Assembly: GCA_028577615.1 (NCBI GenBank)
Contig: JAJSDU010000009.1
Span: 23,178-87,177, forward strand
Direction: 5' to 3'
Length of the DNA stretch: 64,000 nt
Origin: Nitrosomonas sp.
GTDB lineage: Bacteria; Pseudomonadota; Gammaproteobacteria; Burkholderiales; Nitrosomonadaceae
Made by a program: the position numbers and the translations under genes. The notes under the pieces are model-generated. The model was not told where the DNA came from. It saw only the letters and a list, made by a program, of their open reading frames with translations, and ran no database searches. Below are positions 1 to 64,000 of the stretch, piece by piece; position 1 is the stretch's first letter, and each line of letters begins with the position of its first letter.

Positions 1-1703
1 CATTCGTTTTTTTTCTTCAATTTCCGGTACAGCCAGCGCCACAGATAGCTGTCGGGCATAACCTCGCCATTGATGATATAAATCAATGTCCTGGGGTTGT
101 TCAAAAGCTCGGCCAGCGCGCTTCTGGCGGCTGGCCGGCCGCAAAAGAGAATGCGATCCCGAGGATTGATCTGCAGTGTGGCGTCAGGCAGCAGAAGCGG
201 GGTGTTATCGCGCAACAGCATTAAAGGCACTAGATCAAGCTTGGTCTCGCGATTGACGGGATCCTGTCCCAGGTGATCAAGCGATATGGACCAGCCCTGC
301 GCCATGAGACCAGTTACGGCAGGCGCGGAATGACGGTTGATAGCAACGGACCAGGTTTCAGGCACCTGTTCGCCGACAACGCTGACCAGGTGGGCAATCA
401 GCTGATTTGCCCAGGCATTGCTCTGGCTGCGCGCCAAGTGCAGAAACTGCGCAAGCAGGGGGGTGATCATGTGTGCCAGGCAGGCGTGTGCAATGATATC
501 ACTGGGTTGCATGGAAATATCAGCGCTGAACTGTTCAAAGAGCAAATCGTTGTAACGCTTGTTCTTGCGAATGACGACGAATAAGTCAGGATTCATTTCG
601 CGTGCGGTTATCACAATGGACAGATTGTTGATGTCGTTATCGGTTCCGGCGACAATACCAACCGCATCCTTGATGCCCGCTTGTTCCAGTGTACCGGCTT
701 CGGCGCCGCTGCCTGAAATGCAATCATCGCATCCGGTCATTTTGGGATCGGCTTCGATTATGACCGTGGTGATACGCGCACGCTGGAGATTTTTGACGAC
801 GGATTTGCCAAAGCGTCCATAGCCGCAGACTATCCATTTCCCGGTAGGCGGACAAACCGGTGATTGCAGGATACGTCCGGGAACACCGGTCAGCCACTCA
901 TGCAGCAGGAAGATACCCAGTGCATGCACTTCCATCGCCAGCTGATCACCGAACAATGTGTACGGGTTGAAAATGTGATCGGTGCCGAAAGAAGCCATGT
1001 TTGCTGTCGTATCCATATTTTCGGCGCGACCCAGCACCATCAGTGAAGGATTTATCAGCTTAACCGAAATGGCTACAGCAAGGTTTGCATGATCGTCATT
1101 GGTGAGCGCCGCAACGCCGGCGCAAAACGGATGCCGGATTCCCGCCTTGATCAGCGTATCAGGCAGGCGGGCATCCGCGCATAAAGCGGGTATGTCGAAT
1201 TGGAAATCTTCCAGTTCGAGCTCGCTGATCCTGAGTTGTTGAATTTCTATAACGACAGCGCGAATATTCTTACGGTCCAGCGCATTAACCAGCAGGCCGC
1301 CTGTTTCTCCGTAGCCGCAGATAATATAGAAGGGTTCACTGATCCGCTTGACTGATTTGGCGAATCGCGAGGTTCGCACAGCAATTTTCAGGTTTACGTC
1401 CTGAACCAGCGTGATAATCGTGCCTATGGCATAGAACCAGACGATGACAGTCAGATAAATAGAGAATGTCATCCATAAGCGTTGAGCAGTAGAGAACTCG
1501 TGCGGTACTTCGCCGAAGCCGATGGTTGTGGCGGTGTAGCTGATAATATAAAAGGCTTGAAACAGTGACAGGTACGAAATCTCGCCATTTATCTCAATGC
1601 CTGGCATTAATGTCAATCCGCCGACCGCGATACCGAAGCTGATAATGACCGCGATCAACGGCGCGCGCATGCGTCGCAGAATCAGAAACACGATGTTATT
1701 CAT
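1..1703 (-). CDS. Potassium channel protein with two TrkA-N (RCK) domains, partial
   Basis: Inner-membrane ion channel with cytoplasmic NAD-binding regulatory domains. The start is ATG at 1703, and at least 567 codons read open to the left edge. The last two bases are TG, so a TGA stop could lie just outside. Residues 14-35 form a first membrane helix, 60-65 (TIGFGE) the pore filter, and about 75-100 the second helix. Two Rossmann motifs follow: GYGETG near residue 127, and GYGRFG later after the phrase KWIVC. The filter reads GFGE rather than the commoner GYGD, so potassium selectivity is likely but not certain. It is followed 48 bp downstream of its start region by a small membrane protein on the same strand. 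Confidence 0.85.
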   Translation of the reverse strand, partial: MNNIVFLILRRMRAPLIAVIISFGIAVGGLTLMPGIEINGEISYLSLFQAFYIISYTATTIGFGEVPHEFSTAQRLWMTFSIYLTVIVWFYAIGTIITLVQDVNLKIAVRTSRFAKSVKRISEPFYIICGYGETGGLLVNALDRKNIRAVVIEIQQLRISELELEDFQFDIPALCADARLPDTLIKAGIRHPFCAGVAALTNDDHANLAVAISVKLINPSLMVLGRAENMDTTANMASFGTDHIFNPYTLFGDQLAMEVHALGIFLLHEWLTGVPGRILQSPVCPPTGKWIVCGYGRFGKSVVKNLQRARITTVIIEADPKMTGCDDCISGSGAEAGTLEQAGIKDAVGIVAGTDNDINNLSIVITAREMNPDLFVVIRKNKRYNDLLFEQFSADISMQPSDIIAHACLAHMITPLLAQFLHLARSQSNAWANQLIAHLVSVVGEQVPETWSVAINRHSAPAVTGLMAQGWSISLDHLGQDPVNRETKLDLVPLMLLRDNTPLLLPDATLQINPRDRILFCGRPAARSALAELLNNPRTLIYIINGEVMPDSYLWRWLYRKLKKKNE

Positions 1704-1751
1704 TATCAGATGCCGGCTTCCATAATCGCTTGAGCGATGTTGCCGGACTGT

Positions 1752-2126
1752 TTACCGGCGCAGGTTTATCGTTTCGGCAATCAAAAGAATAACCGATACG
1801 ATATTGGCCAGTAACGCGCCGCCGGACAACGAAACGACATGATTGATCATGACGGTTTCTTCAGGGGTGTCGCTGATCAGCGCGTACAGAATTGCGGCGG
1901 CGATAAGGTGCAGATCCGCGACCAGGCTGGTGGCCAGGTGAACGGCGCCAATCTGGGTGCGGTCTCCGAATTTCAGCACCGTGGCGATCAGACTGACGAC
2001 TATGGCGGCATACAATTCGTAAGGATGATGATGCGCCGGATTGTCCATGTCACCGACAAAAAAACCATAATTCAATGACAAGGCAAGCACAATAAAAAAA
2101 CCAAAAACTACCTTTTCAAGGTTCAT
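1752..2126 (-). CDS. Small conserved four-helix membrane protein (DUF6394-like)
   Basis: Protein of 124 residues with four hydrophobic segments, at about residues 5-23, 39-50, 67-85 and 98-119. It has a short His-rich loop (NPAHHHPYE) near residue 30. I believe it resembles the DUF6394 family, but this is from memory. It lies directly upstream of the potassium channel on the same strand with 48 bp between them, so the two are probably one operon. A role as channel partner or subunit is inference from position only. Confidence 0.6.
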   Translation of the reverse strand: MNLEKVVFGFFIVLALSLNYGFFVGDMDNPAHHHPYELYAAIVVSLIATVLKFGDRTQIGAVHLATSLVADLHLIAAAILYALISDTPEETVMINHVVSLSGGALLANIVSVILLIAETINLRR

Positions 2127-2265
2127 GACAGGTTCTGACCCATAGTGAATGATCGTGAGCTGGCGTTATTTTAACTGAAAGTGCGCTTTGCGGTGCTGAT
2201 ACCTGCATGAAGTTCGTCGCGCACGGTAAAACTGATCTATGGAATCAGCACCGCATTGGTTCTGC

Positions 2266-3159
2266 TTATTGTGTTTTTTCGATGTACCCTTCGGACTTGT
2301 TTCGGTGCTGCCATGCTCGTTCCCGGACAAAGCTGTTTGACTGGTAATCCTGCATTGCCTGATCAATTTCCGCTCGAGTGTTCATCACAAACGGACCATG
2401 TTGCACAATGGGCTCGTGGATTGGCCTGCCGCTGATCAGTATGAATCGCGCACCCTGTCTGCCTGCAGTAAAAACGGGAGAAGTGTCCGCGCCACCCAGT
2501 GTAACAAGGGTATGCGTCGCTACGGTTTTTCCGTTGACCTGACCATCTCCTTCGAATACATACAGGAAACTGGCGTTTTCCTTAGGCAAAACATAATGAA
2601 ATGGCTTGTCCGGTTTCACCAGTACATCCAGAAAAACTACCTGAGTGATGTTGTCCACAATCGGTGACACCGCTTTATCCAGACTGCCGGCGATGAGTTT
2701 AACGCGATAACCGGGTTTTTCCAGCACCGGGAATGCTTCCGCCGGATATTCCTGATATTCGGGAACATCCATTTTGTTTGCTGCGGGCAGGTTGATCCAC
2801 AGTTGAAAACCGCGCAGCAGACCATCTTTCTGTTTGGGCATTTCCGAGTGAATCACGCCGCTGGCGGCTTTCATCCACTGTGCGCTGCCAGGCCCAAGAT
2901 TGCCGGTATTACCCATGCTGTCGGCGTGCTTCATTTCGCCGTCAATGATATAGGTGAAGGTATTGAAGCCGCGATGGGGATGCGCGGGAAAGCCCGCCAT
3001 ATAATCATCGGGATTCTCGCTGCCGATGTGATCCAGCAGCAGAAACGGGTCATAACTGCGTAAAGCCGGCGTGCCTATTGTGCGGTGTACGGTAACTCCG
3101 GCGCCTTCAGTGACGGTCATTGCGGGAATCAGTCGCATAACGTTTTCTGCATTCATCAT
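2266..3159 (-). CDS. Pirin family protein
   Basis: Bicupin of 297 residues, the usual pirin length. The N-terminal cupin has the metal-binding phrase FPAHPHRGFNTFTYIIDGEM (around residues 57-76) and a later HSEMP, which supply the His and Glu ligands of pirins. Bacterial pirins include quercetin 2,3-dioxygenases and redox-linked regulators; the substrate here is not known. An AAGGAG-like ribosome site lies a few bases before the two adjacent ATG codons (3159 and 3156). It sits downstream of a DoxX gene on the same strand, and the pair is divergent from a LysR regulator, which suggests an inducible stress or electrophile response. Confidence 0.9.
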   Translation of the reverse strand: MMNAENVMRLIPAMTVTEGAGVTVHRTIGTPALRSYDPFLLLDHIGSENPDDYMAGFPAHPHRGFNTFTYIIDGEMKHADSMGNTGNLGPGSAQWMKAASGVIHSEMPKQKDGLLRGFQLWINLPAANKMDVPEYQEYPAEAFPVLEKPGYRVKLIAGSLDKAVSPIVDNITQVVFLDVLVKPDKPFHYVLPKENASFLYVFEGDGQVNGKTVATHTLVTLGGADTSPVFTAGRQGARFILISGRPIHEPIVQHGPFVMNTRAEIDQAMQDYQSNSFVRERAWQHRNKSEGYIEKTQ

Positions 3160-3225
3160 TTTTCTCCTTATTCAGTGAGTATCTTTTTTACAAGACACAG
3201 CATCACTGGATGCTGTGTTGATACG

Positions 3226-3627
3226 CTATATTTTATTGATCGTCATGGTGTTACGAGCAAGTCGATCATCGATGCTGTAAGCGCCTGCGCCATGCACCGC
3301 GAGCAGCATCAAGCCGCCGGCAATCGCAAAATTCTTCATGAACAGAATCGTCTGCATCTGGTCGTCAAAGTTATTGTGGAAGATTGCAGCGGCGGCTATC
3401 GAAAATACGGCCAGAAGGACTGCTGAATACCGTGCTTTCCAGCCGACGATAATGGCCAGTCCGCCAGCGATTTCAAGCAGAATGACAGGTGGCAGCAATG
3501 CACCCGGCACCCCCATCGCTTCCATGTAACCTTGCGTGCCTGCGTAAGCGCCAATTTTTGTCAATCCGGCAATCAGGAATATATGGCCGAGAAACAGGCG
3601 TGCGGTTAATTGCGTGATTTTTTCCAT
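3226..3627 (-). CDS. DoxX family membrane protein
   Basis: The start is taken at ATG 3627 (MEKITQLTARLF), with a CTCCT complement (AGGAG) just upstream. A longer frame to 3738 would run into the divergent promoter region. The 133-residue product has four hydrophobic segments and the DoxX-typical phrases FLIAGLTKIG near the N-terminus and LLEIAGGLAIIVG in the middle. DoxX proteins are inner-membrane proteins linked to redox and thiol stress. It lies between pirin and a divergent LysR gene, and the LysR protein probably controls both genes. Confidence 0.88.
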   Translation of the reverse strand: MEKITQLTARLFLGHIFLIAGLTKIGAYAGTQGYMEAMGVPGALLPPVILLEIAGGLAIIVGWKARYSAVLLAVFSIAAAAIFHNNFDDQMQTILFMKNFAIAGGLMLLAVHGAGAYSIDDRLARNTMTINKI

Positions 3628-3772
3628 TTCAATCTCCTGTGTTTGTGGTTTATGTTTATCGTTCCAACACATCAAGCGTGTTGCGATGGTGTACATTATG
3701 ATTGTTGATGTGTGGATAATAAACAGTGATAGAATCAATTAACTGTTCTCTATTTGGCAACAAAAAATATAA

Positions 3773-4786
3773 ATGAATCGATTTGAAAATATGGATACCT
3801 TCATCCGAGTCGTGGAAGCGGGTAGTATCAGCGCTGCGGCGGATGCGCTCGGAATCGCGAAATCGGCTGTCAGTCGCCGTCTCAAGGAACTGGAAGCACA
3901 TCTCGACGCCGAACTTTTTCACAGAACTACCCGGCGCATGAACCTGACTGAAACCGGACGCGCCTTTTACCATCAATCGGTTCGCATACTGGCCGATGTG
4001 CTTGAAGCGGAGCTTGCCGCTTCACAGGCACATGGCACATTAAAGGGAAGCCTGAAAGTGGCCGTGCCTTCGAGTTTCGGGTTGATGCATTTAGGACCGG
4101 CGATCAACGATTTTTTACAGCAGCACCCTCAAATCGAATTTGATCTGGACTTCAACGACCGGCAGGTAGATTTGATGCAGGAAGGTTTCGATCTTGCCAT
4201 TCGTATCGCTTATCTTCCCGATTCAAGTTTGATTGCCCGCCGCATTGCGCCGGTTCGGCATGTATTCTGTGCGAGTCCGGGCTATCTTGAAAAACATGGC
4301 GCACCGCAATCTCCGGATGATCTGCCTGGTCATCAGTGTCTGGTTTATAATCTGTTGCAGGATTATCAGCACTGGACGCTGATCGACAGGAATGATCAGG
4401 AGCGAAAGATAAAAATCAATCCGCATATCAAGGCCAGTGCGGGTGAATTTCTGCGTGATGCGGCGGTAAACGGCCAGGGGATTGTTTATCTGCCAACCTT
4501 TATCGTCTACCGTGAAATTGAAAATGGCGCACTGATTCCAGTGTTGCGGGAAACGCGGGCCAGGCAGATCGATGCCTACGCAATCTATCCGCATACACGC
4601 CATCTTTCGCTGCGTGTTCGCGCTTTTGTGGATTTTTTAGTGCAACGATTTGCAGGAATTCCTTATTGGGACACCTGTCTTGGGCATGAACCGAAGAGCC
4701 ACGATGCGCATTCAGCGTCACAGGGGTCTGTAACTAATCCCACATCAGATCGCAGCCTGCCCGTGCTGCGGCATCAAGCAGACTGA
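3773..4786 (+). CDS. LysR family transcriptional regulator
   Basis: DNA-binding regulator of 337 residues. The N-terminal winged helix-turn-helix reads AADALGIAKSAVSRRLKELE (about residues 21-40). The substrate-binding domain follows from about residue 90, with KGSLKVAVPSSFG at its start. It is divergent from doxX-pirin with a 145-bp gap, the classic arrangement for a LysR target. The last 18 codons overlap the 3' end of the convergent DUF1840 gene by 53 bp, and the tail beyond YWDTCLGHEP is longer than usual for the family. The effector is unknown. Confidence 0.9.
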   Translation: MNRFENMDTFIRVVEAGSISAAADALGIAKSAVSRRLKELEAHLDAELFHRTTRRMNLTETGRAFYHQSVRILADVLEAELAASQAHGTLKGSLKVAVPSSFGLMHLGPAINDFLQQHPQIEFDLDFNDRQVDLMQEGFDLAIRIAYLPDSSLIARRIAPVRHVFCASPGYLEKHGAPQSPDDLPGHQCLVYNLLQDYQHWTLIDRNDQERKIKINPHIKASAGEFLRDAAVNGQGIVYLPTFIVYREIENGALIPVLRETRARQIDAYAIYPHTRHLSLRVRAFVDFLVQRFAGIPYWDTCLGHEPKSHDAHSASQGSVTNPTSDRSLPVLRHQAD

Positions 4787-5030
4787 TCAAAGGCAATGCT
4801 CTATGCGTGATGCTGATTGCGGGTTTTTCCTCATCTTCATTTTCATCGGCAGGCGGTGCGGCTTTATGCGTGAGTAGCGCTGCTTTCAGCCGGCTCAACG
4901 CCAACGGTAAATCTTTCGCCAGAATGGCGCCAGGCACGGTCTCGCTGTGTCCCATCAACTTGATCATCTGCAACGCGACATCGCCAAACATGGTGATGTC
5001 GCCAACATCAGTCTTGAATGTTACCAGCAT
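4734..5030 (-). CDS. DUF1840 family protein
   Basis: Small soluble protein of 98 residues starting MLVTFKTDVGDITMFGDVAL, which fits the DUF1840 pattern of betaproteobacteria. A conserved phrase about remaining core residues (HRALPLISLLDAAARAG) closes the protein. A charged linker (ADENEDEE) lies in the middle. No function is known. It is convergent with the LysR gene, overlapping by 53 bp, and lies 53 bp upstream of hemH's 3' end in the same direction as hemH. Confidence 0.8.
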   Translation of the reverse strand: MLVTFKTDVGDITMFGDVALQMIKLMGHSETVPGAILAKDLPLALSRLKAALLTHKAAPPADENEDEEKPAISITHRALPLISLLDAAARAGCDLMWD

Positions 5031-5083
5031 GTGATTATTCGAATGGCAGTCAAAGTCATTATTTCAGCGGTATTAATCGTGAA

Positions 5084-6172
5084 TTATTTACTGGCGCCGA
5101 GTTGCAGTGCGCGTACTCTGGATTGTTCAAACGCTTCGGGCGAAACAGAGTCGGATTCCAGCCAGCCTTGCAGGTTGGACCGAACGATATCGGCAAGTGC
5201 GGCGATCCAGTCCGCGCGCTCGTTTAAACAAGGGATATAGTGATATTCCTTGCCGCCTGCTTCGATGAAAATTTTCTTTCCTTCGATAGCGATTTCTTCG
5301 AGCGTTTCGAGGCAATCCGAAACGAAGCCGGGGCAAATAATATCGACGCGCCGGGTTTGATGCTTGCCGAGGTTTTCCAGTGTCTCCGCGGTGTAGGGTT
5401 GCAGCCACTGCGCGCGACCAAAGCGGGACTGAAAGCAAACCTGGTATCGCGATTGCTCCAGATTCAGCGTCTCAGCCAGCAGGCGTCCCGTTTTTTGACA
5501 GAAGCAGAAATACGGATCGCCTTTATCAAGGTTCTTGCGCGGTACGCCGTGAAAACTGATGATCAATTTATCCGGCTGTCCGTGCTGTTCCCAGTATTCA
5601 CGTATGTTCTGCGCCAGCGCGGTGATGTATCCCGGATGATCGTGATATTGCTTGACGGTTCGAATGGCGGGCATATTCCGCATTTGGTTCAACGCCGCAA
5701 AAACGGCGTCCATGGCGGCAGCTGTGCTGCTTGCGGCGTATTGCGGAAACAGCGGAACAACCAGAATACGGTCGCATCCCGCGCTTTTCATTTTGTTCAG
5801 TACGCTGGCGACCGATGGGTTGCCAATATTCATTGCATATTCAACGACCAGCCTGCTGCTCACGGTATCGTGCAGCATTTCTGCCAATAACGCGGTCTGC
5901 CGCTCGGTATGTACTTTCAGGGGAGAACCTTCCGCCGTCCATATTAACGCATATTTTTCAGCCGATTGCTTAGGCCTGAAAGGTAAAATAAAACCGTGCA
6001 GTATGGGCCACCAGATCAGACGCGGAACTTCAATGACGCGTCGATTACTCAGAAATTCCTTCAAATAGGGCCGTACCGCCGCCGGTGTCGGCGCATCCGG
6101 TGTTCCCAGATTGATGAGCAGAATACCCGTGTTTCCGGGCGAGCCATGTTGATAATCGGATTCCGTATTCAT
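5084..6172 (-). CDS. hemH: Ferrochelatase
   Basis: Inserts ferrous iron into protoporphyrin IX, the last step of protoheme synthesis, at the cytoplasmic face of the membrane. The 362-residue protein has the family phrases [12 protein letters not shown] near the N-terminus, [17 protein letters not shown] with the metal-binding His in the middle, [13 protein letters not shown], and [15 protein letters not shown] with the partner Glu near the C-terminus. It starts at ATG 6172. The hemH-hrcA order on one strand is common in betaproteobacteria; the spacing to hrcA is 54 bp, so co-transcription is plausible. Confidence 0.95.
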
Positions 6173-6226
6173 TGTTTAATCAGGCATCGGGTGAAATAAA
6201 ATTGATATTCGTTGTGTCTGCTAGGT

Positions 6227-7252
6227 TTATTGCTGCGCAAGACTGCTCGACAGCAGTTTGGCAGTAATGTCAACAATCGGGATCACGCGCTCATAAGCCA
6301 TGCGTCTTGGCCCAATAACGCCGACCGTTCCCACGACAGCGCCTTCCATTTTGTAAGGCGCTGTAATGACACTGAAATCGTCAAAAGTGGTAATGTCGGA
6401 TTCGCCGCCGATAAATATTTTTACGCCGTGTGCATGCTGGCTCAGTTCGAGCAGTTGCAGCAGTTTGGTTTTGCGTTCAAAAATTTCAAAAAGATTTTTC
6501 AGGCTGGCCAGGTTCTCCGAAGTATCCAGTGTATCCAGCAGTTTGCGTTCTCCGGCAAGTACGATGACTTCGCTGTTTTCGCTTGCAGCGGCGCCACCGG
6601 CCTCAATAGCCGCATTCATCAGTCCGATCATATCCTGACGGAGCTGCTTCAGCTCCTTGTGAATGCGGTTGTGGATTTCATCCAGCGTACAGCCTGCATA
6701 GTGCTGATTGATGAAATTACTGGCTTCGATCAGATCGGACTGGCTGTACGCAACATCAGTGAAAATAATCCGGTTCTGTACATCGCCTTCCGGGGTCACA
6801 ATGATCAAAAGAATCCGCTTTTCCGATAATGCCATGAATTCAATATAACGGAAGACCGCGCCAGTTCGTTTGGGTGTGACGACAATGCCTGCGAAATGCG
6901 TCAATTCGGACAGTAACTGCGATGCCATATTGACGAGGCGGGATGGGTTATCCGGCAGTAATTGGTTTTCCAGGTGAAGCAGTTCATTTTCAGCAAGCGA
7001 TTTGATCACCAGAAGCTTATCGACAAAGAAACGATAGCCTTTGGCTGTCGGCACCCTGCCTGCGGATGTATGCGGACTCATCACCAGGCCCATTTCTTCG
7101 AGATCTGCCATGACGTTGCGGATTGTGGCGGGACTCAGTTCCAGTCCGGAGAATCTGGAAAGTGACCGCGATCCGACCGGCTGTCCTTCATGGATATAAC
7201 GCTCTACCAGGGTTTTTAATAGTATTTGGGCACGTTCGTTAAGCATAGACAT
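6227..7252 (-). CDS. hrcA: Heat-inducible transcription repressor HrcA
   Basis: Repressor of chaperone operons that binds the CIRCE inverted repeat and depends on GroEL for activity. The 341-residue length is normal. The N-terminal winged helix reads LNERAQILLKTLVERYIHEG and the recognition region LSPATIRNVMADLEEMGLV follows. The C-terminal domain ends ERVIPIVDITAKLLSS. Starts are possible at 7252 (MSML) or 7246 (ML). It is divergent from nadK, and I saw no CIRCE element in the gap, so it is probably not self-regulated through CIRCE here. Confidence 0.95.
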   Translation of the reverse strand: MSMLNERAQILLKTLVERYIHEGQPVGSRSLSRFSGLELSPATIRNVMADLEEMGLVMSPHTSAGRVPTAKGYRFFVDKLLVIKSLAENELLHLENQLLPDNPSRLVNMASQLLSELTHFAGIVVTPKRTGAVFRYIEFMALSEKRILLIIVTPEGDVQNRIIFTDVAYSQSDLIEASNFINQHYAGCTLDEIHNRIHKELKQLRQDMIGLMNAAIEAGGAAASENSEVIVLAGERKLLDTLDTSENLASLKNLFEIFERKTKLLQLLELSQHAHGVKIFIGGESDITTFDDFSVITAPYKMEGAVVGTVGVIGPRRMAYERVIPIVDITAKLLSSSLAQQ

Positions 7253-7634
7253 AATGGGTTAATTCTACAACATTCTTTGATTGTTTAACGTCGTCTTTGC
7301 GTTTTGCTGGAAATGTATTTATCTTGCTGCGTTTGTAATAATGCTAATATGGGCTTGCCAGCATTTTTTCACTGTCAGGAAGGAATGAAAATTGCACGAC
7401 AGGTATCCGGTTGTTTTTGATTGCAGAAGCTTTGGGAAATTTCAACGGATCCGGTTTTTATCAGTGATTCTACTGCATCTGATTCAAAGCGTGTCAATGG
7501 TTCCGCGGGTTGTTGAATCCTGTATCTGTAACGGTAGAATGTGCGTTTAAATGTATTAAGCTGGGATATTACTGCTTTAAATTATTCATTATTCATTTTT
7601 CGGCATGTTTTCATTATTTTTCTAATATTCAGTA
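7253..7634. other. Intergenic region between hrcA and nadK
   Basis: This 382-bp gap separates two divergent genes and must hold both promoters. I found no CIRCE repeat, no convincing small open frame and no strong hairpin. The stretch is AT-rich toward nadK. Confidence 0.5.
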
Positions 7635-8507
7635 ATGAATTATCCATTTAAGACGATTGCGCTGATTGGCAAACACAGGAATGAAGAGATCGCGGCACTG
7701 ATACCTGATCTTGCCGGATTTCTGACAGAATTGCACTACGAAGTGTATATCGACCAGTTGACCGCATCGTATTTGGCCGTTAATACCTGCAAAACGTTAA
7801 CACTGGAGGAAATAGGTCATCAGGCCGATCTTGCCGTCGTGATGGGCGGTGACGGCACAATGCTGAATATTGCGCGCGTACTGGCGTCAAACGATGTGCC
7901 ATTGATTGGCATCAACCTGGGAAGACTCGGCTTTTTGACCGATCTGTCTACTGACAGTATGCAGGAAACACTGCGTGAAATGCTGCAGGGGCAGTATACG
8001 ACTGAACGGCGCATGCTGTTATACGCCGAAGTTGTGCGGGGTGACGACAGTGTTTTCAATGCGCTGGCATTTAATGACGTCGTCCTCTATCGCGGCACGA
8101 GCAGCGGCATGATCGAATTTCAGGTCAGCATCAATAATGAGTATGTCTGTACCATGCGTTCGGATGGGCTGATTGTGGCAACACCGAATGGATCAACAGC
8201 GTATGCTTTGTCATCCGGCGGACCCATTCTGCACCCAAGCCTTGATCTGATCGAACTGGTGCCGGTATGCCCGCATACATTGAGTAATCGCCCGATTGTC
8301 GTTGGTCCCGACGCGAGCATTGAGATCCACATGCTCAGTTCACTCGATTCCCGCGTGCATTGTGACAGTCACTCGAGTTTCGATCTCGTGCAATCCGACC
8401 GTATTGTCGTGCGGCGGTATCCGAAAACGGTTCGTCTGTTGCACCCTATGAATCACAGTTATTACCGGATGTTGCGTGAAAAACTGAGCTGGAGTGAATT
8501 GCATTAA
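7635..8507 (+). CDS. nadK: NAD kinase
   Basis: Phosphorylates NAD to NADP using ATP or polyphosphate in the cytosol. The 290-residue protein has the GGDGTML motif at about residues 72-78 and the NGSTAYALSSGGPI motif around residue 185, both diagnostic. The phrase GINLGRLGFLTDL between them is also typical. It lies just upstream of recN with a short gap, the usual order hrcA-nadK-recN of proteobacteria, and probably forms an operon with recN. Confidence 0.96.
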   Translation: MNYPFKTIALIGKHRNEEIAALIPDLAGFLTELHYEVYIDQLTASYLAVNTCKTLTLEEIGHQADLAVVMGGDGTMLNIARVLASNDVPLIGINLGRLGFLTDLSTDSMQETLREMLQGQYTTERRMLLYAEVVRGDDSVFNALAFNDVVLYRGTSSGMIEFQVSINNEYVCTMRSDGLIVATPNGSTAYALSSGGPILHPSLDLIELVPVCPHTLSNRPIVVGPDASIEIHMLSSLDSRVHCDSHSSFDLVQSDRIVVRRYPKTVRLLHPMNHSYYRMLREKLSWSELH

Positions 8508-8521
8508 CGCCGTTGACGATT

Positions 8522-10237
8522 ATGCTCAAACACTTAAGCATCACGAATTTTGTCATTGTGGAGCGGATGGAACTGGAGTTTTCATCCGGCTTTACTGTTC
8601 TGACCGGAGAGACTGGCGCCGGAAAATCCATTCTGATCGATGCACTGTCGCTGGTTCTGGGTGAGCGGGGTGATGCCGGCCAAATCAGGCAGGATTGCAC
8701 GCGGGCAGAAATCAGCGCGTTGTTCGATATCAGCGCGCTGGCCGGTCTATCAGCGTGGCTGGATGAGCATGATCTGCAGGGTGACGCAGGAGAATGCCTG
8801 TTGCGGCGAACGCTGGATGCGAACGGCCGGTCGCGCGCCTATATCAATGGCTATGCCGCGACGCTACTGCAACTGCGCGCAGTGGGTGAATACCTGGTTG
8901 CCATTCACAGTCAGCATGCGCATCAGTTACTGCTTCAGAAGGATGCGCAGCGGGAATTGCTCGATGCATTCGCCCATTGCCGTGAATTGGCGCAAAACAT
9001 TAAAACAGCATATAAACACTGGCAGGACGCACGGCGTCTGAGAATCGCCTGTGAGCAGCAGATGACCGAGCTGCAGAACAAACGGGAGCAGCTTTTGTGG
9101 CAGATCGGTGAGCTTTCCGCTTTGAATTTTTCGCCTGCGGAATGGGAAATCCTGCAAAGCGACCATCATCGTTTGTCACATCTTGCGGGCCTGCTGGAAG
9201 CGGCCGAATCGGCTCTTGGCACACTATCCGATAATGAAGCGGCGGTTTTTGGCCAAATCAATGCAGCCAAAAACCAGCTGCAGCAGGTGGCCGGGTATGA
9301 CCCGCAGTTGCAGGAAATGATTGACTTGCTCGAATCCGCGCAGATACAAGTGCAGGAATGCATTTATGAATTGCGGCACTATCATCAGCAATTGGATCTG
9401 GATCCGCAGTCATTGCAGGAAATGGAACAGCGCCTGGCTGCAATACATCATCTGGCGCGCAGATACCAGATGTCGCCGGAAGAATTGCCCGATTTGCTGG
9501 AAAAATTAACAGCGCAGCGTGATGCCCTGGATGACGCTGAAAATCTGGAAAAACTGATCGAGCAGGAAAATGCCGCATTGCGCACTTATCAGGCGCTGGC
9601 CGCGGAATTGAGCGTAAAACGTGCTGGCGCGGCGCAGGAAATGAGCCAGGCAGTTACGGAATCCATGCAGACACTGGCGATGGCAGGCGGTGCTTTTTCA
9701 GTATCATTGAACCCGCTGGATGAAGGCGGGGCTGACGGACTCGAGCAAGTCGAGTTTCAGGTCGCCGCGCATAAAAGCCTGCAACTTAAACCGCTGGCAA
9801 AAGTTGCCTCCGGCGGTGAATTGTCGCGAATCAGCCTGGCCATACAGGTCATCGCCAGTCGCTCCGGGATGGCGCCGACATTGATATTCGATGAAGTTGA
9901 TGTTGGCATCGGCGGACGCGTAGCCGAGATTGTCGGGCAGTTGCTCAAGCAGCTAGGCCGTTCACGTCAGGTATTGTGCATTACGCATTTACCGCAGGTC
10001 GCTGCAACTGGCGATCATCACTGGCAGGTCATGAAATCCGGCGCGGATGATAATCAGCAGGTTAACAGCCGGATCGAAGTGCTGGATGAATCTTCGCGCA
10101 TAGCGGAAATTGCCCGCATGCTGGGCGGCGTGAAAATTACCGAAGCGACGCTCGAACATGCCGCCGAGATGCTGCGCGGCAGCCGCAATTCCGCTGGAAA
10201 AAGCAGAAAGAAAAATAATGCAGGATTTAGCGAATGA
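8522..10237 (+). CDS. recN: DNA repair protein RecN
   Basis: SMC-like ATPase that acts in recombinational repair of double-strand breaks. Walker A is GETGAGKS near residue 28. Long central coiled coils contain many Gln, Leu and Glu residues. The C-terminal ABC signature is VASGGELSRISLAIQ, and Walker B is TLIFDEVDVGIGG. ATG 8522 (MLKHLSITNF) is chosen over a TTG three codons upstream because it matches family starts. The 571-residue length is normal. The last 11 bp overlap the convergent spermidine-synthase-like gene. Confidence 0.95.
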   Translation: MLKHLSITNFVIVERMELEFSSGFTVLTGETGAGKSILIDALSLVLGERGDAGQIRQDCTRAEISALFDISALAGLSAWLDEHDLQGDAGECLLRRTLDANGRSRAYINGYAATLLQLRAVGEYLVAIHSQHAHQLLLQKDAQRELLDAFAHCRELAQNIKTAYKHWQDARRLRIACEQQMTELQNKREQLLWQIGELSALNFSPAEWEILQSDHHRLSHLAGLLEAAESALGTLSDNEAAVFGQINAAKNQLQQVAGYDPQLQEMIDLLESAQIQVQECIYELRHYHQQLDLDPQSLQEMEQRLAAIHHLARRYQMSPEELPDLLEKLTAQRDALDDAENLEKLIEQENAALRTYQALAAELSVKRAGAAQEMSQAVTESMQTLAMAGGAFSVSLNPLDEGGADGLEQVEFQVAAHKSLQLKPLAKVASGGELSRISLAIQVIASRSGMAPTLIFDEVDVGIGGRVAEIVGQLLKQLGRSRQVLCITHLPQVAATGDHHWQVMKSGADDNQQVNSRIEVLDESSRIAEIARMLGGVKITEATLEHAAEMLRGSRNSAGKSRKKNNAGFSE

Positions 10238-11810
10238 AATAACCTGGGCCGATAGCGTCGACCATCATCGAGCGATACTGTTCCGATTTGCGGGTCTGCA
10301 TCGATTCCAGCGGATTCAGATTATCGGTCAGAACAAGGCCGCGATTCCAATCGAGATCGATAAGCCGTTGTTTGAGCCAGCGGCTTTGGTCATGCCGCAG
10401 GTGATTCATCCTGGCGCTGTCATCCGGATTGCTGTCAGGATTGATGGAAATCGGGTAATTGGCCGCAAGAAAAATAAAATCGTTGAATTCGCGACCAGGC
10501 TCGGAAATCAGTGCAATCTGGTGTGAAAAGACACTTGCCAATGTTTTGGCCACGGAAGCAAGCGCCGGGTTTTTTCCTTCTTCATAAAAAGCGACGAAAT
10601 TGAGCGCGATCATGCCGCGATCGGATAGCAGCGCCTGCAATTGCCGCATGGTTTCCATGGTCAGCAGGTGAACCGGTTCAGACCCGCCGGTAAAGACATC
10701 CATGATGATCAAATCATAGGGCCCCTGCAGTTTGCGGATCTCATAACGCGCATCGCCGATAATGGTTTTCCCGGTAGGGGAGAAATCGAAATACTCACGC
10801 GCCGCTTCAGCCACAACCGGATCAATTTCCAGCGTATCCGTCCTGATGCCGTGCTGCTTTAGCGCCGAGACCATATGACCGGCGCCCTGGCCGATCAGCA
10901 ACGCGGTTTTCATGCCCGGCGTCAATGCGGGCAATAGCGATACAACCTCCTGGTAGGTCAATATATTCTGACCGTGACGGATTGTCGCGGCGCCTATGGC
11001 GGACGCGTCAACCGCCAGCAGACGGTAATCGCTACCCGGATTGTCGATTACGCGTACCCAGCCATACAGACTTTCGCGTTCAAATCGTGTTTGAAACGGA
11101 CCTTCGTCGTTGAGCGGCTGCTTTCCGGATGCGGCGACGTAAGGCAGCAGAATGAAACTGAGCATTGCAATGATTCCGACGGACGGCAAGGCATGCGCGG
11201 GCCTGATGCGCCTGCGTTCAAAGTAAACCACGCCAAAGGATAACACCAGCAAAGCGATGCCAACGCCGATAAAAATCTCGCGTGAACCGACTTGGGGAAA
11301 CAGATAAAAACCCAGAAAGAGCGTGCCGATAACGCTGCCGACTGTGCTGACGGCATAAATCGAACCAGTGCTGGCGCCAACGCCGTTCAGGCTCGACGTG
11401 GCGAGTTTAACCGCGAACGGTCCGACCATGCCCAGCATGAACAGGCTGGGCGTAAACAGTACCAGCGTGCTGACAAATGTTCCCATGCGTAGACCCAGCG
11501 GATCGGTTGCCAACAGCACGGGCGCGGTAAACCAGGGCACCAGCAGCGTCAATAAACCGGCGAGTGCGATAATGAATGCCAGACCGGCCCGTTTTGCCCG
11601 GTCCGCCCAGTGACCGCCGATGAAATACCCTAGAGCCAAAGCGATCAGTGTCACCGCGATCACTGAAGTCCAGACATACAGACTTGCGCCGTAAAACGGC
11701 GCAATCAACCGTGTACCCAGCAACTCGATGACCATGACCGCTGCGCCGGTCAGAAAAACGGTGACATATAACCACAAATAACGAAAAGAATTAGCTTGAA
11801 ATAAGCTCAT
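10227..11810 (-). CDS. Membrane-anchored spermidine-synthase-like protein
   Basis: Two-part protein of 527 residues. The first half holds about seven hydrophobic helices; the first has the phrase VMIELLGTRLIAPFYG-like, and the segment resembles the transporter-like domain often fused to SpeE homologues. The second half is a Rossmann methyltransferase/aminopropyltransferase fold: LLIGQGAGHMVSAL (SAM-type loop), LEIDPVVAEAA, GDARYEIRKL and DLIIMDVFTGG. True polyamine synthesis is doubtful because many fused homologues lack proven activity. ATG 11810 is preferred to a TTG one codon earlier. A leftward promoter with the locus-specific palindrome lies about 200 bp upstream, tying it to the 13-20 kb cluster. 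Confidence 0.75.
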   Translation of the reverse strand: MSLFQANSFRYLWLYVTVFLTGAAVMVIELLGTRLIAPFYGASLYVWTSVIAVTLIALALGYFIGGHWADRAKRAGLAFIIALAGLLTLLVPWFTAPVLLATDPLGLRMGTFVSTLVLFTPSLFMLGMVGPFAVKLATSSLNGVGASTGSIYAVSTVGSVIGTLFLGFYLFPQVGSREIFIGVGIALLVLSFGVVYFERRRIRPAHALPSVGIIAMLSFILLPYVAASGKQPLNDEGPFQTRFERESLYGWVRVIDNPGSDYRLLAVDASAIGAATIRHGQNILTYQEVVSLLPALTPGMKTALLIGQGAGHMVSALKQHGIRTDTLEIDPVVAEAAREYFDFSPTGKTIIGDARYEIRKLQGPYDLIIMDVFTGGSEPVHLLTMETMRQLQALLSDRGMIALNFVAFYEEGKNPALASVAKTLASVFSHQIALISEPGREFNDFIFLAANYPISINPDSNPDDSARMNHLRHDQSRWLKQRLIDLDWNRGLVLTDNLNPLESMQTRKSEQYRSMMVDAIGPGYFIR

Positions 11811-12014
11811 CAAGAATTACCCGTCGCGTGATTAGTGCGTGGAAACGCGGGAAACGCAATGCAGGGGGATTTGAAAATCAGCCTGAAGAGCGCAACAGTG
11901 CGGTAAACTTGTAGAAAGTGATTCATGAATAATAGAATGTTTGCGGGAACAGGCAGACAAAAATACAAACAGGTGTCTGCAATAAGCGCTCACTTCAGTT
12001 GTGAATAATCCGTG

Positions 12015-12060
12015 ATTTTATAGCGTGCCGCATTGCGTGAGAATGCGGCAAATTGTCGCA
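12015..12060 (-). promoter_or_regulatory. Leftward palindrome-type promoter
   Basis: Read on the minus strand, the palindrome TGCGACAATTTGCCGCA (12060-12044) directly abuts TTCTCA (12043-12038) as -35. A 17-bp spacer and TAAAAT (12020-12015) as -10 follow. This is the same geometry as five rightward promoters nearby. It points to the spermidine-synthase-like gene starting at 11810. Confidence 0.6.
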
Positions 12061-12115
12061 CCGGTGTATGGCTGCGCGGATGAGCCGATGATCATGCGCA
12101 TGAGAGCTGACCAAC

Positions 12116-12178
12116 TGCGGCGATATACCGCATGCGACATTATGCCGCATTGATTAATCTGATTTTTTGCGCGATAGT
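12116..12178 (+). promoter_or_regulatory. Palindrome-type promoter of repeat copy A, paired operators
   Basis: Two 17-bp palindrome-like sites lie back to back: TGCGGCGATATACCGCA (12116-12132) and TGCGACATTATGCCGCA (12133-12149). The second abuts TTGATT (12150-12155). A 17-bp spacer and GATAGT (12173-12178) complete a sigma-70-type promoter. No protein gene follows in copy A. Confidence 0.6.
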
Positions 12179-12430
12179 AAAAAACGTTCAGTTTGATACA
12201 GCGCGGTACAGCAAGAAACATCTGCCTGTTCACTGTTCATTAATGACTGAATTAAACATGTGATATAGCCTTTGGTATTTTTTGTCTTTTCCTCCCAGGA
12301 GGTGCTACAGCGTATATCCGGATTTTTACAGGTTACCTCGGCTCATGAGTTGCTCACTCAGCGATAAGAGATCCACTATCCTGATCAATCCGGCGGCAAC
12401 CTGTATCACCTCCACCCTCATTCTTGACTT
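12116..12430 (+). repeat. Direct repeat copy A (non-coding, about 300 bp)
   Basis: It matches copy B at 12527-12815. The first 70 bp are nearly identical (palindromes, promoter and a TTTTTTGCGCGATAGTAAAAA block), and the rest is diverged but alignable. Shared blocks include GTGATATAG, CCTCCC with a following GAGGTG that can form a small hairpin, and CCTGATCAATCCG. An open frame in copy A (from about 12342, MSCSLSD) is stopped after five codons in copy B, arguing against coding. Confidence 0.65.
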
Positions 12431-12526
12431 TACCCCCACAATTTTGCTTTGCGGTTGTTCGCGCAAAGTCTTTGAGTATGGAATTTTCAGACTGCCGTAC
12501 GGCTTTGCTCATGGCATTTAATCGAC

Positions 12527-12589
12527 TGCGGCGATGTGCCGCATGTGACATTATGCCGCATTGATTAATCTGATTTTTTGCGCGATAGT
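12527..12589 (+). promoter_or_regulatory. Palindrome-type promoter of repeat copy B, paired operators
   Basis: Back-to-back sites TGCGGCGATGTGCCGCA (12527-12543) and TGTGACATTATGCCGCA (12544-12560) are followed at once by TTGATT (12561-12566), a 17-bp spacer and GATAGT (12584-12589). The arrangement is the same as in copy A. Confidence 0.6.
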
Positions 12590-12815
12590 AAAAAAGCATC
12601 CAGTTTGATGCAGTGCGATACAGTATGAAGCATCTATTCACTGATGATTGAATTAAACGTGTGATATAGCTTTGAAGTTTTTTCCTCCCTTGAGGTGTCA
12701 CGGAGTCTGTTTGGATTTTTCAGGATTTTCTCGATCAGTATGAGTTACTCACCATAGGTTTGCACTTTCCTGATCAATCCGACAGCAATCTGTGGCACCC
12801 CTTTTTTTACATTTG
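12527..12815 (+). repeat. Direct repeat copy B (non-coding, about 290 bp)
   Basis: Second copy of the segment at 12116-12430, in the same orientation and about 410 bp further on. Similarity is highest over the palindromes and promoter and fades beyond the poly-T stretch near 12800. Two rightward copies, each with its own promoter, suggest either duplicated leader regions or small non-coding transcripts. Confidence 0.65.
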
Positions 12816-12921
12816 ATCGCCAGCACAGCCGAAGCGTGCAGCCGGGATTTCCACAATGCGATTGCCCGCCAACTCTTCCAGATTTTCAGATAAAGCTTAA
12901 AACTGGATTGCAGAATTCAAC

Positions 12922-12967
12922 TGCGACAATTTGCCACATTGTTTTTGCGGTTCTCTTGATAGATTCT
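12922..12967 (+). promoter_or_regulatory. Palindrome-type promoter before the first DUF1775-like gene
   Basis: The palindrome TGCGACAATTTGCCACA (12922-12938) abuts TTGTTT (12939-12944). After a 17-bp spacer comes GATTCT (12962-12967), a weaker -10 than in the sister promoters. The transcript would have a leader of about 370 nt before the start codon at 13341. Confidence 0.55.
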
Positions 12968-13340
12968 AAAAAAGGATCAGAAACGATGGTGTCAAATGTA
13001 CTTTTAAAAGCGTCTTGCGTGTCATTCTTCGCGTCGTGACCTGCAGGCGTTGCCGTCGCGGCTGATCCTTGCAGTATTAACATGTTGGTTTACAGGTCCT
13101 CCCATGGAAGCGTTGCATGGATTCATCAATGATTCGGTTACGTCGGTGAAATTGGATAGCCCGTTGATTGCCGTTCGGATCGTTTAAATATGCATGCGTG
13201 CAATGCTTCCTCCCGTGACTTCGAATGTTGGCCTTGTATATCAAATCTAACCTTGGTTTCGGCCCTTCAGTGTCCGTCAACGATGAAGAGGAGGTTTTTT
13301 GGAAAAATGGAAAATATATTAATCGAGAGAGAAAAATAAG

Positions 13341-14150
13341 ATGATGAATCGTAATAAAAAAATTGAACGCACAGAGACGAAGGCAGTTTTGGCGATTACA
13401 GCAGCCTCGCTGATTATGCTGGCGAGCCATGAGGTTTCCGCACATACGCGATTAACGGTTTCAAAGACAAAAGAAAGCTCCGCGGCGCATGGTACGACTA
13501 CGACAGCAGTGAATATTCCGCATGGTTGTGGTGATAACTCGGTGATTGGCAATGTCTTCTTTTTACCGGACACCAATGCGAATCCCATCATTCAGACTTC
13601 TTCGGACAATTTTGCTACGGTTGAGACGCTTGATGGGGCGTCTGCACTCGATTATATCGTCAATGCACCGTTCATCCGGTTGATCAAAAGCCGCGATGTC
13701 TTTGACACGGTTGATTTTATCAATGATCCGCTGGGCAACCCGATCGGATTCTGGGCCGCCGGTGGTGAAATTCCTGCACGTAACTGGGTAGGGCAAATGC
13801 CGATGAACATAACTGCGGTAGCCATTCAACCGGCATCCTGTGCGGCTAGAGTAGTCTTTGTGCCGGCGATTGCCAATCCATGTAAGATGTCTTCAATGGC
13901 CCAAATTGATGGCAAGAATGCGGAAGATCCCAATGTCGATTTCTGGACCTCACCTGATGCAGGCAGTAAATGGGATTCACCAAATTGGACCTATCCGGCG
14001 ACATTTACCGTAGAGCGTGATCTTGAAAATAATCCACTGCCGTCAAGTTGCGGTACTGGTGTTGCAGTACGCATTTTCCCTTCGGCTGCGCAATTAGATC
14101 GTGATATGCCAGTCAGAATCAATGGCCAACAAGTCTGGCCGTTGCCTTAA
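13341..14150 (+). CDS. Secreted DUF1775/YcnI-like protein with mature N-terminal His, copy 1
   Basis: Exported protein of 269 residues. A signal peptide of about 34 residues ends EVSA and the mature chain begins HTRLTV. A following IPHGCGDNS phrase resembles the HGC region of DUF1775 (YcnI-type) proteins, which use an N-terminal His in copper binding. Conserved Trp (GFWAAGG) and several Cys (HGCGD, PASCAA, NPCKM, SSCGTG) suggest disulfides or metal sites. It shares with the next gene the N-terminus AHTRL and the identical end NGQQVWPLP, so they are tandem paralogues. Family assignment is moderate; copper binding is inference. Starts are possible at 13341 or 13344. Confidence 0.65.
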   Translation: MMNRNKKIERTETKAVLAITAASLIMLASHEVSAHTRLTVSKTKESSAAHGTTTTAVNIPHGCGDNSVIGNVFFLPDTNANPIIQTSSDNFATVETLDGASALDYIVNAPFIRLIKSRDVFDTVDFINDPLGNPIGFWAAGGEIPARNWVGQMPMNITAVAIQPASCAARVVFVPAIANPCKMSSMAQIDGKNAEDPNVDFWTSPDAGSKWDSPNWTYPATFTVERDLENNPLPSSCGTGVAVRIFPSAAQLDRDMPVRINGQQVWPLP

Positions 14151-14271
14151 CAAGATACTGACTATCACTTTTCCGGAAATGGAAAGTATGGGTTTTTCTG
14201 AGTGGTTTTCCTTGTTTGAGCCGGTAGCTGCCGCGTAAATAGCGGATGATTACCGGTTTCCAATGAACGGG

Positions 14272-14317
14272 TGCGACAATTTGCCGCATTGTTTTTCATT
14301 AATGTTTGCACGATACT
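14272..14317 (+). promoter_or_regulatory. Palindrome-type promoter before the second DUF1775-like gene
   Basis: TGCGACAATTTGCCGCA (14272-14288) abuts TTGTTT (14289-14294). A 17-bp spacer leads to GATACT (14312-14317). The expected transcript begins near 14324, giving a leader of about 85 nt. Confidence 0.65.
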
Positions 14318-14407
14318 GCCGCGAAGTGATGGAATTGAATAATGTTCGTTTCATTGCAGGAATAGTGTATTTCCGTATTTTTTATATCAATAAAACAAAG
14401 GTACAGA

Positions 14408-15169
14408 ATGAATAAATTTAGAGTACTCTCCGGCGCTGTAGCAGGCGCGTTACTGATTGGGCTTACGCAGAACGCGGCGGCGCATACGCGGCTGAATATT
14501 CCGGCAGCGACAGAAGGCCAGCGGGCTATCAATCATATCATCATCGGACATTCATGTGGTGATGCAACCACCACTATCGGTACTTCGGTGGTTTTTCCGA
14601 ATGGCGTGGGCTCCACCATACTGGTAAATGGCACGCAGCATAACGGCCCGATAACCGATTATTTGACCAACTATGGCAATAATGCCGCGTTGTTTTTTGA
14701 TCGTTCGGCATTTGATTACATGGATGAAAAAACCGTCAACGGCAATGTCGTCGGTTTCTGGGCGGGCGGCGGTCCGGGCATGCCGGCCAATCTCGCCGTG
14801 GCGGTTCCTTTCCGTCTGACCGCTGCAAATATCGAACCGACATCCTGCGCAACGAGCGTCAAAGTTTACATCTCCATTGTGGATATCTGTCAAATTACCG
14901 GTGTAGATGGCTTTGGCGAAGGTGTGGTCGAGTTGTGGACGCATGCCGGTCTGGGCACGCCGTATGACCGTGATCTGCATTTCGATGTCCCGGCGGGGAC
15001 CGATCCGGGTCCCGCGTCATTCACCATTAACCGGGATCTGACCAATAACCCGCTTCCTGAATCCTGTAACGGAACCGGTGTCGCGGTCGAGCTGAAACCT
15101 TCAGCCGCGCAGATCAACCGTGACATGCCGATAAAATTCAATGGCCAGCAAGTATGGCCTTTACCATAA
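14408..15169 (+). CDS. Secreted DUF1775/YcnI-like protein with mature N-terminal His, copy 2
   Basis: Exported protein of 253 residues. The signal peptide (MNKFRV..., hydrophobic core GAVAGALLIGL) ends NAAA and the mature protein starts HTRLNI. Phrases shared with copy 1 are HSCGDATTTIG, GFWAGGG, PTSCATSV, FTINRDLTNNPLPESC and the last nine residues. AAAGG lies just before ATG 14408. It has its own palindrome promoter upstream and a strong hairpin terminator downstream, so it is a single-gene transcript. A role as periplasmic copper-binding protein is inferred from the N-terminal His and the family. Confidence 0.65.
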   Translation: MNKFRVLSGAVAGALLIGLTQNAAAHTRLNIPAATEGQRAINHIIIGHSCGDATTTIGTSVVFPNGVGSTILVNGTQHNGPITDYLTNYGNNAALFFDRSAFDYMDEKTVNGNVVGFWAGGGPGMPANLAVAVPFRLTAANIEPTSCATSVKVYISIVDICQITGVDGFGEGVVELWTHAGLGTPYDRDLHFDVPAGTDPGPASFTINRDLTNNPLPESCNGTGVAVELKPSAAQINRDMPIKFNGQQVWPLP

Positions 15170-15200
15170 ATCGTTGTACGGACTGATATCTTTTTTATCA

Positions 15201-15230
15201 CAAAACGCCGTCTCAAAGCGGCGTTTTGTT
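15201..15230 (+). terminator. Rho-independent terminator
   Basis: A perfect 10-bp stem, CAAAACGCCG (15201-15210) with CGGCGTTTTG (15219-15228), has an 8-nt loop. It lies 31 bp after the stop of the second DUF1775-like gene and just before the next palindrome promoter. Confidence 0.8.
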
Positions 15231-15238
15231 CATGAGGG

Positions 15239-15284
15239 TGCGACAATTTGCCGCATTGCCATTTGTTTTCCCGGAAAGGATAAT
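15239..15284 (+). promoter_or_regulatory. Palindrome-type promoter for the 15.4-20.4 kb gene group
   Basis: TGCGACAATTTGCCGCA (15239-15255) abuts TTGCCA (15256-15261). A 17-bp spacer and GATAAT (15279-15284) follow, the best -10 of the set. It precedes the third secreted protein and probably also drives the tlpA-like, DUF4266, DUF3570 and apbE genes, since no terminator was seen between them. Confidence 0.65.
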
Positions 15285-15390
15285 GACTTATCGTTTTCGC
15301 CATTCTGATCTGCAGCACGCCGCATCACGCTTATGATACGGAACACATAGTGAATGGTACATATACAAAGGAACAGAGGAGAAAAGGGTC

Positions 15391-15879
15391 ATGCTTAAGC
15401 GATTGCGTTACATGAAAAAAAACATTTCCGGCTTTGTAGCCGGAGTATGCCTGTTGATCGGGTGTGCCGGTTTTGTTCACGCGCATGGTGGCGGTGCGGT
15501 GCTTGGAGATCCGCGGTCATTTACTGGCGTGGCTGTGGTTACGTGTACATACGATGGAGTTGGTTCAGCAGCCGATTATTACTTGACTGCCCAGATACGT
15601 GATAATTCGCCTGCTATACCAGGATTGTTGATCAATTTACATATTTTCAAAGGCAATAAAGCAGTGAGTATCAGCGATACGATTTCCGGGGATGCTGACT
15701 ACAGTCCATTTGTAGAGTTACGCGGCGGTGCAGGTGCTTACTTTGTCATTGTGAGTAAAACAGATGCCGGAGAGCGTTCGTTTGATCTGGAATGGCATTG
15801 CATGGCCGGTAATGATACACATACCGATACTGAGATCGGTATCACACAATTTGGCGTGCCGGAAGGGAGAAATTTTTAA
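15391..15879 (+). CDS. Secreted protein with mature N-terminal His, unknown family
   Basis: Product of 162 residues with a strong GGAG ribosome site before ATG 15391; MKKNIS at 15412 is an alternative start. The signal peptide ends FVHA, and the mature chain begins HGGGAVLGDP, giving a third His-first protein in a row. Two Cys (VTCTYD and WHCMAGND) could form a disulfide, and the C-terminal part has a DTHTDTE stretch that could bind metal. The mature part looks beta-rich. I do not recognise the family. It lies 55 bp before the tlpA-like gene and is likely co-transcribed with it. Confidence 0.7.
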   Translation: MLKRLRYMKKNISGFVAGVCLLIGCAGFVHAHGGGAVLGDPRSFTGVAVVTCTYDGVGSAADYYLTAQIRDNSPAIPGLLINLHIFKGNKAVSISDTISGDADYSPFVELRGGAGAYFVIVSKTDAGERSFDLEWHCMAGNDTHTDTEIGITQFGVPEGRNF

Positions 15880-15933
15880 TACGATGATTTCTTATTACCT
15901 TCGGCTAATTATAAAAATGAATTATAAAATCAC

Positions 15934-16453
15934 ATGAGAAGAATACTTCATTTTCTGTATCTTTCAGTTCTTCCGGTTTATTTATTGCTGTCAACATCGA
16001 CCATGGCCGCACAGCTGGTTGACCGGCCTGTACCGGCATGCAATCTGACTGCATTGGACGGTGTGCCGGTTGACAGTTTGCAGGCACTGAAAGGCGAAGT
16101 GCTTTATGTTGATTTCTGGGCATCCTGGTGTCCGCCGTGCATACAGTCGTTTCCCTTTCTGACCGGACTACAGCAGGAGTATGGCGAACGGGGACTGCGT
16201 GTTGTCGGCGGCCAAATCGACGAAAAGGTCACCCAAGCGGCAAAAATTTCTTTCCGATTATCCTGCCGGATTTACCATCGTCGCCGATCTGTCGAAACAA
16301 TGCGCGAAAGAATTTGACGTCATTGCCATGCCGTCTTCGTACCTGATCGACCGGGAAGGCATCGTGCGGTATATCCATCGCGGTTTCCGGCAGGGGGAAA
16401 CAAAAGAACTGCGGCTGATTGTTGAACAGCTTTTAGACCGTCACCCTGATTGA
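15934..16453 (+). pseudogene. TlpA-like thioredoxin, frameshifted
   Basis: Periplasmic thiol-disulfide reductase of the TlpA/ResA type. The first frame starts at 15934 with a signal peptide ending TMAA, and carries the active-site phrase FWASWCPPCIQ. It then leaves the family sense after VTQAAK. The second frame continues the fold from KFLSDYPAGFTIVADLS through AMPSSYLIDREGIV to the stop at 16453. One extra base in the run of five A at 16242-16246 explains the break; deleting one A gives a continuous protein of about 172 residues. It may be a true mutation, a sequencing error or slippage. A working copy would reduce or protect the Cys-containing neighbours. Confidence 0.8.
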
Positions 16454-16469
16454 TTTCTGTGATGAGATT

Positions 16470-16697
16470 ATGAGATTAAAACGTTTATTTACCTTTGGAC
16501 TGACAGGCATAATGTTATTGACATTATCGGCTTGCACCAGTGTCGCGGCATGGGAGCGCGGTTATCTGGCCAAACCACAGATGGCCATTGAGCCTAATCC
16601 GTTGCAGCATCATATTCAACTCCATAACTATTTCAGCCGGGAAGCGGCTGCCAGTACGCATTCCGCAGATGGCGGCGGCGGCTGCGGGTGCTACTGA
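16470..16697 (+). CDS. DUF4266 lipoprotein with GGGGCGC tail
   Basis: Lipoprotein of 75 residues. The signal ends LLTLSAC, with the lipobox Cys near residue 22. The mature part contains WERGYLAKPQMA, then HHIQLHNYFSREAAAST and the C-terminal GGGGCGCY, the pattern of DUF4266 proteins. The two Cys in the flexible Gly-rich tail and the His-rich middle suggest metal binding or chemical modification, but nothing is proven. It starts at ATG 16470, 16 bp after the tlpA-like stop, and is followed 14 bp later by the DUF3570 gene. The TlpA, DUF4266, DUF3570, ApbE order appears to be a recurring neighbourhood. Confidence 0.85.
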   Translation: MRLKRLFTFGLTGIMLLTLSACTSVAAWERGYLAKPQMAIEPNPLQHHIQLHNYFSREAAASTHSADGGGGCGCY

Positions 16698-16711
16698 TCT
16701 GATCTCTTCAG

Positions 16712-19489
16712 ATGGGGTTTAAGCAGAAAAAGCCATTGCATGGCAGGATTTCTGCCGTACGCTTAAATCCCGCGCAGCATCGGCATTCCAGGATACGAGC
16801 ACGATTGTCCCAGCCTGCGGATACCGCGGGCAAGGCGCTGAAAGCCTTGACGTCGGCGGCTATCGTTCTGCCCGGACTGATGTTGTCGTCCGCGCAGGCG
16901 GATGACGGTGGCCGGGTCAATTTTCAGTTCAGCCGCTATCAGGAAGGCGCGCGCAATCTTTTTGGCACGCCGAACAACTTTGATCCTATTCGCGCGGATG
17001 TTTTGCATGGCAACGGACTTTTTCCGCTGACCGATCGCGCCAAATTTTCATTCAGTTACACACAGGATACCTGGTCTGGCGCGACGCCGATTACGACATC
17101 GCCACTGGCGGCCAATCCTTATCAGTCGATTTTAGCAAATACACCTTCAGGCACGACTGTGGTTGGCGCATCACCGTTGATATTTCCCAGTGGATTATTG
17201 CTGGATCGCGATCTGAACCCGCTCGGCAGAAACCCGGATGGTGCACTGATACAGGATACGCGATCTGTACTGGTGCTTGCTTCGGCGTCTCCGGAAACGC
17301 GACACCAGGCCAATTTTGGATTAGGGTATGAATGGGATAAAGCAGCGATCAACGCCAGCGCCGGATTCTCACTGGAAAATGATTACCGTTCCAGCTTCGG
17401 TAACCTGGGTGGCCGGCTCGACTTTAACCAGAAACTGACCACCGTCAAGTTCGGCGCGGGATACACCAGCAGCAATATCAGCGCGATACTCGATCACGAT
17501 GCTTCGCCTTATCTGACCAAAACCGCTTTCGCCAGGCAGATCGAAAGCCGCGGCGGGTCCGAAATACTGCATGGCGAGCGACAGGATTGGTCCGCCAACC
17601 TCGGACTGACACAGGTGCTCAACAAGCACGCACTGATTGACGCGAATTTCGGTTATACGCACAGTCGCGGATTTCTGGAAAATCCCTACAAAGCCATGAC
17701 GGTTATTTTTGTCAATCCTGACATTCTGAATAACGGCCAGACAACACCTGTGCCTGGCGACGTGCGTGCTTTGCTCGAACAACGCCCCGGTCAGCGCAAT
17801 CAGTTTGCCTTTAATACAAAATATATTCAGCATATCAGCTTTTTCGATGCCGCTTTGCATCTGGATTACAAATTCACTGCCGATGACTGGGGTATCAAGA
17901 CGCATACCTTTGATGCCAGCTGGGTGCAACCGCTGCCGTTTGGCTGGATGTTCACACCGAAAATCCGCTACTACTCACAGGATTCAGCCAGCTTTTACAA
18001 TCCCTTTCTGATTTCCCAGCAGAATTTTTCCAGGCAGGCGTTTGACAGTCTCGGCCGGGAAGTCTGGGTGGATTCGTTGAATCCGAAAAATGAATATTTC
18101 CGCGATACGAATTTTAACCTGGTCGACGGTGCGGGAAATCCGGTTAACGAAGCAACGCTTCTCGTTGAACCGAAAACAGTTGCGTTTGATCCCGGATTAT
18201 TGCCGGGTAACTTTTCCAGCGATCACCGGCTTGCCGGATTTGGCGCGCTCAGCGGTGGTTTTACTTTAAGCAGGCAATTCGCCAAGGGTATCGCGCTGGA
18301 AGCCGGATTTGAATATTACACCCGTGCCAGCGGGTTTAAGCTGGGTGGAGGCGGCAACAACAGTTTTGCCGATTTTGATTACTATGTCGCCAATGCGGCG
18401 ATAAAGCTCAATCTGGAATCGATGTCGCCTACAAATCCGCTTGGGATAACACCGCACGGGCATCATCGCAACCATGCGGAAGAGCACGGCAATGGCGGAG
18501 GGCATCGGCATAATCAGCCTGCAGGGTTGATGTACGCGCATATGCTGGACAAGCCGGGACAGTTTATGGTGGGTTACCGTTTTATGTATAGCCGCCAGGA
18601 TGGCAGAATGCATCATGGCTCACACGCAGTCAGCGACCCGGTGGTTGTCGAGCAGGGTTGCAGTGATGAAATTTTGTGCCGGTTTACGCCATCCTACATG
18701 AATATGCGCATGCACATGCTTGACCTGATGTATGCGCCGACACGCTGGCTGAATTTGATGGTCATGCCGACGTTCATGGATATGGATATGGATCTTCGTG
18801 AACTCGGCGGCAGGCCGCCGCGGGTGCCGGGCGTGCACGAACATACCGGCATTGCCGGGCATTCGACCGGCGTTATTGGTGATACGTTAATGGCGGCATT
18901 GCTCAAGCTCTATGAAAAACGCGGACATCGTCTGCACGCCAGTCTTGGATTGAGCGCGCCTTCCGGCAAGACGGATATAGAGTTGCGTCGCATGTTCAAG
19001 ATAGACGGCGGAGCGATTCATTTTGGCATGCAGCTGGGCAGCGGCACCTGGGATTTCGTGCCAAGCCTGACGTATACCGGTGAGCATGATCGCTGGTCCT
19101 GGGGCGTGCAGGTGAGTGGCGCCAAACGTATGGAAAGGCAGAATGACTCGGGTTATCGTCTGGGGGATGCGCTTCAGGCGACCACCTGGGGCGGGATTGA
19201 ACTGTCGCGCTGGCTGAGTGCTTCGGTGCGCGGCATTTACACGGTGCAGGATCGTATTCATGGTGATTTCAATACCTTTAACGCGCGTATCGGCCCGATG
19301 GATTTCCCGAAAAACTACGGCGGCCAGTTCTGGTATATCGGAGCGGGTGTGAACGTTAATATACCGGGCGGCCGGTTTGCCGGAAATCATCTGGGTTTTG
19401 AATGGCTGCAACCGGTACACACCGACGTTACTGGATTTCAGTTAAATCCCAAGGGCGCGCTGGCGGCGTCGTGGAGTTATACTTTCTGA
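16712..19489 (+). CDS. DUF3570 outer-membrane protein fused to a second Met/His-rich barrel; candidate FMN acceptor
   Basis: Very large exported protein of 925 residues. An extended basic N-terminus leads into a signal peptide ending SSAQA near residue 63. Residues about 64-575 are a beta-rich DUF3570 region with alternating aromatic strands. DTWSGAT at residues 119-125 fits the ApbE flavinylation consensus D-x-x-[S/T]-G-A-[T/S]. A His-rich linker (about 580-603, HGHHRNHAEEHG and GGGHRHN) follows. The C-terminal part, about 606-925, looks like a second outer-membrane barrel with a Met-rich stretch at 663-697 (MNMRMHM, VMPTFMDMDMD) and ends in WSYTF, a normal barrel terminus. DUF3570 proteins usually lack the second part. 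Transport or redox roles are inference. Confidence 0.8.
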   Translation: MGFKQKKPLHGRISAVRLNPAQHRHSRIRARLSQPADTAGKALKALTSAAIVLPGLMLSSAQADDGGRVNFQFSRYQEGARNLFGTPNNFDPIRADVLHGNGLFPLTDRAKFSFSYTQDTWSGATPITTSPLAANPYQSILANTPSGTTVVGASPLIFPSGLLLDRDLNPLGRNPDGALIQDTRSVLVLASASPETRHQANFGLGYEWDKAAINASAGFSLENDYRSSFGNLGGRLDFNQKLTTVKFGAGYTSSNISAILDHDASPYLTKTAFARQIESRGGSEILHGERQDWSANLGLTQVLNKHALIDANFGYTHSRGFLENPYKAMTVIFVNPDILNNGQTTPVPGDVRALLEQRPGQRNQFAFNTKYIQHISFFDAALHLDYKFTADDWGIKTHTFDASWVQPLPFGWMFTPKIRYYSQDSASFYNPFLISQQNFSRQAFDSLGREVWVDSLNPKNEYFRDTNFNLVDGAGNPVNEATLLVEPKTVAFDPGLLPGNFSSDHRLAGFGALSGGFTLSRQFAKGIALEAGFEYYTRASGFKLGGGGNNSFADFDYYVANAAIKLNLESMSPTNPLGITPHGHHRNHAEEHGNGGGHRHNQPAGLMYAHMLDKPGQFMVGYRFMYSRQDGRMHHGSHAVSDPVVVEQGCSDEILCRFTPSYMNMRMHMLDLMYAPTRWLNLMVMPTFMDMDMDLRELGGRPPRVPGVHEHTGIAGHSTGVIGDTLMAALLKLYEKRGHRLHASLGLSAPSGKTDIELRRMFKIDGGAIHFGMQLGSGTWDFVPSLTYTGEHDRWSWGVQVSGAKRMERQNDSGYRLGDALQATTWGGIELSRWLSASVRGIYTVQDRIHGDFNTFNARIGPMDFPKNYGGQFWYIGAGVNVNIPGGRFAGNHLGFEWLQPVHTDVTGFQLNPKGALAASWSYTF

Positions 19490-19491
19490 CT

Positions 19492-20418
19492 GTGGCTGTG
19501 CGCTTACGGTATTATCACTTCGATTTCAAAGCCATGGGTTCGCCGTGCACAGTCCAGTTGTATGCGCGCAATGCGAAAAAAGGTGCGGCAGCAGCGGAAA
19601 TTGCGATGAATGACGTGCGGCGTCTGGAGTCACGCTATTCACGTTATCGTGAAGACAGTTTTTTATCCGGGATCAACCGCGTGGCTGCAACTGGCGGCGA
19701 TGTGTCTGTCGACGAAGAAACAGCCGGTCTGCTGGATTATGCTGACACCTGTTATCAACAGAGCAATGGCCTGTTTGATATTACTTCCGGCGTGCTGCGC
19801 AGGGCGTGGGATTTTAAATCCGGTAAGCTGCCGGACAGCCAGACGATTGAATGCGTCCGGAAAAAAATCGGCTGGCATCATGTCAAATGGGTTCGTCCCG
19901 TTTTATCATTTGATCTGCCAGGGATGGAAATTGATTTTGGCGGCATCGTCAAGGAATATGCAGTCGACCGCGCCGCTGCGCTGTGCCGGGAAGCCGGAAT
20001 ATCACATGGTATTGTCAATCTGGGTGGTGATATTAAAGCAATCGGGCCGCATCCTGACGGCAGCCCCTGGCGGGTAGCGGTGCGTCACCCCCGTCAATCG
20101 GATGGAATACTCGAAACACTATTGCTTTATTCAGGTGCGCTTGCCAGCAGCGGCGATTACGAACGCTGCATCGTTGTCAACAATATCCGTTACGGCCATG
20201 TGCTCAATCCAAAAACAGGATGGCCAGTGCGCACTATGGCAGCGGTCAGTGTCTTGAGTGATTATTGCGTCGTGGCCGGCAGTGCATCGACTATCGGCAT
20301 GCTGCTGGAGGAGCGCGGTGCGGACTGGTTGCTTGAGCTTGGCCTGCCGCATATGTGGGTCGATGTGAATGGCCGGGTCGGCGGCACACTGATCGAAAAA
20401 CAGAAAAATCCATTCTGA
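19492..20418 (+). CDS. apbE: FAD:protein FMN transferase (ApbE-like)
   Basis: Transfers FMN from FAD onto Thr or Ser of exported target proteins. Family phrases are present in order: FKAMGSPCTV, FDITSGVLRRAWDF, IDFGGIVKEYAVDRA, VNLGGDIKAIG, HVLNPKTGWPV and VVAGSASTIGML. The open frame extends upstream into the DUF3570 gene, but GTG 19492, two bases after that gene's stop, or GTG 19498 gives the best fit. With these starts there is no signal peptide or lipobox, which is unusual because ApbE normally acts outside the cytoplasm. It is the last gene of the cluster; a strong terminator follows at 20658. Confidence 0.88.
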   Translation: MAVRLRYYHFDFKAMGSPCTVQLYARNAKKGAAAAEIAMNDVRRLESRYSRYREDSFLSGINRVAATGGDVSVDEETAGLLDYADTCYQQSNGLFDITSGVLRRAWDFKSGKLPDSQTIECVRKKIGWHHVKWVRPVLSFDLPGMEIDFGGIVKEYAVDRAAALCREAGISHGIVNLGGDIKAIGPHPDGSPWRVAVRHPRQSDGILETLLLYSGALASSGDYERCIVVNNIRYGHVLNPKTGWPVRTMAAVSVLSDYCVVAGSASTIGMLLEERGADWLLELGLPHMWVDVNGRVGGTLIEKQKNPF

Positions 20419-20725
20419 CGTTCAGAATGTTAAATCATCATATCATGCGATCAATCGCCAGCATGGAGGCAGAAGGTCATTTTTTCCGAAGCCATACTGT
20501 GAATGAGCCATGATACATCCGGTAAGCGTATCGATAGCGCCGCTGGAATTGTCCTCGGACAAATCCATAAACTCTGGGTTTTGGTGCGTATGAATAAAAG
20601 CAGACTGGCGTAATGCATGGTATGCAAACCCCGTTGAGCGGCAGTGCGGGATGTATAAACAAAAAAACCCACCGAAGTGGGTTTTTTTGTTTTGACGCTT
20701 TCTTTTTTGTAGCTTGGATTGTTTC
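20419..20725. other. Intergenic region after apbE
   Basis: This 307-bp stretch lies between the convergent apbE and small secreted-protein genes. It holds one strong bidirectional terminator. Short frames on the minus strand have no recognisable features. Confidence 0.5.
20658..20691. terminator. Bidirectional Rho-independent terminator
   Basis: A stem of 15 bp is formed by CCCAC/GTGGG (20668-20672 and 20677-20681) extended by A7/T7 arms, with the tetraloop CGAA. Poly-U tails result on both strands, so it can end apbE transcripts and those of the minus-strand gene at 20726. Confidence 0.85.
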
Positions 20726-21130
20726 TTAACTATTTGTTTTGTAAGATGGTACTGACGCAGGGCGTATTGATTGTCCCGCAGCCATTTTCTGATGATGTTC
20801 AGCTTTTCTCAGATTATCTGCGATAGCCATTTCATATTGATGGATCTTAAATTCCACATGTTTCTTGATATGTTGACCATTTCTCCCGAAAAAACTGGAT
20901 TTTGGTTTGTGATTGAGTGCATCGATCTGAGCTTCGATTTTGGCCTGCAACACATCGGCCTGATGCTTGTAGTGTTGCGCCAATGTGTTGTGGTCGCCAT
21001 TTTGATAGTTCAATGCCGTGGTATCAAAAACTGCGTCCTGATCCGCTGCAAAAGTCTGAACGGGCAAGGTGATTAAAACAAAAGCAAGTAAAGATAATGC
21101 AATAAGATTTTGAGCTGCGCCTGTTTTCAT
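20726..21130 (-). CDS. Small secreted protein of unknown function
   Basis: ATG 21130 (MKTGAAQN) is chosen because an AGGGGT sequence lies before it and the product then starts with a clean signal peptide ending QTFA. The 134-residue product has a mature chain rich in His, Gln and Lys (LAQHYKHQADVLQAKIEAQ, KKHVEFKIHQYEMA, EHHQKMAAG), predicted to be largely helical. There are no Cys. I do not recognise a family, although the pattern resembles periplasmic helical proteins found near metal genes. It is convergent with apbE. Confidence 0.65.
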   Translation of the reverse strand: MKTGAAQNLIALSLLAFVLITLPVQTFAADQDAVFDTTALNYQNGDHNTLAQHYKHQADVLQAKIEAQIDALNHKPKSSFFGRNGQHIKKHVEFKIHQYEMAIADNLRKAEHHQKMAAGQSIRPASVPSYKTNS

Positions 21131-21757
21131 TATAGATACCCCTATAAATAAATTCATCATGGATAGCAGTGTAAACAAATCCACGCATCATGAATATTGG
21201 GGTAACCATGAATTTTGCCTAAGTAAAACCATTAAGTGGTTAAAAGGCATTCGGAATTCTTCTGTTTAATCTGCCGATCTGTTACTTTAATGTTTCCACA
21301 ACGAATTAAAAGTGGATAGTTTGCATCGCAGTGTAGCGATTACCCGGAATAGATTTGGAAATACTGGTTTGGCGCTCCCAATATCTGGAAGAGAAAGTCA
21401 ATTTGGTTTTATATATTTTCTGGAAAATTCAATTGGTTTAACAAAACCTTTACGAAACTTTAACATTGACTGTGCTATAAATCATAGTTATCAAGCTCAA
21501 TAAAACTTGATAGAAGGGGAACATTGTCATGTAATTTATTTCAACTGATTACACAATAGGGATATCGGCGGCTGTTTTAAGCAATTGAAAGTGCCGGTAA
21601 ATGTGCGCAGGACAGTGCTCTCGAACCATGAAACAATGCTGAAATAGCGGAAATTTGAATTTATCAGAATCGAAAAGCCTGATTTCTGATGATTTAAACA
21701 GGATTTTTCTGCATAGTTTATCAATCGTTATAAATTCAGACTCAGGAAATTAATATC
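21131..21757. other. Intergenic region, AT-rich
   Basis: These 627 bp contain no convincing gene. A TTGACT at about 21464 lies before an AT-rich stretch but has no clear -10 at the right distance. Nothing else was recognised. Confidence 0.4.
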
Positions 21758-21886
21758 ATGAAATACTCACTTTTTTTAATTGTCATTCTAGTATCTTTAT
21801 TATCTGCATGTGGTGAACCAAAACCCGGTCAATATCCTCCGAGCCAAAATATTCTGCAGGATCGTGATAAAGCAAATCAGGAATAG
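21758..21886 (+). CDS. Very small lipoprotein (42 residues)
   Basis: ATG 21758 follows an AGGA ribosome site (21744-21747) at normal spacing. The product has a hydrophobic signal and the lipobox LLSAC (Cys 18), followed by GEPKPGQYPPSQN and a charged end. The composition is typical of entericidin-sized or LPS-type small lipoproteins, but I recognise no family. The reading frame is complete and ends at TAG 21884-21886. It stands alone in a long intergenic region. Confidence 0.6.
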   Translation: MKYSLFLIVILVSLLSACGEPKPGQYPPSQNILQDRDKANQE

Positions 21887-22281
21887 TAATCAGCTTTAGG
21901 AATCTGTTGCAGCTTGTAGACATTGCATTGGGATGCAGACAGGATGGATATGTTTGCAAGCTGCTGCACACCGAACGCGATCCGATTCAGTCTGTTGTCT
22001 TGAGTGATATTTAACTTTCCATAAAAATTTTTCAAGTAAGAAGCCGTACCGGTTTTTTCTAAATGTCCATTGTCGTCACCGGACTTTGTTCAATCTGGCA
22101 TGCTTCAGCAAAAACCCACGTAATGTGGACAGTCCGGGAATTATAACGCCGGAAATTTTATTTCCCGCACGTAAATCCTGATGAGCGATTAGCCATTTCA
22201 ATTCAAATTCGGTTGCCGAATTAAGGCATGCGCGCAATGGTCAAATTAATTTTCATCGTAAAAATATGAGGTAGATAAGCC
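21887..22281. other. Intergenic region before the dehydrogenase gene
   Basis: These 395 bp presumably carry the promoter of the dehydrogenase at 22282, whose GAGG ribosome site lies just before the ATG. I saw no other feature. Confidence 0.4.
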
Positions 22282-23220
22282 ATGAAAATTGCCATCATCG
22301 GTACGGGTCATGTCGGCTCTGCACTGGCTTATGCCATTGTGCTCAAAGGATTATGCAATCATCTGGTTCTGGCTGGCCGTACTTTGACACGGACACAGGG
22401 CGATGCGCTGGATTTGCAACATACGCTGTCATTCTGTGAGCGGCCTATGACAATAGAAAGCAGCGCAATCGAGGATGTCAGGCATAGCGATATCCTGGTG
22501 ATCACCGTTTCGGCCAGAAGAAAGGAGAAAATGACCAGCCGGATGCAACTTGGCGAGGATAATGTGAAGATTTTCAGACAAATGATCCCCGTGCTGGTAC
22601 ACAATAACCCGGATGCTCTGCTGCTCATCATTTCCAATCCGGTCGATGTGTTGACCTATCTGACGACTCAGTTGGCTGGACTGCCGACATCCAGGATCAT
22701 GGGGATAGGCACACTGGTGGATTCAGCCCGCTTCCGGGTATTGCTCTCGGCGGAAGAAAAAATACATCCGGATGATTTGCGTACATATATACTTGGCGAG
22801 CACGGACCAAATCAGTTTCCGGTGTTCAGCAATGCGTTTGCCGGCAGTGAACGTATCGCCGACAATCCCGACCATCGGAGAATTTTTCAGGAAGTATCTC
22901 AGGCAGGTTTCGATGTTTACAACTTAAAAGGCTATACCAATTTTGCGATTGCTACGGCGACATGCGAGGTTCTGAAAACAATTGTGTACGATGACCACCG
23001 AACCATGCCGATCAGTACTTATTTCAGAGAGTGGCAAGGCATCGAGGATAATTGTTTCAGCATACCGGTGGTGGTCGGACGCAATGGTGTCATTCGGCAT
23101 TTGCATCCCAAGCTGAACCAGATTGAACGTGACGCACTGGAAAAAACAGCGAAGCGCGTCAAATCCAATATCAACGAATTATTTTTCGAAAAAAAACCCG
23201 GTCTGCGCAAACGGAAGTGA
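22282..23220 (+). CDS. Lactate/malate dehydrogenase family protein
   Basis: NAD-dependent 2-hydroxyacid dehydrogenase of 312 residues. The Rossmann motif GTGHVGSALA is at residues 7-16. The catalytic His 174 lies in LGEHG, the proton-relay Asp 147 and substrate Arg 150 in LVDSARFR, and SNPVDV at 119-124 is typical. The loop that sets substrate choice reads SARRKEKMTSR (77-87). The residue at the Gln/Arg-102 position (Arg 80 in the simplest alignment) is Arg, which favours malate or oxaloacetate over lactate; the loop is one residue longer than usual. The overall sequence is more LDH-like than MDH-like, so the substrate is uncertain. It stands alone in an accessory stretch. Confidence 0.8.
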   Translation: MKIAIIGTGHVGSALAYAIVLKGLCNHLVLAGRTLTRTQGDALDLQHTLSFCERPMTIESSAIEDVRHSDILVITVSARRKEKMTSRMQLGEDNVKIFRQMIPVLVHNNPDALLLIISNPVDVLTYLTTQLAGLPTSRIMGIGTLVDSARFRVLLSAEEKIHPDDLRTYILGEHGPNQFPVFSNAFAGSERIADNPDHRRIFQEVSQAGFDVYNLKGYTNFAIATATCEVLKTIVYDDHRTMPISTYFREWQGIEDNCFSIPVVVGRNGVIRHLHPKLNQIERDALEKTAKRVKSNINELFFEKKPGLRKRK

Positions 23221-23313
23221 CGCCGCATATGCGCTGTGTAGAGCGGTGTTGTCAAATATCTTAGCATTTGTTCTGTGTTCTGCTCCGGGCTGCACTGTTA
23301 CGGCTTGCTGCAA

Positions 23314-23973
23314 TTAACCGGGCTGCTTTACTTTTCTCAAATAGGGCTTGACGGTAACCCAGCCTTCCGGATAAATTTTTTCGGCTTCTTCGTTGCTGAC
23401 GCCGGGCACGATGATGACATCTTCGCCTTGTTGCCAATTGACGGGTGTTGCTACTTTATGTTTTGCAGTCAATTGCATGGAGTCGATGACGCGCAGTATT
23501 TCATTGAAATTTCGCCCGGTCGTCATTGGATAAGTCAGCATGAGTTTGATATTTTTGTCAGGGCCAATAACAAATACCGAACGTACGGTTGCATTTGTCA
23601 TTGCTGTGCGGTTTTCAGCCGATCCGGTTTCGTCAGCAGGAAACATGTTGTACAGTTTTGCCACACTGAGGTCAGTGTCGGCAATGACGGGATATTTGAC
23701 CTTTGCGCCACCAACCTCTTCAACATCTTTCAGCCATTTCTCGTGATCGTTGATCGGATCGATACTCAAACCGATGATTTTGGTATTGCGTTTGTCAAAT
23801 TCTGATTGAATGCCGGCCATGTAACCCAGCTCGGTAGTACAGACCGGTGTGAAGTCCTTGGGGTGGGAAAATAATACCGCCCAGCTGTCGCCGATCCATT
23901 CATGAAAATCAATTCTGCCGTGCGTGGTTTCCGCCTGGAAATTGGGTGCCTGATCGTTGATACGTAACGCCAT
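23314..23973 (-). CDS. 1-Cys peroxiredoxin (Prx6 type)
   Basis: Cytosolic peroxidase of 219 residues. The peroxidatic Cys lies in SHPKDFTPVCTTELG (Cys 45), and it is the only Cys in the protein. The long C-terminal domain (GEDVIIVPGVSNEEAEKIYPEGW) is typical of the Prx6 class. A GGAGACA ribosome site precedes ATG 23973. The reductant cannot be told from the sequence; the gene is alone, convergent with the dehydrogenase. Confidence 0.92.
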   Translation of the reverse strand: MALRINDQAPNFQAETTHGRIDFHEWIGDSWAVLFSHPKDFTPVCTTELGYMAGIQSEFDKRNTKIIGLSIDPINDHEKWLKDVEEVGGAKVKYPVIADTDLSVAKLYNMFPADETGSAENRTAMTNATVRSVFVIGPDKNIKLMLTYPMTTGRNFNEILRVIDSMQLTAKHKVATPVNWQQGEDVIIVPGVSNEEAEKIYPEGWVTVKPYLRKVKQPG

Positions 23974-24104
23974 GATTGTCTCCTTGAGTGTGTAAAATCG
24001 AAATAATAACTGCGGCTGAAAAATATCGTTAACAGTCTAACCCGATATTGCAAGCAGAACAAACTGCGGCAGGGAACTCTGATTCAGAACTGAATGTGGA
24101 AAAC

Positions 24105-24134
24105 AAAAACAGCGCATCGAAAAGCGCTGTTTTT
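24105..24134. terminator. Bidirectional Rho-independent terminator
   Basis: An 11-bp perfect stem, AAAAACAGCGC (24105-24115) with GCGCTGTTTTT (24124-24134), has an 8-nt loop and A/T arms on both sides. It lies 20 bp downstream of the YjfB-like gene on the minus strand. Confidence 0.8.
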
Positions 24135-24153
24135 GCCGGGAAAGAAAATACGA

Positions 24154-24354
24154 TTATGCTTTAGTATTGATATGCTGACCTAAATGCGCTGGCAGATTCT
24201 GCGCGGCTGTATTATCCGGGATTGCATGAATCAGCGCCATTGCATTCTCGGCACTGGCATCCAATACTTTTTTCAATACCGCCGTACCGGCTGCCTGTTG
24301 TACACTGGCTTCGCTTATTGTTGTCGCCGCGCTGGCTATACTGGAAATTTCCAT
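24154..24354 (-). CDS. YjfB family small protein
   Basis: ATG 24354 is preferred because an AAGGAG site lies just before it and the product then starts MEISSIASAATTIS, the family pattern. The 66-residue product is rich in Ala, with a possible amphipathic helix (QQAAGTAVLKKVLDASAENAMALI). The family has been called a putative motility protein, but its function is not established. It is followed by a strong terminator, so it may be transcribed with the upstream membrane-anchored gene, 85 bp away, or alone. Confidence 0.65.
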   Translation of the reverse strand: MEISSIASAATTISEASVQQAAGTAVLKKVLDASAENAMALIHAIPDNTAAQNLPAHLGQHINTKA

Positions 24355-24439
24355 AAGATACTCCTTGAAAAATAAATAGCAGTACCATTGTGTTAGCGGC
24401 ACAAAGCGATCAATCTTCAAGTGCACGATTTTTAACCGA

Positions 24440-25078
24440 TCAAATAAATTTTCTAAAAAAAGGTGGCAGAAAATTTCTAAGTTTATCTTTCCATTCGGTG
24501 CCTACCTTGATGGGGATTTTTACCTGATAGCGAGTACCGTTCTCATCTCTGCCATCAAGATACAAACGGTATTGACCAGTTTCATCGAGACGCAGTGCCT
24601 GAGTGATTACGCCGGATTGATAGGTTTGCTCAGGAACAAGCAGAATATCCTGTTCTTCATAGACTTCGATGTCACCGGCATTTCCTTCTGTCGTTCCGGA
24701 TTCAGTCAGTTTGACGAGACGAAGCGCTAACAGGAAATCACGCGACGATTCTGGATAAAGCAAATCAATCGTAATATTCAGCATGCCCGGTTCGGGGATA
24801 CGATCACATTGCACCGGTATATAAGGCGTTCTGGGTTCATCATCGGAAATTGTGTATTCATCAGGCAGATAATAGCTCGAATAACCGATTGTCATTGTTT
24901 CAGCTTCTATGGTGCAGGTACTGCCACGGAAACCTTTGGGATAGGTGTCTGAAAAATCGCCTTGTGAGCTTGTTCCTAAAAATATACCGATAGCGATAAA
25001 AACAATAATGATACAAGCGCCTATAAAATACTGGCGTTTTGCTGGTGTGACTAAATCGGATTCTGGTGGGTTGGGCAT
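24440..25078 (-). CDS. Membrane-anchored protein of unknown function
   Basis: Product of 212 residues with one membrane helix at about residues 18-35 (FIGACIIIVFIAIGIFLG), placing the rest outside the cytoplasm. The external part contains two Cys (RGSTCTIE and VQCDRIPE) that may pair, and it looks beta-rich with repeated Tyr, Glu and Asp residues. I do not recognise the family. It lies upstream of the YjfB-like gene on the same strand. Confidence 0.6.
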   Translation of the reverse strand: MPNPPESDLVTPAKRQYFIGACIIIVFIAIGIFLGTSSQGDFSDTYPKGFRGSTCTIEAETMTIGYSSYYLPDEYTISDDEPRTPYIPVQCDRIPEPGMLNITIDLLYPESSRDFLLALRLVKLTESGTTEGNAGDIEVYEEQDILLVPEQTYQSGVITQALRLDETGQYRLYLDGRDENGTRYQVKIPIKVGTEWKDKLRNFLPPFFRKFI

Positions 25079-25328
25079 AATGTAGTCCTTATATTTTTCT
25101 TATTTTAACGCGAAGGAGCGAGCAGGCACAGAATTGAAGGGTGTCAGATCAAGCGATTATACGGCGTGATTTATCATTGGAAGCCGATAACATAACTGAT
25201 GACGGCTTGATTCACAAGTGGACCGTGAGAGAAAAAATCAGCTGTGCTGTTCATTTTTGATTCAGGTTGGATGATATAAGCTTTCTTTAACAAAAGAATT
25301 GATTCACTTTAATAAATGGAGGTCTCTG

Positions 25329-25661
25329 ATGAAAAAGAAAAATTTATTACCGGGCGCAGTCGGGGCAATCGCCATAAGCCTGTTGCTGGGCATGGCTTCA
25401 GTGGCTGAAGCGGGCAGGGGACATCATCACCATCACCATCACGGGCATCACCACGGTCATCACCACCATCACCATCACCATGGCGGTTATGCCTATATTT
25501 ATAATCAACCGCAACCCTATTTCCGCCCACCGGCTTATGGCTATAACTATTATGCGCCCATACCTGCGCCGGTTGTGGTGCCAGCGCCAGTATATGGCTA
25601 TCCGCCAAATATGATGCTCGATATACATACCAATTTCGGTCATTTCATGTTCAGCTACTGA
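25329..25661 (+). CDS. Secreted His-rich protein
   Basis: ATG 25329 follows a GGAGG ribosome site. The 110-residue product has a signal peptide ending VAEA, then GRG followed by runs of 7, 3 and 8 His separated by single Gly residues (18 His in 20 positions). The C-terminal half is rich in Pro, Tyr and Ala (YNQPQPYFRPP, PAPVVVPAPVYGYPP). His tracts of this size bind nickel, cobalt, zinc or copper; a role in metal storage or protection is inference. The CAT/CAC mix in the tract is varied rather than a pure codon repeat. A terminator follows at 25794. Confidence 0.75.
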   Translation: MKKKNLLPGAVGAIAISLLLGMASVAEAGRGHHHHHHHGHHHGHHHHHHHHGGYAYIYNQPQPYFRPPAYGYNYYAPIPAPVVVPAPVYGYPPNMMLDIHTNFGHFMFSY

Positions 25662-25793
25662 GATTGGTGGCATAAAGTGAATCCGGGTGATCCTATTGGT
25701 GAATTTGATCTGATGCGCTACGTGTTATCCGAAAAACAATTTTCTGCTGCTGTTTTTATCATTTAAATAGACTCTTCTCTCCTCTGATTGAAA

Positions 25794-25819
25794 TGCCGTC
25801 CGGGTGACGGCTTTTTTTT
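25794..25819 (+). terminator. Rho-independent terminator
   Basis: Stem GCCGTC (25794-25799) with GACGGC (25805-25810) and a nine-T tail. It lies 133 bp after the His-rich gene on the plus strand. Confidence 0.8.
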
Positions 25820-25826
25820 TGCCGAT

Positions 25827-26675
25827 TCAAAACAGTTCTATCCATACCGGCTGATGATCAGAAGCTGTTGTTGTGATATCGACGCGGTGCGCTTTCAGAT
25901 GATTGATCAGGCCACTGGTGATAAAGATATGATCGAAGCATTCGGGCTTATCGACAAAATCCACCGGATGAATGCCAGCCGTCGGTATGTGCGGTTCATC
26001 GGGAAATAGAGCGGTTCTTGCATCATGAAAATCAGGTATGCCGGAATCAAACGGCACGAGCATTTGTAGACGTTCCCTGGCCGTGGCGGGAAAATTCATG
26101 TCGCCGCATAAAATGGCATCGGCAGGACGGGTATGCACTTCAAAAGGTCCGTTCTGTTCTTCGTTAAGTTGCGCACGGCGGGTCATCGCGCAGGCTTCAA
26201 CATGCAGGCGGCGTATGTGCGCAATCTGTTGTTCTCTTTGCTGCTGCGAGTAATATTCAAGATGGGTCGTCATGATACGCATCGAACCAATTTCAGATTG
26301 AACAACAGCTTCAATCAAAATGCGCTGCATACTGGGTGCGGTTTGTTCAGCCGCCCATGGTAATAAATGGCGCCAGACCTGGCCAACGGGCAGGCGGGAA
26401 AAAATGGCGTTGCCAAAATAACTGCGTCCGCCTTTTGCATTGGGCAGGTCGGTGGCAATCCCATAGATACCGGTATATTCCGGCAATCCCTGTGACAGCA
26501 GGGCAAATTGATCTTCGCCTTGACTGCCGGCTAATCCTGGAAAATTGACGGCAACTTCCTGAAGACAGATGACATCAAACATGTCCAGCGTTCGTATCGT
26601 ATTGAGAATGCGGTTGAAATCGACAATGCCGTCCATTCCGCGACCCCATTGAATGTTCCAGCTTAACAGTTTCAT
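25827..26675 (-). CDS. Endonuclease/exonuclease/phosphatase family protein
   Basis: Metal-dependent hydrolase of the DNase I-like fold, 282 residues from ATG 26675 (MKLLSWNIQWGRG). Family phrases are LLSWNIQWG at the start, FDVICLQEVAVNFPG (metal-binding Glu), TTHLEYYS, DAILCGDMNFPA and the terminal TASDHQPVWIEL with the catalytic Asp-His pair. Substrate could be nucleic acid, a phospholipid or a phosphoinositide-like compound; it cannot be told. It is divergent from the thymidine-phosphorylase-like gene. Confidence 0.85.
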   Translation of the reverse strand: MKLLSWNIQWGRGMDGIVDFNRILNTIRTLDMFDVICLQEVAVNFPGLAGSQGEDQFALLSQGLPEYTGIYGIATDLPNAKGGRSYFGNAIFSRLPVGQVWRHLLPWAAEQTAPSMQRILIEAVVQSEIGSMRIMTTHLEYYSQQQREQQIAHIRRLHVEACAMTRRAQLNEEQNGPFEVHTRPADAILCGDMNFPATARERLQMLVPFDSGIPDFHDARTALFPDEPHIPTAGIHPVDFVDKPECFDHIFITSGLINHLKAHRVDITTTASDHQPVWIELF

Positions 26676-26799
26676 GATTTGCGTGTTGATATGTGTGATA
26701 TGAATACCCGGACAGTCTATCGCTATCCCGCGTTTCTGGCTATTGCGTGTCCGCAATGCAAGGTTGGATGTGTGAACGATAAAGAAGAGTGCGATTCTG

Positions 26800-26830
26800 T
26801 TGTTAACCCACATGTGGAAATCGCTATAAT
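26800..26830 (+). promoter_or_regulatory. Possible promoter of the phosphorylase gene
   Basis: A perfect TATAAT lies at 26825-26830, 36 bp before the start codon, with TTGTTA at 26800-26805 as a -35. The 19-bp spacer is longer than ideal, so this is a moderate guess. Confidence 0.35.
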
Positions 26831-26866
26831 TCAGTGCGCATTGAATACGGAAAACAAGAAAGTGTT

Positions 26867-28402
26867 ATGAATAATCAGGCCTTGAAGCTTCGACGCGTAG
26901 CGATCGACACCTACCACGAAAATGTCGCTTATCTTCATCGCGAATGCGCGGTTTACCGCGCGGAAGGTTTCCAGGCACTGTCAAAAATCCGTGTCAGCGC
27001 AAGTGGAAACAGAATACTCGCCGTGCTCAATGTGGTTGACGATGAAGCGATTGTAACGCCTTTCGAGCTGGGCCTGTCCGAGCAGGCATTTCAACAATTG
27101 AGCGCTTGCGCAGACTGCGCGGTCAGCGTGGATCATGCGGAGTACGCGGCTTCAATGGACGCAGTGCGGCGCAAGATCAACGGAGAGCGCCTGGCATTAG
27201 CTGACTTTGAATCGATTACGCAGGATATCGCCGAGAGCCGTTATTCCAAGATGGAAATGGCGGCATTTCTGGTAGCGACCGGACAAAACAGCCTTGATCG
27301 TGACGAAGTGTACTATCTGACACGCGCCATGCTGAAGACGGGGCAGCAACTGAACTGGGGAGAATTGCAGGTGGTTGACAAGCACTGCATAGGCGGTATT
27401 CCCGGTAACCGCACGTCCATGCTCGTGGTGCCTATTGTAGCGGCGCACGGTATGTTGATTCCGAAAACATCCAGCCGTGCAATCACATCACCCGCAGGAA
27501 CGGCGGATACCATGGAAATCCTTGCGGAAGTGAATTTGTCGCCCGAAAAATTGCATGACATCGTACGCAGACACCGGGGTTGTCTCGTATGGGGCGGCAC
27601 TGCACGGCTTGCGCCAGTCGACGACATGCTGATTTCAGTTGAACGTCCGCTTGGTATCGATTCACAGGGACAAATGGTTGCCTCGATTCTTTCAAAAAAG
27701 CTGGCTGCCGGCTCAACGCACTTGTTGATCGATATTCCAGTCGGACCGACCGCCAAGGTTCGCCACATGCGCGCAGCGCTCGCGCTCAGAAAGCTGTTTG
27801 AATATGTTGGTGATCAGCTCGGTATTCATCTGGAAGTGATTATTACCGATGGACGTCAGCCTGTAGGGCGAGGTATCGGCCCTACACTGGAGGCACGGGA
27901 CGTTATGCAGGTGCTGGAAAACGATCCTGGCGCGCCTGCGGATCTGCGGCAGAAATCGCTTGCATTGGCGGGGCGTATTATCGAATTTGATCCTGACGTG
28001 CGCGGCGGACATGGTTTTGCGATTGCACGGGACATTCTGGATTCCGGCCGGGCACTTGCCAAAATGAATGCCATTGTTCAAGGTCAGGGCGCGCATGAGG
28101 TTGATTTTACACCGGGGCGATATTGTCATGAAGTGAAAGCAGCTAAAGCGGGCGTGGTTTCCGGTATCGATAATCTGCAGATGGCCAAAATCGCGCGCAT
28201 TGCGGGTGCGCCGATGGACAAGAGCGCCGGTGTCGATCTGTTGCATAAAACCGGTGATGTCGTATCGGCGGGCGATGTACTGTATTATGTTTACGCTGAG
28301 TTCATGTCTGATTTTGAATTTGCCAAAAAACTGATCAAACAGAATGACGGATATACCATTGGTGAAAAGACGGATGTCAATAGATTTGATGCTTTTATGT
28401 GA
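26867..28402 (+). CDS. Thymidine phosphorylase-like protein (AMP-phosphorylase-type)
   Basis: Phosphorylase of 511 residues from ATG 26867. An extra N-terminal domain of about 85 residues precedes the classic catalytic part, like archaeal AMP phosphorylases and unlike short bacterial DeoA. Core phrases are [60 protein letters not shown] and [13 protein letters not shown]. It may release a base from a nucleoside or from a nucleoside 5'-monophosphate, giving ribose 1-phosphate or ribose 1,5-bisphosphate. A PRPP-synthetase-like gene follows 14 bp downstream, which supports a shared sugar-phosphate route. The substrate is unproven. Confidence 0.88.
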
Positions 28403-28416
28403 AGTGGAAAACTGCC

Positions 28417-29292
28417 ATGCTGATTGTTGGATATGATGATTACCGCACGCAGGCGCAGAATCTGGCAAATGCGTTGCAGGTGCCGTATCGGGAAATCAAA
28501 CGACATACTTTTCCCGATGGTGAAAGTCTGATACAGGTACCGGTGGAATTACCGCAACATGTCGTATTAATCAGAAGTTTGAATCAACCCAATGACAAGC
28601 TGATTGAATTGTTGTTCAGCGTCTCCGCGTTGCGCCAGCATGGTGCAACGCGGGTTACGCTTGTCGCGCCATATTTATGCTACATGCGGCAGGATGCTGA
28701 GAATCAACCCGGAGAGGCGGTCAGTCAGCGCGTGATCGGACAGCTGCTGGCCGATCATTTCGACGATGTCATTACCGTCGATCCGCATTTGCATCGCGTC
28801 CAGCGGCTGGATCAGGCGATACCGACCCGCAATGCGCGAGCGGTTGCTGCAAGTGAGATTATCGCCCGTTTTATAGCCAGCCGATACCCTAGTGGAATAT
28901 TGCTCGGCCCGGACAGCGAATCAGAACAATGGGTGCGCGAAATTGCCGCAAAAATCGGTTTTTCGTATGCCGTGGCGACAAAAATCAGAAGCGGTGATCA
29001 ACTGGTGGAAGTCTCGATTCCACAGCGGGATTATGCCGGTCAACCGGTTATACTGATTGACGACATGATCAGTACTGGCCGTACGCTCGCGCAGGCTTCC
29101 GGCAAACTCTTGCAGGCTGGTGCCAGTCAAGTTGACGCCATCATTACGCATCCGCTGTTTTGCAGCGATGCGGAGCAATGCATGCGGCAATCCGGCGTAA
29201 CGCATATCTGGAGCACTGACAGCATTACGCATCCGACCAATGCTATCGCGCTGGCCGAATTGCTGGCCAATGCGATTCAGCAGCTTGCTTGA
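28417..29292 (+). CDS. Ribose-phosphate pyrophosphokinase-like protein
   Basis: PRPP-synthetase fold of 291 residues. It has the PRPP-binding phrase VILIDDMISTGRT in the C-terminal half, and VAPYLCYMRQDAENQPGE and VDPHLHR in the first half, where ATP and ribose 5-phosphate bind in true Prs. It is shorter and more divergent than housekeeping Prs. ATG 28417 is chosen; a GTG at 28399 overlaps the previous stop. The tight pairing with an AMP-phosphorylase-like gene suggests a role in nucleotide salvage rather than bulk PRPP synthesis. Confidence 0.82.
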   Translation: MLIVGYDDYRTQAQNLANALQVPYREIKRHTFPDGESLIQVPVELPQHVVLIRSLNQPNDKLIELLFSVSALRQHGATRVTLVAPYLCYMRQDAENQPGEAVSQRVIGQLLADHFDDVITVDPHLHRVQRLDQAIPTRNARAVAASEIIARFIASRYPSGILLGPDSESEQWVREIAAKIGFSYAVATKIRSGDQLVEVSIPQRDYAGQPVILIDDMISTGRTLAQASGKLLQAGASQVDAIITHPLFCSDAEQCMRQSGVTHIWSTDSITHPTNAIALAELLANAIQQLA

Positions 29293-29375
29293 GCCAGAGA
29301 TGTATCAATTGCGGCTGAGATTGTTCGGATTGCCTGTCTTTGGTTTTTTATTCTTATCCAGAACGTCTTTAGATC

Positions 29376-30530
29376 ATGAAATTTTCGGGTGAGATTACCC
29401 ATTTATCACAAAAAGGCTATGGTGTTGTTAAAAACACGCGCAATGCGGTTTCATACTTTGTACACGGAACCTGGCCCGGCGATATCGGTGAATTTGAGGC
29501 CATTGATAAACCGGCGCACAACAAAAAGTTTGCCTATGCCCGGTTGCTCAGGATGATTACGCCTTCGCCCCATAGACAGCATCCCGCCTGTGCTTACATG
29601 CATCTGAAGGATAATCCGTGCACCGGCTGTCCTTGGATGATCGCTGATTATGCCAGTCAGCTGGAGCAGAAAAGAAAACGCTTTCTTTACGCCATGCAGC
29701 GGGTCGGCTTCGATGCGGCTGATCTTGATTCAGTACCGATGCAGCCCGCGCCGCAGCTCTTCGGTTATCGCAACCGTTGTCAGGTGAAGACAGACGGCGC
29801 GAAACTCGGCTTCATCAATGAGGAATCCGGCCAATTGGTTGCGGTAAGCGACTGTATCGTGCTGAATGAAGCGTGCAGAGCATTATTGAAAGCTGCTATC
29901 CAACGCCTGTCTGACGAATCATGGTGCTTTCCGGTTAATGGCGGCATACACTTCGTCGATCTGGATGACGCCATGCAGCGCGGTGAGATTCAAATCGACC
30001 GCAAGCGTCCGTTCAAACAAGGGAATACGCAACAGAACATATGGATGCGTGCGTGGTTGAAGGAAAAGCTTGCGCAGATCCCCAATTTGAACAAGGTGGT
30101 CGAATTATTTTGCGGCGCCGGAAATTTTACGCAAATCATTGCCGGTTCGACTTGCCATACAATTCTCGCTTATGAAGCCGAACATACGGCTATCGATCAG
30201 CTGCAATTGAGACAATTACCCAAAGTGAACGCGTGCCTGGCCAATTTGTTCGCGCCGTTTATCTGGCGGTCGCTGAAAAGGCATGTCAGCGATGCGGATA
30301 CACTCGTCCTCGATCCGCCGCGCGCCGGATTGAAACGGCAAAACGGATTTTTCGAAAGCTTTCGTGCCTTGAAAACAATGATCTATATTTCCTGCAATCC
30401 GGAAACTTTTGCGCGCGATGCCTGGTTTTTCAAGCAACAGGGCTGGTCTGTGGATGAAGTGCAACTGGTTGATCAATTTCCGCATACGCCGCATGTTGAA
30501 GTGCTTGCGGTGTTTAGAAATAACGCATGA
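29376..30530 (+). CDS. TrmA/RumA-type RNA (uracil-5-)-methyltransferase
   Basis: SAM-dependent RNA methyltransferase of 384 residues. An N-terminal TRAM-like domain is followed by Cys residues in HPACAYM and NPCTGCPW that likely bind an iron-sulfur cluster. FKQGNTQQN, ELFCGAGNFTQIIA (SAM loop), DPPRAGL and YISCNPETFARD, with the catalytic Cys, follow in order. PHVEVLAVF closes the protein. The exact uridine (23S rRNA or tRNA) cannot be told. Confidence 0.88.
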   Translation: MKFSGEITHLSQKGYGVVKNTRNAVSYFVHGTWPGDIGEFEAIDKPAHNKKFAYARLLRMITPSPHRQHPACAYMHLKDNPCTGCPWMIADYASQLEQKRKRFLYAMQRVGFDAADLDSVPMQPAPQLFGYRNRCQVKTDGAKLGFINEESGQLVAVSDCIVLNEACRALLKAAIQRLSDESWCFPVNGGIHFVDLDDAMQRGEIQIDRKRPFKQGNTQQNIWMRAWLKEKLAQIPNLNKVVELFCGAGNFTQIIAGSTCHTILAYEAEHTAIDQLQLRQLPKVNACLANLFAPFIWRSLKRHVSDADTLVLDPPRAGLKRQNGFFESFRALKTMIYISCNPETFARDAWFFKQQGWSVDEVQLVDQFPHTPHVEVLAVFRNNA

Positions 30531-30634
30531 ACAGCCTGATAGCCGCGCGGCAGGTAGTTTTTCAAGGCGCTCGATTAATTATGCACCGATATGCGCTATA
30601 CTGAAACGCATATCGACATAATCAAGGTGATTTT

Positions 30635-31804
30635 ATGAAGATTCATGAGTATCAGGCGAAGGAAATTCTCAGGCAGTATGGCGTTGTAACTCCCCGGGGA
30701 ATAGCCTGTTTCAGCGTGGACGAAGCTGTCAGTGCGGCGCAGAATCTCGGCGGTAAAGTCTGGGTAGTCAAGGCGCAGATTTATGCCGGTGGTCGCGGTA
30801 AAGGTGGTGGTGTCAAGGTGGCCAGGTCACTTGAAGAAGTGCGTCAATTGGCGGGTGATATGCTGGGTATGCGCCTGGTAACGCATCAGACCGGATCAGA
30901 TGGGCAAACGGTGCGTCGGTTGTTTATTGAAGAAGGTGTCAATATCGCCAGGGAATATTATGTCGGCATGGTGGTTGATCGCGGCAATCAGCGCGTGTGC
31001 CTGATGGCCAGCGCCGAAGGGGGTATGGATATTGAACAGGTTGCTGCGCAGACACCGGAAAAAATACACAAGGTTTATATCGATCCGATTGCCGGCTTGA
31101 CCGATTTGGAAGCGCTCACTGTCGCCGAAAAAATCGGCTTACCCGATATCAGCCGGAGCGAAGCCGCCGCATTGCTAAAAAATCTGTATCAGGCGTTTGA
31201 TGATAAGGATGCGTCGCTGGTGGAAATCAATCCCCTGGCGCTGACAACGGATCATCACGTGCTCGCGCTGGATGCAAAAATGAATTTTGATGACAATGCG
31301 TTGTTTCGTCATCCTGAAATTGTCGCGCTGCGCGACCTGGATGAAGAAGATCCGGCAGAAATCGAAGCCGCCCGGCATGACCTGTCGTATATTCCACTGG
31401 ATGGTAATATCGGCTGTCTGGTCAACGGTGCGGGACTGGCAATGGCCACCATGGATATTATCAAGCTGTATGGCGGCAATCCGGCGAATTTTCTTGATGT
31501 CGGTGGCGGTGCAACGGCTGAAAAAGTTACCGCGGCCTTCAAATTAATGTTGAAGAATCCGAAATTGACAGCAATTCTCGTGAATATTTTCGGCGGCATT
31601 ATGAAATGCGATGTAATCGCTGAAGGTGTAGTACAAGCTGCGCGTGAAGTACAACTCACTGTTCCGCTGGTGGTGCGGCTTGAAGGCACCAATGTGCAGA
31701 TCGGTAAGCGTATTCTTGCCGATTCCGGGTTAGCCGTTATTTCCGCTGACAACATGGCAGATGCCGCGCAGAAGGCAGTCAATGCCGCAGCAGCGCACGG
31801 ATAG
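30635..31804 (+). CDS. sucC: Succinate-CoA ligase (ADP-forming) beta subunit
   Basis: Nucleotide-binding subunit of succinyl-CoA synthetase in the TCA cycle. The 389-residue length is normal. [17 protein letters not shown] opens it, an ATP-grasp domain with [16 protein letters not shown] follows, then [21 protein letters not shown] and [10 protein letters not shown] in the C-terminal domain. An AAGGTGA ribosome site lies before ATG 30635. sucD follows 60 bp downstream, forming the standard sucCD operon. Malate-CoA ligase is a close relative, but the sequence looks like ordinary SucC. Confidence 0.95.
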
Positions 31805-31864
31805 ATTGTTTCCTGAATTCAGAAGCGCGAATTCTGTTTTATTTACCCAAAGAGATAGCTGACA

Positions 31865-32743
31865 ATGTCCATTCTGATTAACCAAAACAGCCGTGTGATG
31901 ACGCAGGGAATCACCGGCAAGACCGGTCAGTTCCATACCCGCATGTGTCGGGAATATGCCAATGGTAATCAATGTTTTGTGGCGGGTGTGAATCCGCGTA
32001 AACCGGGTGAGGATTTTGAAGGTATTCCGGTTTTTGCGACGGTGAAGGAAGCCAAAGAAGCAACCGGCGCAAATGTTTCAGTCATTTATGTGCCTCCGCC
32101 GCATGCGGCTGCGGCGATTGACGAGGCTGTCAATGCGGAACTCGATCTGGTCATCTGCATTACCGAGGGAATCCCGGTACGCGACATGATCCGTACACGT
32201 TATAAAATGCTGGACAAGAAAACCCGGTTGATTGGTCCGAACTGTCCTGGCATTATCACGCCCGATGAAATCAAGATCGGCATCATGCCAGGCTATATTC
32301 ATAAGAAAGGGCGCATCGGTGTCGTGTCGCGTTCAGGTACGTTGACCTACGAGGCTGTCGCACAGTTGATGGAGCAGGGTCTGGGACAATCGACATGCGT
32401 TGGAATCGGCGGCGATCCCGTCAACGGCTTGAAGCATATCGATGTCATGCAATTATTCAACGAAGACGATGATACCGACGCGGTGTTGATGGTGGGTGAA
32501 ATCGGCGGCACCGACGAAGAAGATTGCGCGCTTTGGATAAAAGCGCATATGCGCAAGCCGGTTGTCGGTTTTATCGCCGGTGTGACGGCACCGCCCGGCA
32601 AACGCATGGGACATGCCGGCGCGATTATTTCAGGCGGCAAAGGCACGGCTCAGGAGAAGCTGGCCGTGATGGAAGAGTGCGGTATCAAAGTAACGCGCAA
32701 TCCCGCCGAGATGGGCAAGCTGCTAAAATCAACCTTGGGTTAA
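31865..32743 (+). CDS. sucD: Succinate-CoA ligase (ADP-forming) alpha subunit
   Basis: CoA-binding, His-phosphorylated subunit of 292 residues. [12 protein letters not shown] near the N-terminus binds Co[11 protein letters not shown] and [13 protein letters not shown] follow, and the phospho-His lies in [13 protein letters not shown]. It works with the upstream SucC in an alpha-beta complex in the cytosol. Confidence 0.96.
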
Positions 32744-32761
32744 GGATTTTTTCTGAACGCT

Positions 32762-33106
32762 ATGATGCATACCAAAAACTGGTTTTTTACAAGCTGTCTT
32801 ATATTGATATTAGCCGGGTGCGCTGGAATTGCGCCGGTACAGACGCCGCCGGAAAAGCCGGTGATCAAGCCGCCCAAGCTTCCGCCAGGAAAATTGCAGC
32901 GACCAGCCGGACCACTGCCGCCCAGTACAAGACCCACGTATAACTTGATGGGTTATCCACCGGCTGTTCAGGAAGGCTATATCGATGGTTGCGAAACCGC
33001 GAAAAAATCGCAATGGGGTATTAAGGATATGAAACGCTATCAGTCCGATGCGCAATATCGCATGGGATGGGATGATGGTTTTTTCATCTGCGGCAGCAAA
33101 CGTTAA
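32762..33106 (+). CDS. Pro-rich lipoprotein of unknown function
   Basis: Product of 114 residues with a lipoprotein signal ending LILAGC (Cys 20). A Pro-rich linker (TPPEKPVIKPPKLPPGK) leads to a small C-terminal domain, GYIDGCETAKK to YRMGWDDGFFICGSK, containing two Cys. That domain resembles a small recurring envelope module, but I cannot name it. It starts 18 bp after sucD, and the dacB gene begins 17 bp after its stop, so it may be co-transcribed with both. Confidence 0.7.
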   Translation: MMHTKNWFFTSCLILILAGCAGIAPVQTPPEKPVIKPPKLPPGKLQRPAGPLPPSTRPTYNLMGYPPAVQEGYIDGCETAKKSQWGIKDMKRYQSDAQYRMGWDDGFFICGSKR

Positions 33107-33122
33107 ACCGATTGTTCATGCA

Positions 33123-34583
33123 ATGCACGTGAAAAAACTGAAGTATGGCTGCATGCTGTTAGTTGTTGCAGTTTTGCAATGGCTGATACCCGGTAGTGCA
33201 CTCACACAGCAGTTGCCTGAGGCACTGAAGCGAAAATTCGAGCAGACTGGTATTCCTGAAGCAGCACTGGGAATCTATATTCATCAGATTGCTGCGGAAC
33301 AGCCAATTATAGCAGTGAATGCGGATGTGGCAATGAATCCGGCATCCGTGATGAAACTGGTGACGACCTATGCCGGCCTTGAAATACTCGGTCCCGCATA
33401 TTCATGGCAAACTGTCCTGTACGCACATGGCAAAATCACCAATGGTGTTTTGCATGGTGATCTGGTGATCAAGGGGTATGGTGACCCCAAGCTTGATTTG
33501 GAAAATTTCTGGCTGCTGATTCACCGGTTGCGTCATACCGGGCTTAACCAGATTACCGGTAATCTGATTCTGGATCATACTTATTATGATATTCCGCAGG
33601 GTGATCCCGGTGCGTTCGATGGTCAACCGCATAGAACCTATAATATCCTGCCCGAAGCATTGCTGATTAATTACCGTTCAACCGAATTGCATTTTATACC
33701 GGATGCGGAAACTCAATCGGTCAGGATCGTTGCCGATCCCATTCCCGATTCGGTGATGCTGGTGAATAATGTAAAAATGACCGATACCACCTGCAGCGGT
33801 GACTGGCGCAATGGCGTTGCTGTTGATGTTCAACCTGGCCAGGATACGCGCGGCACTGCACTGATTGCCGTCAATGGCACGTATTCAGTACGATGCGGCC
33901 GGCAATCCATATTGCTTGGCCTGCATGACAGCGCGACATACACGCGTGAACTGTTCAGGCGTTTGTGGCAACAGCAAGGGGGCGTGTTCAAGGGTGATGT
34001 TTTTCTGGGCGCTGCTCCGGGCGGGTTGACGCCGATCAAGGTTTATCATTCCCCGCCCTTGGCCGACATTATCCGGGGCATCAATAAATTCAGCAACAAC
34101 ATCGCCGCACGGCAATTATATTTGACGCTGGGCACAGCCGGATCGACGCACAGGAATCAATCTCCCGCGACACTTGACAAGTCGGAGGAAGCACTTAAGC
34201 GCTGGCTGGCTTCAAAACAGTTGTTTTTCCCCGAACTCGTTATCGAGAATGGTTCCGGATTATCACGAATTGAGCGCATCAGCACCCGGCATATGGGACA
34301 GCTGTTACTCGCCGCATTTAAAAGTCCGGTGATGCCGGAATTCATTGCGTCAATGCCGATTGCCGCTGTTGACGGAACGATGAGAAACCGGTTGCATGGC
34401 ACGGCAGTCAGTGGGCTTGCGCATATTAAAACGGGCTCGCTTAATCATGTCAGAGCGCTCGCGGGTTATATGCTGGATAAATCCGGACAGCGTGTTATCG
34501 TAGTAATTTTCGTCAACCATGCGCTTGCTGCGCAGTCGCGCGCTGCCATGGACGCAGTATTGCAGTGGGTTTATGAACGATGA
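33123..34583 (+). CDS. dacB: D-alanyl-D-alanine carboxypeptidase/endopeptidase (PBP4)
   Basis: Periplasmic peptidoglycan hydrolase of the peptidase S13 family. ATG 33123 gives a signal peptide (YGCMLLVVAVLQWLIPGSA) and a 486-residue product of normal length. The catalytic motifs are Ser75-Val-Met-Lys78 in NPASVMK, SNN in NKFSNNIAARQL, and KTG in AHIKTGSLNHVRALAG. It trims or opens cross-links during wall remodelling. Confidence 0.93.
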   Translation: MHVKKLKYGCMLLVVAVLQWLIPGSALTQQLPEALKRKFEQTGIPEAALGIYIHQIAAEQPIIAVNADVAMNPASVMKLVTTYAGLEILGPAYSWQTVLYAHGKITNGVLHGDLVIKGYGDPKLDLENFWLLIHRLRHTGLNQITGNLILDHTYYDIPQGDPGAFDGQPHRTYNILPEALLINYRSTELHFIPDAETQSVRIVADPIPDSVMLVNNVKMTDTTCSGDWRNGVAVDVQPGQDTRGTALIAVNGTYSVRCGRQSILLGLHDSATYTRELFRRLWQQQGGVFKGDVFLGAAPGGLTPIKVYHSPPLADIIRGINKFSNNIAARQLYLTLGTAGSTHRNQSPATLDKSEEALKRWLASKQLFFPELVIENGSGLSRIERISTRHMGQLLLAAFKSPVMPEFIASMPIAAVDGTMRNRLHGTAVSGLAHIKTGSLNHVRALAGYMLDKSGQRVIVVIFVNHALAAQSRAAMDAVLQWVYER

Positions 34584-34677
34584 TTTTAAAAAAGCGTTCA
34601 TTGTTTAATAGTTTAACTTTATGTGATAATAAACGGTTCCATTAATGAATACGAATGAATACCGTTCAATCAGACTG

Positions 34678-36090
34678 ATGCAAAAAACGTTATACGACAA
34701 GCTCTGGGATCAACATGTTGTGCATGCCGAATCGGATGAAGTCAATGGCATGGTGTTGCTTTATATCGACCGTCATCTTGTGCATGAAGTGACCAGCCCG
34801 CAGGCATTTGAAAGCCTTAAAATGGCGGGTCGCAAGCCTTGGCGCGTCGATTCGATTCTTGCCGTGGCGGATCATAATGTACCAACAACGGATCGTGCGC
34901 ATGGCATCAGCGACCCAATCTCGCGTTTGCAGATCGATACCCTGGATCAGAATTGCGCTGCACTGGGTATAACGGAATTTAAGATGAACGATCAGCGTCA
35001 GGGTATCGTTCATGTTATCGGTCCCGAACAGGGTGCTACTTTACCTGGCATGACCGTGGTTTGCGGCGATTCACATACCAGTACGCATGGCGCTTTCGGA
35101 TGTCTGGCTTTTGGTATCGGCACATCAGAAGTCGAGCATGTGCTGGCTACGCAATGCTTGGTCACTCAAAAGTCCAAATCGATGCGTATCGCTGTTGAAG
35201 GTGAGCTCGGCCTGGGCGTAACGGCCAAGGACATCGCGTTGGCGATTATCGGCGAGATCGGTACGGCGGGTGGTACAGGCTATGCGATTGAGTTTGCCGG
35301 CAGCGCGATTGAGGCGTTGAGCATGGAAGGCCGGATGACGTTGTGTAACATGGCCATTGAAGCCGGTGCGCGTGCAGGAATGGTGGCTGTTGATGAAACC
35401 ACGATCAGCTATATCAAAGGCAGGCCTTTTGCGCCGCAAGGCGAATTGTGGGATCGAGCCGTCAAGTACTGGAGAACATTGCGTAGCGATCCCGGCGCCG
35501 CATTCGACAGAACACTCGTGATCGATGCTGCCGGCATCCGGCCACAAGTCACCTGGGGCACTTCCCCGGAAATGGTAACCACGATCGACGGATTTGTTCC
35601 CAATCCCGCCGACGTGACCGATACAATCAAGCGCCAGGATATGGAGAAAGCATTGCAGTATATGGGACTGGAACCTGGAATGGCTATTCAGTCGATAACC
35701 ATTGATAAAGTATTCATCGGCTCATGCACGAATTCGCGCATCGAAGATTTGCGTGCAGCTGCGCAAGTAGTCAGCGGCAAGCATGTGGCGCCTTCCGTTA
35801 AACTGGCTCTGGTTGTGCCCGGTTCAGGTCTGGTAAAACATCAGGCGGAACAGGAAGGACTGGATAAAATCTTTTTGGCGGCCGGTTTTGAATGGCGGGA
35901 ACCGGGATGTTCGATGTGCCTGGCGATGAATGACGACCGATTGAATAAAGGCGAGCGTTGCGCATCGACATCCAATCGTAATTTTGAAGGCAGGCAGGGA
36001 CCGGGCGGACGAACACATCTTGTCAGTCCGGCAATGGCGGCTGCAGCCGCCATTGCCGGACGCGTTGTTGATGTTAGAACGTTGAATTAG
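34678..36090 (+). CDS. leuC: 3-isopropylmalate dehydratase large subunit
   Basis: Iron-sulfur aconitase-type subunit of the leucine pathway. It starts [15 protein letters not shown] at 34678; an in-frame ATG at 34645 would add eleven unusual residues. The 470-residue product has [27 protein letters not shown] and [10 protein letters not shown], where the cluster-binding Cys lie. It acts with LeuD, encoded after a tiny lipoprotein gene. I saw no leader peptide rich in Leu upstream. Confidence 0.95.
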
Positions 36091-36130
36091 GGGTTTTATT
36101 TTTTTATTATTATTTTTTGAGGCAAAAATT

Positions 36131-36256
36131 ATGAAACCAGTAACCATTATACTTTCTTTATTCATAGCCATCGGTTTATCAGCCTGCAACACCATGGCGG
36201 GTCTTGGCAAGGATATCCAGCAAGGTGGGGAAGCCTTGGAGCGCACTGCACAATAA
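36131..36256 (+). CDS. Entericidin A/B-like small lipoprotein
   Basis: A 41-residue lipoprotein between leuC and leuD. It has a lipobox at IGLSAC (Cys 19) followed by [22 protein letters not shown], the entericidin pattern. A GAGGCAAAAATT sequence lies before ATG 36131. The function of entericidins is linked to stress and cell death in enteric bacteria, but is unknown here. The leuC-entericidin-leuD order is common in betaproteobacteria. Confidence 0.85.
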
Positions 36257-36267
36257 ATCACTTACTG

Positions 36268-36909
36268 ATGAAAAAATTTCAAACCTTTACTGGCATCGTT
36301 GCGCCGCTTGACCGTGCGAATGTGGATACGGATGCCATTATTCCCAAGCAATTTCTCAAATCGATCAAACGTTCCGGTTTTGGCGTCAATCTGTTTGATG
36401 AATGGCGCTATCTGGATCATGGCGAGCCGGGCATGGATGTGTCAAAGCGGCAGATTAACCCGGATTTTGTTTTAAATCAGAAACGCTACCAGGGCGCGCA
36501 AATATTACTGGCGCGTGATAATTTTGGTTGCGGCTCCAGTCGCGAGCATGCGCCCTGGGCGTTGCAGGACTACGGCTTTAAGGTCATTATTGCACCGAGT
36601 TTTGCAGATATATTTTTTAATAATTGCTTTAAGATCGGCCTGCTGCCGATAACGCTGGATCATACGCTGATGAATCGGTTATTCAATGCAGTGAATGCAG
36701 TCGAAAATTATGCTCTGACAGTGGATTTGGCGTCGCAGGCGTTGACAACGCCAGATGGTGAACAATTTACATTTGCAGTGGATGCCTTTCGCAAGCATTG
36801 CCTGCTCAATGGTCTGGATGAGATCGGTTTGACGCTGCAACACGCCGAGAAGATAAAGCAATTCGAGCAAAAACGACGTGCAGAACAGCCCTGGTTGTTT
36901 GATATATAA
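36268..36909 (+). CDS. leuD: 3-isopropylmalate dehydratase small subunit
   Basis: Partner of LeuC, 213 residues. The start [22 protein letters not shown] is typical. The phrase [16 protein letters not shown] carries the substrate-binding loop. It lies 11 bp after the entericidin stop and 4 bp before leuB. Confidence 0.95.
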
Positions 36910-36913
36910 ATAT

Positions 36914-37981
36914 ATGACCATGAACATTGCTATTTTAGCGGGCGACGGTATCGGCCCGGAAATTGTTACACAGGCCGTGCGTGTGCTCGATGCATTGAGA
37001 TCCGATGGACTGGGCATAACACTCGAAAGCGGACTGATTGGCGGTTGCGCAGTCGATGCCACGGGAGAACCTTATCCCGAAACGACGCATCAACTGGCTT
37101 TGCAGGCCGATGCCATTCTGCTTGGCGCGGTCGGTGGCCCTAAATACGATGCTCTGCCTCGCGCGCAGCGCCCCGAAAAAGGATTGCTCGCCATTCGCAA
37201 GGCATTAAATCTGTTTGCCAATCTACGCCCGGCGATTCTGTATCCCGAACTTGCGGCAGCCTCCAGTTTGAAAGCGGAAATTGTTTCCAATCTGGATATT
37301 TTGATTGTGCGGGAATTAACCGGCGATATTTACTTTGGCGAGCCGCGTGGCATTGAAATACGTGATGGCCAGCGTGTCGGTTATAACACCATGATTTACA
37401 GTGAAACAGAAATTCAGCGAATTGCTCATGTGGCTTTTCAGGCAGCGCAAAAACGAAAACGCTCACTGTGCTCTGTGGACAAAATGAATGTTCTGGAATG
37501 CACCCAATTATGGCGGGATGTGGTTGAAGAAGTCAGTAAGGATTATCCCGATGTCACATTGTCACATATGCTGGTGGATAATGCGGCGATGCAGTTGGTG
37601 CGCAATCCGAGGCAATTTGATGTGATTGTTACCGGAAACATGTTTGGCGATATTCTGTCTGATGAAGCGTCCATGCTGACAGGGTCTATCGGCATGCTGC
37701 CTTCGGCTTCGCTTGATAGTAATAACAAGGGCTTATATGAACCCATTCATGGCTCGGCACCGGATATTGCAGGACAGGATGTAGCCAATCCACTTGCAGC
37801 GATTCTCTCGGTTGCCATGATGCTGCGCTATACGTTTAATCAGGAAGAAGCGGCGCAACGTATTGAGAATGCTGTCAGGAATGTTCTGGCGCAGGGACTG
37901 CGGACACGTGATATTGTCGGTGATGGCTTGCAAATCCTCGGAACACGGGCAATGGGTGATGCGGTGTTGTCTCACCTATAA
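36914..37981 (+). CDS. leuB: 3-isopropylmalate dehydrogenase
   Basis: Oxidative decarboxylation step of leucine synthesis. From ATG 36914 ([18 protein letters not shown]) the product has 355 residues, the usual length. Motifs include [11 protein letters not shown], [18 protein letters not shown] and the NAD-site [24 protein letters not shown] longer frame from 36878 overlaps leuD and is unlikely. Confidence 0.95.
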
Positions 37982-38060
37982 CAACAGAAATTCTGTAACC
38001 AGAGTCGTTCTGATGCATGTGCGCATCTTTTATTTTTGAATTTTTGAAGACAGGTAAATA

Positions 38061-39173
38061 ATGAAACAGGTTGGTTTTGTCGGTTGGCGCGGTATGGTAG
38101 GTTCTGTTCTGATGCAGCGTATGCGCGAAGAGGATGACTTTTCCTTGATTGATCCCGTATTTTTTTCTACGTCGCAGCAAGGTGGTAGCGGACCAGATAT
38201 TGGCAAAGTAATTCCTCCACTCAAAGATGCTTATGACTTATCCGCATTAGCTGAGATGGACATGATTATTACCTGCCAGGGCGGCGACTACACTAACAAA
38301 GTAGTTAAGGAATTACGTAAATCAGGATGGCAGGGCTATTGGATTGATGCAGCATCAGCCTTACGAATGGATGATGATGCTGTCATTATCCTTGATCCAG
38401 TCAATAAACCGGTGATCGAACAGGCATTACATAATGGTATAAAAAATTATATCGGTGGTAATTGTACTGTCAGCCTGATGTTAATGGCTGTAGGTGGCCT
38501 GATAGAAAAAGGTCTGGTGGAATGGGTTAATGTAATGACCTATCAGGCGGCATCAGGCGCCGGTGCGCGCAATATGCGTGAATTACTGCAACAGATGGGT
38601 GAAGCGCATCGTGTTGCCAAGGACTTGCTCGACAATCCGGCATCAAGCATACTCGATATCGATCGGGAAGTTGCTGGTACGTTACGCGATAAGAATTTTC
38701 CTGTTGAGAATTTTGGCGTGCCATTGGCTGGAAGCCTTATTCCCTGGATCGATAAAGCGGTGGCGAATGGTCAAAGCCGTGAAGAATGGAAAGGACTGGC
38801 GGAAACCAATAAGATTATGGGCAAAAAAGATCATCCGATTCCTGTCGATGGAACCTGTGTCAGGATCGGCGCCATGCGGTGTCATAGCCAGGCATTGACC
38901 ATGAAGTTAAAAAAGAATATCCCGCTGGATGAAATTGAAGACATTATCGCAAGCGCCAATGACTGGGTGCAGGTCATACCGAATGAAAGAGAAGCGACAA
39001 CGACGAAGTTAACGCCGGCAGCAGTAACCGGATCGTTAACGATACCTGTCGGGCGGATTCGGAAATTAGCCATGGGCGACGAATATTTAACCGCATTCAC
39101 AGTCGGCGATCAATTGCTTTGGGGTGCTGCGGAACCTCTCCGTCGAATGCTCAGAATTCTTGTTCAACATTAA
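38061..39173 (+). CDS. asd: Aspartate-semialdehyde dehydrogenase
   Basis: Makes aspartate semialdehyde for Lys, Met and Thr synthesis. The product has 370 residues and starts [21 protein letters not shown] with the NADP loop. The catalytic Cys is in [11 protein letters not shown], and the His in [14 protein letters not shown]. Its place after leuB fits the betaproteobacterial order. Confidence 0.95.
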
Positions 39174-39277
39174 ATTTAAACAGTTATTGACTGATTAATA
39201 AGACGAATGTTATTGTCTTATCACAAAACCCGGCTTAGTTTCCTTTGAATTAACCGGTAATTCGAAGGGTATTTAGT

Positions 39278-39300
39278 TCATGCGCTGAACAAGCGCATGA
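39278..39300 (+). other. Hairpin before fimV
   Basis: TCATGCGC (39278-39285) pairs with GCGCATGA (39293-39300) around a 7-nt loop. No T-run follows, so it is probably not a terminator. It could act in the fimV leader or be chance. Confidence 0.3.
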
Positions 39301-39345
39301 TAGGCTTTCAGCTATTTTCTATTGTGAACTAGAGAGAGGTCTTTT

Positions 39346-42039
39346 GTGTACACTTCTTTTGTTAGAGCGTGTTTTCTACTATTCGTCTTCATTCTGTCAT
39401 TTTCAGCGCATGCAGCAGGGCTGGGCAGGCTGACAATCAATTCTGCTTTAGGGCAACCTTTTAATGCGGAAATTGATCTGGTCACTGTCAACGCAGAAGA
39501 CCTCTCCTCTCTCACCGCAAGCATTGCCTCACTCGAAGCCTATGCGCAGGCCGGCGTACACTACGAGCCTTTTTTTTCCGCTTTCAAACTTTCGATAGAG
39601 CCTCGCACGAATGGCGAGTCTTATATCAAGCTTACCTCGCCCCAGGCAATTAATGAACCTTTTCTTAATCTGCTGGTGGAATTAAACTGGTCTTCCGGCC
39701 GCTTACTGCGTGAATATACTGTTCTGCTGGATCCCGTTGATACGCGAAGATCAGAACCGGTAGCACCCATTGTCCGTGCCGTACCTGAAGAATCAGCGAA
39801 TTCCAACAGCATGGCTGGCACCGTCAGGACGGAAACAGCACCGACCACTGTACGGCCTGCTGCCGAAATTCCCTTTGAGCAACCGCAGCAGCCAATCCCG
39901 GCGTCAGCTTCCCGTTTAAGCGGAAATAAATCCACCGATACAATATATGGCCCGGTTCTTCAGGGCGACACACTGTCGTCCATAGCGCGGCAGGTTAAAC
40001 CTGATGGCGTCAATGTCAATCAAATGCTTGTGGCTTTATTCAGGGCTAATCGCGAAGCTTTTATCGCGAACAACATGAATTTGCTCAGAACCGGCGCTGT
40101 GTTGAAAATACCCGATGTCGAAGGAGCAAACGCCATTACCAGGCAACAGGCAGACACTGAAGTTAAATTACAGGTCAGTAACTGGCATAAATACCGACAG
40201 AATCTCGCACGGACTGCACAGCAGTCGCAAGAGCAGACAGCATTAAAGCAGACCGATTCAGGGCAAATCACAACAACATTAAATGATACCGCTATATCTT
40301 CACGTGAAAATCCTCAAGAAGTATTGCGGTTATCCAGCGGAGCGCACATATCGGATTCGACCGCTCCATCCGGCGAAAGTGCGGCGCAGCGCTTGCGCAT
40401 GATGGAAGAAGACGCCATTGCGCGAAGCATGGCGCTAAAGGAGGCAAATGAGCGTATTGCATTGCTGGAAAAGAATATCGACAACCTGCAAAAATTGCTG
40501 TCGCTGCAGAATTCTGAATTGGCCAAAGCTCAGGCGAATGCACAAGCTCAATTGCAATCTTCTGTAACTGAAGAATCTGCAATAACGCGGCAAGATTCCG
40601 ATAAACAAGCAGAGATAAAATCGATTGAAGTGCTGACACCCCAATCGGATACGGCATATTATTCCGAATACGACCTGCTTTCAGAATTGGCTGATGAAGG
40701 TCTCGACCTGGAGGAATCTTCACCTTCCGGGTCAGCTGAATCCATCGCATCGAATACAGCCGCAGTACCGATCGAACAAGCATTGCCAGCCGCCGCAAAT
40801 TCGTTTATACAGCCGGAATCATCGGCCGAAAAGCCATCTTTTGTCGATGATCTTGCAAGTCTGAGCGCGAATAATTTGATTTATCTCGGCGCGGCTTTAA
40901 TTATTTTGCCGCTGATATGGCTCATGTTCAGAATGCGTAACAGAAAGAAGGAAAACGAAGCACTGGCAGAAGAAGCCAGACTTGAAGAAAATGCTGTCGC
41001 TCTGCGCAATAAAGCGGCTGCTGCGGTTGCGGCTGCGCATGTCGGCGCCAATGCGGTGGCGGATAATGCTGATGAAGGTTTTGATGCTTTTGATCAGGAT
41101 TCAGATTTTTTACAGGACGAACGTGTAAAAAATGAACTGGAAGCAGTCGAAGACGTACCGGTTGCCGGACAATCAATAGCACTTGATTTTTCCAAGGAAA
41201 TCGATAGATACAGTGCAGAATCTTCATTTCAGACATCAAGCGATGATTCTGGGTTTGATCTATCGGAATCCATAGAACATGAATCAGCCAGCAGCCAGCC
41301 ATCTGATAAAATTATCGAAATCGATGCTGTAGATAAATCTCTGGAAGTTCAACAGGCTGGCCAGGATGCAACTGACAGAGATCAGCTGCTTGATTTTTCA
41401 GAACAAGAATCACAAGAATCCACAGCTGCTTTGGATTTTGATTATGAACCATCTGTTGAATCATCTGGTGATAACAGTACTGCAGAGATTGAAGCATTGG
41501 AAATTGATCTGACGAATGACAGTATGAGATCCGATTTGGCAAAAGAAATGCCTGTTGAAACAATGCGTAACACCAGCATGGGAAACTCTCTTGAGTTTTC
41601 CATTGATCCTTCGGCCATAGACCTCTCTGATGAAAATGCATCACACAAGCAATCATCTGAGACCGCATCTGATGATTCAAACATGCTGGATTTACTCGAT
41701 TCTGATTTACTTGAATTGGAAACAGAGAAATCCAGAACAGAAGATAACGTCGCCAGGAAAAGTGCTGAAATCGATTTTTCGAGCATTGATCTTGATCTTG
41801 ATCTTGGTCTTGAAAATACTGCTGACGTTCAATCGACAGACGTCAAGGAAGAATCCCTTTCAACCGATGTCGACACCAAGAATGAGCAGTGGCATGAAGT
41901 GGAAACAAAAATAGATCTGGCGAAGGCTTATCTGGACATGGAAGATAAAGAAGGCGCCAGAGAAATGCTTGAAGAAGCCATTCAAGAAGGCGACTCCAGG
42001 CAACAGGAAACTGCTAAAGCATTATTAAAAGATCTGTAA
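39346..42039 (+). CDS. fimV: FimV-like peptidoglycan-binding protein
   Basis: Large inner-membrane polar protein linked to type IV pili and polarity in relatives. GTG 39346 follows a GAGAGAGG ribosome site. Signal peptide ends SAHAA; the conserved N-terminal domain starts GLGRLTINSALGQPFNAEI. A LysM domain lies at about 201-253 (GPVLQGDTLSSIARQV to AVLKIPD), a coiled coil near 360-410 (ERIALLEKNIDNLQKLL), a membrane helix at about 510-529, then a long acidic Asp/Ser-rich cytoplasmic region. The C-terminal FimV domain is at the end (KIDLAKAYLDMEDKEGAREML). The length of 897 is normal. Confidence 0.9.
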   Translation: MYTSFVRACFLLFVFILSFSAHAAGLGRLTINSALGQPFNAEIDLVTVNAEDLSSLTASIASLEAYAQAGVHYEPFFSAFKLSIEPRTNGESYIKLTSPQAINEPFLNLLVELNWSSGRLLREYTVLLDPVDTRRSEPVAPIVRAVPEESANSNSMAGTVRTETAPTTVRPAAEIPFEQPQQPIPASASRLSGNKSTDTIYGPVLQGDTLSSIARQVKPDGVNVNQMLVALFRANREAFIANNMNLLRTGAVLKIPDVEGANAITRQQADTEVKLQVSNWHKYRQNLARTAQQSQEQTALKQTDSGQITTTLNDTAISSRENPQEVLRLSSGAHISDSTAPSGESAAQRLRMMEEDAIARSMALKEANERIALLEKNIDNLQKLLSLQNSELAKAQANAQAQLQSSVTEESAITRQDSDKQAEIKSIEVLTPQSDTAYYSEYDLLSELADEGLDLEESSPSGSAESIASNTAAVPIEQALPAAANSFIQPESSAEKPSFVDDLASLSANNLIYLGAALIILPLIWLMFRMRNRKKENEALAEEARLEENAVALRNKAAAAVAAAHVGANAVADNADEGFDAFDQDSDFLQDERVKNELEAVEDVPVAGQSIALDFSKEIDRYSAESSFQTSSDDSGFDLSESIEHESASSQPSDKIIEIDAVDKSLEVQQAGQDATDRDQLLDFSEQESQESTAALDFDYEPSVESSGDNSTAEIEALEIDLTNDSMRSDLAKEMPVETMRNTSMGNSLEFSIDPSAIDLSDENASHKQSSETASDDSNMLDLLDSDLLELETEKSRTEDNVARKSAEIDFSSIDLDLDLGLENTADVQSTDVKEESLSTDVDTKNEQWHEVETKIDLAKAYLDMEDKEGAREMLEEAIQEGDSRQQETAKALLKDL

Positions 42040-42115
42040 CGATTGCTCTGCTAATATTAAATTAACGGTATTTCTTCACTGGCTACGGCACTACTATATT
42101 TGATCGTAATGGATT

Positions 42116-42913
42116 GTGAGAATCGTACTGATATTGGAATACAATGGCAGCAATTATTGTGGATGGCAAAGCCAGACAGCGGGATGTTCAGTACAGGACC
42201 AGCTTGAGACAGCATTGTCCAGAATAGCGCAAGAAGATATTCGTGTGGTCACTGCGGGCCGCACCGATACCGGAGTTCACGCGCTCTATCAGGTTGTTCA
42301 TTTTGATACCTCAGCCAAACGTCCTTTAAGTGCGTGGGTGCGCGGCGTTAACACATTCCTCCCTGAGGATATTGCCGTTTTGTGGGCCGGTGAAACTTCA
42401 GAAAATTTTCATGCACGCTACGGCGCCTTTGAGCGGCGCTATCAATACCTGCTTTTGAATCGTCCGGCGCGTCCAGGCTGTCATGATCGAAAAGTTGGAT
42501 GGTTTCATGAACCGCTTGATTTGAATCGAATGAGAAACGGGGCAGGTAAATTAATCGGTGAACACGATTTTTCCGCTTTTCGGGCGGCCGAGTGTCAAGC
42601 TAAATCAGCCATACGTAAACTCACACGATTGGACATATCGCAGCATGGTAATATGTTCATTTTTGATCTGACTGCTAATGCTTTTTTACATCACATGGTG
42701 CGAAATATTGTGGGTTGCCTGATTTATGTGGGTAAAGGCAAATATTCTCCAAATTGGATCCAGACTTTGCTGGAAAGCTGCGACCGATCGTTGGCTGCAC
42801 CGACTTTTTCGCCAGCAGGTTTATATTTATCAGGCATCATTTATGATCCAAAATGGAATTTGCCTCATCCCGATCAGAATTTCGGTATTACCAGTTATTT
42901 ACAGATAAAGTAA
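42116..42913 (+). CDS. truA: tRNA pseudouridine(38-40) synthase
   Basis: Isomerises uridines in the anticodon arm of many tRNAs. The 265-residue product starts at GTG 42116 (MRIVLILEYNGSNYCGWQSQ). The catalytic Asp lies in TAGRTDTGVHA, and FLHHMVRNIVGCLIYVGKGK is typical. It belongs to the fimV-truA-trpF line-up of betaproteobacteria. Confidence 0.95.
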   Translation: MRIVLILEYNGSNYCGWQSQTAGCSVQDQLETALSRIAQEDIRVVTAGRTDTGVHALYQVVHFDTSAKRPLSAWVRGVNTFLPEDIAVLWAGETSENFHARYGAFERRYQYLLLNRPARPGCHDRKVGWFHEPLDLNRMRNGAGKLIGEHDFSAFRAAECQAKSAIRKLTRLDISQHGNMFIFDLTANAFLHHMVRNIVGCLIYVGKGKYSPNWIQTLLESCDRSLAAPTFSPAGLYLSGIIYDPKWNLPHPDQNFGITSYLQIK

Positions 42914-42956
42914 TTTTTATGACTTCATTCATTGATCGTTAATTTTCCTGCCAGTT

Positions 42957-43574
42957 ATGTCTGTTCGAGTTAAGATATGCGGAATTACGCGAATTGAAGA
43001 TGCTGTGTTCGCAGTGGAGTCCGGTGTTGATGCAATCGGTTTTTTATTCTGGTCGCAAAGTTCGCGTTATGTAACACCTGAACAGGCAAGTGAAATAGCA
43101 AAAAAAATACCTGCCTTTATACATACCGTGGGTGTATATGTCGATCCATCGCCGGAGTGGGTTGAAGAAACCGCAGCCGCAGTAAAATTGAGTCTGTTGC
43201 AGTTTCATGGCAATGAAACACCAGAATTCTGCGCCCAATTTAACCTGCCATATATTAAAGCAATGCGCGTCAGAGATGGCGCAGATTTGATACAATACGC
43301 ACAGCAATACCAAATGGCCAAAGGTCTGCTGTTGGATACCTATACAGCGGATATGCCGGGCGGAACCGGTCATGTTTTTGATTGGAGCCTGATTCCTCGC
43401 GATCTGCCGTTGCCAATTATTCTGTCTGGCGGTCTGACAGCTGAGAATGTTGCAACGGCGATAAAACACGTTAATCCGTGGGCAGTCGACGTATCAAGCG
43501 GTGTTGAAGCTTCAAAAGGTATAAAAGATAAATACAAAATATCAGCTTTCATGCGAGGAGTACGAGAATCGTGA
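42957..43574 (+). CDS. trpF: Phosphoribosylanthranilate isomerase
   Basis: Third step after anthranilate in Trp synthesis; a small beta-alpha barrel of 205 residues. [12 protein letters not shown] carries the catalytic Cys, and [19 protein letters not shown] and [10 protein letters not shown] form the phosphate site. The stop overlaps the trpB start by four bases (GTGA). Confidence 0.95.
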
Positions 43575-44770
43575 ATGTTTATGATCTGCCGGATAAACGC
43601 GGTCATTTCGGTCCCTATGGCGGCGTATTTGTTGCGGAAACGCTGATTTCGGCGCTTGATGCCCTCCGCGAACAGTATGAACACTATCGGAGTGATACTG
43701 AATTTCAGGAAGAATTCGCCTATGAATTAAAACATTATGTCGGACGCCCGAGTCCAATTTATCATGCGAAGCGATGGTCTGAGCAGTTGGGCGGCGCGCA
43801 GATTCTTTTAAAGCGTGAAGATTTGAATCATACTGGCGCGCACAAAGTCAATAATACGGTAGGACAGGCGCTGCTGGCGCGGCGCATGGGGAAAACGCGC
43901 ATAATTGCCGAAACCGGCGCTGGACAGCATGGCGTTGCATCCGCAACGGTCGCGGCAAGATATGGTATGCAATGTGTTGTTTACATGGGTGCTGAAGATG
44001 TCCGTCGTCAGGCAACCAATGTTTATCGCATGAAATTACTCGGCGCGGAAGTGATTCCGGTTGAATCCGGCTCACGTACCTTGAAAGACGCGTTGAACGA
44101 AGCCATGCGCGACTGGGTGACGCATGTTGAAGATACGTTTTATATTATCGGTACAGTTGCTGGGCCGCATCCTTATCCTATGATGGTACGGGATTTCCAG
44201 ACAGTGATCGGCAAAGAAGCCAGAATACAAATGCTGGAGGAATATGGCAGACAACCGGACGCACTTATCGCCTGTGTCGGCGGTGGTTCCAATGCGATAG
44301 GTTTGTTCTATCCGTATATCGATGATGATACGGTAAGAATGATCGGTGTGGAGGCTGCTGGAAGAGGATTGGAAACGAACCAGCATGCAGCTACTTTGAC
44401 TAAAGGCAAGCCTGGGGTATTGCATGGCAATCGGACTTATCTCATTCAGGATGACAACGGTCAGATCATCGAAACACATTCCATTTCAGCCGGGCTGGAT
44501 TATCCAGGCGTTGGACCTGAGCACGCATGGCTTAAAGATATTCACCGTGCTGAGTATGTCGGCATCACAGATGATGAAGCGCTCGAGGCGTTTCATGCGT
44601 TGTGCCGCTATGAAGGTATTATGCCTGCACTCGAATCCAGTCATGCGCTGGCTTATGCTGCCAAATACGCACCGATGCTTGCCAAGGATAAGCTGCTGCT
44701 GGTTAATCTGTCCGGCAGAGGCGATAAGGATATGGCAACCGTAGCGCAGCTGTTGGGAATAACTTTTTAA
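43571..44770 (+). CDS. trpB: Tryptophan synthase beta subunit
   Basis: PLP enzyme that joins indole and serine. GTG 43571 follows a GAGGAG site and overlaps trpF, so translation is coupled. The product has 399 residues. The PLP Lys is in [11 protein letters not shown], and [29 protein letters not shown] and NLSGRGDKD are all present. Confidence 0.96.
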
Positions 44771-44863
44771 AATCATTACGTCATGATCATGCCGATCGGC
44801 CATTGAATTGAATCGAATCAATCCGTTTTTGTGTATTTGCCGGATTCCTCTTACAACACTGAT

Positions 44864-45691
44864 ATGAATCGTATTAACCAGATCTTTACTGCGCTGCAAG
44901 CAAATCATAGAAAAGCGCTCATTCCATTTATTACCGCCGGCGATCCTGATCCGGAGTTGACTGTTGAACTGATGCACTGTTTAGTGGACGCGGGTTCGGA
45001 TATTATTGAACTCGGTGTTCCTTTTTCAGATCCTATGGCCGACGGTCCAACAATCCAGCGCTCATCTGAACGCGCATTAAAACATCATGTTACATTGAGT
45101 AATGTGCTCGACATGGTAGCGCAATTCAGGCATAAAAATGAACACACTCCGGTGGTATTGATGGGTTACGCCAATCCGGTTGAGGCGATGGGGCATGCGG
45201 TTTTCGCAAAAAAAGCACGGGAAGCCGGCGTTGACGGTGTGTTGACGGTTGATTATCCGCCTGAAGAATGCGAGCAATGGGTTGACTGTCTGAAACAGCA
45301 TGGCATGGATGCAATTTTTCTACTATCGCCAACTACAAAACCGGAGCGAATTAAACAAGTTTCAAAACTGGCAAAGGGCTATATTTATTATGTGTCGCTC
45401 AAGGGCGTGACCGGCGCGTTACATCTTGATTTGCACGACGTAAAGTCGATGCTGGAAAAATTGCGGCAATCGATATCCATTCCCATCGGCGTCGGTTTTG
45501 GCATTCGTGACGAGGCAACGGCGCGTGCCGTTGTCGAACTTGCGGATGCCGTGGTCATAGGCAGTCGAATTATTGAAGAAATCGAGAATTCACCGCGCGA
45601 TGAAGTATTGAATAAAGTAAAAATCCTTGTTCGATCCTTGCGTCAGGCAATCGACGAAAAACTTATTACATCTCAATCTTCAGCAGAGTAG
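44864..45691 (+). CDS. trpA: Tryptophan synthase alpha subunit
   Basis: Makes indole from indole-3-glycerol phosphate in complex with TrpB. ATG 44864 ([29 protein letters not shown]) gives 275 residues. The catalytic Glu is in [19 protein letters not shown], and the second acid in [13 protein letters not shown]. It is followed 5 bp later by accD. Confidence 0.95.
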
Positions 45692-45696
45692 CATTC

Positions 45697-46575
45697 ATGA
45701 GCTGGTTCCAGAACATTATACCGCCAAAGATCAAGCGCAAAGAAAATGGCGAAAAGAAAATTGTGCCTGAAGGGCTGTGGAGCAAGTGCAGTTCCTGTGA
45801 GGCGGTGCTTTATTACACCGATCTGGTAAAAAACTTTAATGTTTGCCCAAGATGTGACTTTCACAACCGTATATCGGCCCGGACACGCATCGAATATTTT
45901 CTGGACCCGGAAAATCAACGGGAAATCGGCATTGAAGTTCTGCCGACTGATCCGCTTAAGTTTAAAGACAGCAAACGCTATGCCGATCGTCTGGTGCAGG
46001 CGAAGAATAGCGTTGATGAAGACGATTCTCTGGTTGTTGTGCAAGGTGCTGTTTTGTCTATCCCAGTCGTTGTGGCGGTATTTGAATTTGGTTTCATGGG
46101 AGGGTCGATGGGCTCGGTTGTCGGAGAGCGGTTTGTTCGAGGCGTCAATGCCAGCATAAAGCATCATGCACCTTTTATCTGTTTTACAGCAAGCGGTGGA
46201 GCCCGTATGCAGGAAGGTCTTTTTTCTTTGATGCAGATGGCCAAAACATCTGCAGCGCTCACTCGATTAAGTCGTGAAAAATTACCCTTTATCTCTGTGC
46301 TGACAGATCCAACCATGGGTGGTGTATCGGCAAGCTTCGCCTTTATCGGCGATGTCGTTGTCGCTGAGCCAGGGGCATTAATTGGTTTTGCAGGTCCCCG
46401 TGTTATCGAGCAGACTGTGCGTCAGAAGCTTCCGGATGGTTTTCAGCGCGCAGAATTCCTGCTGGAACATGGTGCCGTCGATATGATTATCGATCGGCGG
46501 AAAATGCGTGAAAAAATTGCCAACTTGATCACCCTGCTGATGCGTATTCCCGCTCCGGTAACAACTGCTGCATAA
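45697..46575 (+). CDS. accD: Acetyl-CoA carboxylase carboxyltransferase subunit beta
   Basis: Part of the first step of fatty-acid synthesis. The product has 292 residues. An N-terminal zinc ribbon ([17 protein letters not shown] then VCPRCDFHN) is followed by the crotonase-type domain with [23 protein letters not shown] and [14 protein letters not shown]. Its place between trpA and folC is common in proteobacteria. Confidence 0.96.
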
Positions 46576-46619
46576 TGGTTTTGCTTTAACGATTATTCTC
46601 ATTTTCAAAAAATATCAGT

Positions 46620-47930
46620 TTGAATAATCAATTGAATTCGCTTTCGGATTGGTTGGTTTATCTCGAACAGCTGCATCCTAAAACCATTGAAATGGGGCTT
46701 GAGCGTATTGAGTATGTGCGTGCCGACTTGCAGCTGTCTCCGGATTTTCCGGTAATAACCGTAGGTGGAACGAACGGCAAAGGTTCTGTTTGCGCCATGA
46801 CCGAATCCATACTGAGCGCGGCGGGCTATCGTGTAGGCTGTTATACTTCGCCGCATCTTTTGCGTTATAACGAACGCATCCGGGTAAATAGAAAAGCGGT
46901 TGACGATCGGCAGATTATCGAGGCTTTCGAACAGATCAATCGAAGTCGAAACAAATGTGGTGTTTCGCTGACTTATTTTGAATTCAGCACGCTGGCAGCA
47001 ATGTGTCTATTTGAATTGCAGAGAGTAGATGTGGCGATTCTCGAGGTTGGACTGGGCGGTCGTCTGGACGCGGTTAATATTTTTGACCCTGCCTGTGCTG
47101 TTTTGACTAATGTTGCTCTTGACCATATGGATTATCTCGGTGACACCCGCGAGGCAATCGGCTTTGAGAAAGCCGGAATATTCAGGTCCGAAAAACCGGC
47201 GATATGTGCGGATACAAATGTCCCCGAAACGGTGCAGCAATATGCGCAAGCAATTGGTGCGCAGCTGATTCAACTGGGTCAGGATTTTGGCTTTGACGCT
47301 GGTATGGATCACTGGGATTTCTGGAGTAAAAAGGGGAAGCGCGGTGCTTTGCCGCTACCTGCGCTGCGCGGGGCCAGTCAATTAATCAATGCGAGTACCT
47401 GTCTGGCTGCACTCGATGCGCTGAACGATTGCCTGCCGGTCAGTATGCAGGCCATACGTCAGGGCTTGCTTAATATAGACTTGCCAGGGCGCTTTCAAGT
47501 CCTGGCTACACGACCTGTAACAATTCTTGATGTGGCACATAACCCGGCTGCTGCGGAAGTGTTTGCGGCTAATTTGAAATTGGCAAAGCAGAAGCAGGGA
47601 AATTCGGACGGAAGAACCTTCGCAGTTTTTGCCATGTTACAAGACAAAGACATTTTCGGTGTTGTAAAAGCGCTAAAAGATGACATCGACATCTGGCTGG
47701 TCGCACCGCTTGAATTACCGAGAGGCGCAGACACACGGAATTTATTGCAAAATCTTTACAACTCGGGGTTGTCACGGGAGAATCACGCCATTTATGAATT
47801 CGAAAATATTGAGGCGGCTTACGTATATGCCTGTAAGCAGGCAAGCAATAATGATAGAATTTGCGTTGTGGGATCTTTCCATACTGTCGGTGCCGTTTTG
47901 CAGTATTTGGAAAGAAAAAACTGTCAGTGA
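46620..47930 (+). CDS. folC: Dihydrofolate synthase / folylpolyglutamate synthase
   Basis: Adds glutamate to folates. It probably starts at TTG 46620 because no ATG fits upstream; the product has 436 residues. The P-loop is VGGTNGKGSVCAM, with GSYTSPHLL-like text as GCYTSPHLLRYNERIRV, and VGLGGRLDAVN. DVAHNPAAAEV marks the C-terminal domain. The stop overlaps a possible start of the SPOR gene (TGATG). Confidence 0.92.
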   Translation: MNNQLNSLSDWLVYLEQLHPKTIEMGLERIEYVRADLQLSPDFPVITVGGTNGKGSVCAMTESILSAAGYRVGCYTSPHLLRYNERIRVNRKAVDDRQIIEAFEQINRSRNKCGVSLTYFEFSTLAAMCLFELQRVDVAILEVGLGGRLDAVNIFDPACAVLTNVALDHMDYLGDTREAIGFEKAGIFRSEKPAICADTNVPETVQQYAQAIGAQLIQLGQDFGFDAGMDHWDFWSKKGKRGALPLPALRGASQLINASTCLAALDALNDCLPVSMQAIRQGLLNIDLPGRFQVLATRPVTILDVAHNPAAAEVFAANLKLAKQKQGNSDGRTFAVFAMLQDKDIFGVVKALKDDIDIWLVAPLELPRGADTRNLLQNLYNSGLSRENHAIYEFENIEAAYVYACKQASNNDRICVVGSFHTVGAVLQYLERKNCQ

Positions 47931-47947
47931 TGCCTGGATATTTATCA

Positions 47948-48679
47948 ATGAATAAAAATATCACCGAAGAAGAGTTATTGCTTAGGAAACGCGCCAGAAG
48001 ACGTTTGGTCGGAGCGGTTGTGCTGGTATTGACCGCAGTCATTATCCTGCCGATGATCTTCGATGAACCCAAGCCTGATACTGAAACACACGAAATCGAT
48101 ATTCATCTTTTTCCTAAAGATGCGATTACTGATATTTCGCCGCTGATCGTTCCACCGGATAATGTTTTAAAAGATACTGTACCTGAGTATATCGATCAAA
48201 TGGAATTCTCAACCGATTCGCCTGTTGCTTATTCTGATATGCCGCAGCCTTTCGAAGAAGAAGCGCAATTAATTCAGGGCCTGGATAGCGCGCGTAAAAA
48301 GCATATCCCCATACCTGGCATTAAACCCCGGTTTGAAAGAACGCAAACCACACCAGCACAGACGCCCCCGATTACTCAGCAACCCACGGGTGAAGTCCTA
48401 CCGCCGCCCGCCACCGTTTCAATTGAAAGACAAACCCCGGTTCAGCAAGCAGGCACATTCGTGGTGCAGCTTGGCGCCTTCTCAGATCAGGGAAAAGCGC
48501 AGCAACAGAAAGATACACTGATATCAAAAGGCTTTAATGCATTTACTGAAACACTTGAGATCAATGGTAAAGTGATGACACGCGTTCGTATTGGACCGTT
48601 TTCCAGCCGTTCCGCAGCGCAGGCCGAGCTGGATAAACTCCGCCGGATTGGACAGGATGGCGTCATTACGTCGCAATAA
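47948..48679 (+). CDS. SPOR domain protein (DedD-like)
   Basis: Bitopic inner-membrane cell-division protein. ATG 47948 (MNKNITEEELLLRKRARRR) is preferred; ATG 47930 overlaps folC's stop and is possible. A membrane helix lies at about 21-37 (RLVGAVVLVLTAVIILPMIF), followed by a Pro-rich periplasmic linker and a C-terminal SPOR domain (FVVQLGAFSDQGKAQQQ to ELDKLRRIGQDGVI) that binds denuded peptidoglycan at the septum. It lies between folC and cvpA, as usual. Confidence 0.9.
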   Translation: MNKNITEEELLLRKRARRRLVGAVVLVLTAVIILPMIFDEPKPDTETHEIDIHLFPKDAITDISPLIVPPDNVLKDTVPEYIDQMEFSTDSPVAYSDMPQPFEEEAQLIQGLDSARKKHIPIPGIKPRFERTQTTPAQTPPITQQPTGEVLPPPATVSIERQTPVQQAGTFVVQLGAFSDQGKAQQQKDTLISKGFNAFTETLEINGKVMTRVRIGPFSSRSAAQAELDKLRRIGQDGVITSQ

Positions 48680-48716
48680 ATAAAGCAGACGCTGCAACCC
48701 TATCGCTGTTTTGTCA

Positions 48717-49235
48717 ATGACCTCATTTGATTATGTTGTACTGATTATTTTTGTCATATCGATCATTTTGAGTGTCATGCGCGGCATGATTCGTGAAGTA
48801 CTGTCGATTGCAGGATGGATCATGGCATTTATAGCGGCAGGCACATACGCAGCCGATTTTGAACCGTTTGTGCCGGCTGAAATCGGTGGTTCTCTGCGCA
48901 TCGTGGCTGCTTTTATTCTGGTCTTTGTTGGTACGATGCTTATTGCGGTTCTGGTTACCATGTTACTTAATTTGCTGATTAAGAATGTGGGATTGGGATT
49001 AGTCGACCGTTTGTTCGGCGCTGTTTTTGGATTCGCGCGGGCACTGATTATTGTGCTGACACTGGTTTTAATTGCGGGACTTACAGCGTTGCCGCAACAA
49101 CCGTTCTGGCAGCAGGCGATGTTCAGCGAGCCATTGGTATTAATGGCCAGGCAAGTAAAATCGTGGCTGCCGGATGAGCTGTCAAAGTATATCAGCTATG
49201 ACAAAACAGATAAGTCTGTTCAGTTTTTGCAGTAA
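48717..49235 (+). CDS. cvpA: CvpA family membrane protein
   Basis: Inner-membrane protein of 172 residues with four helices, starting MTSFDYVVLIIFVISIILSVMRGMIREVLS. This matches CvpA, named for colicin V production and usually encoded before purF, as here. It is linked to envelope stress resistance in enterics; the biochemical role is unknown. ATG 48717 is preferred to an in-frame TTG two codons earlier. Confidence 0.92.
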   Translation: MTSFDYVVLIIFVISIILSVMRGMIREVLSIAGWIMAFIAAGTYAADFEPFVPAEIGGSLRIVAAFILVFVGTMLIAVLVTMLLNLLIKNVGLGLVDRLFGAVFGFARALIIVLTLVLIAGLTALPQQPFWQQAMFSEPLVLMARQVKSWLPDELSKYISYDKTDKSVQFLQ

Positions 49236-49296
49236 TAAAAACAGACAATGATGAATTTTATTTTCACCAGCCCGCTTAAGTTTACGGAGTATCGAT

Positions 49297-50817
49297 ATGT
49301 GCGGAATACTCGGCATCGTCGCCAAATCACCAGCGAATCAACTGCTTTATGATGGTTTGCTTATGTTGCAACACCGCGGACAGGATGCCGCCGGTATCGT
49401 TACAGCGCAAGGTAATACCTTTCACATGCATAAAGGACTGGGTATGGTGCGCGATGTTTTTCGTACGCGCAACATGCGCGCATTACTGGGCAATATGGGG
49501 ATAGGGCACGCGCGTTATCCGACGGCCGGATCATCCCGCTCACCCGCAGAAGCGCAACCGTTTTACGTCAATTCTCCATTCGGTATTGTGCTTGGACATA
49601 ACGGTAATCTTACCAATGCGGAAAAACTGAATCAGGAGCTTTTTCGCACCGATTTGCGGCACGTCAATACGCATTCCGATTCCGAGGTATTGCTGAATGT
49701 TCTGGCGCATGAATTACAGGAAAGTACGCGGAATTGCCATCTTGACCCGAGCATTATATTTCAGGCAGTATCGGGAGTTCATAAACGGTGCCAGGGTGCC
49801 TATGCGGTGGTCGCCATGATTGCGGGATATGGATTACTGGCATTTCGTGATCCTTTTGGTATCAGGCCGTTGGTGTTCGGCTCCATGGAAACCGAACAAG
49901 GAACGGAATACATGGTTGCTTCCGAGAGTGTTGCACTCGACACGCTGGGTTTCCAGCTCATTCGCGACATTGCGCCAGGCGAAGCCATTTTTATTGACGA
50001 GTCTGGTCATTTCTACAATAAACACTGTGCAGAACATACAACTTTAAATCCCTGTATTTTTGAATATGTTTATCTGGCGCGCCCGGATTCAATGATAGAC
50101 GGTGTTTCAGTTTATGAAACGCGGTTAAACATGGGTGAATCACTGGCCGAGAAAATCAGGAAAAATATGCAGCATCTGGATATTGATGTCGTTATTCCAA
50201 TTCCCGAATCCAGCCGGCCAAGCGCACTGCAACTGGCAAATCACCTGGGTATCAAGTTTCGCGAAGGCTTCGTCAAGAATCGTTATGTTGGAAGAACATT
50301 CATCATGCCTGGTCAGCAGCAGCGCAGAAAATCCGTGCGTCAGAAACTCAATGCCATGAGTATTGAATTCAAGGGAAAAAATGTTCTGCTGGTTGATGAT
50401 TCAATTGTACGCGGCACAACCAGCCGTGAAATCGTACAGATGGCACGCGAAGCCGGTGCCAATAAGATTTATTTTGCGTCGGCCTCTCCCCCGGTTCGTT
50501 ACCCGAATGTCTACGGCATTGATATGCCAACACGGCAGGAGTTGATCGCAACCGAGCGCGACCCGGATGAAATTTGCCATGAAATCAGCGCGGATCATCT
50601 GGTTTTTCAGGATCTGGACGCCTTGACACAGGCCGTATCGAAAGCCAATCCGGCATTAACCCGTTTTGAAACATCCTGCTTCAACGGCAATTATATTACT
50701 GGCACGGTAACACCCGAATACTTAAGCACATTAGAGGCCCGGCGGCACACAGAACACGCGGACAATCCATCGGGTTCCCGAACCCGGCTGGATTTAAGTC
50801 TCGCTGTAGCCGAATGA
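49297..50817 (+). CDS. purF: Amidophosphoribosyltransferase
   Basis: First committed step of purine synthesis: PRPP and Gln to phosphoribosylamine. The product has 506 residues and begins [12 protein letters not shown], so the catalytic Cys is exposed after Met removal. The N-terminal glutaminase domain has [13 protein letters not shown] and HNGNLTNAE. The PRPP loop [14 protein letters not shown] is in the C-terminal domain. Confidence 0.96.
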
Positions 50818-50876
50818 TGCGGTAATTCGGTTAATAGGCCTCACCAATAGAAAATTATCGAAGGAAACTATCCCAA

Positions 50877-52052
50877 ATGTCAGATCAGCTCAAGCCAGAA
50901 ACGCTGGCGCTGCGTACGGGCATTCATCGCAGTCAGTTCAACGAACATTCAGAGGCTATTTATTTAACGTCGAGCTTTGTTTTTGATAGCGCTGCGCAGG
51001 CGGCGGCCCGTTTTTCCGGAGGAGAATGCGGCAACATCTATTCGCGTTTTACCAATCCGACAGTTACGGCGATGGAAGAGCGTCTGGCCGCAATGGAAGG
51101 CGCTGAAACCTGTGTGGCAACTGCTTCGGGTATGTCTGCAATTCTGGCCTGTACCATGGGATTGCTGTCCGCCGGTGATCACATTGTCGCTTCGCAAAGC
51201 CTTTTTGGCGCTACGGTAAATCTGTTTAACACCATACTCAAGAAATTCAACGTTGAAACGACATTTGTGCCAGCAACCGATATGCATAGCTGGGAGCGCG
51301 CCGCCAAGCCGAATACTCGCATGTTTTTTCTGGAAACGCCTTCCAACCCATTAACTGAAATTTCGGATATTGCGGAGCTTGCCAGAATATCCAGAAAAAA
51401 AAGCGTCTATCTGGTTGTCGACAATTGTTTCTGCACGCCGATTTTGCAAAAACCCCTGGAACTGGGCGCGGATATCGTCATTCACTCAGCAACCAAATAT
51501 CTGGATGGTCAGGGCAGGGTACTAGGCGGCGCTGTTTTAGGGAATCGTGATGTAATGATGGAAGGCGGTGTTTATGGCTTTCTGCGTACAGCCGGCCCCA
51601 CGCTCAGTGCGTTTAATGCCTGGGTCATTCTGAAAGGTCTGGAAACGCTCAAGGTACGCGTCGAAGCCCATTCAAAAAATGCGCTGTACATTGCGCAGTG
51701 GCTCGAATCACATCCCAGCGTCAATCGCGTTTTTTATCCCGGTTTACCATCGCATCCTCAATTCGAACTGGCTAGGCGGCAGCAGAACTCGGGCGGCGGT
51801 ATCGTGACGTTTGAAGTGAAAGGTGGCAAGGATGCAGCCTGGCGTGTTATTGATGAAGCGCGACTGATTTCAATTACAGCTAATCTTGGTGACGCGAAAA
51901 CCACCTTGACGCATCCGGCAACAACTACGCATGGACGAATCAGTCAGGAAGCGCGTGATGCAGCCGGAATAAGCGACGGCCTACTACGTATTGCAGTCGG
52001 ACTGGAAGCCGTCGAGGATATCCAATCGGACCTTGCGAGAGGTCTTGGATAA
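50877..52052 (+). CDS. metZ: O-succinylhomoserine sulfhydrylase
   Basis: PLP enzyme of direct sulfhydrylation in Met synthesis. The product has 391 residues starting MSDQLKPETLALRTGIHRSQFN. The PLP Lys lies in IHSATKYLDGQGRVLGG, and YSRFTNPTVTAMEERLAAMEG and SITANLGDAKTTLTHPATTTH are typical of the Met/Cys metabolism family. It follows purF, as in many betaproteobacteria and pseudomonads. Confidence 0.93.
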   Translation: MSDQLKPETLALRTGIHRSQFNEHSEAIYLTSSFVFDSAAQAAARFSGGECGNIYSRFTNPTVTAMEERLAAMEGAETCVATASGMSAILACTMGLLSAGDHIVASQSLFGATVNLFNTILKKFNVETTFVPATDMHSWERAAKPNTRMFFLETPSNPLTEISDIAELARISRKKSVYLVVDNCFCTPILQKPLELGADIVIHSATKYLDGQGRVLGGAVLGNRDVMMEGGVYGFLRTAGPTLSAFNAWVILKGLETLKVRVEAHSKNALYIAQWLESHPSVNRVFYPGLPSHPQFELARRQQNSGGGIVTFEVKGGKDAAWRVIDEARLISITANLGDAKTTLTHPATTTHGRISQEARDAAGISDGLLRIAVGLEAVEDIQSDLARGLG

Positions 52053-52066
52053 ATCGTATTGCAGGA

Positions 52067-53893
52067 ATGTCAACCGATTTCCTTAAGTCAATATTTCGAG
52101 AAATCAAGAAAGGCAATCTGCCTGTTATTTATGTGTTTTTTTTAACAGGCTATCTGTTCTGGTTTTCCGCTTTTGCAAATGCCATGGACGAAGATTATGC
52201 CTGTGAAGAAACCTCCGGAACACGAATCTGGATTTCTCCGCTTAATCCAGAACCCGATGAGAAGATAAGAATCATGGCCGTTTCCACCGATGATCCAGTA
52301 GAGAAACTGGCACTGATCGGCGGCGGAGAGCATCTGGTTATACTGCAAACCCGTCAGCGTGGCGGCCCGCCGTGGAGTCTGACCGCTGAACTGGAAGGAC
52401 TCACAGAAGGCCGCTATCGTATAGCGGCAGGGCGGAATGAAGAAATGATCGCCTGTCGGTTTTTAGTCATCAGCGAATCGGCAACGCCACAAGAGAGACA
52501 GCAGCATTGGAATCTCGCTATCGAGGCTTTCTATTCCGCCTGGATTGAAAAATTATTTGGTGTACCACATAACGATAAGCTTAATTTTTCGTCGATGGAA
52601 CCGATTTTTTCCGATCCTGAACGCAATTTCCTGTATAACTATCTGAGGCAGAATGAAGATCAACGATTGATTCTGACACCGGATTGCGCTGACCTGCCTT
52701 ATGTTCTGCGCGCCTATTTTGCCTGGAAAGTTGGCCTTCCCGTCGCTTACCGTGCTTGCGGACGAGGCACAGCTTCGGCACCGCCACATTGTGGCGCGCC
52801 AGTCATCATGACTGAATTTACCCGCAGAATTACTTCTCAGGCCGAATTCAGCCGATTTAACCGATTGCTTGCCAACACCGTGCATTCCGGCGCAATACGG
52901 ACCGGCCTGGCGGATGAATCAACCGATCTATACCCTGTTCCACTTACGCGCGACGCGCTTTGGCCGGGAACGGTGTTTGCCGATCCTTATGGTCATATAC
53001 TTGTATTGGCGGAATGGGTGCAGCAAACTGATGATCAGCCAGGTATGCTGCTTGCTGTGGATGCACAGCCCGATAATACAGTTGCCCGTAAACGCGTCTG
53101 GGAAGGCACGTTGTTATTTGCAAACATCAGGAATGCAGGCGCTGGTTTTAAAGCCTTCAGGCCGGTGATACAAACCGCGCAAAACACGTGGCGCGTGCTT
53201 TCCAATGCCGAATTGCACGATCATGCCGATTTCGTATCGTATTCGCTGGAACAGGACCAACTGTCTACTGATGATTTTTATGCAAAACTGGGGAATCTCA
53301 TCAATCCACAAGGCCAGGGTGCTTTGCAAGTCTATGATGCGTTACTGGCTGGATTGATTGAACAGCTTGAGACCCGCGTCATTTCAGTGAATAACGTTGA
53401 AACCTATTTTCTCCAGAATCCGCATCGTGTTATTCCGATGCCCAGCGGCGCCTCGATTTTTCAGACTGCCGGTCCTTGGGAAGACTATGCTACACCATCC
53501 AGAGACATGCGTCTGATCATTGCTTTCAATGTGTTACTTGATTTACCGGATAAAATAACCCGCCATCCCGAATTATTCATTCTGCATGGCAAGAAGCCTG
53601 AAGAAATAAAAGCGGAAATTGAACGCCACCATGAAAAGCAAATTCAGGAATATAGTATGCACTATATCCGTAGCGATGGCAGTCCATGGAAATTGTCAAT
53701 AGCTGAAATACTGGCGCGGCAACCTGCTTTTGAAATGGCGTACAATCCGAATGACTGTGCTGAAAAACGCTGGGGCGCGCAACCTGGAACAGCGGAGTAT
53801 CAAACATGCCTCCGTCAGGCACCTGAGACCCAGCAATCAAAAATGGTGCAATATCGACCATGGTTTCGGGAAATGCGCAGGCCGATGCAATGA
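52067..53893 (+). CDS. Large exported protein with papain/NlpC-like Cys-His pair, function unknown
   Basis: Product of 608 residues with a hydrophobic N-terminal segment (about 20-38) ending AFANA, so it is exported or membrane-anchored. An early domain (about 45-135) looks like a beta sandwich. The middle has TPDCADLPYVLRAYFAWKVG with Cys 207 and FADPYGHILVLAEW with His 310. The Cys helix followed later by Gly-His on a strand is the order of papain-like, NlpC/P60 or transglutaminase folds. The tail is rich in Glu, Lys and His. I cannot name a family. It starts 14 bp after metZ. Confidence 0.65.
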   Translation: MSTDFLKSIFREIKKGNLPVIYVFFLTGYLFWFSAFANAMDEDYACEETSGTRIWISPLNPEPDEKIRIMAVSTDDPVEKLALIGGGEHLVILQTRQRGGPPWSLTAELEGLTEGRYRIAAGRNEEMIACRFLVISESATPQERQQHWNLAIEAFYSAWIEKLFGVPHNDKLNFSSMEPIFSDPERNFLYNYLRQNEDQRLILTPDCADLPYVLRAYFAWKVGLPVAYRACGRGTASAPPHCGAPVIMTEFTRRITSQAEFSRFNRLLANTVHSGAIRTGLADESTDLYPVPLTRDALWPGTVFADPYGHILVLAEWVQQTDDQPGMLLAVDAQPDNTVARKRVWEGTLLFANIRNAGAGFKAFRPVIQTAQNTWRVLSNAELHDHADFVSYSLEQDQLSTDDFYAKLGNLINPQGQGALQVYDALLAGLIEQLETRVISVNNVETYFLQNPHRVIPMPSGASIFQTAGPWEDYATPSRDMRLIIAFNVLLDLPDKITRHPELFILHGKKPEEIKAEIERHHEKQIQEYSMHYIRSDGSPWKLSIAEILARQPAFEMAYNPNDCAEKRWGAQPGTAEYQTCLRQAPETQQSKMVQYRPWFREMRRPMQ

Positions 53894-53908
53894 TCAATTG
53901 TTCAATAA

Positions 53909-54850
53909 TCAGTCGGCATTCATCAACATGCCGATATGTTGCGCGACGCAACGCCCTAATGCCTTGAGCGAATAACCGCCTTCAAGCACTGAAACGATGC
54001 GTCCCTGTGCGTGTTTCTCTGCCCAAAGCTGAATCTGCTGCGTAATCCAGACGTAATCCGTATCATCAAATCTCAAACTGGCCATGTCATCTTCACGGTG
54101 TGCATCAAAACCGGCGGAAATAAAAATGATTTCCGGTTTAAAGGCATCTACGGTAGGAAACCAGTAGTCCGTAACCGCCTTCCGGAAAACCGTGCCGTCG
54201 GAACCTGCTGCCAGTGGAACGTTGATGCAATTGTCATGCTGGTTATCAACGCCGCAATGAGGATAAAATGGATACTGAAATGTTGAACACAATAGCACGG
54301 CAGGATTATCACCAAAGATTTCCTCGGTGCCATTGCCATGGTGCACATCAAAATCCAGTATGGCGGCCCGCTTTAATCCATACGTGCTAAGTGCATGGGC
54401 AACGCCGACAGCGACATTGTTAAAAATGCAGAACCCCATTGCACGCGCCGATTCTGCGTGATGCCCCGGAGGGCGCACGGCGCAGAAGGCGTTGTCTGCC
54501 TGTTGTGTCATCAGCAGATCGACAGCCTTGACAACGGCCCCTGCGGCACGCAGCGCTGCATTCAAAGTATGTGGATTCATCGCGGTATCCGGATCAAGAA
54601 ATTGCAAACCCGAATGTGGAGAAGATTTCCGGACGGATGCAATATATTCCGCCGAGTGAACACGGCGCAATTGCGCATCACTGACCAGCGGCGCATCATA
54701 AAATTGCAGCTTTGCATGCAGACCTGTTGCTTCCAGCTCCTGTTGTATGGCTGTTAACCGCTGAGGGCATTCAGGGTGGTATGGTCCCAAGTCATGTTTA
54801 AGACAATCGGGATGAGTAATATAGGCTGAAGCAGTTGAGTTTGCAGTCAT
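53909..54850 (-). CDS. Histone deacetylase family protein
   Basis: Zinc-dependent deacetylase of 313 residues. Motifs in order are HPDCLKHDLGPYHPECPQRL, AVRPPGHHAESARAMGFCIFNN with the catalytic His pair, ILDFDVHHGNGTEEIF with zinc Asp and His, SAGFDAHREDDMASL and VLEGGYSLKAL. Bacterial members act on acetylated polyamines or on other small amides or proteins; the substrate is unknown. It is convergent with the exported protein. Confidence 0.93.
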   Translation of the reverse strand: MTANSTASAYITHPDCLKHDLGPYHPECPQRLTAIQQELEATGLHAKLQFYDAPLVSDAQLRRVHSAEYIASVRKSSPHSGLQFLDPDTAMNPHTLNAALRAAGAVVKAVDLLMTQQADNAFCAVRPPGHHAESARAMGFCIFNNVAVGVAHALSTYGLKRAAILDFDVHHGNGTEEIFGDNPAVLLCSTFQYPFYPHCGVDNQHDNCINVPLAAGSDGTVFRKAVTDYWFPTVDAFKPEIIFISAGFDAHREDDMASLRFDDTDYVWITQQIQLWAEKHAQGRIVSVLEGGYSLKALGRCVAQHIGMLMNAD

Positions 54851-55008
54851 AATCTATTGCATCGAAACATGATTCTCAGGTCAATTCCGGTCCATGTTTC
54901 ATCTATGGGCAAGTATATCGCGGGAAACCAGCAAATTAATTTGTGCCTTGAACGTGTTTCAGATAAAATCTGCGCTCTTGCATGTCCATTAACAGAGAGA
55001 TATCGCAT

Positions 55009-55085
55009 AGGCGCGTAGCTCAGTTGGTTAGAGCACCACCTTGACATGGTGGGGGTCGTTGGTTCGAATCCAGTCGCGCCTACCA
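55009..55085 (+). tRNA. tRNA-Val (anticodon GAC)
   Basis: Complete cloverleaf of 77 nt. The acceptor AGGCGCG pairs with CGCGCCT, followed by A and an encoded CCA. The D-arm is GCTC...GAGC, the anticodon stem CCACC/GGTGG with loop TTGACAT (anticodon GAC at 55043-55045), and the T-arm contains GGTTCGAATCC. It stands alone between the deacetylase gene and ubiB. Confidence 0.95.
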
Positions 55086-55167
55086 TACACTTATAATATT
55101 GCAGGCATATCCTGTGCAATATTATCCTTATGGCTTACTCAATGTTGCGGTGCCACGTACAGGTCAT

Positions 55168-56682
55168 TTATTGAAATATCTGCCAGAACAGCATGGCCAT
55201 CAACAGAAGCGTGATCACTGCCAGCAGGCGGTTTTGCCGTTTTTCTTCCTTGATCAGGAGCTGCATTTTTTCTTCTAATCCCAGATTACGGTTTTCCGCC
55301 ATCATGTGGTGGAGTAAACGTGGAAATTGAGGAAAAATGATTGCCCAACTGGGTGCTTCTTTTTGCATGCGACTGACCAGCCCACGCCAGCCGATCTGCT
55401 CAGACATCCAGTTTTCAAGAAACGGTTTGGCGGTTTTCCATAAATCAAGATCGGGATCCAGATCACGGCCAAGTCCTTCGATATTGAGTAACGTTTTTTG
55501 CAGCAAAACCAGTTGCGGTTGTATTTCTACATTGAACTGGCGTGATGTCTGAAACAGTTGAAATAAAACGCGGCCAAACGATATTTCCCTAAGCGGTTTA
55601 TCAAATATGGGCTCGCAAACTGCGCGTATTGCCGTTTCAAATTCATCGACGCGGGTTTCTTTTGGCGCCCAACCGGCTTCGACATGTGCTTGAGCAACAC
55701 GGGCGTAATCACGTCTGAAAAATGCCAAAAAATTCTGCGCAAGATAATTCTTGTCTTCATCACTGAGTGTACCCATGATGCCAAAATCCACCGCAATATA
55801 CCGGCTGTCCTGGCCAACAAAAATATTACCTGGATGCATATCCGCATGGAAATACCCGTCACGAAACACCTGCGTGAAGAAAATTTCGACTCCGACGCGT
55901 GCCAGCTGTGGAATGTCAATGCCTTGTGCGATGAGTTCGTCAACATGACTGATCGGTATGCCTGAAACCCGTTCCATCACCATGACATTGGTATGACAAT
56001 AGTCCCAGTAAACTTCGGGAACCAGCAGCAGGGGCGAGTTCAAAAAATTGCGCCGCAACTGACTGCAATTAGCAGCTTCACGCATTAAATCAAGTTCATC
56101 ATCCAGATGTCGGGCAAATTCTGACACCACTTGCCTGAGCTTCAAGCGCTTGCCATCCGGCCATAACGATTCGGCGAGCCATGCACCGGTATCCATCAAC
56201 GCCACATCGTGCGTGATAATCGGTGCGATACCCGGCCGCAAAACTTTGACAGCTACCTCAGTGCCATCAAACAAAACGGCGAAGTGCACTTGTGCTACAG
56301 AAGCACTGGCAATGGGAGTTCTATCGAATTTCAAAAAAACCTGATCTATTTTCTTTCCATAAGATTTCTCCAGAATTGAAAGTACCGCTTCTGAAGGAAA
56401 AGGAGGAACCTGATCCTGAAGTTTCGCCAGTTCGTCAGCAATATCCTGAGGCAGGAGGTCACGCCGGGTCGAGAGCATTTGCCCGAATTTAACAAAAATC
56501 GGACCAAGTGCCTCCAGCGCGAGGCGGAGACGCTCAGCGCGCGGTCTGTCAAGCTTGCGCCAGAAAGTCAGCCACTTAATCGGTTTTTGAAGGAACCGCA
56601 ACGGACCGTGGTTAATGACAAATTCATCCAGGCCAAAACGGAAAGCAACGAATTGTATTTTAATAAGGCGAAATAGACGCAT
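55168..56682 (-). CDS. ubiB: Ubiquinone biosynthesis kinase-like protein UbiB
   Basis: Atypical ABC1/ADCK kinase-like ATPase needed for ubiquinone synthesis. The product has 504 residues. The signature [20 protein letters not shown] carries Kx[13 protein letters not shown] is the Ala-rich loop, [10 protein letters not shown] has the ATP Lys, and DFGIMGTL the metal Asp. A membrane helix closes it ([18 protein letters not shown]). ubiJ lies upstream on the same strand, the usual ubiJ-ubiB order; ubiE is not present here. Confidence 0.94.
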
Positions 56683-56808
56683 TAAAACTTGGAATTATGA
56701 TTATGGTAAGAATAATGATTCGCGTAGTAATATTTATATATAAGAGCGCGTAGGCGTTGCTTACCGTGATTTAAAAAGAAATTGAAAATGAATAATCAAC
56801 ACAATCAG

Positions 56809-57393
56809 TTATAAATTGCATTTTTGACTTAAACGGTTGATTCGAATTTCGAGCATTTCAAGATCGTCTTTAATTTCTTCAGTCTGTTGAGCAAAACCTC
56901 TGAGGTCGTTTGGTTTGACAACCACCGGTTGTTCTTCGGACCAGTATTCGCCAAACGTATCCGATATATTTCTGAACAGGCTGATATGCCATTGAAACAG
57001 ACTTTCGCCAGCTTCTGCAATGCGGTGCGCAGGAATATCACCGATAAATTTTCCCAGCTCCTGTTCAATGTTGGGTTTGAGGTTTTTGCTTATGGTGATC
57101 AGATCTTCGGCAAATAGGACATCTCCGGAAATATGAATAGCATCATAAGCGGATTCATCTCGTGCAATTAATCCAGGCAATACACCCGGCAAAAAAGACA
57201 AGGTAGCGTCTGCTTCCTGATCGTCAATACTATGGCCAAACTCGCCATTAGCCAGTACGATCATTTTCAAATCAACCAGCGGTGGAATGCGAATACGCAC
57301 GGACTTTCCTTCATAAGATAGCAGCCATTTGCTCGCCCAGTTTTCATGGCGCAAAGCATAATTGATCGGCAGTATTGCGTATGCAGAGAACAT
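56809..57393 (-). CDS. ubiJ: Ubiquinone biosynthesis accessory factor UbiJ (SCP2 domain)
   Basis: SCP2-type lipid-binding protein of 194 residues that helps organise the soluble Ubi complex. The N-terminal two thirds form the SCP2 domain (LLSYEGKSVRIRIPPL, ADATLSFLPGVLPGL, IHISGDVLFAEDLITI). The C-terminal part is helical with a coiled coil (LRGFAQQTEEIKDDLEMLEI). It lies upstream of ubiB with a 126-bp gap. Confidence 0.88.
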   Translation of the reverse strand: MFSAYAILPINYALRHENWASKWLLSYEGKSVRIRIPPLVDLKMIVLANGEFGHSIDDQEADATLSFLPGVLPGLIARDESAYDAIHISGDVLFAEDLITISKNLKPNIEQELGKFIGDIPAHRIAEAGESLFQWHISLFRNISDTFGEYWSEEQPVVVKPNDLRGFAQQTEEIKDDLEMLEIRINRLSQKCNL

Positions 57394-57756
57394 GTTGAAT
57401 TCTGGAAATAATTTGTATCAGTTAACGAAAGTCGAAAGACCGGATTTCACTTGCGCGCTATCTACTATCGTAGTCAAACAGCATATCTTATTACATTCAT
57501 CATTGCCGATCATAACCTGCTGTTGAATCTTTCAAAGCATTTCAGAATGCTATTGTAGCCTTATTTTGAATAATGAACTGTTGAAATTCGCCAAAGCGAT
57601 GAAACAAACGATTGTCCGTTGATCACATCAGCGAATTGACGTTTCCGGCATTATGGCTTAACTTTTGAGTTATGGTTCATATCGTGATGGTCATGGATGC
57701 CATGCATTATCCGATCCGAAACCGTGATTAAATAATAATTGCCAGGAGACGACCAA
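57394..57756. other. Intergenic region between ubiJ and a divergent membrane-protein gene
   Basis: These 363 bp separate divergent genes. AT-rich stretches could be promoters, but none is clear. No small gene or hairpin was recognised. Confidence 0.4.
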
Positions 57757-58782
57757 ATGCTTGGAATGTTCGATATCATTATTGCAATGATTTTTATATA
57801 TGCATTTTTCGCCAGCTTGGTAAGCGGGGTGAATGAGCTGATCGTTCAAGTGCTGGCTATGCGTGGACGGGTGTTGTTCGAAGGCATAGCCATGATGCTC
57901 GGCGAGCTTCCCAGGGATACCGGTTCATGGATCGTTCGTGAATTTAAAATAGCCAAACGCAAACTTGGCTTTGCTGATACACACCATGCGCAAAGGACCA
58001 ACGCGCTTTTTGCACATCCTTTGATCGATACATTATCCCCTCCGGGCAGTTCGCGCCCGTCTTATATTTCTCCAAAAACATTTTCAATGGCACTGATTTA
58101 TGTGTTGTCGATTGATGGCTCCGTGGAAAATCTCAGAAAATCTCTGGAAGACCGTTCCAAGCCGCTGAACAAATTACTGGGTCCGATGCTTGACGAAGCG
58201 AAAGACAACCTCGATGCATTTAAAATGAAAGTTGAAGAGCACTACAATGCAGTCATGGACAGGGCCAGTGGCTGGTACAAGCGCCGCACTCAGTTCATGA
58301 TGTTTTTTGTGGGGCTGATACTGGCTGGATGCCTGAATGTCGATTCGATTTATATCGTTCAGCAATTACAAAAGAATCCTGAGCAGGTGCAGAAACTGGT
58401 CGCGGCGGCGGCGGAATATTCGCCGGCATCAGAACAGGGGGAATCCGCAGCTGATGAGCAAGAAAAATTAATTCAAACGATCCGGGAATTGAACATTAAA
58501 ACCGATGAATTCAGGAATATGGGATTGCCCATTGGCTGGAGTATCGCCAGGGAAACTGCATATATGCAACCTGAAGCAGAACATATTTCAGGTGCATTTG
58601 CGCATGGTGAATCCGATATCACATTTTCGCTTCTGCCGGGGCAGAAAAGCATGATGCTGGTCTTTATTGGCTGGCTGGCTACCGCGCTGGCAGGGGCGCT
58701 AGGTGCGCCATTCTGGTTTGACGCTATTTCGAAAGCATTTGCCGTGCGCGGCAGCGGGAGAAAGCCGGGTGAGTCGAATTAA
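57757..58782 (+). CDS. Integral membrane protein of unknown function
   Basis: ATG 57757 follows an AGGAG ribosome site; the product has 341 residues. Hydrophobic segments are at about 3-32 (MFDIIIAMIFIYAFFASLVSG), near 183-200 (FMMFFVGLILAGCLNVD) and near the C-terminus (LVFIGWLATALAGALGAPFWFDAISKAF). The middle is a soluble helical region. The closing phrase GAPFWFD recurs in a family of bacterial membrane proteins that I cannot name. No conserved neighbours hint at a function. Confidence 0.7.
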   Translation: MLGMFDIIIAMIFIYAFFASLVSGVNELIVQVLAMRGRVLFEGIAMMLGELPRDTGSWIVREFKIAKRKLGFADTHHAQRTNALFAHPLIDTLSPPGSSRPSYISPKTFSMALIYVLSIDGSVENLRKSLEDRSKPLNKLLGPMLDEAKDNLDAFKMKVEEHYNAVMDRASGWYKRRTQFMMFFVGLILAGCLNVDSIYIVQQLQKNPEQVQKLVAAAAEYSPASEQGESAADEQEKLIQTIRELNIKTDEFRNMGLPIGWSIARETAYMQPEAEHISGAFAHGESDITFSLLPGQKSMMLVFIGWLATALAGALGAPFWFDAISKAFAVRGSGRKPGESN

Positions 58783-58832
58783 AATGGAAAGAGAAGCTTG
58801 TTCGCTGTAAATGAATGACATGATCGATTAGA

Positions 58833-59444
58833 TTAACTGTAATCCAGAATCACGCGCTTGAGTATATTCAGTTTGCCATGAAAAAAATGCTCGGCGCCCG
58901 GGATGATGACAACCGGAAGAGATTGCGGTGCAGCCCAGTCAAGGATGGCATTAAGCGGCACAATATCGTCCTTGTCGCCTTGAATGATCAGCGTACTCTT
59001 CACATTCACCGGTACGTTGAGCGCGCCAACGTGCTTCAGCGATGGGGAAACGAGTATAAGCGACCCGGGATTCAAGCGCTCAGCAGCCTGTATCTGCACG
59101 CCCCCGCCAAACGAGAATCCTGCCAGCAGGAGCGGCAGGTCGCCAGCATGATCGACAAACTGGTTTTGTATTGATTGCGCAACAGCGACAGCATCCTCGA
59201 CTTCACCGATACCGTGATCAAAAACACCTTCGCTACTCCCGGTACCGCGAAAATTGAACTTGATCGCGATATAGCCGAGCTCAAGCACGCTGTTAAACAC
59301 TGTATGCACCACTTTGTTGTCCATGGTGCCGCCATGCAGCGGGTGAGGGTGGGCAACAACGGCAATTCCACAGGGATAGGTTGCAGGCTCGGCGATAACG
59401 GTTTCAATTTTTCCAGCCGGACCTTCTATAAAAAATTTCCGCAC
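58833..59444 (-). CDS. Alpha/beta hydrolase
   Basis: Soluble hydrolase of 203 residues. HPHPLHGGTMDNKVV forms the oxyanion region, FNFRGTGSSEG follows, and the nucleophile elbow is AGFSFGGG (Ser). The Asp is in IIQGDKDDIVP and the His in PGAEHFFHGKL. It resembles the small COG2945-type hydrolases with unknown substrates. It lies 22 bp downstream of the ferredoxin-like gene on the same strand. Confidence 0.88.
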   Translation of the reverse strand: MRKFFIEGPAGKIETVIAEPATYPCGIAVVAHPHPLHGGTMDNKVVHTVFNSVLELGYIAIKFNFRGTGSSEGVFDHGIGEVEDAVAVAQSIQNQFVDHAGDLPLLLAGFSFGGGVQIQAAERLNPGSLILVSPSLKHVGALNVPVNVKSTLIIQGDKDDIVPLNAILDWAAPQSLPVVIIPGAEHFFHGKLNILKRVILDYS

Positions 59445-59466
59445 AATAAATCCGCCGGGATTAAGC

Positions 59467-59775
59467 CTAAATCCTCAAGCGTTCCACAATACGGCCATTA
59501 ACAAGATGCTCGTCAATGATTTCATCGATATCATCCTTGTCAACATAGGTGTACCAGACTTCTTCGGGATAAATGACAATTACCGGACCTTCGTCGCAGC
59601 GATCCAGGCATCCGGCATTGTTAATGCGAATCTTGCCTTTGCCACTCAGTTTAAGATCTTTGATGCGTTTTTTGGCATAATCGCGCATTTCCTGCGCACC
59701 CACATTATTACAGCAGACAGCATTGCCTTCGCGCTGATTAATACAGAAAAACACATGATATTGATAATAACTCAT
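59467..59775 (-). CDS. Thioredoxin-like [2Fe-2S] ferredoxin
   Basis: Small electron carrier of 102 residues with Cys at 11, 21, 22, 56 and 60. The pattern C-x9/10-C ... C-x3-C fits thioredoxin-fold 2Fe-2S ferredoxins. YHVFFCINQR and GCLDRCDEGPVIVIYPEEVWYTYV are typical phrases. The partner enzyme is unknown; it shares a strand with the hydrolase at 58833. Confidence 0.88.
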   Translation of the reverse strand: MSYYQYHVFFCINQREGNAVCCNNVGAQEMRDYAKKRIKDLKLSGKGKIRINNAGCLDRCDEGPVIVIYPEEVWYTYVDKDDIDEIIDEHLVNGRIVERLRI

Positions 59776-59903
59776 AGCGCTACTGCAGCAGTAAGAATAA
59801 AAAAGCTATTATATGTTGCCGGACAGTATCTTGCCAAAAGTTCTGGGAATAGCTTTTAAACCGGCTTCAATCATAAAACGCATTAAAAAGAGGTTTATTA
59901 ACG

Positions 59904-61460
59904 ATGCACGAAGAAACACAAATGCACGGCTTGAAATCCAAAGGGTTGAGCAAAGGTTCTGTCTCCCGGTGGGCTGCGGTGACTATCGGCCTGGCTGCGA
60001 CTGCGCCGGCTTATTCTCTGGCGGGCGCATTGGGTTACGGCGCCGCCGGTATCGGCTACCAACTACCCATTGTATTTATTCTGTCGGTCATTCCGATGTT
60101 CTTTGTCGCAATGTCGTATAAGCACCTGACAACGGCTGCGCCCGATGCAGGGACTATTTTCACCTGGGGCACCAAAGCAATCGGCCCGCGCGCTGGTTGG
60201 TTTGGCGGCTGGGCGTTGTTGCTCGGCAGTATATTGGCGGGGGTGACGGCAACCCAGATTACGGTGATTTCAATGGCAGTTATTTTTGGCATGAATGACA
60301 CGCCAGCATGGTTTCATATCATCGTTTCTGTGATCTTCATCCTGAGTACGACCTACCTGACCGCGCTGGGGGCAAAGGAATCATCGCGCACCACCATGAT
60401 TCTGACGATCGCGCAGTACAGCATTCTCATTTTGCTGGCCGTGGTACTTTACATGCGCGTCTTTCAAGGCGAAGCCGTTAGCACGGCGGAATCATTTTCC
60501 TGGGAATGGTTCAATCCATTCGCAATCCCTTCATTTGACGTATTTCTGAAGGGTTTCATGATCGCATTGTTTATTTTCTGGGGATTCGACGCCTCCCTGG
60601 CCATGTCGGAAGAAACGGACGGTAATTCGGAACAGGCAGGCCGCAGCGGTGTTATCGCTATGAGTATCACGGTATTTACCTATGTGCTGTTTTCCATTGC
60701 GGCACTGGCCTATGCCGGCGTGGACGCCAGCAATGAATCCAGCCTGACGCATCCCAAAAATATCGATTCGAGCATTACAACCCTGGCAATCGAGATTCTC
60801 GGCCCGCAAGGCGCCGTAGTGGCGGCTGTGGTCATCTGTGTTTCGGCGTTCTCGGCAACCATGTCAACGATCATGCCATCAGCCCGCATGGCATTGGCGA
60901 TGGCTACTTATCGCGCCATTCCCGGCCGCTTTGCGGTGGTCAATGCAGTCTCGAAGACGCCCAAATTCACCACCTGGACAATCGGCATGATGACGCTCTT
61001 TATTTACACCACATTGAGCCTGATGAGCGAATCCATCGTGGAAGACACCATACTCAGCGTCAGCATCGCCGTGTGCACGTTTTACATCGTCGCGGCCTCG
61101 TCCTGCGCGCTTTATTTTCACCGCACGGCGTTCAATCACTGGCGAACCGCGATATCCCAGGTTATCCTGCCGGCAACAGCCGCGATTGTATTAACGGCTG
61201 TCGCACTACTTCAGGCATGGAACATGCTCGACCCGAATTATGGTTCCAGCGGGTCAATCGCCGGGGTCGGGATGGTATTTATAATCGGCGTGATGACACT
61301 GTTTTGCGGCGTCATCCTGATGATCCTGTGGAATATGCGCGATCCGACATTTTTCAGAGGCGAAACACTGCCACTCGAACGCGCGCATATGGTTCCGGAT
61401 ACACTCACAAAAATCAGAGCGTTGAAAGAAAATGAAAAAACGCAGGCGCCTTCAAAATGA
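59904..61460 (+). CDS. APC family amino-acid permease
   Basis: Inner-membrane transporter of 518 residues with about twelve helices. The first helices (AVTIGLAATAPAYSLAGALGYGAAGIG) and FFIFWGFDASLAMSEET-like text (as LFIFWGFDASLAMSEETDG) are typical of APC carriers. The substrate cannot be told, but amino acids or polyamines are likely. Its last four bases overlap the start of the HicB-like gene. Confidence 0.9.
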   Translation: MHEETQMHGLKSKGLSKGSVSRWAAVTIGLAATAPAYSLAGALGYGAAGIGYQLPIVFILSVIPMFFVAMSYKHLTTAAPDAGTIFTWGTKAIGPRAGWFGGWALLLGSILAGVTATQITVISMAVIFGMNDTPAWFHIIVSVIFILSTTYLTALGAKESSRTTMILTIAQYSILILLAVVLYMRVFQGEAVSTAESFSWEWFNPFAIPSFDVFLKGFMIALFIFWGFDASLAMSEETDGNSEQAGRSGVIAMSITVFTYVLFSIAALAYAGVDASNESSLTHPKNIDSSITTLAIEILGPQGAVVAAVVICVSAFSATMSTIMPSARMALAMATYRAIPGRFAVVNAVSKTPKFTTWTIGMMTLFIYTTLSLMSESIVEDTILSVSIAVCTFYIVAASSCALYFHRTAFNHWRTAISQVILPATAAIVLTAVALLQAWNMLDPNYGSSGSIAGVGMVFIIGVMTLFCGVILMILWNMRDPTFFRGETLPLERAHMVPDTLTKIRALKENEKTQAPSK

Positions 61461-61675
61461 AATTCAAACCTGAAGCCTATGCCATCACAATCCGGAAAGA
61501 AGCAAGCGACGGTGAAATCCTATATGTCGGCAGGGTAGCGGAATTTCCCAATATCAGCGTATATGAAGATGACTTTGAAACCGCCCGTCACCTGATGAAT
61601 GATGCCATTCAAACCCTGAAAAAAATCGCCGATCAGAACCGGATGGAATTGTCGCTGCCACTTCAATATCGCTGA
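61457..61675 (+). CDS. HicB-like small protein
   Basis: Product of 72 residues, ATG overlapping the permease stop (ATGA). The fold pattern (MKFKPEAYAITIRKE, VGRVAEFPNISVYEDDFETARHLMNDAIQTLKKIA) matches the partial RNase H fold of HicB antitoxins. No HicA toxin lies next to it, and the HicB DNA-binding tail is missing, so it is probably a solitary HicB-like protein. Coupling to the permease is unexplained. Confidence 0.6.
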   Translation: MKFKPEAYAITIRKEASDGEILYVGRVAEFPNISVYEDDFETARHLMNDAIQTLKKIADQNRMELSLPLQYR

Positions 61676-61901
61676 AATTTGCCGTGAACGTGCGCCGTTT
61701 TTTTCTGTAACACCGTTATTTTCCAAAATGATTGTTCCGATGTCTCATCATGTCACGCGCAATTGCGCGGGAAGGTGCTAAGGGGGCGGTAATTCGGCGT
61801 TACGGGTATTCCTGCAAACGGAAGTTAAAACCGTTCACTTCCACCGTTCCATACTTCACGCTGCAAAACATAAATAACAATATTTGGGTAGTAAATTAGT
61901 T

Positions 61902-62936
61902 TTAATTACTGACAAATGAAAAAGCACGGTTGAATTCTTGAAATGACTCTGCGCATGTTTGATTAACAAGCCTGTCTCTGTTTATTTCTGTTCCGAATCT
62001 TTCTTGTAAATCTCCTCGAATTAATTCAACATCGTAATATGAAATTCCTCTTGTTGTTGCGAATATTTTTGTTCTTAAAGACATTCTTTGCTTATTTATT
62101 GGGAATATTAAATCCATGTTTTGTTTTAGAAATGAAAAACCAAGAAAAATAATTCTTTGAGAATTTATAATTTTAATTTTCAAATCATCAATCTTATGAG
62201 CTAAATGATTTTTTGTTTCTTCGCTTTCAGTAAAGGTTCTTATCGCATTTGTTAAATTTACAAGATCTTGTGGACTTGCTCTTCCACCAAATTCTATTTT
62301 ATTTTCTACATCTAGCCACGGATGAGAGCCTACTGTTCCATAAGGATGATAAATGTCTAGCTTTGAATGTAATAATTCCTTAACTTGTTCTTCTTTAACG
62401 TTATAGCATTGTTGAATTGCATGATATAGAAAATGTTCTATACATCTGTCGTAATTGAAAACAATAAATGTGATAGCCCCTAATCGATTTCCTAATTCGT
62501 GAAATTGACATTCCTCACTAAACTTCCTAAAAAAAAGAGTGAACCACGTTTTTTCGATTACTTCCATATTAATTCTTGAATTTTTTTCTATAAACAATTT
62601 GCTGTCTTTTTCTGCTTTTAGAATGGAATTGATTATTGCGAGCTTTCCGCAAAAAACAATTTTTGGATTTTCTCTGTGCAGATTTAAATAATTGTCTATT
62701 GATGCAGTTAATCTTAAGCCATTACTTATAGCTATCCTTGCATCCATATATTCTTCTGGCTTTTGTTGACTTTTTTCGCGAATTGCCGTGTTAATTAGAA
62801 ACTTATTGTCGTCATTAGGGTTAGAATTAATATCCATTAATTTTATTATTTCATTTCTTAATTCATCACCTATGGGTAGACCAACTTCTTTGCTTGCACC
62901 AGCACCGATAACAAATACAGTTCTTGGGATTTTCAT
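61902..62936 (-). CDS. SIR2-like domain protein, possible defence effector
   Basis: Product of 344 residues. It opens MKIPRTVFVIGAGASKEVGLP, the NAD-binding loop of SIR2-like folds. FNYDRCIEHFLYHAI matches the usual (T/F)NYD phrase, and DIYHPYGTVG carries a His at the catalytic position. IIFLGFSFLKQNMDLIF follows near the end. Many bacterial SIR2-like proteins degrade NAD after phage infection; that role here is inference. The gene is strongly AT-rich compared with the housekeeping block, suggesting transfer. Its start lies only 14 bp from the divergent neighbour's. Confidence 0.75.
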   Translation of the reverse strand: MKIPRTVFVIGAGASKEVGLPIGDELRNEIIKLMDINSNPNDDNKFLINTAIREKSQQKPEEYMDARIAISNGLRLTASIDNYLNLHRENPKIVFCGKLAIINSILKAEKDSKLFIEKNSRINMEVIEKTWFTLFFRKFSEECQFHELGNRLGAITFIVFNYDRCIEHFLYHAIQQCYNVKEEQVKELLHSKLDIYHPYGTVGSHPWLDVENKIEFGGRASPQDLVNLTNAIRTFTESEETKNHLAHKIDDLKIKIINSQRIIFLGFSFLKQNMDLIFPINKQRMSLRTKIFATTRGISYYDVELIRGDLQERFGTEINRDRLVNQTCAESFQEFNRAFSFVSN

Positions 62937-62950
62937 TGGCTTATTTATGA

Positions 62951-63550
62951 ATGATTATTATGAAAAATGATTCGTTTATTAATATTGTTTGTTTAGTCTT
63001 TGCTTTAATTTTAGTCACTGTTTTAACTTGTTCAGGTATGAAAGTTAACGTTGCTAACGATAAGCCAGCGCTAATTAATGCAGTTTCTACATTCTTTATT
63101 GCGCTTTTTACCATCTTTGCTTTTTTTATTTCTTATCAGCTCTATGAATTAAATAAAAGACAATCTGTATTACAAATGAATCAGGCTTTTAATACTATTA
63201 ATCAACTTATCTTAAGTAATCCAGAAGTAAGGAAATTAGCTAATAAATATGCATACACGGAATGCAAAGAAGCGAAATGTGGAGAAAAACCACTTTGGGA
63301 AAACCAAGAATTATTAAGAAAAAGTTTTTTATTTAGTGTATTGAACATTTATGAAGCATATTACATTGAGAATCGACATAAATTTACTGGAAAATTTTTA
63401 GCTGATTCGATTTTGAAAAATCTATTGACTCATAACTACGTGATAACTTTGATTAATGGGAGTAATTTTGATGCTGCTTTTAAAGAATTTTCTAACAAAC
63501 AGCATGAATGTTTGAAGAGAGACAGATGTAAATGTGCATCTAAATTTTAG
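62951..63550 (+). CDS. Two-helix membrane protein, possible defence partner
   Basis: Product of 199 residues (ATG 62951, or 62960). Two membrane helices lie at about 8-28 and 46-66, followed by a helical cytoplasmic part with Cys (AYTECKEAKCGEK, CLKRDRCKCASKF). The plan resembles membrane proteins found in phage-resistance loci, but I cannot name a family. It is AT-rich like its neighbour and divergent from the SIR2-like gene. Confidence 0.6.
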   Translation: MIIMKNDSFINIVCLVFALILVTVLTCSGMKVNVANDKPALINAVSTFFIALFTIFAFFISYQLYELNKRQSVLQMNQAFNTINQLILSNPEVRKLANKYAYTECKEAKCGEKPLWENQELLRKSFLFSVLNIYEAYYIENRHKFTGKFLADSILKNLLTHNYVITLINGSNFDAAFKEFSNKQHECLKRDRCKCASKF

Positions 63551-63699
63551 CCTTATTACTCTCAGGGTAAATTTTTAATTTCATTATTTCGTAAAATAGT
63601 TTTACCTTCTGAGTTTTTGCATCATGTTTTCTAATCTTTTTAATCTTTACTGGTTTATTCGATACGCCCGAGCTATAGTCAAATCTGGTGTATGGAGAA

Positions 63700-64000
63700 T
63701 CAAGCGGCTTGCTGTTTTTGATCTCCATTTTGTTTAACGCCGTCAACGAATTTTGTACCTTTGATGACATCCGCTAACAATTTATAACCCCTCAGCCGGA
63801 ACCATTTTTTCTGTGCCACTTCCATCAGTTTGAACGCCATCGTCAAGGTTGTCGTCCGGCTTCCACAGTTTTTAGTTTTGGCTGTTCTCAGCCGAACCGT
63901 TGCAAAAACTGATTCGACTGGGTTGGTCGTTCTAATGTGTTGCCAGTTTTCAGCAGGATAATCATAGAAGGCCAGCATGGAATCTTTATCCTTTGCCAGA
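63700..64000 (-). mobile_element. IS256-type transposase, C-terminal part, cut by window edge
   Basis: The frame runs off the right edge with LAKDKDSMLAFYDYPAENWQHIRTTNPVESVFATVRLRT, the C-terminal catalytic region of IS256-family (mutator type) transposases. It contains the conserved Glu in NPVES, then GSRTTTLTMAFKLMEVAQKKWFRLRG. Visible length is 100 residues. No clear terminal inverted repeat was recognised between 63551 and 63699. It marks the edge of an acquired segment. Confidence 0.88.

Follow-up and report, generated by a model that had tools for sequence, protein, structure and literature searches.

The closest described relatives of the locus presented here are the DUF3570 flavinylation clusters of Meheust et al. 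(2021, eLife; PMC8238504). The relevant passages of that paper describe clusters of ApbE, a DUF3570 protein, a thioredoxin-like protein and a DUF4266 protein with a CXC end, report 316 clusters without a neighbouring DsbD, and state that the DUF3570 protein of Chlorobium is flavinylated at two [S/T]GA[S/T] sites. A second point of reference is the copper protein YcnI (DUF1775) of B. subtilis, in which, by its own numbering, the N-terminal His is followed 23 residues later by a Glu ligand (PMC8424229, in part). The third is the RegB/RegA system (PrrBA, RegSR). RegB is described as sensing the ubiquinone pool (PMC9147068, in part), and in the relevant section of PMC5506826 RegA-type sites are called degenerate and dissimilar, with none found in Acidithiobacillus, and the RegR box of Bradyrhizobium is quoted as GNGRCRTTNNGNCGC. 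For Methylomonas, a passage of PMC13274454 has RegA acting directly on feo and probably indirectly on tonB operons.

In this work we analysed a stretch of 64,000 nucleotides from Nitrosomonas sp., referred to as the window, in which genes for DUF3570, DUF4266, thioredoxin-like and ApbE proteins lie together. The preliminary description had presented a same-strand gene group and knew of no described system with its composition. Open reading frames were confirmed on the plus strand across 13341-20418, and the gene content was as claimed after corrections concerning the barrel, the thioredoxin, the detectability of the YcnI relationship and ApbE. The claim of novelty fell for the core, which is published (PMC8238504, in the passages on these clusters); the extension and the RegA-type operator were not found described in the open-licence literature.

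All genes of the unit are read from the plus strand. Two secreted YcnI-like proteins come first, A1 (13341..14150, 269 aa), a divergent DUF1775 relative, and A2 (14408..15169, 253 aa), followed by B (15391..15879, 162 aa), a secreted protein without known family; all three have His as the predicted mature end, their signal peptides being judged by eye and not with a predictor. The TlpA-like thioredoxin gene is present as described, and in the window it is split over two different frames, 15934..16317, which holds the WCPPC motif, and 16181..16453. This is the only broken thioredoxin frame among 58 loci: the gene is full length in one frame in 56, and in L072 it stops at the contig end. The small DUF4266 lipoprotein (16470..16697; Pfam match 3e-18) was borne out, with a lipobox judged by eye and a C-terminal CGC. 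It is followed by a 925-aa outer-membrane protein (16712..19489) and by the flavin transferase ApbE (19402..20418, with the true start probably at about 19500), which matched its family at 1.3e-71. The parts for thiol chemistry and covalent FMN that had been named are present among the window genes.

The 925-aa protein had been taken for a double DUF3570 barrel. DUF3570 occurs one time only, at residues 44-559 (1.2e-106), and the rest is a different barrel, here called BarC (18455..19486). We rejected the second half as DUF3570 because 10 of 12 aligned relatives match PF13557. The BarC domain of the window itself gave no Pfam match at E<=10, and the best PDB hit of a profile search with BarC had an E of 0.3. 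Methionine makes up 6.1 % of BarC, against 0.6 % of the DUF3570 part and 2.8 % of the long frames of the window, and the family shares an invariant stretch, M-x-M-x-M-H-M. In a survey of 274 genomes of the class, for which 30 BarC loci were taken and 14 further matches left out, the long DUF3570-BarC fusion (open frame of at least 904 aa) was seen in three genomes, the window genome included; one more genome (G231) had a weak BarC match in an 808-aa frame.

By the motif rule given in PMC8238504, the DUF3570 part contains one predicted flavinylation motif, SGAT, at 17075..17086 (+), and the second motif position reads VGAS at 17162-17173 (+). Among 55 distinct DUF3570 frames, 39 have one [S/T]GA[S/T] site, 14 have two and 2 have none; five carriers outside Nitrosomonas have two each. 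The motif is conserved, and the 925-aa protein would carry FMN. The presence of ApbE agreed with the earlier claim, and its lack of a visible export signal raises a puzzle, since the gene adjoins that of an outer-membrane substrate. In 29 of 40 distinct ApbE frames recognised by profile, the open frame through the AMG motif has at most 30 codons, so that a signal peptide does not fit; nine have 31-50 codons and two have more, of which the one in L086 could encode a hydrophobic start. To the eye, ApbE frames from ordinary DUF4266 loci look similar. Cytosolic ApbEs are known (PMC12052999), and the passages on them include none with an outer-membrane barrel as substrate.

For the leader proteins, both the paralogy (A1 and A2 are 40 % identical) and the YcnI relationship of the preliminary description held, while Pfam and NCBIfam gave no support for the latter. 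Neither A1 nor A2 matched either collection at E<=1, PF07987 was matched by none of 30 A members at E<=10, and DUF1775 itself is present in none of 37 genus genomes. We then used a profile of the A family that was built without any DUF1775 sequence. Run against 398 genomes of the phylum, it matched five (E 9e-7 to 9e-6), of which two are Nitrosomonas, and the three matches outside Nitrosomonas are DUF1775 proteins by Pfam (E <1e-40); outside its own family the profile thus matches DUF1775 proteins only in these genomes. Profile-profile alignment with hhalign joined the A profile to DUF1775 (91.4 %, P 9e-7) over 119 columns that include His1, H-x-C and W-x-GG, compared with P 0.41 for the reversed control and P 0.035 or higher for unrelated profiles. 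A PDB profile search with the A family returned one match, at E 0.88. Taken together, the profile search and the profile-profile match make the A proteins distant relatives of the copper protein YcnI, and on this homology A1 and A2 are to be classed as divergent relatives of DUF1775. His1 and a second His 22 residues on are invariant in 23 of 23 A proteins and W-x-GG is kept in nearly all, with no invariant Glu. Since the Glu ligand of YcnI lies 23 residues after its His, the second His of A may, by analogy, stand in its place.

B had been described as a third His-first secreted protein, and this proved right: the predicted mature end is His in 9 of 10 B proteins. No Pfam or NCBIfam family was found above the cut-off, and C52, H136, C137 and H144 are invariant. 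A single 367-aa frame in another genome (G333, L189:1699-2802) matched both the B and the A profiles as a possible B-A fusion, a hint that A and B may act together. Extra A and B paralogues were also seen in L046, L115, L120 and L123, near a box of the kind described below, together with a BNR-repeat protein and another thioredoxin-like protein.

The check named beforehand, conservation of the neighbourhood, was run, and the unit is conserved across Nitrosomonas loci. From 80 of 109 A2 relatives, of which the nearest named ones are in Nitrosomonas sp. SJ634 (91 %) and N. marina (80 %), we fetched 77 loci of named genomes, 52 with DUF3570 and 25 without. Additional DUF3570 matches in overlapping frames of the fetched loci are spurious. 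The 52 DUF3570 loci hold 53 DUF4266 places; at 49 of them A, B and thioredoxin precede and DUF3570 follows, and 35 of these 49 also have the second barrel and ApbE. Thioredoxin is missing at three of the 53 places, and at one both A and B are missing in front. A2 relatives occurred in 33 of 37 genomes of the genus and in none of 24 genomes of the order's other families. Surveys of 61 genomes of the genus, taken from a larger group, found DUF4266 in 49, B in 50 and all or part of the 925-aa protein in 50, some of these last matches being fragments at contig ends. The fusion protein was not matched in the other 11, N. europaea-type genomes among them, so the fusion is not essential for copper supply; the N. 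europaea locus L095 has an A-type gene without the cluster.

DUF4266 as such is common, occurring in 66 of the 274 class genomes. We took 30 of these 66 carrier genomes for ordinary DUF4266 loci and found no A, B, BarC, regB or regA within about 6 kb on each side, while a profile recognised DUF3570 in 22 of the 30. Because DUF4266 is this frequent but the long fusion was seen in only three of the 274 genomes, and because the ordinary loci lack the extension, the window holds a special variant of a common kind of cluster.

The repeated identical operators of the preliminary description are genuine: exact 23-nt repeats lie at 14269-14291 and 15236-15258. Each encloses a 17-bp palindromic box, TGCGACAATTTGTCGCA, at 14272..14288 (+), 120 bp before A2, and at 15239..15255 (+), about 136 bp before B. 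A near copy at 12922..12938 (+) lies about 400 bp before A1, and an exact reversed copy at 12044..12060 (-) is part of a reversed 21-nt copy (12042-12062). Upstream of A1, a stretch of about 400 bp is tandemly duplicated (12095-12410 and 12506-12799, pieces 70-88 % alike); no gene was recognised in it, and each copy holds one degenerate box with two mismatches (12133..12149 and 12544..12560, both +).

At <=1 mismatch the box was found in all 61 Nitrosomonas genomes, compared with two matches in all for the reversed pattern (one each in G014 and G079). With identical frames and genes with less than 300 nt upstream dropped, and with a genome possibly counted under two labels, A genes have the box at <=2 mismatches between -300 and +60 of the gene start in 85 of 115 cases and B genes in 22 of 81, whereas it stands at none of 57 thioredoxin, 58 DUF4266, 49 DUF3570 and 39 ApbE genes. 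Ten shuffled 17-mers gave no match at the same leader and interior genes. A box before leader genes and not interior ones is the arrangement of an operon headed by leader genes, which speaks against independent expression of the genes of the unit, as far as their arrangement can tell. We rejected functionless repeats, since interior genes are avoided and shuffled controls were zero or nearly so. A regulator of the CRP/FNR type was also rejected because sites of that type have even spacing and the box palindrome is odd-spaced. A promoter scan gave 10 candidates where 12.0 were expected by chance. Not every carrier has the box: it is absent from L113 and L189 (the G333 cluster) and has three mismatches in L112 and L118, while G258 (L188) has four copies without mismatch. 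Two of the 30 ordinary DUF4266 loci had it at <=3 mismatches, roughly as many as chance would give in 347 kb by our estimate.

Four of the six places at <=1 mismatch in the window's own genome belong to the A1-ApbE locus. One outside it precedes a kinase/regulator pair with RegB and RegA features. A copy of the palindrome on contig C22 of the same genome (L044:3954-3970) lies about 70 nt downstream of the RNase P RNA gene within a longer hairpin; it may be unrelated, possibly a terminator instead of an operator. In N. europaea-like genomes (L029-L037; G061, G001), the box was seen before an ECF sigma factor with a TonB-receptor operon (whose FecR-like gene was named by eye) and other TonB receptors, and also before a BNR protein and a PepSY protein. 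With sigma-factor/TonB-receptor operons behind it, the wider regulon looks like one of metal supply.

The link to RegB/RegA rests on several observations. All 36 RegB-type kinase frames carry the GGxxNPF quinone motif and 32 of the 36 match the H-box pattern as written, and the response regulator combines a PF00072 receiver with a PF02954 Fis-type HTH. For 30 of the 31 genomes surveyed, the box lies upstream of regB in 23 at <=2 mismatches and in 24 at <=3, usually at a distance of 80-100 bp from the assumed start, with six genomes lacking it at <=3 mismatches and no match for 50 shuffled 17-mers. TGCGACAATTTGTCGCA fits the RegR box GNGRCRTTNNGNCGC at 10-11 of 11 positions. In other gammaproteobacteria, a standalone barC gene adjoins regB in 8 of 27 loci (L161-L187), and for 22 of these 27 (L174, L179, L180, L181 and L185 left out) the box stood upstream of barC at <=3 mismatches in 11, compared with a mean of 0.01 and a maximum of 1 for 200 shuffled 17-mers; in distant genomes where regB and barC diverge, it lies in the gap between them. 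A-B-DUF4266-DUF3570~BarC is also present in three MAG loci with odd labels, and in two of these regB and regA directly adjoin the A-type cluster, after it in L113 and before it in L118. L113 (CAMDML010000001.1) comes from a MAG titled Klebsiella pneumoniae with a Nitrosomonas-like A-B-DUF4266-DUF3570 cluster, a label that is probably wrong.

From position and sequence fit we infer that RegA binds the box. That another regulator owns it, with an indirect RegB/RegA link, seems improbable to us; such a reading would draw on the degeneracy described for RegA-type consensus sites (PMC5506826, in part), and it is opposed by the box before regB itself, its place between divergent regB and barC in distant genomes and its fit to the RegR box. 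The copper-responsive Cys156 of Rhodobacter RegA has no equivalent in the Nitrosomonas RegA frames printed, so we rejected the copper-Cys mechanism for them.

Our overall reading is that the window cluster belongs with the DUF3570/DUF4266/thioredoxin/ApbE flavinylation clusters as a variant linked to RegB/RegA and extended for copper, and we give it slightly less than an even chance. The set probably deals with copper at the cell surface, and redox handling or uptake of the metal is its most likely function. RegB would read the quinone pool and RegA would bind the box; Cu(II) would be bound by the A proteins, with their two invariant His of which one is N-terminal, and by B. Periplasmic thiols would supply electrons, which the thioredoxin and the CXC lipoprotein would relay to FMN on the DUF3570 barrel; this barrel would reduce Cu(II), and Cu(I) would then move through or along the methionine-rich barrel. 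The net effect would be reductive copper acquisition or copper redox buffering in a bacterium of high copper demand. Counting against this explanation are the second FMN site, which reads VGAS, and the ApbE without export signal, and likewise the 11 genus genomes without the fusion, the absence of the box from L113, L189 and the regB upstream region of six genomes, the Cys that the Nitrosomonas RegA frames printed lack, and the degeneracy of the RegA-type sites in print. A more far-reaching form of it is an outer-membrane metalloreductase-importer switched by RegB/RegA, in which the FMN barrel reduces Cu(II) from the His-first YcnI-like proteins and the methionine-rich barrel imports Cu(I); this we put forward tentatively, as a rather doubtful proposal. 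If true, it would mean a reductive route of copper uptake in Gram-negative bacteria, coupled to the quinone pool and most pronounced in ammonia oxidisers, in which a non-exported ApbE attaches FMN before the barrel leaves the cytosol.

The same parts may be read as copper defence, with A and B scavenging envelope copper, the flavin and thiol parts keeping it harmless and the barrel serving as exit. YcnI-type proteins and methionine-rich barrels are also compatible with binding and export, and induction under over-reduction would be plausible for a redox regulator such as RegA. However, the same box stands before the uptake-like TonB-receptor and sigma-factor operons of N. europaea-like genomes, and neither a copper ATPase nor an RND pump or multicopper oxidase could be recognised in the unit; we regard defence as unlikely. 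Those sigma-factor/TonB-receptor operons would also suit iron, with the flavin barrel reducing Fe(III) for assimilation and the His-first proteins serving other ends; the passages of PMC8238504 report the VIT1 iron transporter in 25 DUF3570 clusters, and the action of Methylomonas RegA on feo and, probably indirectly, on tonB operons (PMC13274454, in part) points the same way. Yet the parts that mark this variant, the YcnI relationship and Met-x-Met-His-Met, point to copper and are absent from the 30 ordinary DUF4266 loci, which leaves iron with a small likelihood. These marking parts also weigh on a more general proposal, an electron outlet or envelope redox maintenance under RegB/RegA in which the metal-like features are redox cofactor sites only. 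It accords with the sensing of the ubiquinone pool by RegB (PMC9147068, in part) and with the electron chain formed by flavin, thiol and CXC parts (PMC8238504, in part), but the YcnI-type leaders and the methionine-rich barrel would go unexplained, and we consider it quite unlikely.

How copper passes the outer membrane is poorly known in Gram-negative bacteria, above all in ammonia oxidisers with their copper monooxygenase. The unit makes this question testable, with a named operon, a candidate regulator with a 17-bp site and a flavin-methionine barrel fusion. It also suggests a class of RegB/RegA targets in Nitrosomonas and would assign a likely metal to one branch of the DUF3570 clusters.

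In the open-licence literature, which leaves most subscription journals outside, DUF3570/DUF4266 appeared only in PMC8238504. The extension (YcnI-like pair, B and fused methionine-rich barrel), the RegA-type operator and RegB/RegA target genes of the A-to-ApbE kind were not found there. Combinations of Nitrosomonas with YcnI or with flavinylation were absent from the part of the matches covered, searches for flavinylated outer-membrane copper proteins and for PF13557 with copper gave no match to the window system, and the passages of PMC12914433 mention no BNR, thioredoxin or RegA.

Compared with YcnI/DUF1775 as described in the relevant part of PMC8424229, the A proteins have in common the N-terminal His after the signal peptide, W-x-GG and profile homology, whereas they fall below Pfam detection, are about 100 residues longer, show no evident Glu ligand and have an invariant second His. 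BarC is related to the PF13557 (Phenol_MetA_deg) outer-membrane proteins through the relatives that match that family, but is methionine-rich, often lies beside regB and is fused to DUF3570 in the window. The regulatory pair resembles RegB/RegA (PrrBA, RegSR) in its GGxxNPF kinase, the Cys after the H box, the receiver with Fis-type HTH and the RegR-like box; unlike in that system, the Nitrosomonas RegA frames printed lack a Cys156 equivalent, and the TGCGACAATTTGTCGCA palindrome is far less degenerate than the RegA sites in print. With the DUF3570 flavinylation clusters, as portrayed in the corresponding passages of PMC8238504, the window shares the same four core genes and the same order of ideas, but here DUF3570 is fused to a methionine-rich barrel, the A pair and B take the lead, and a RegA-type box precedes them.
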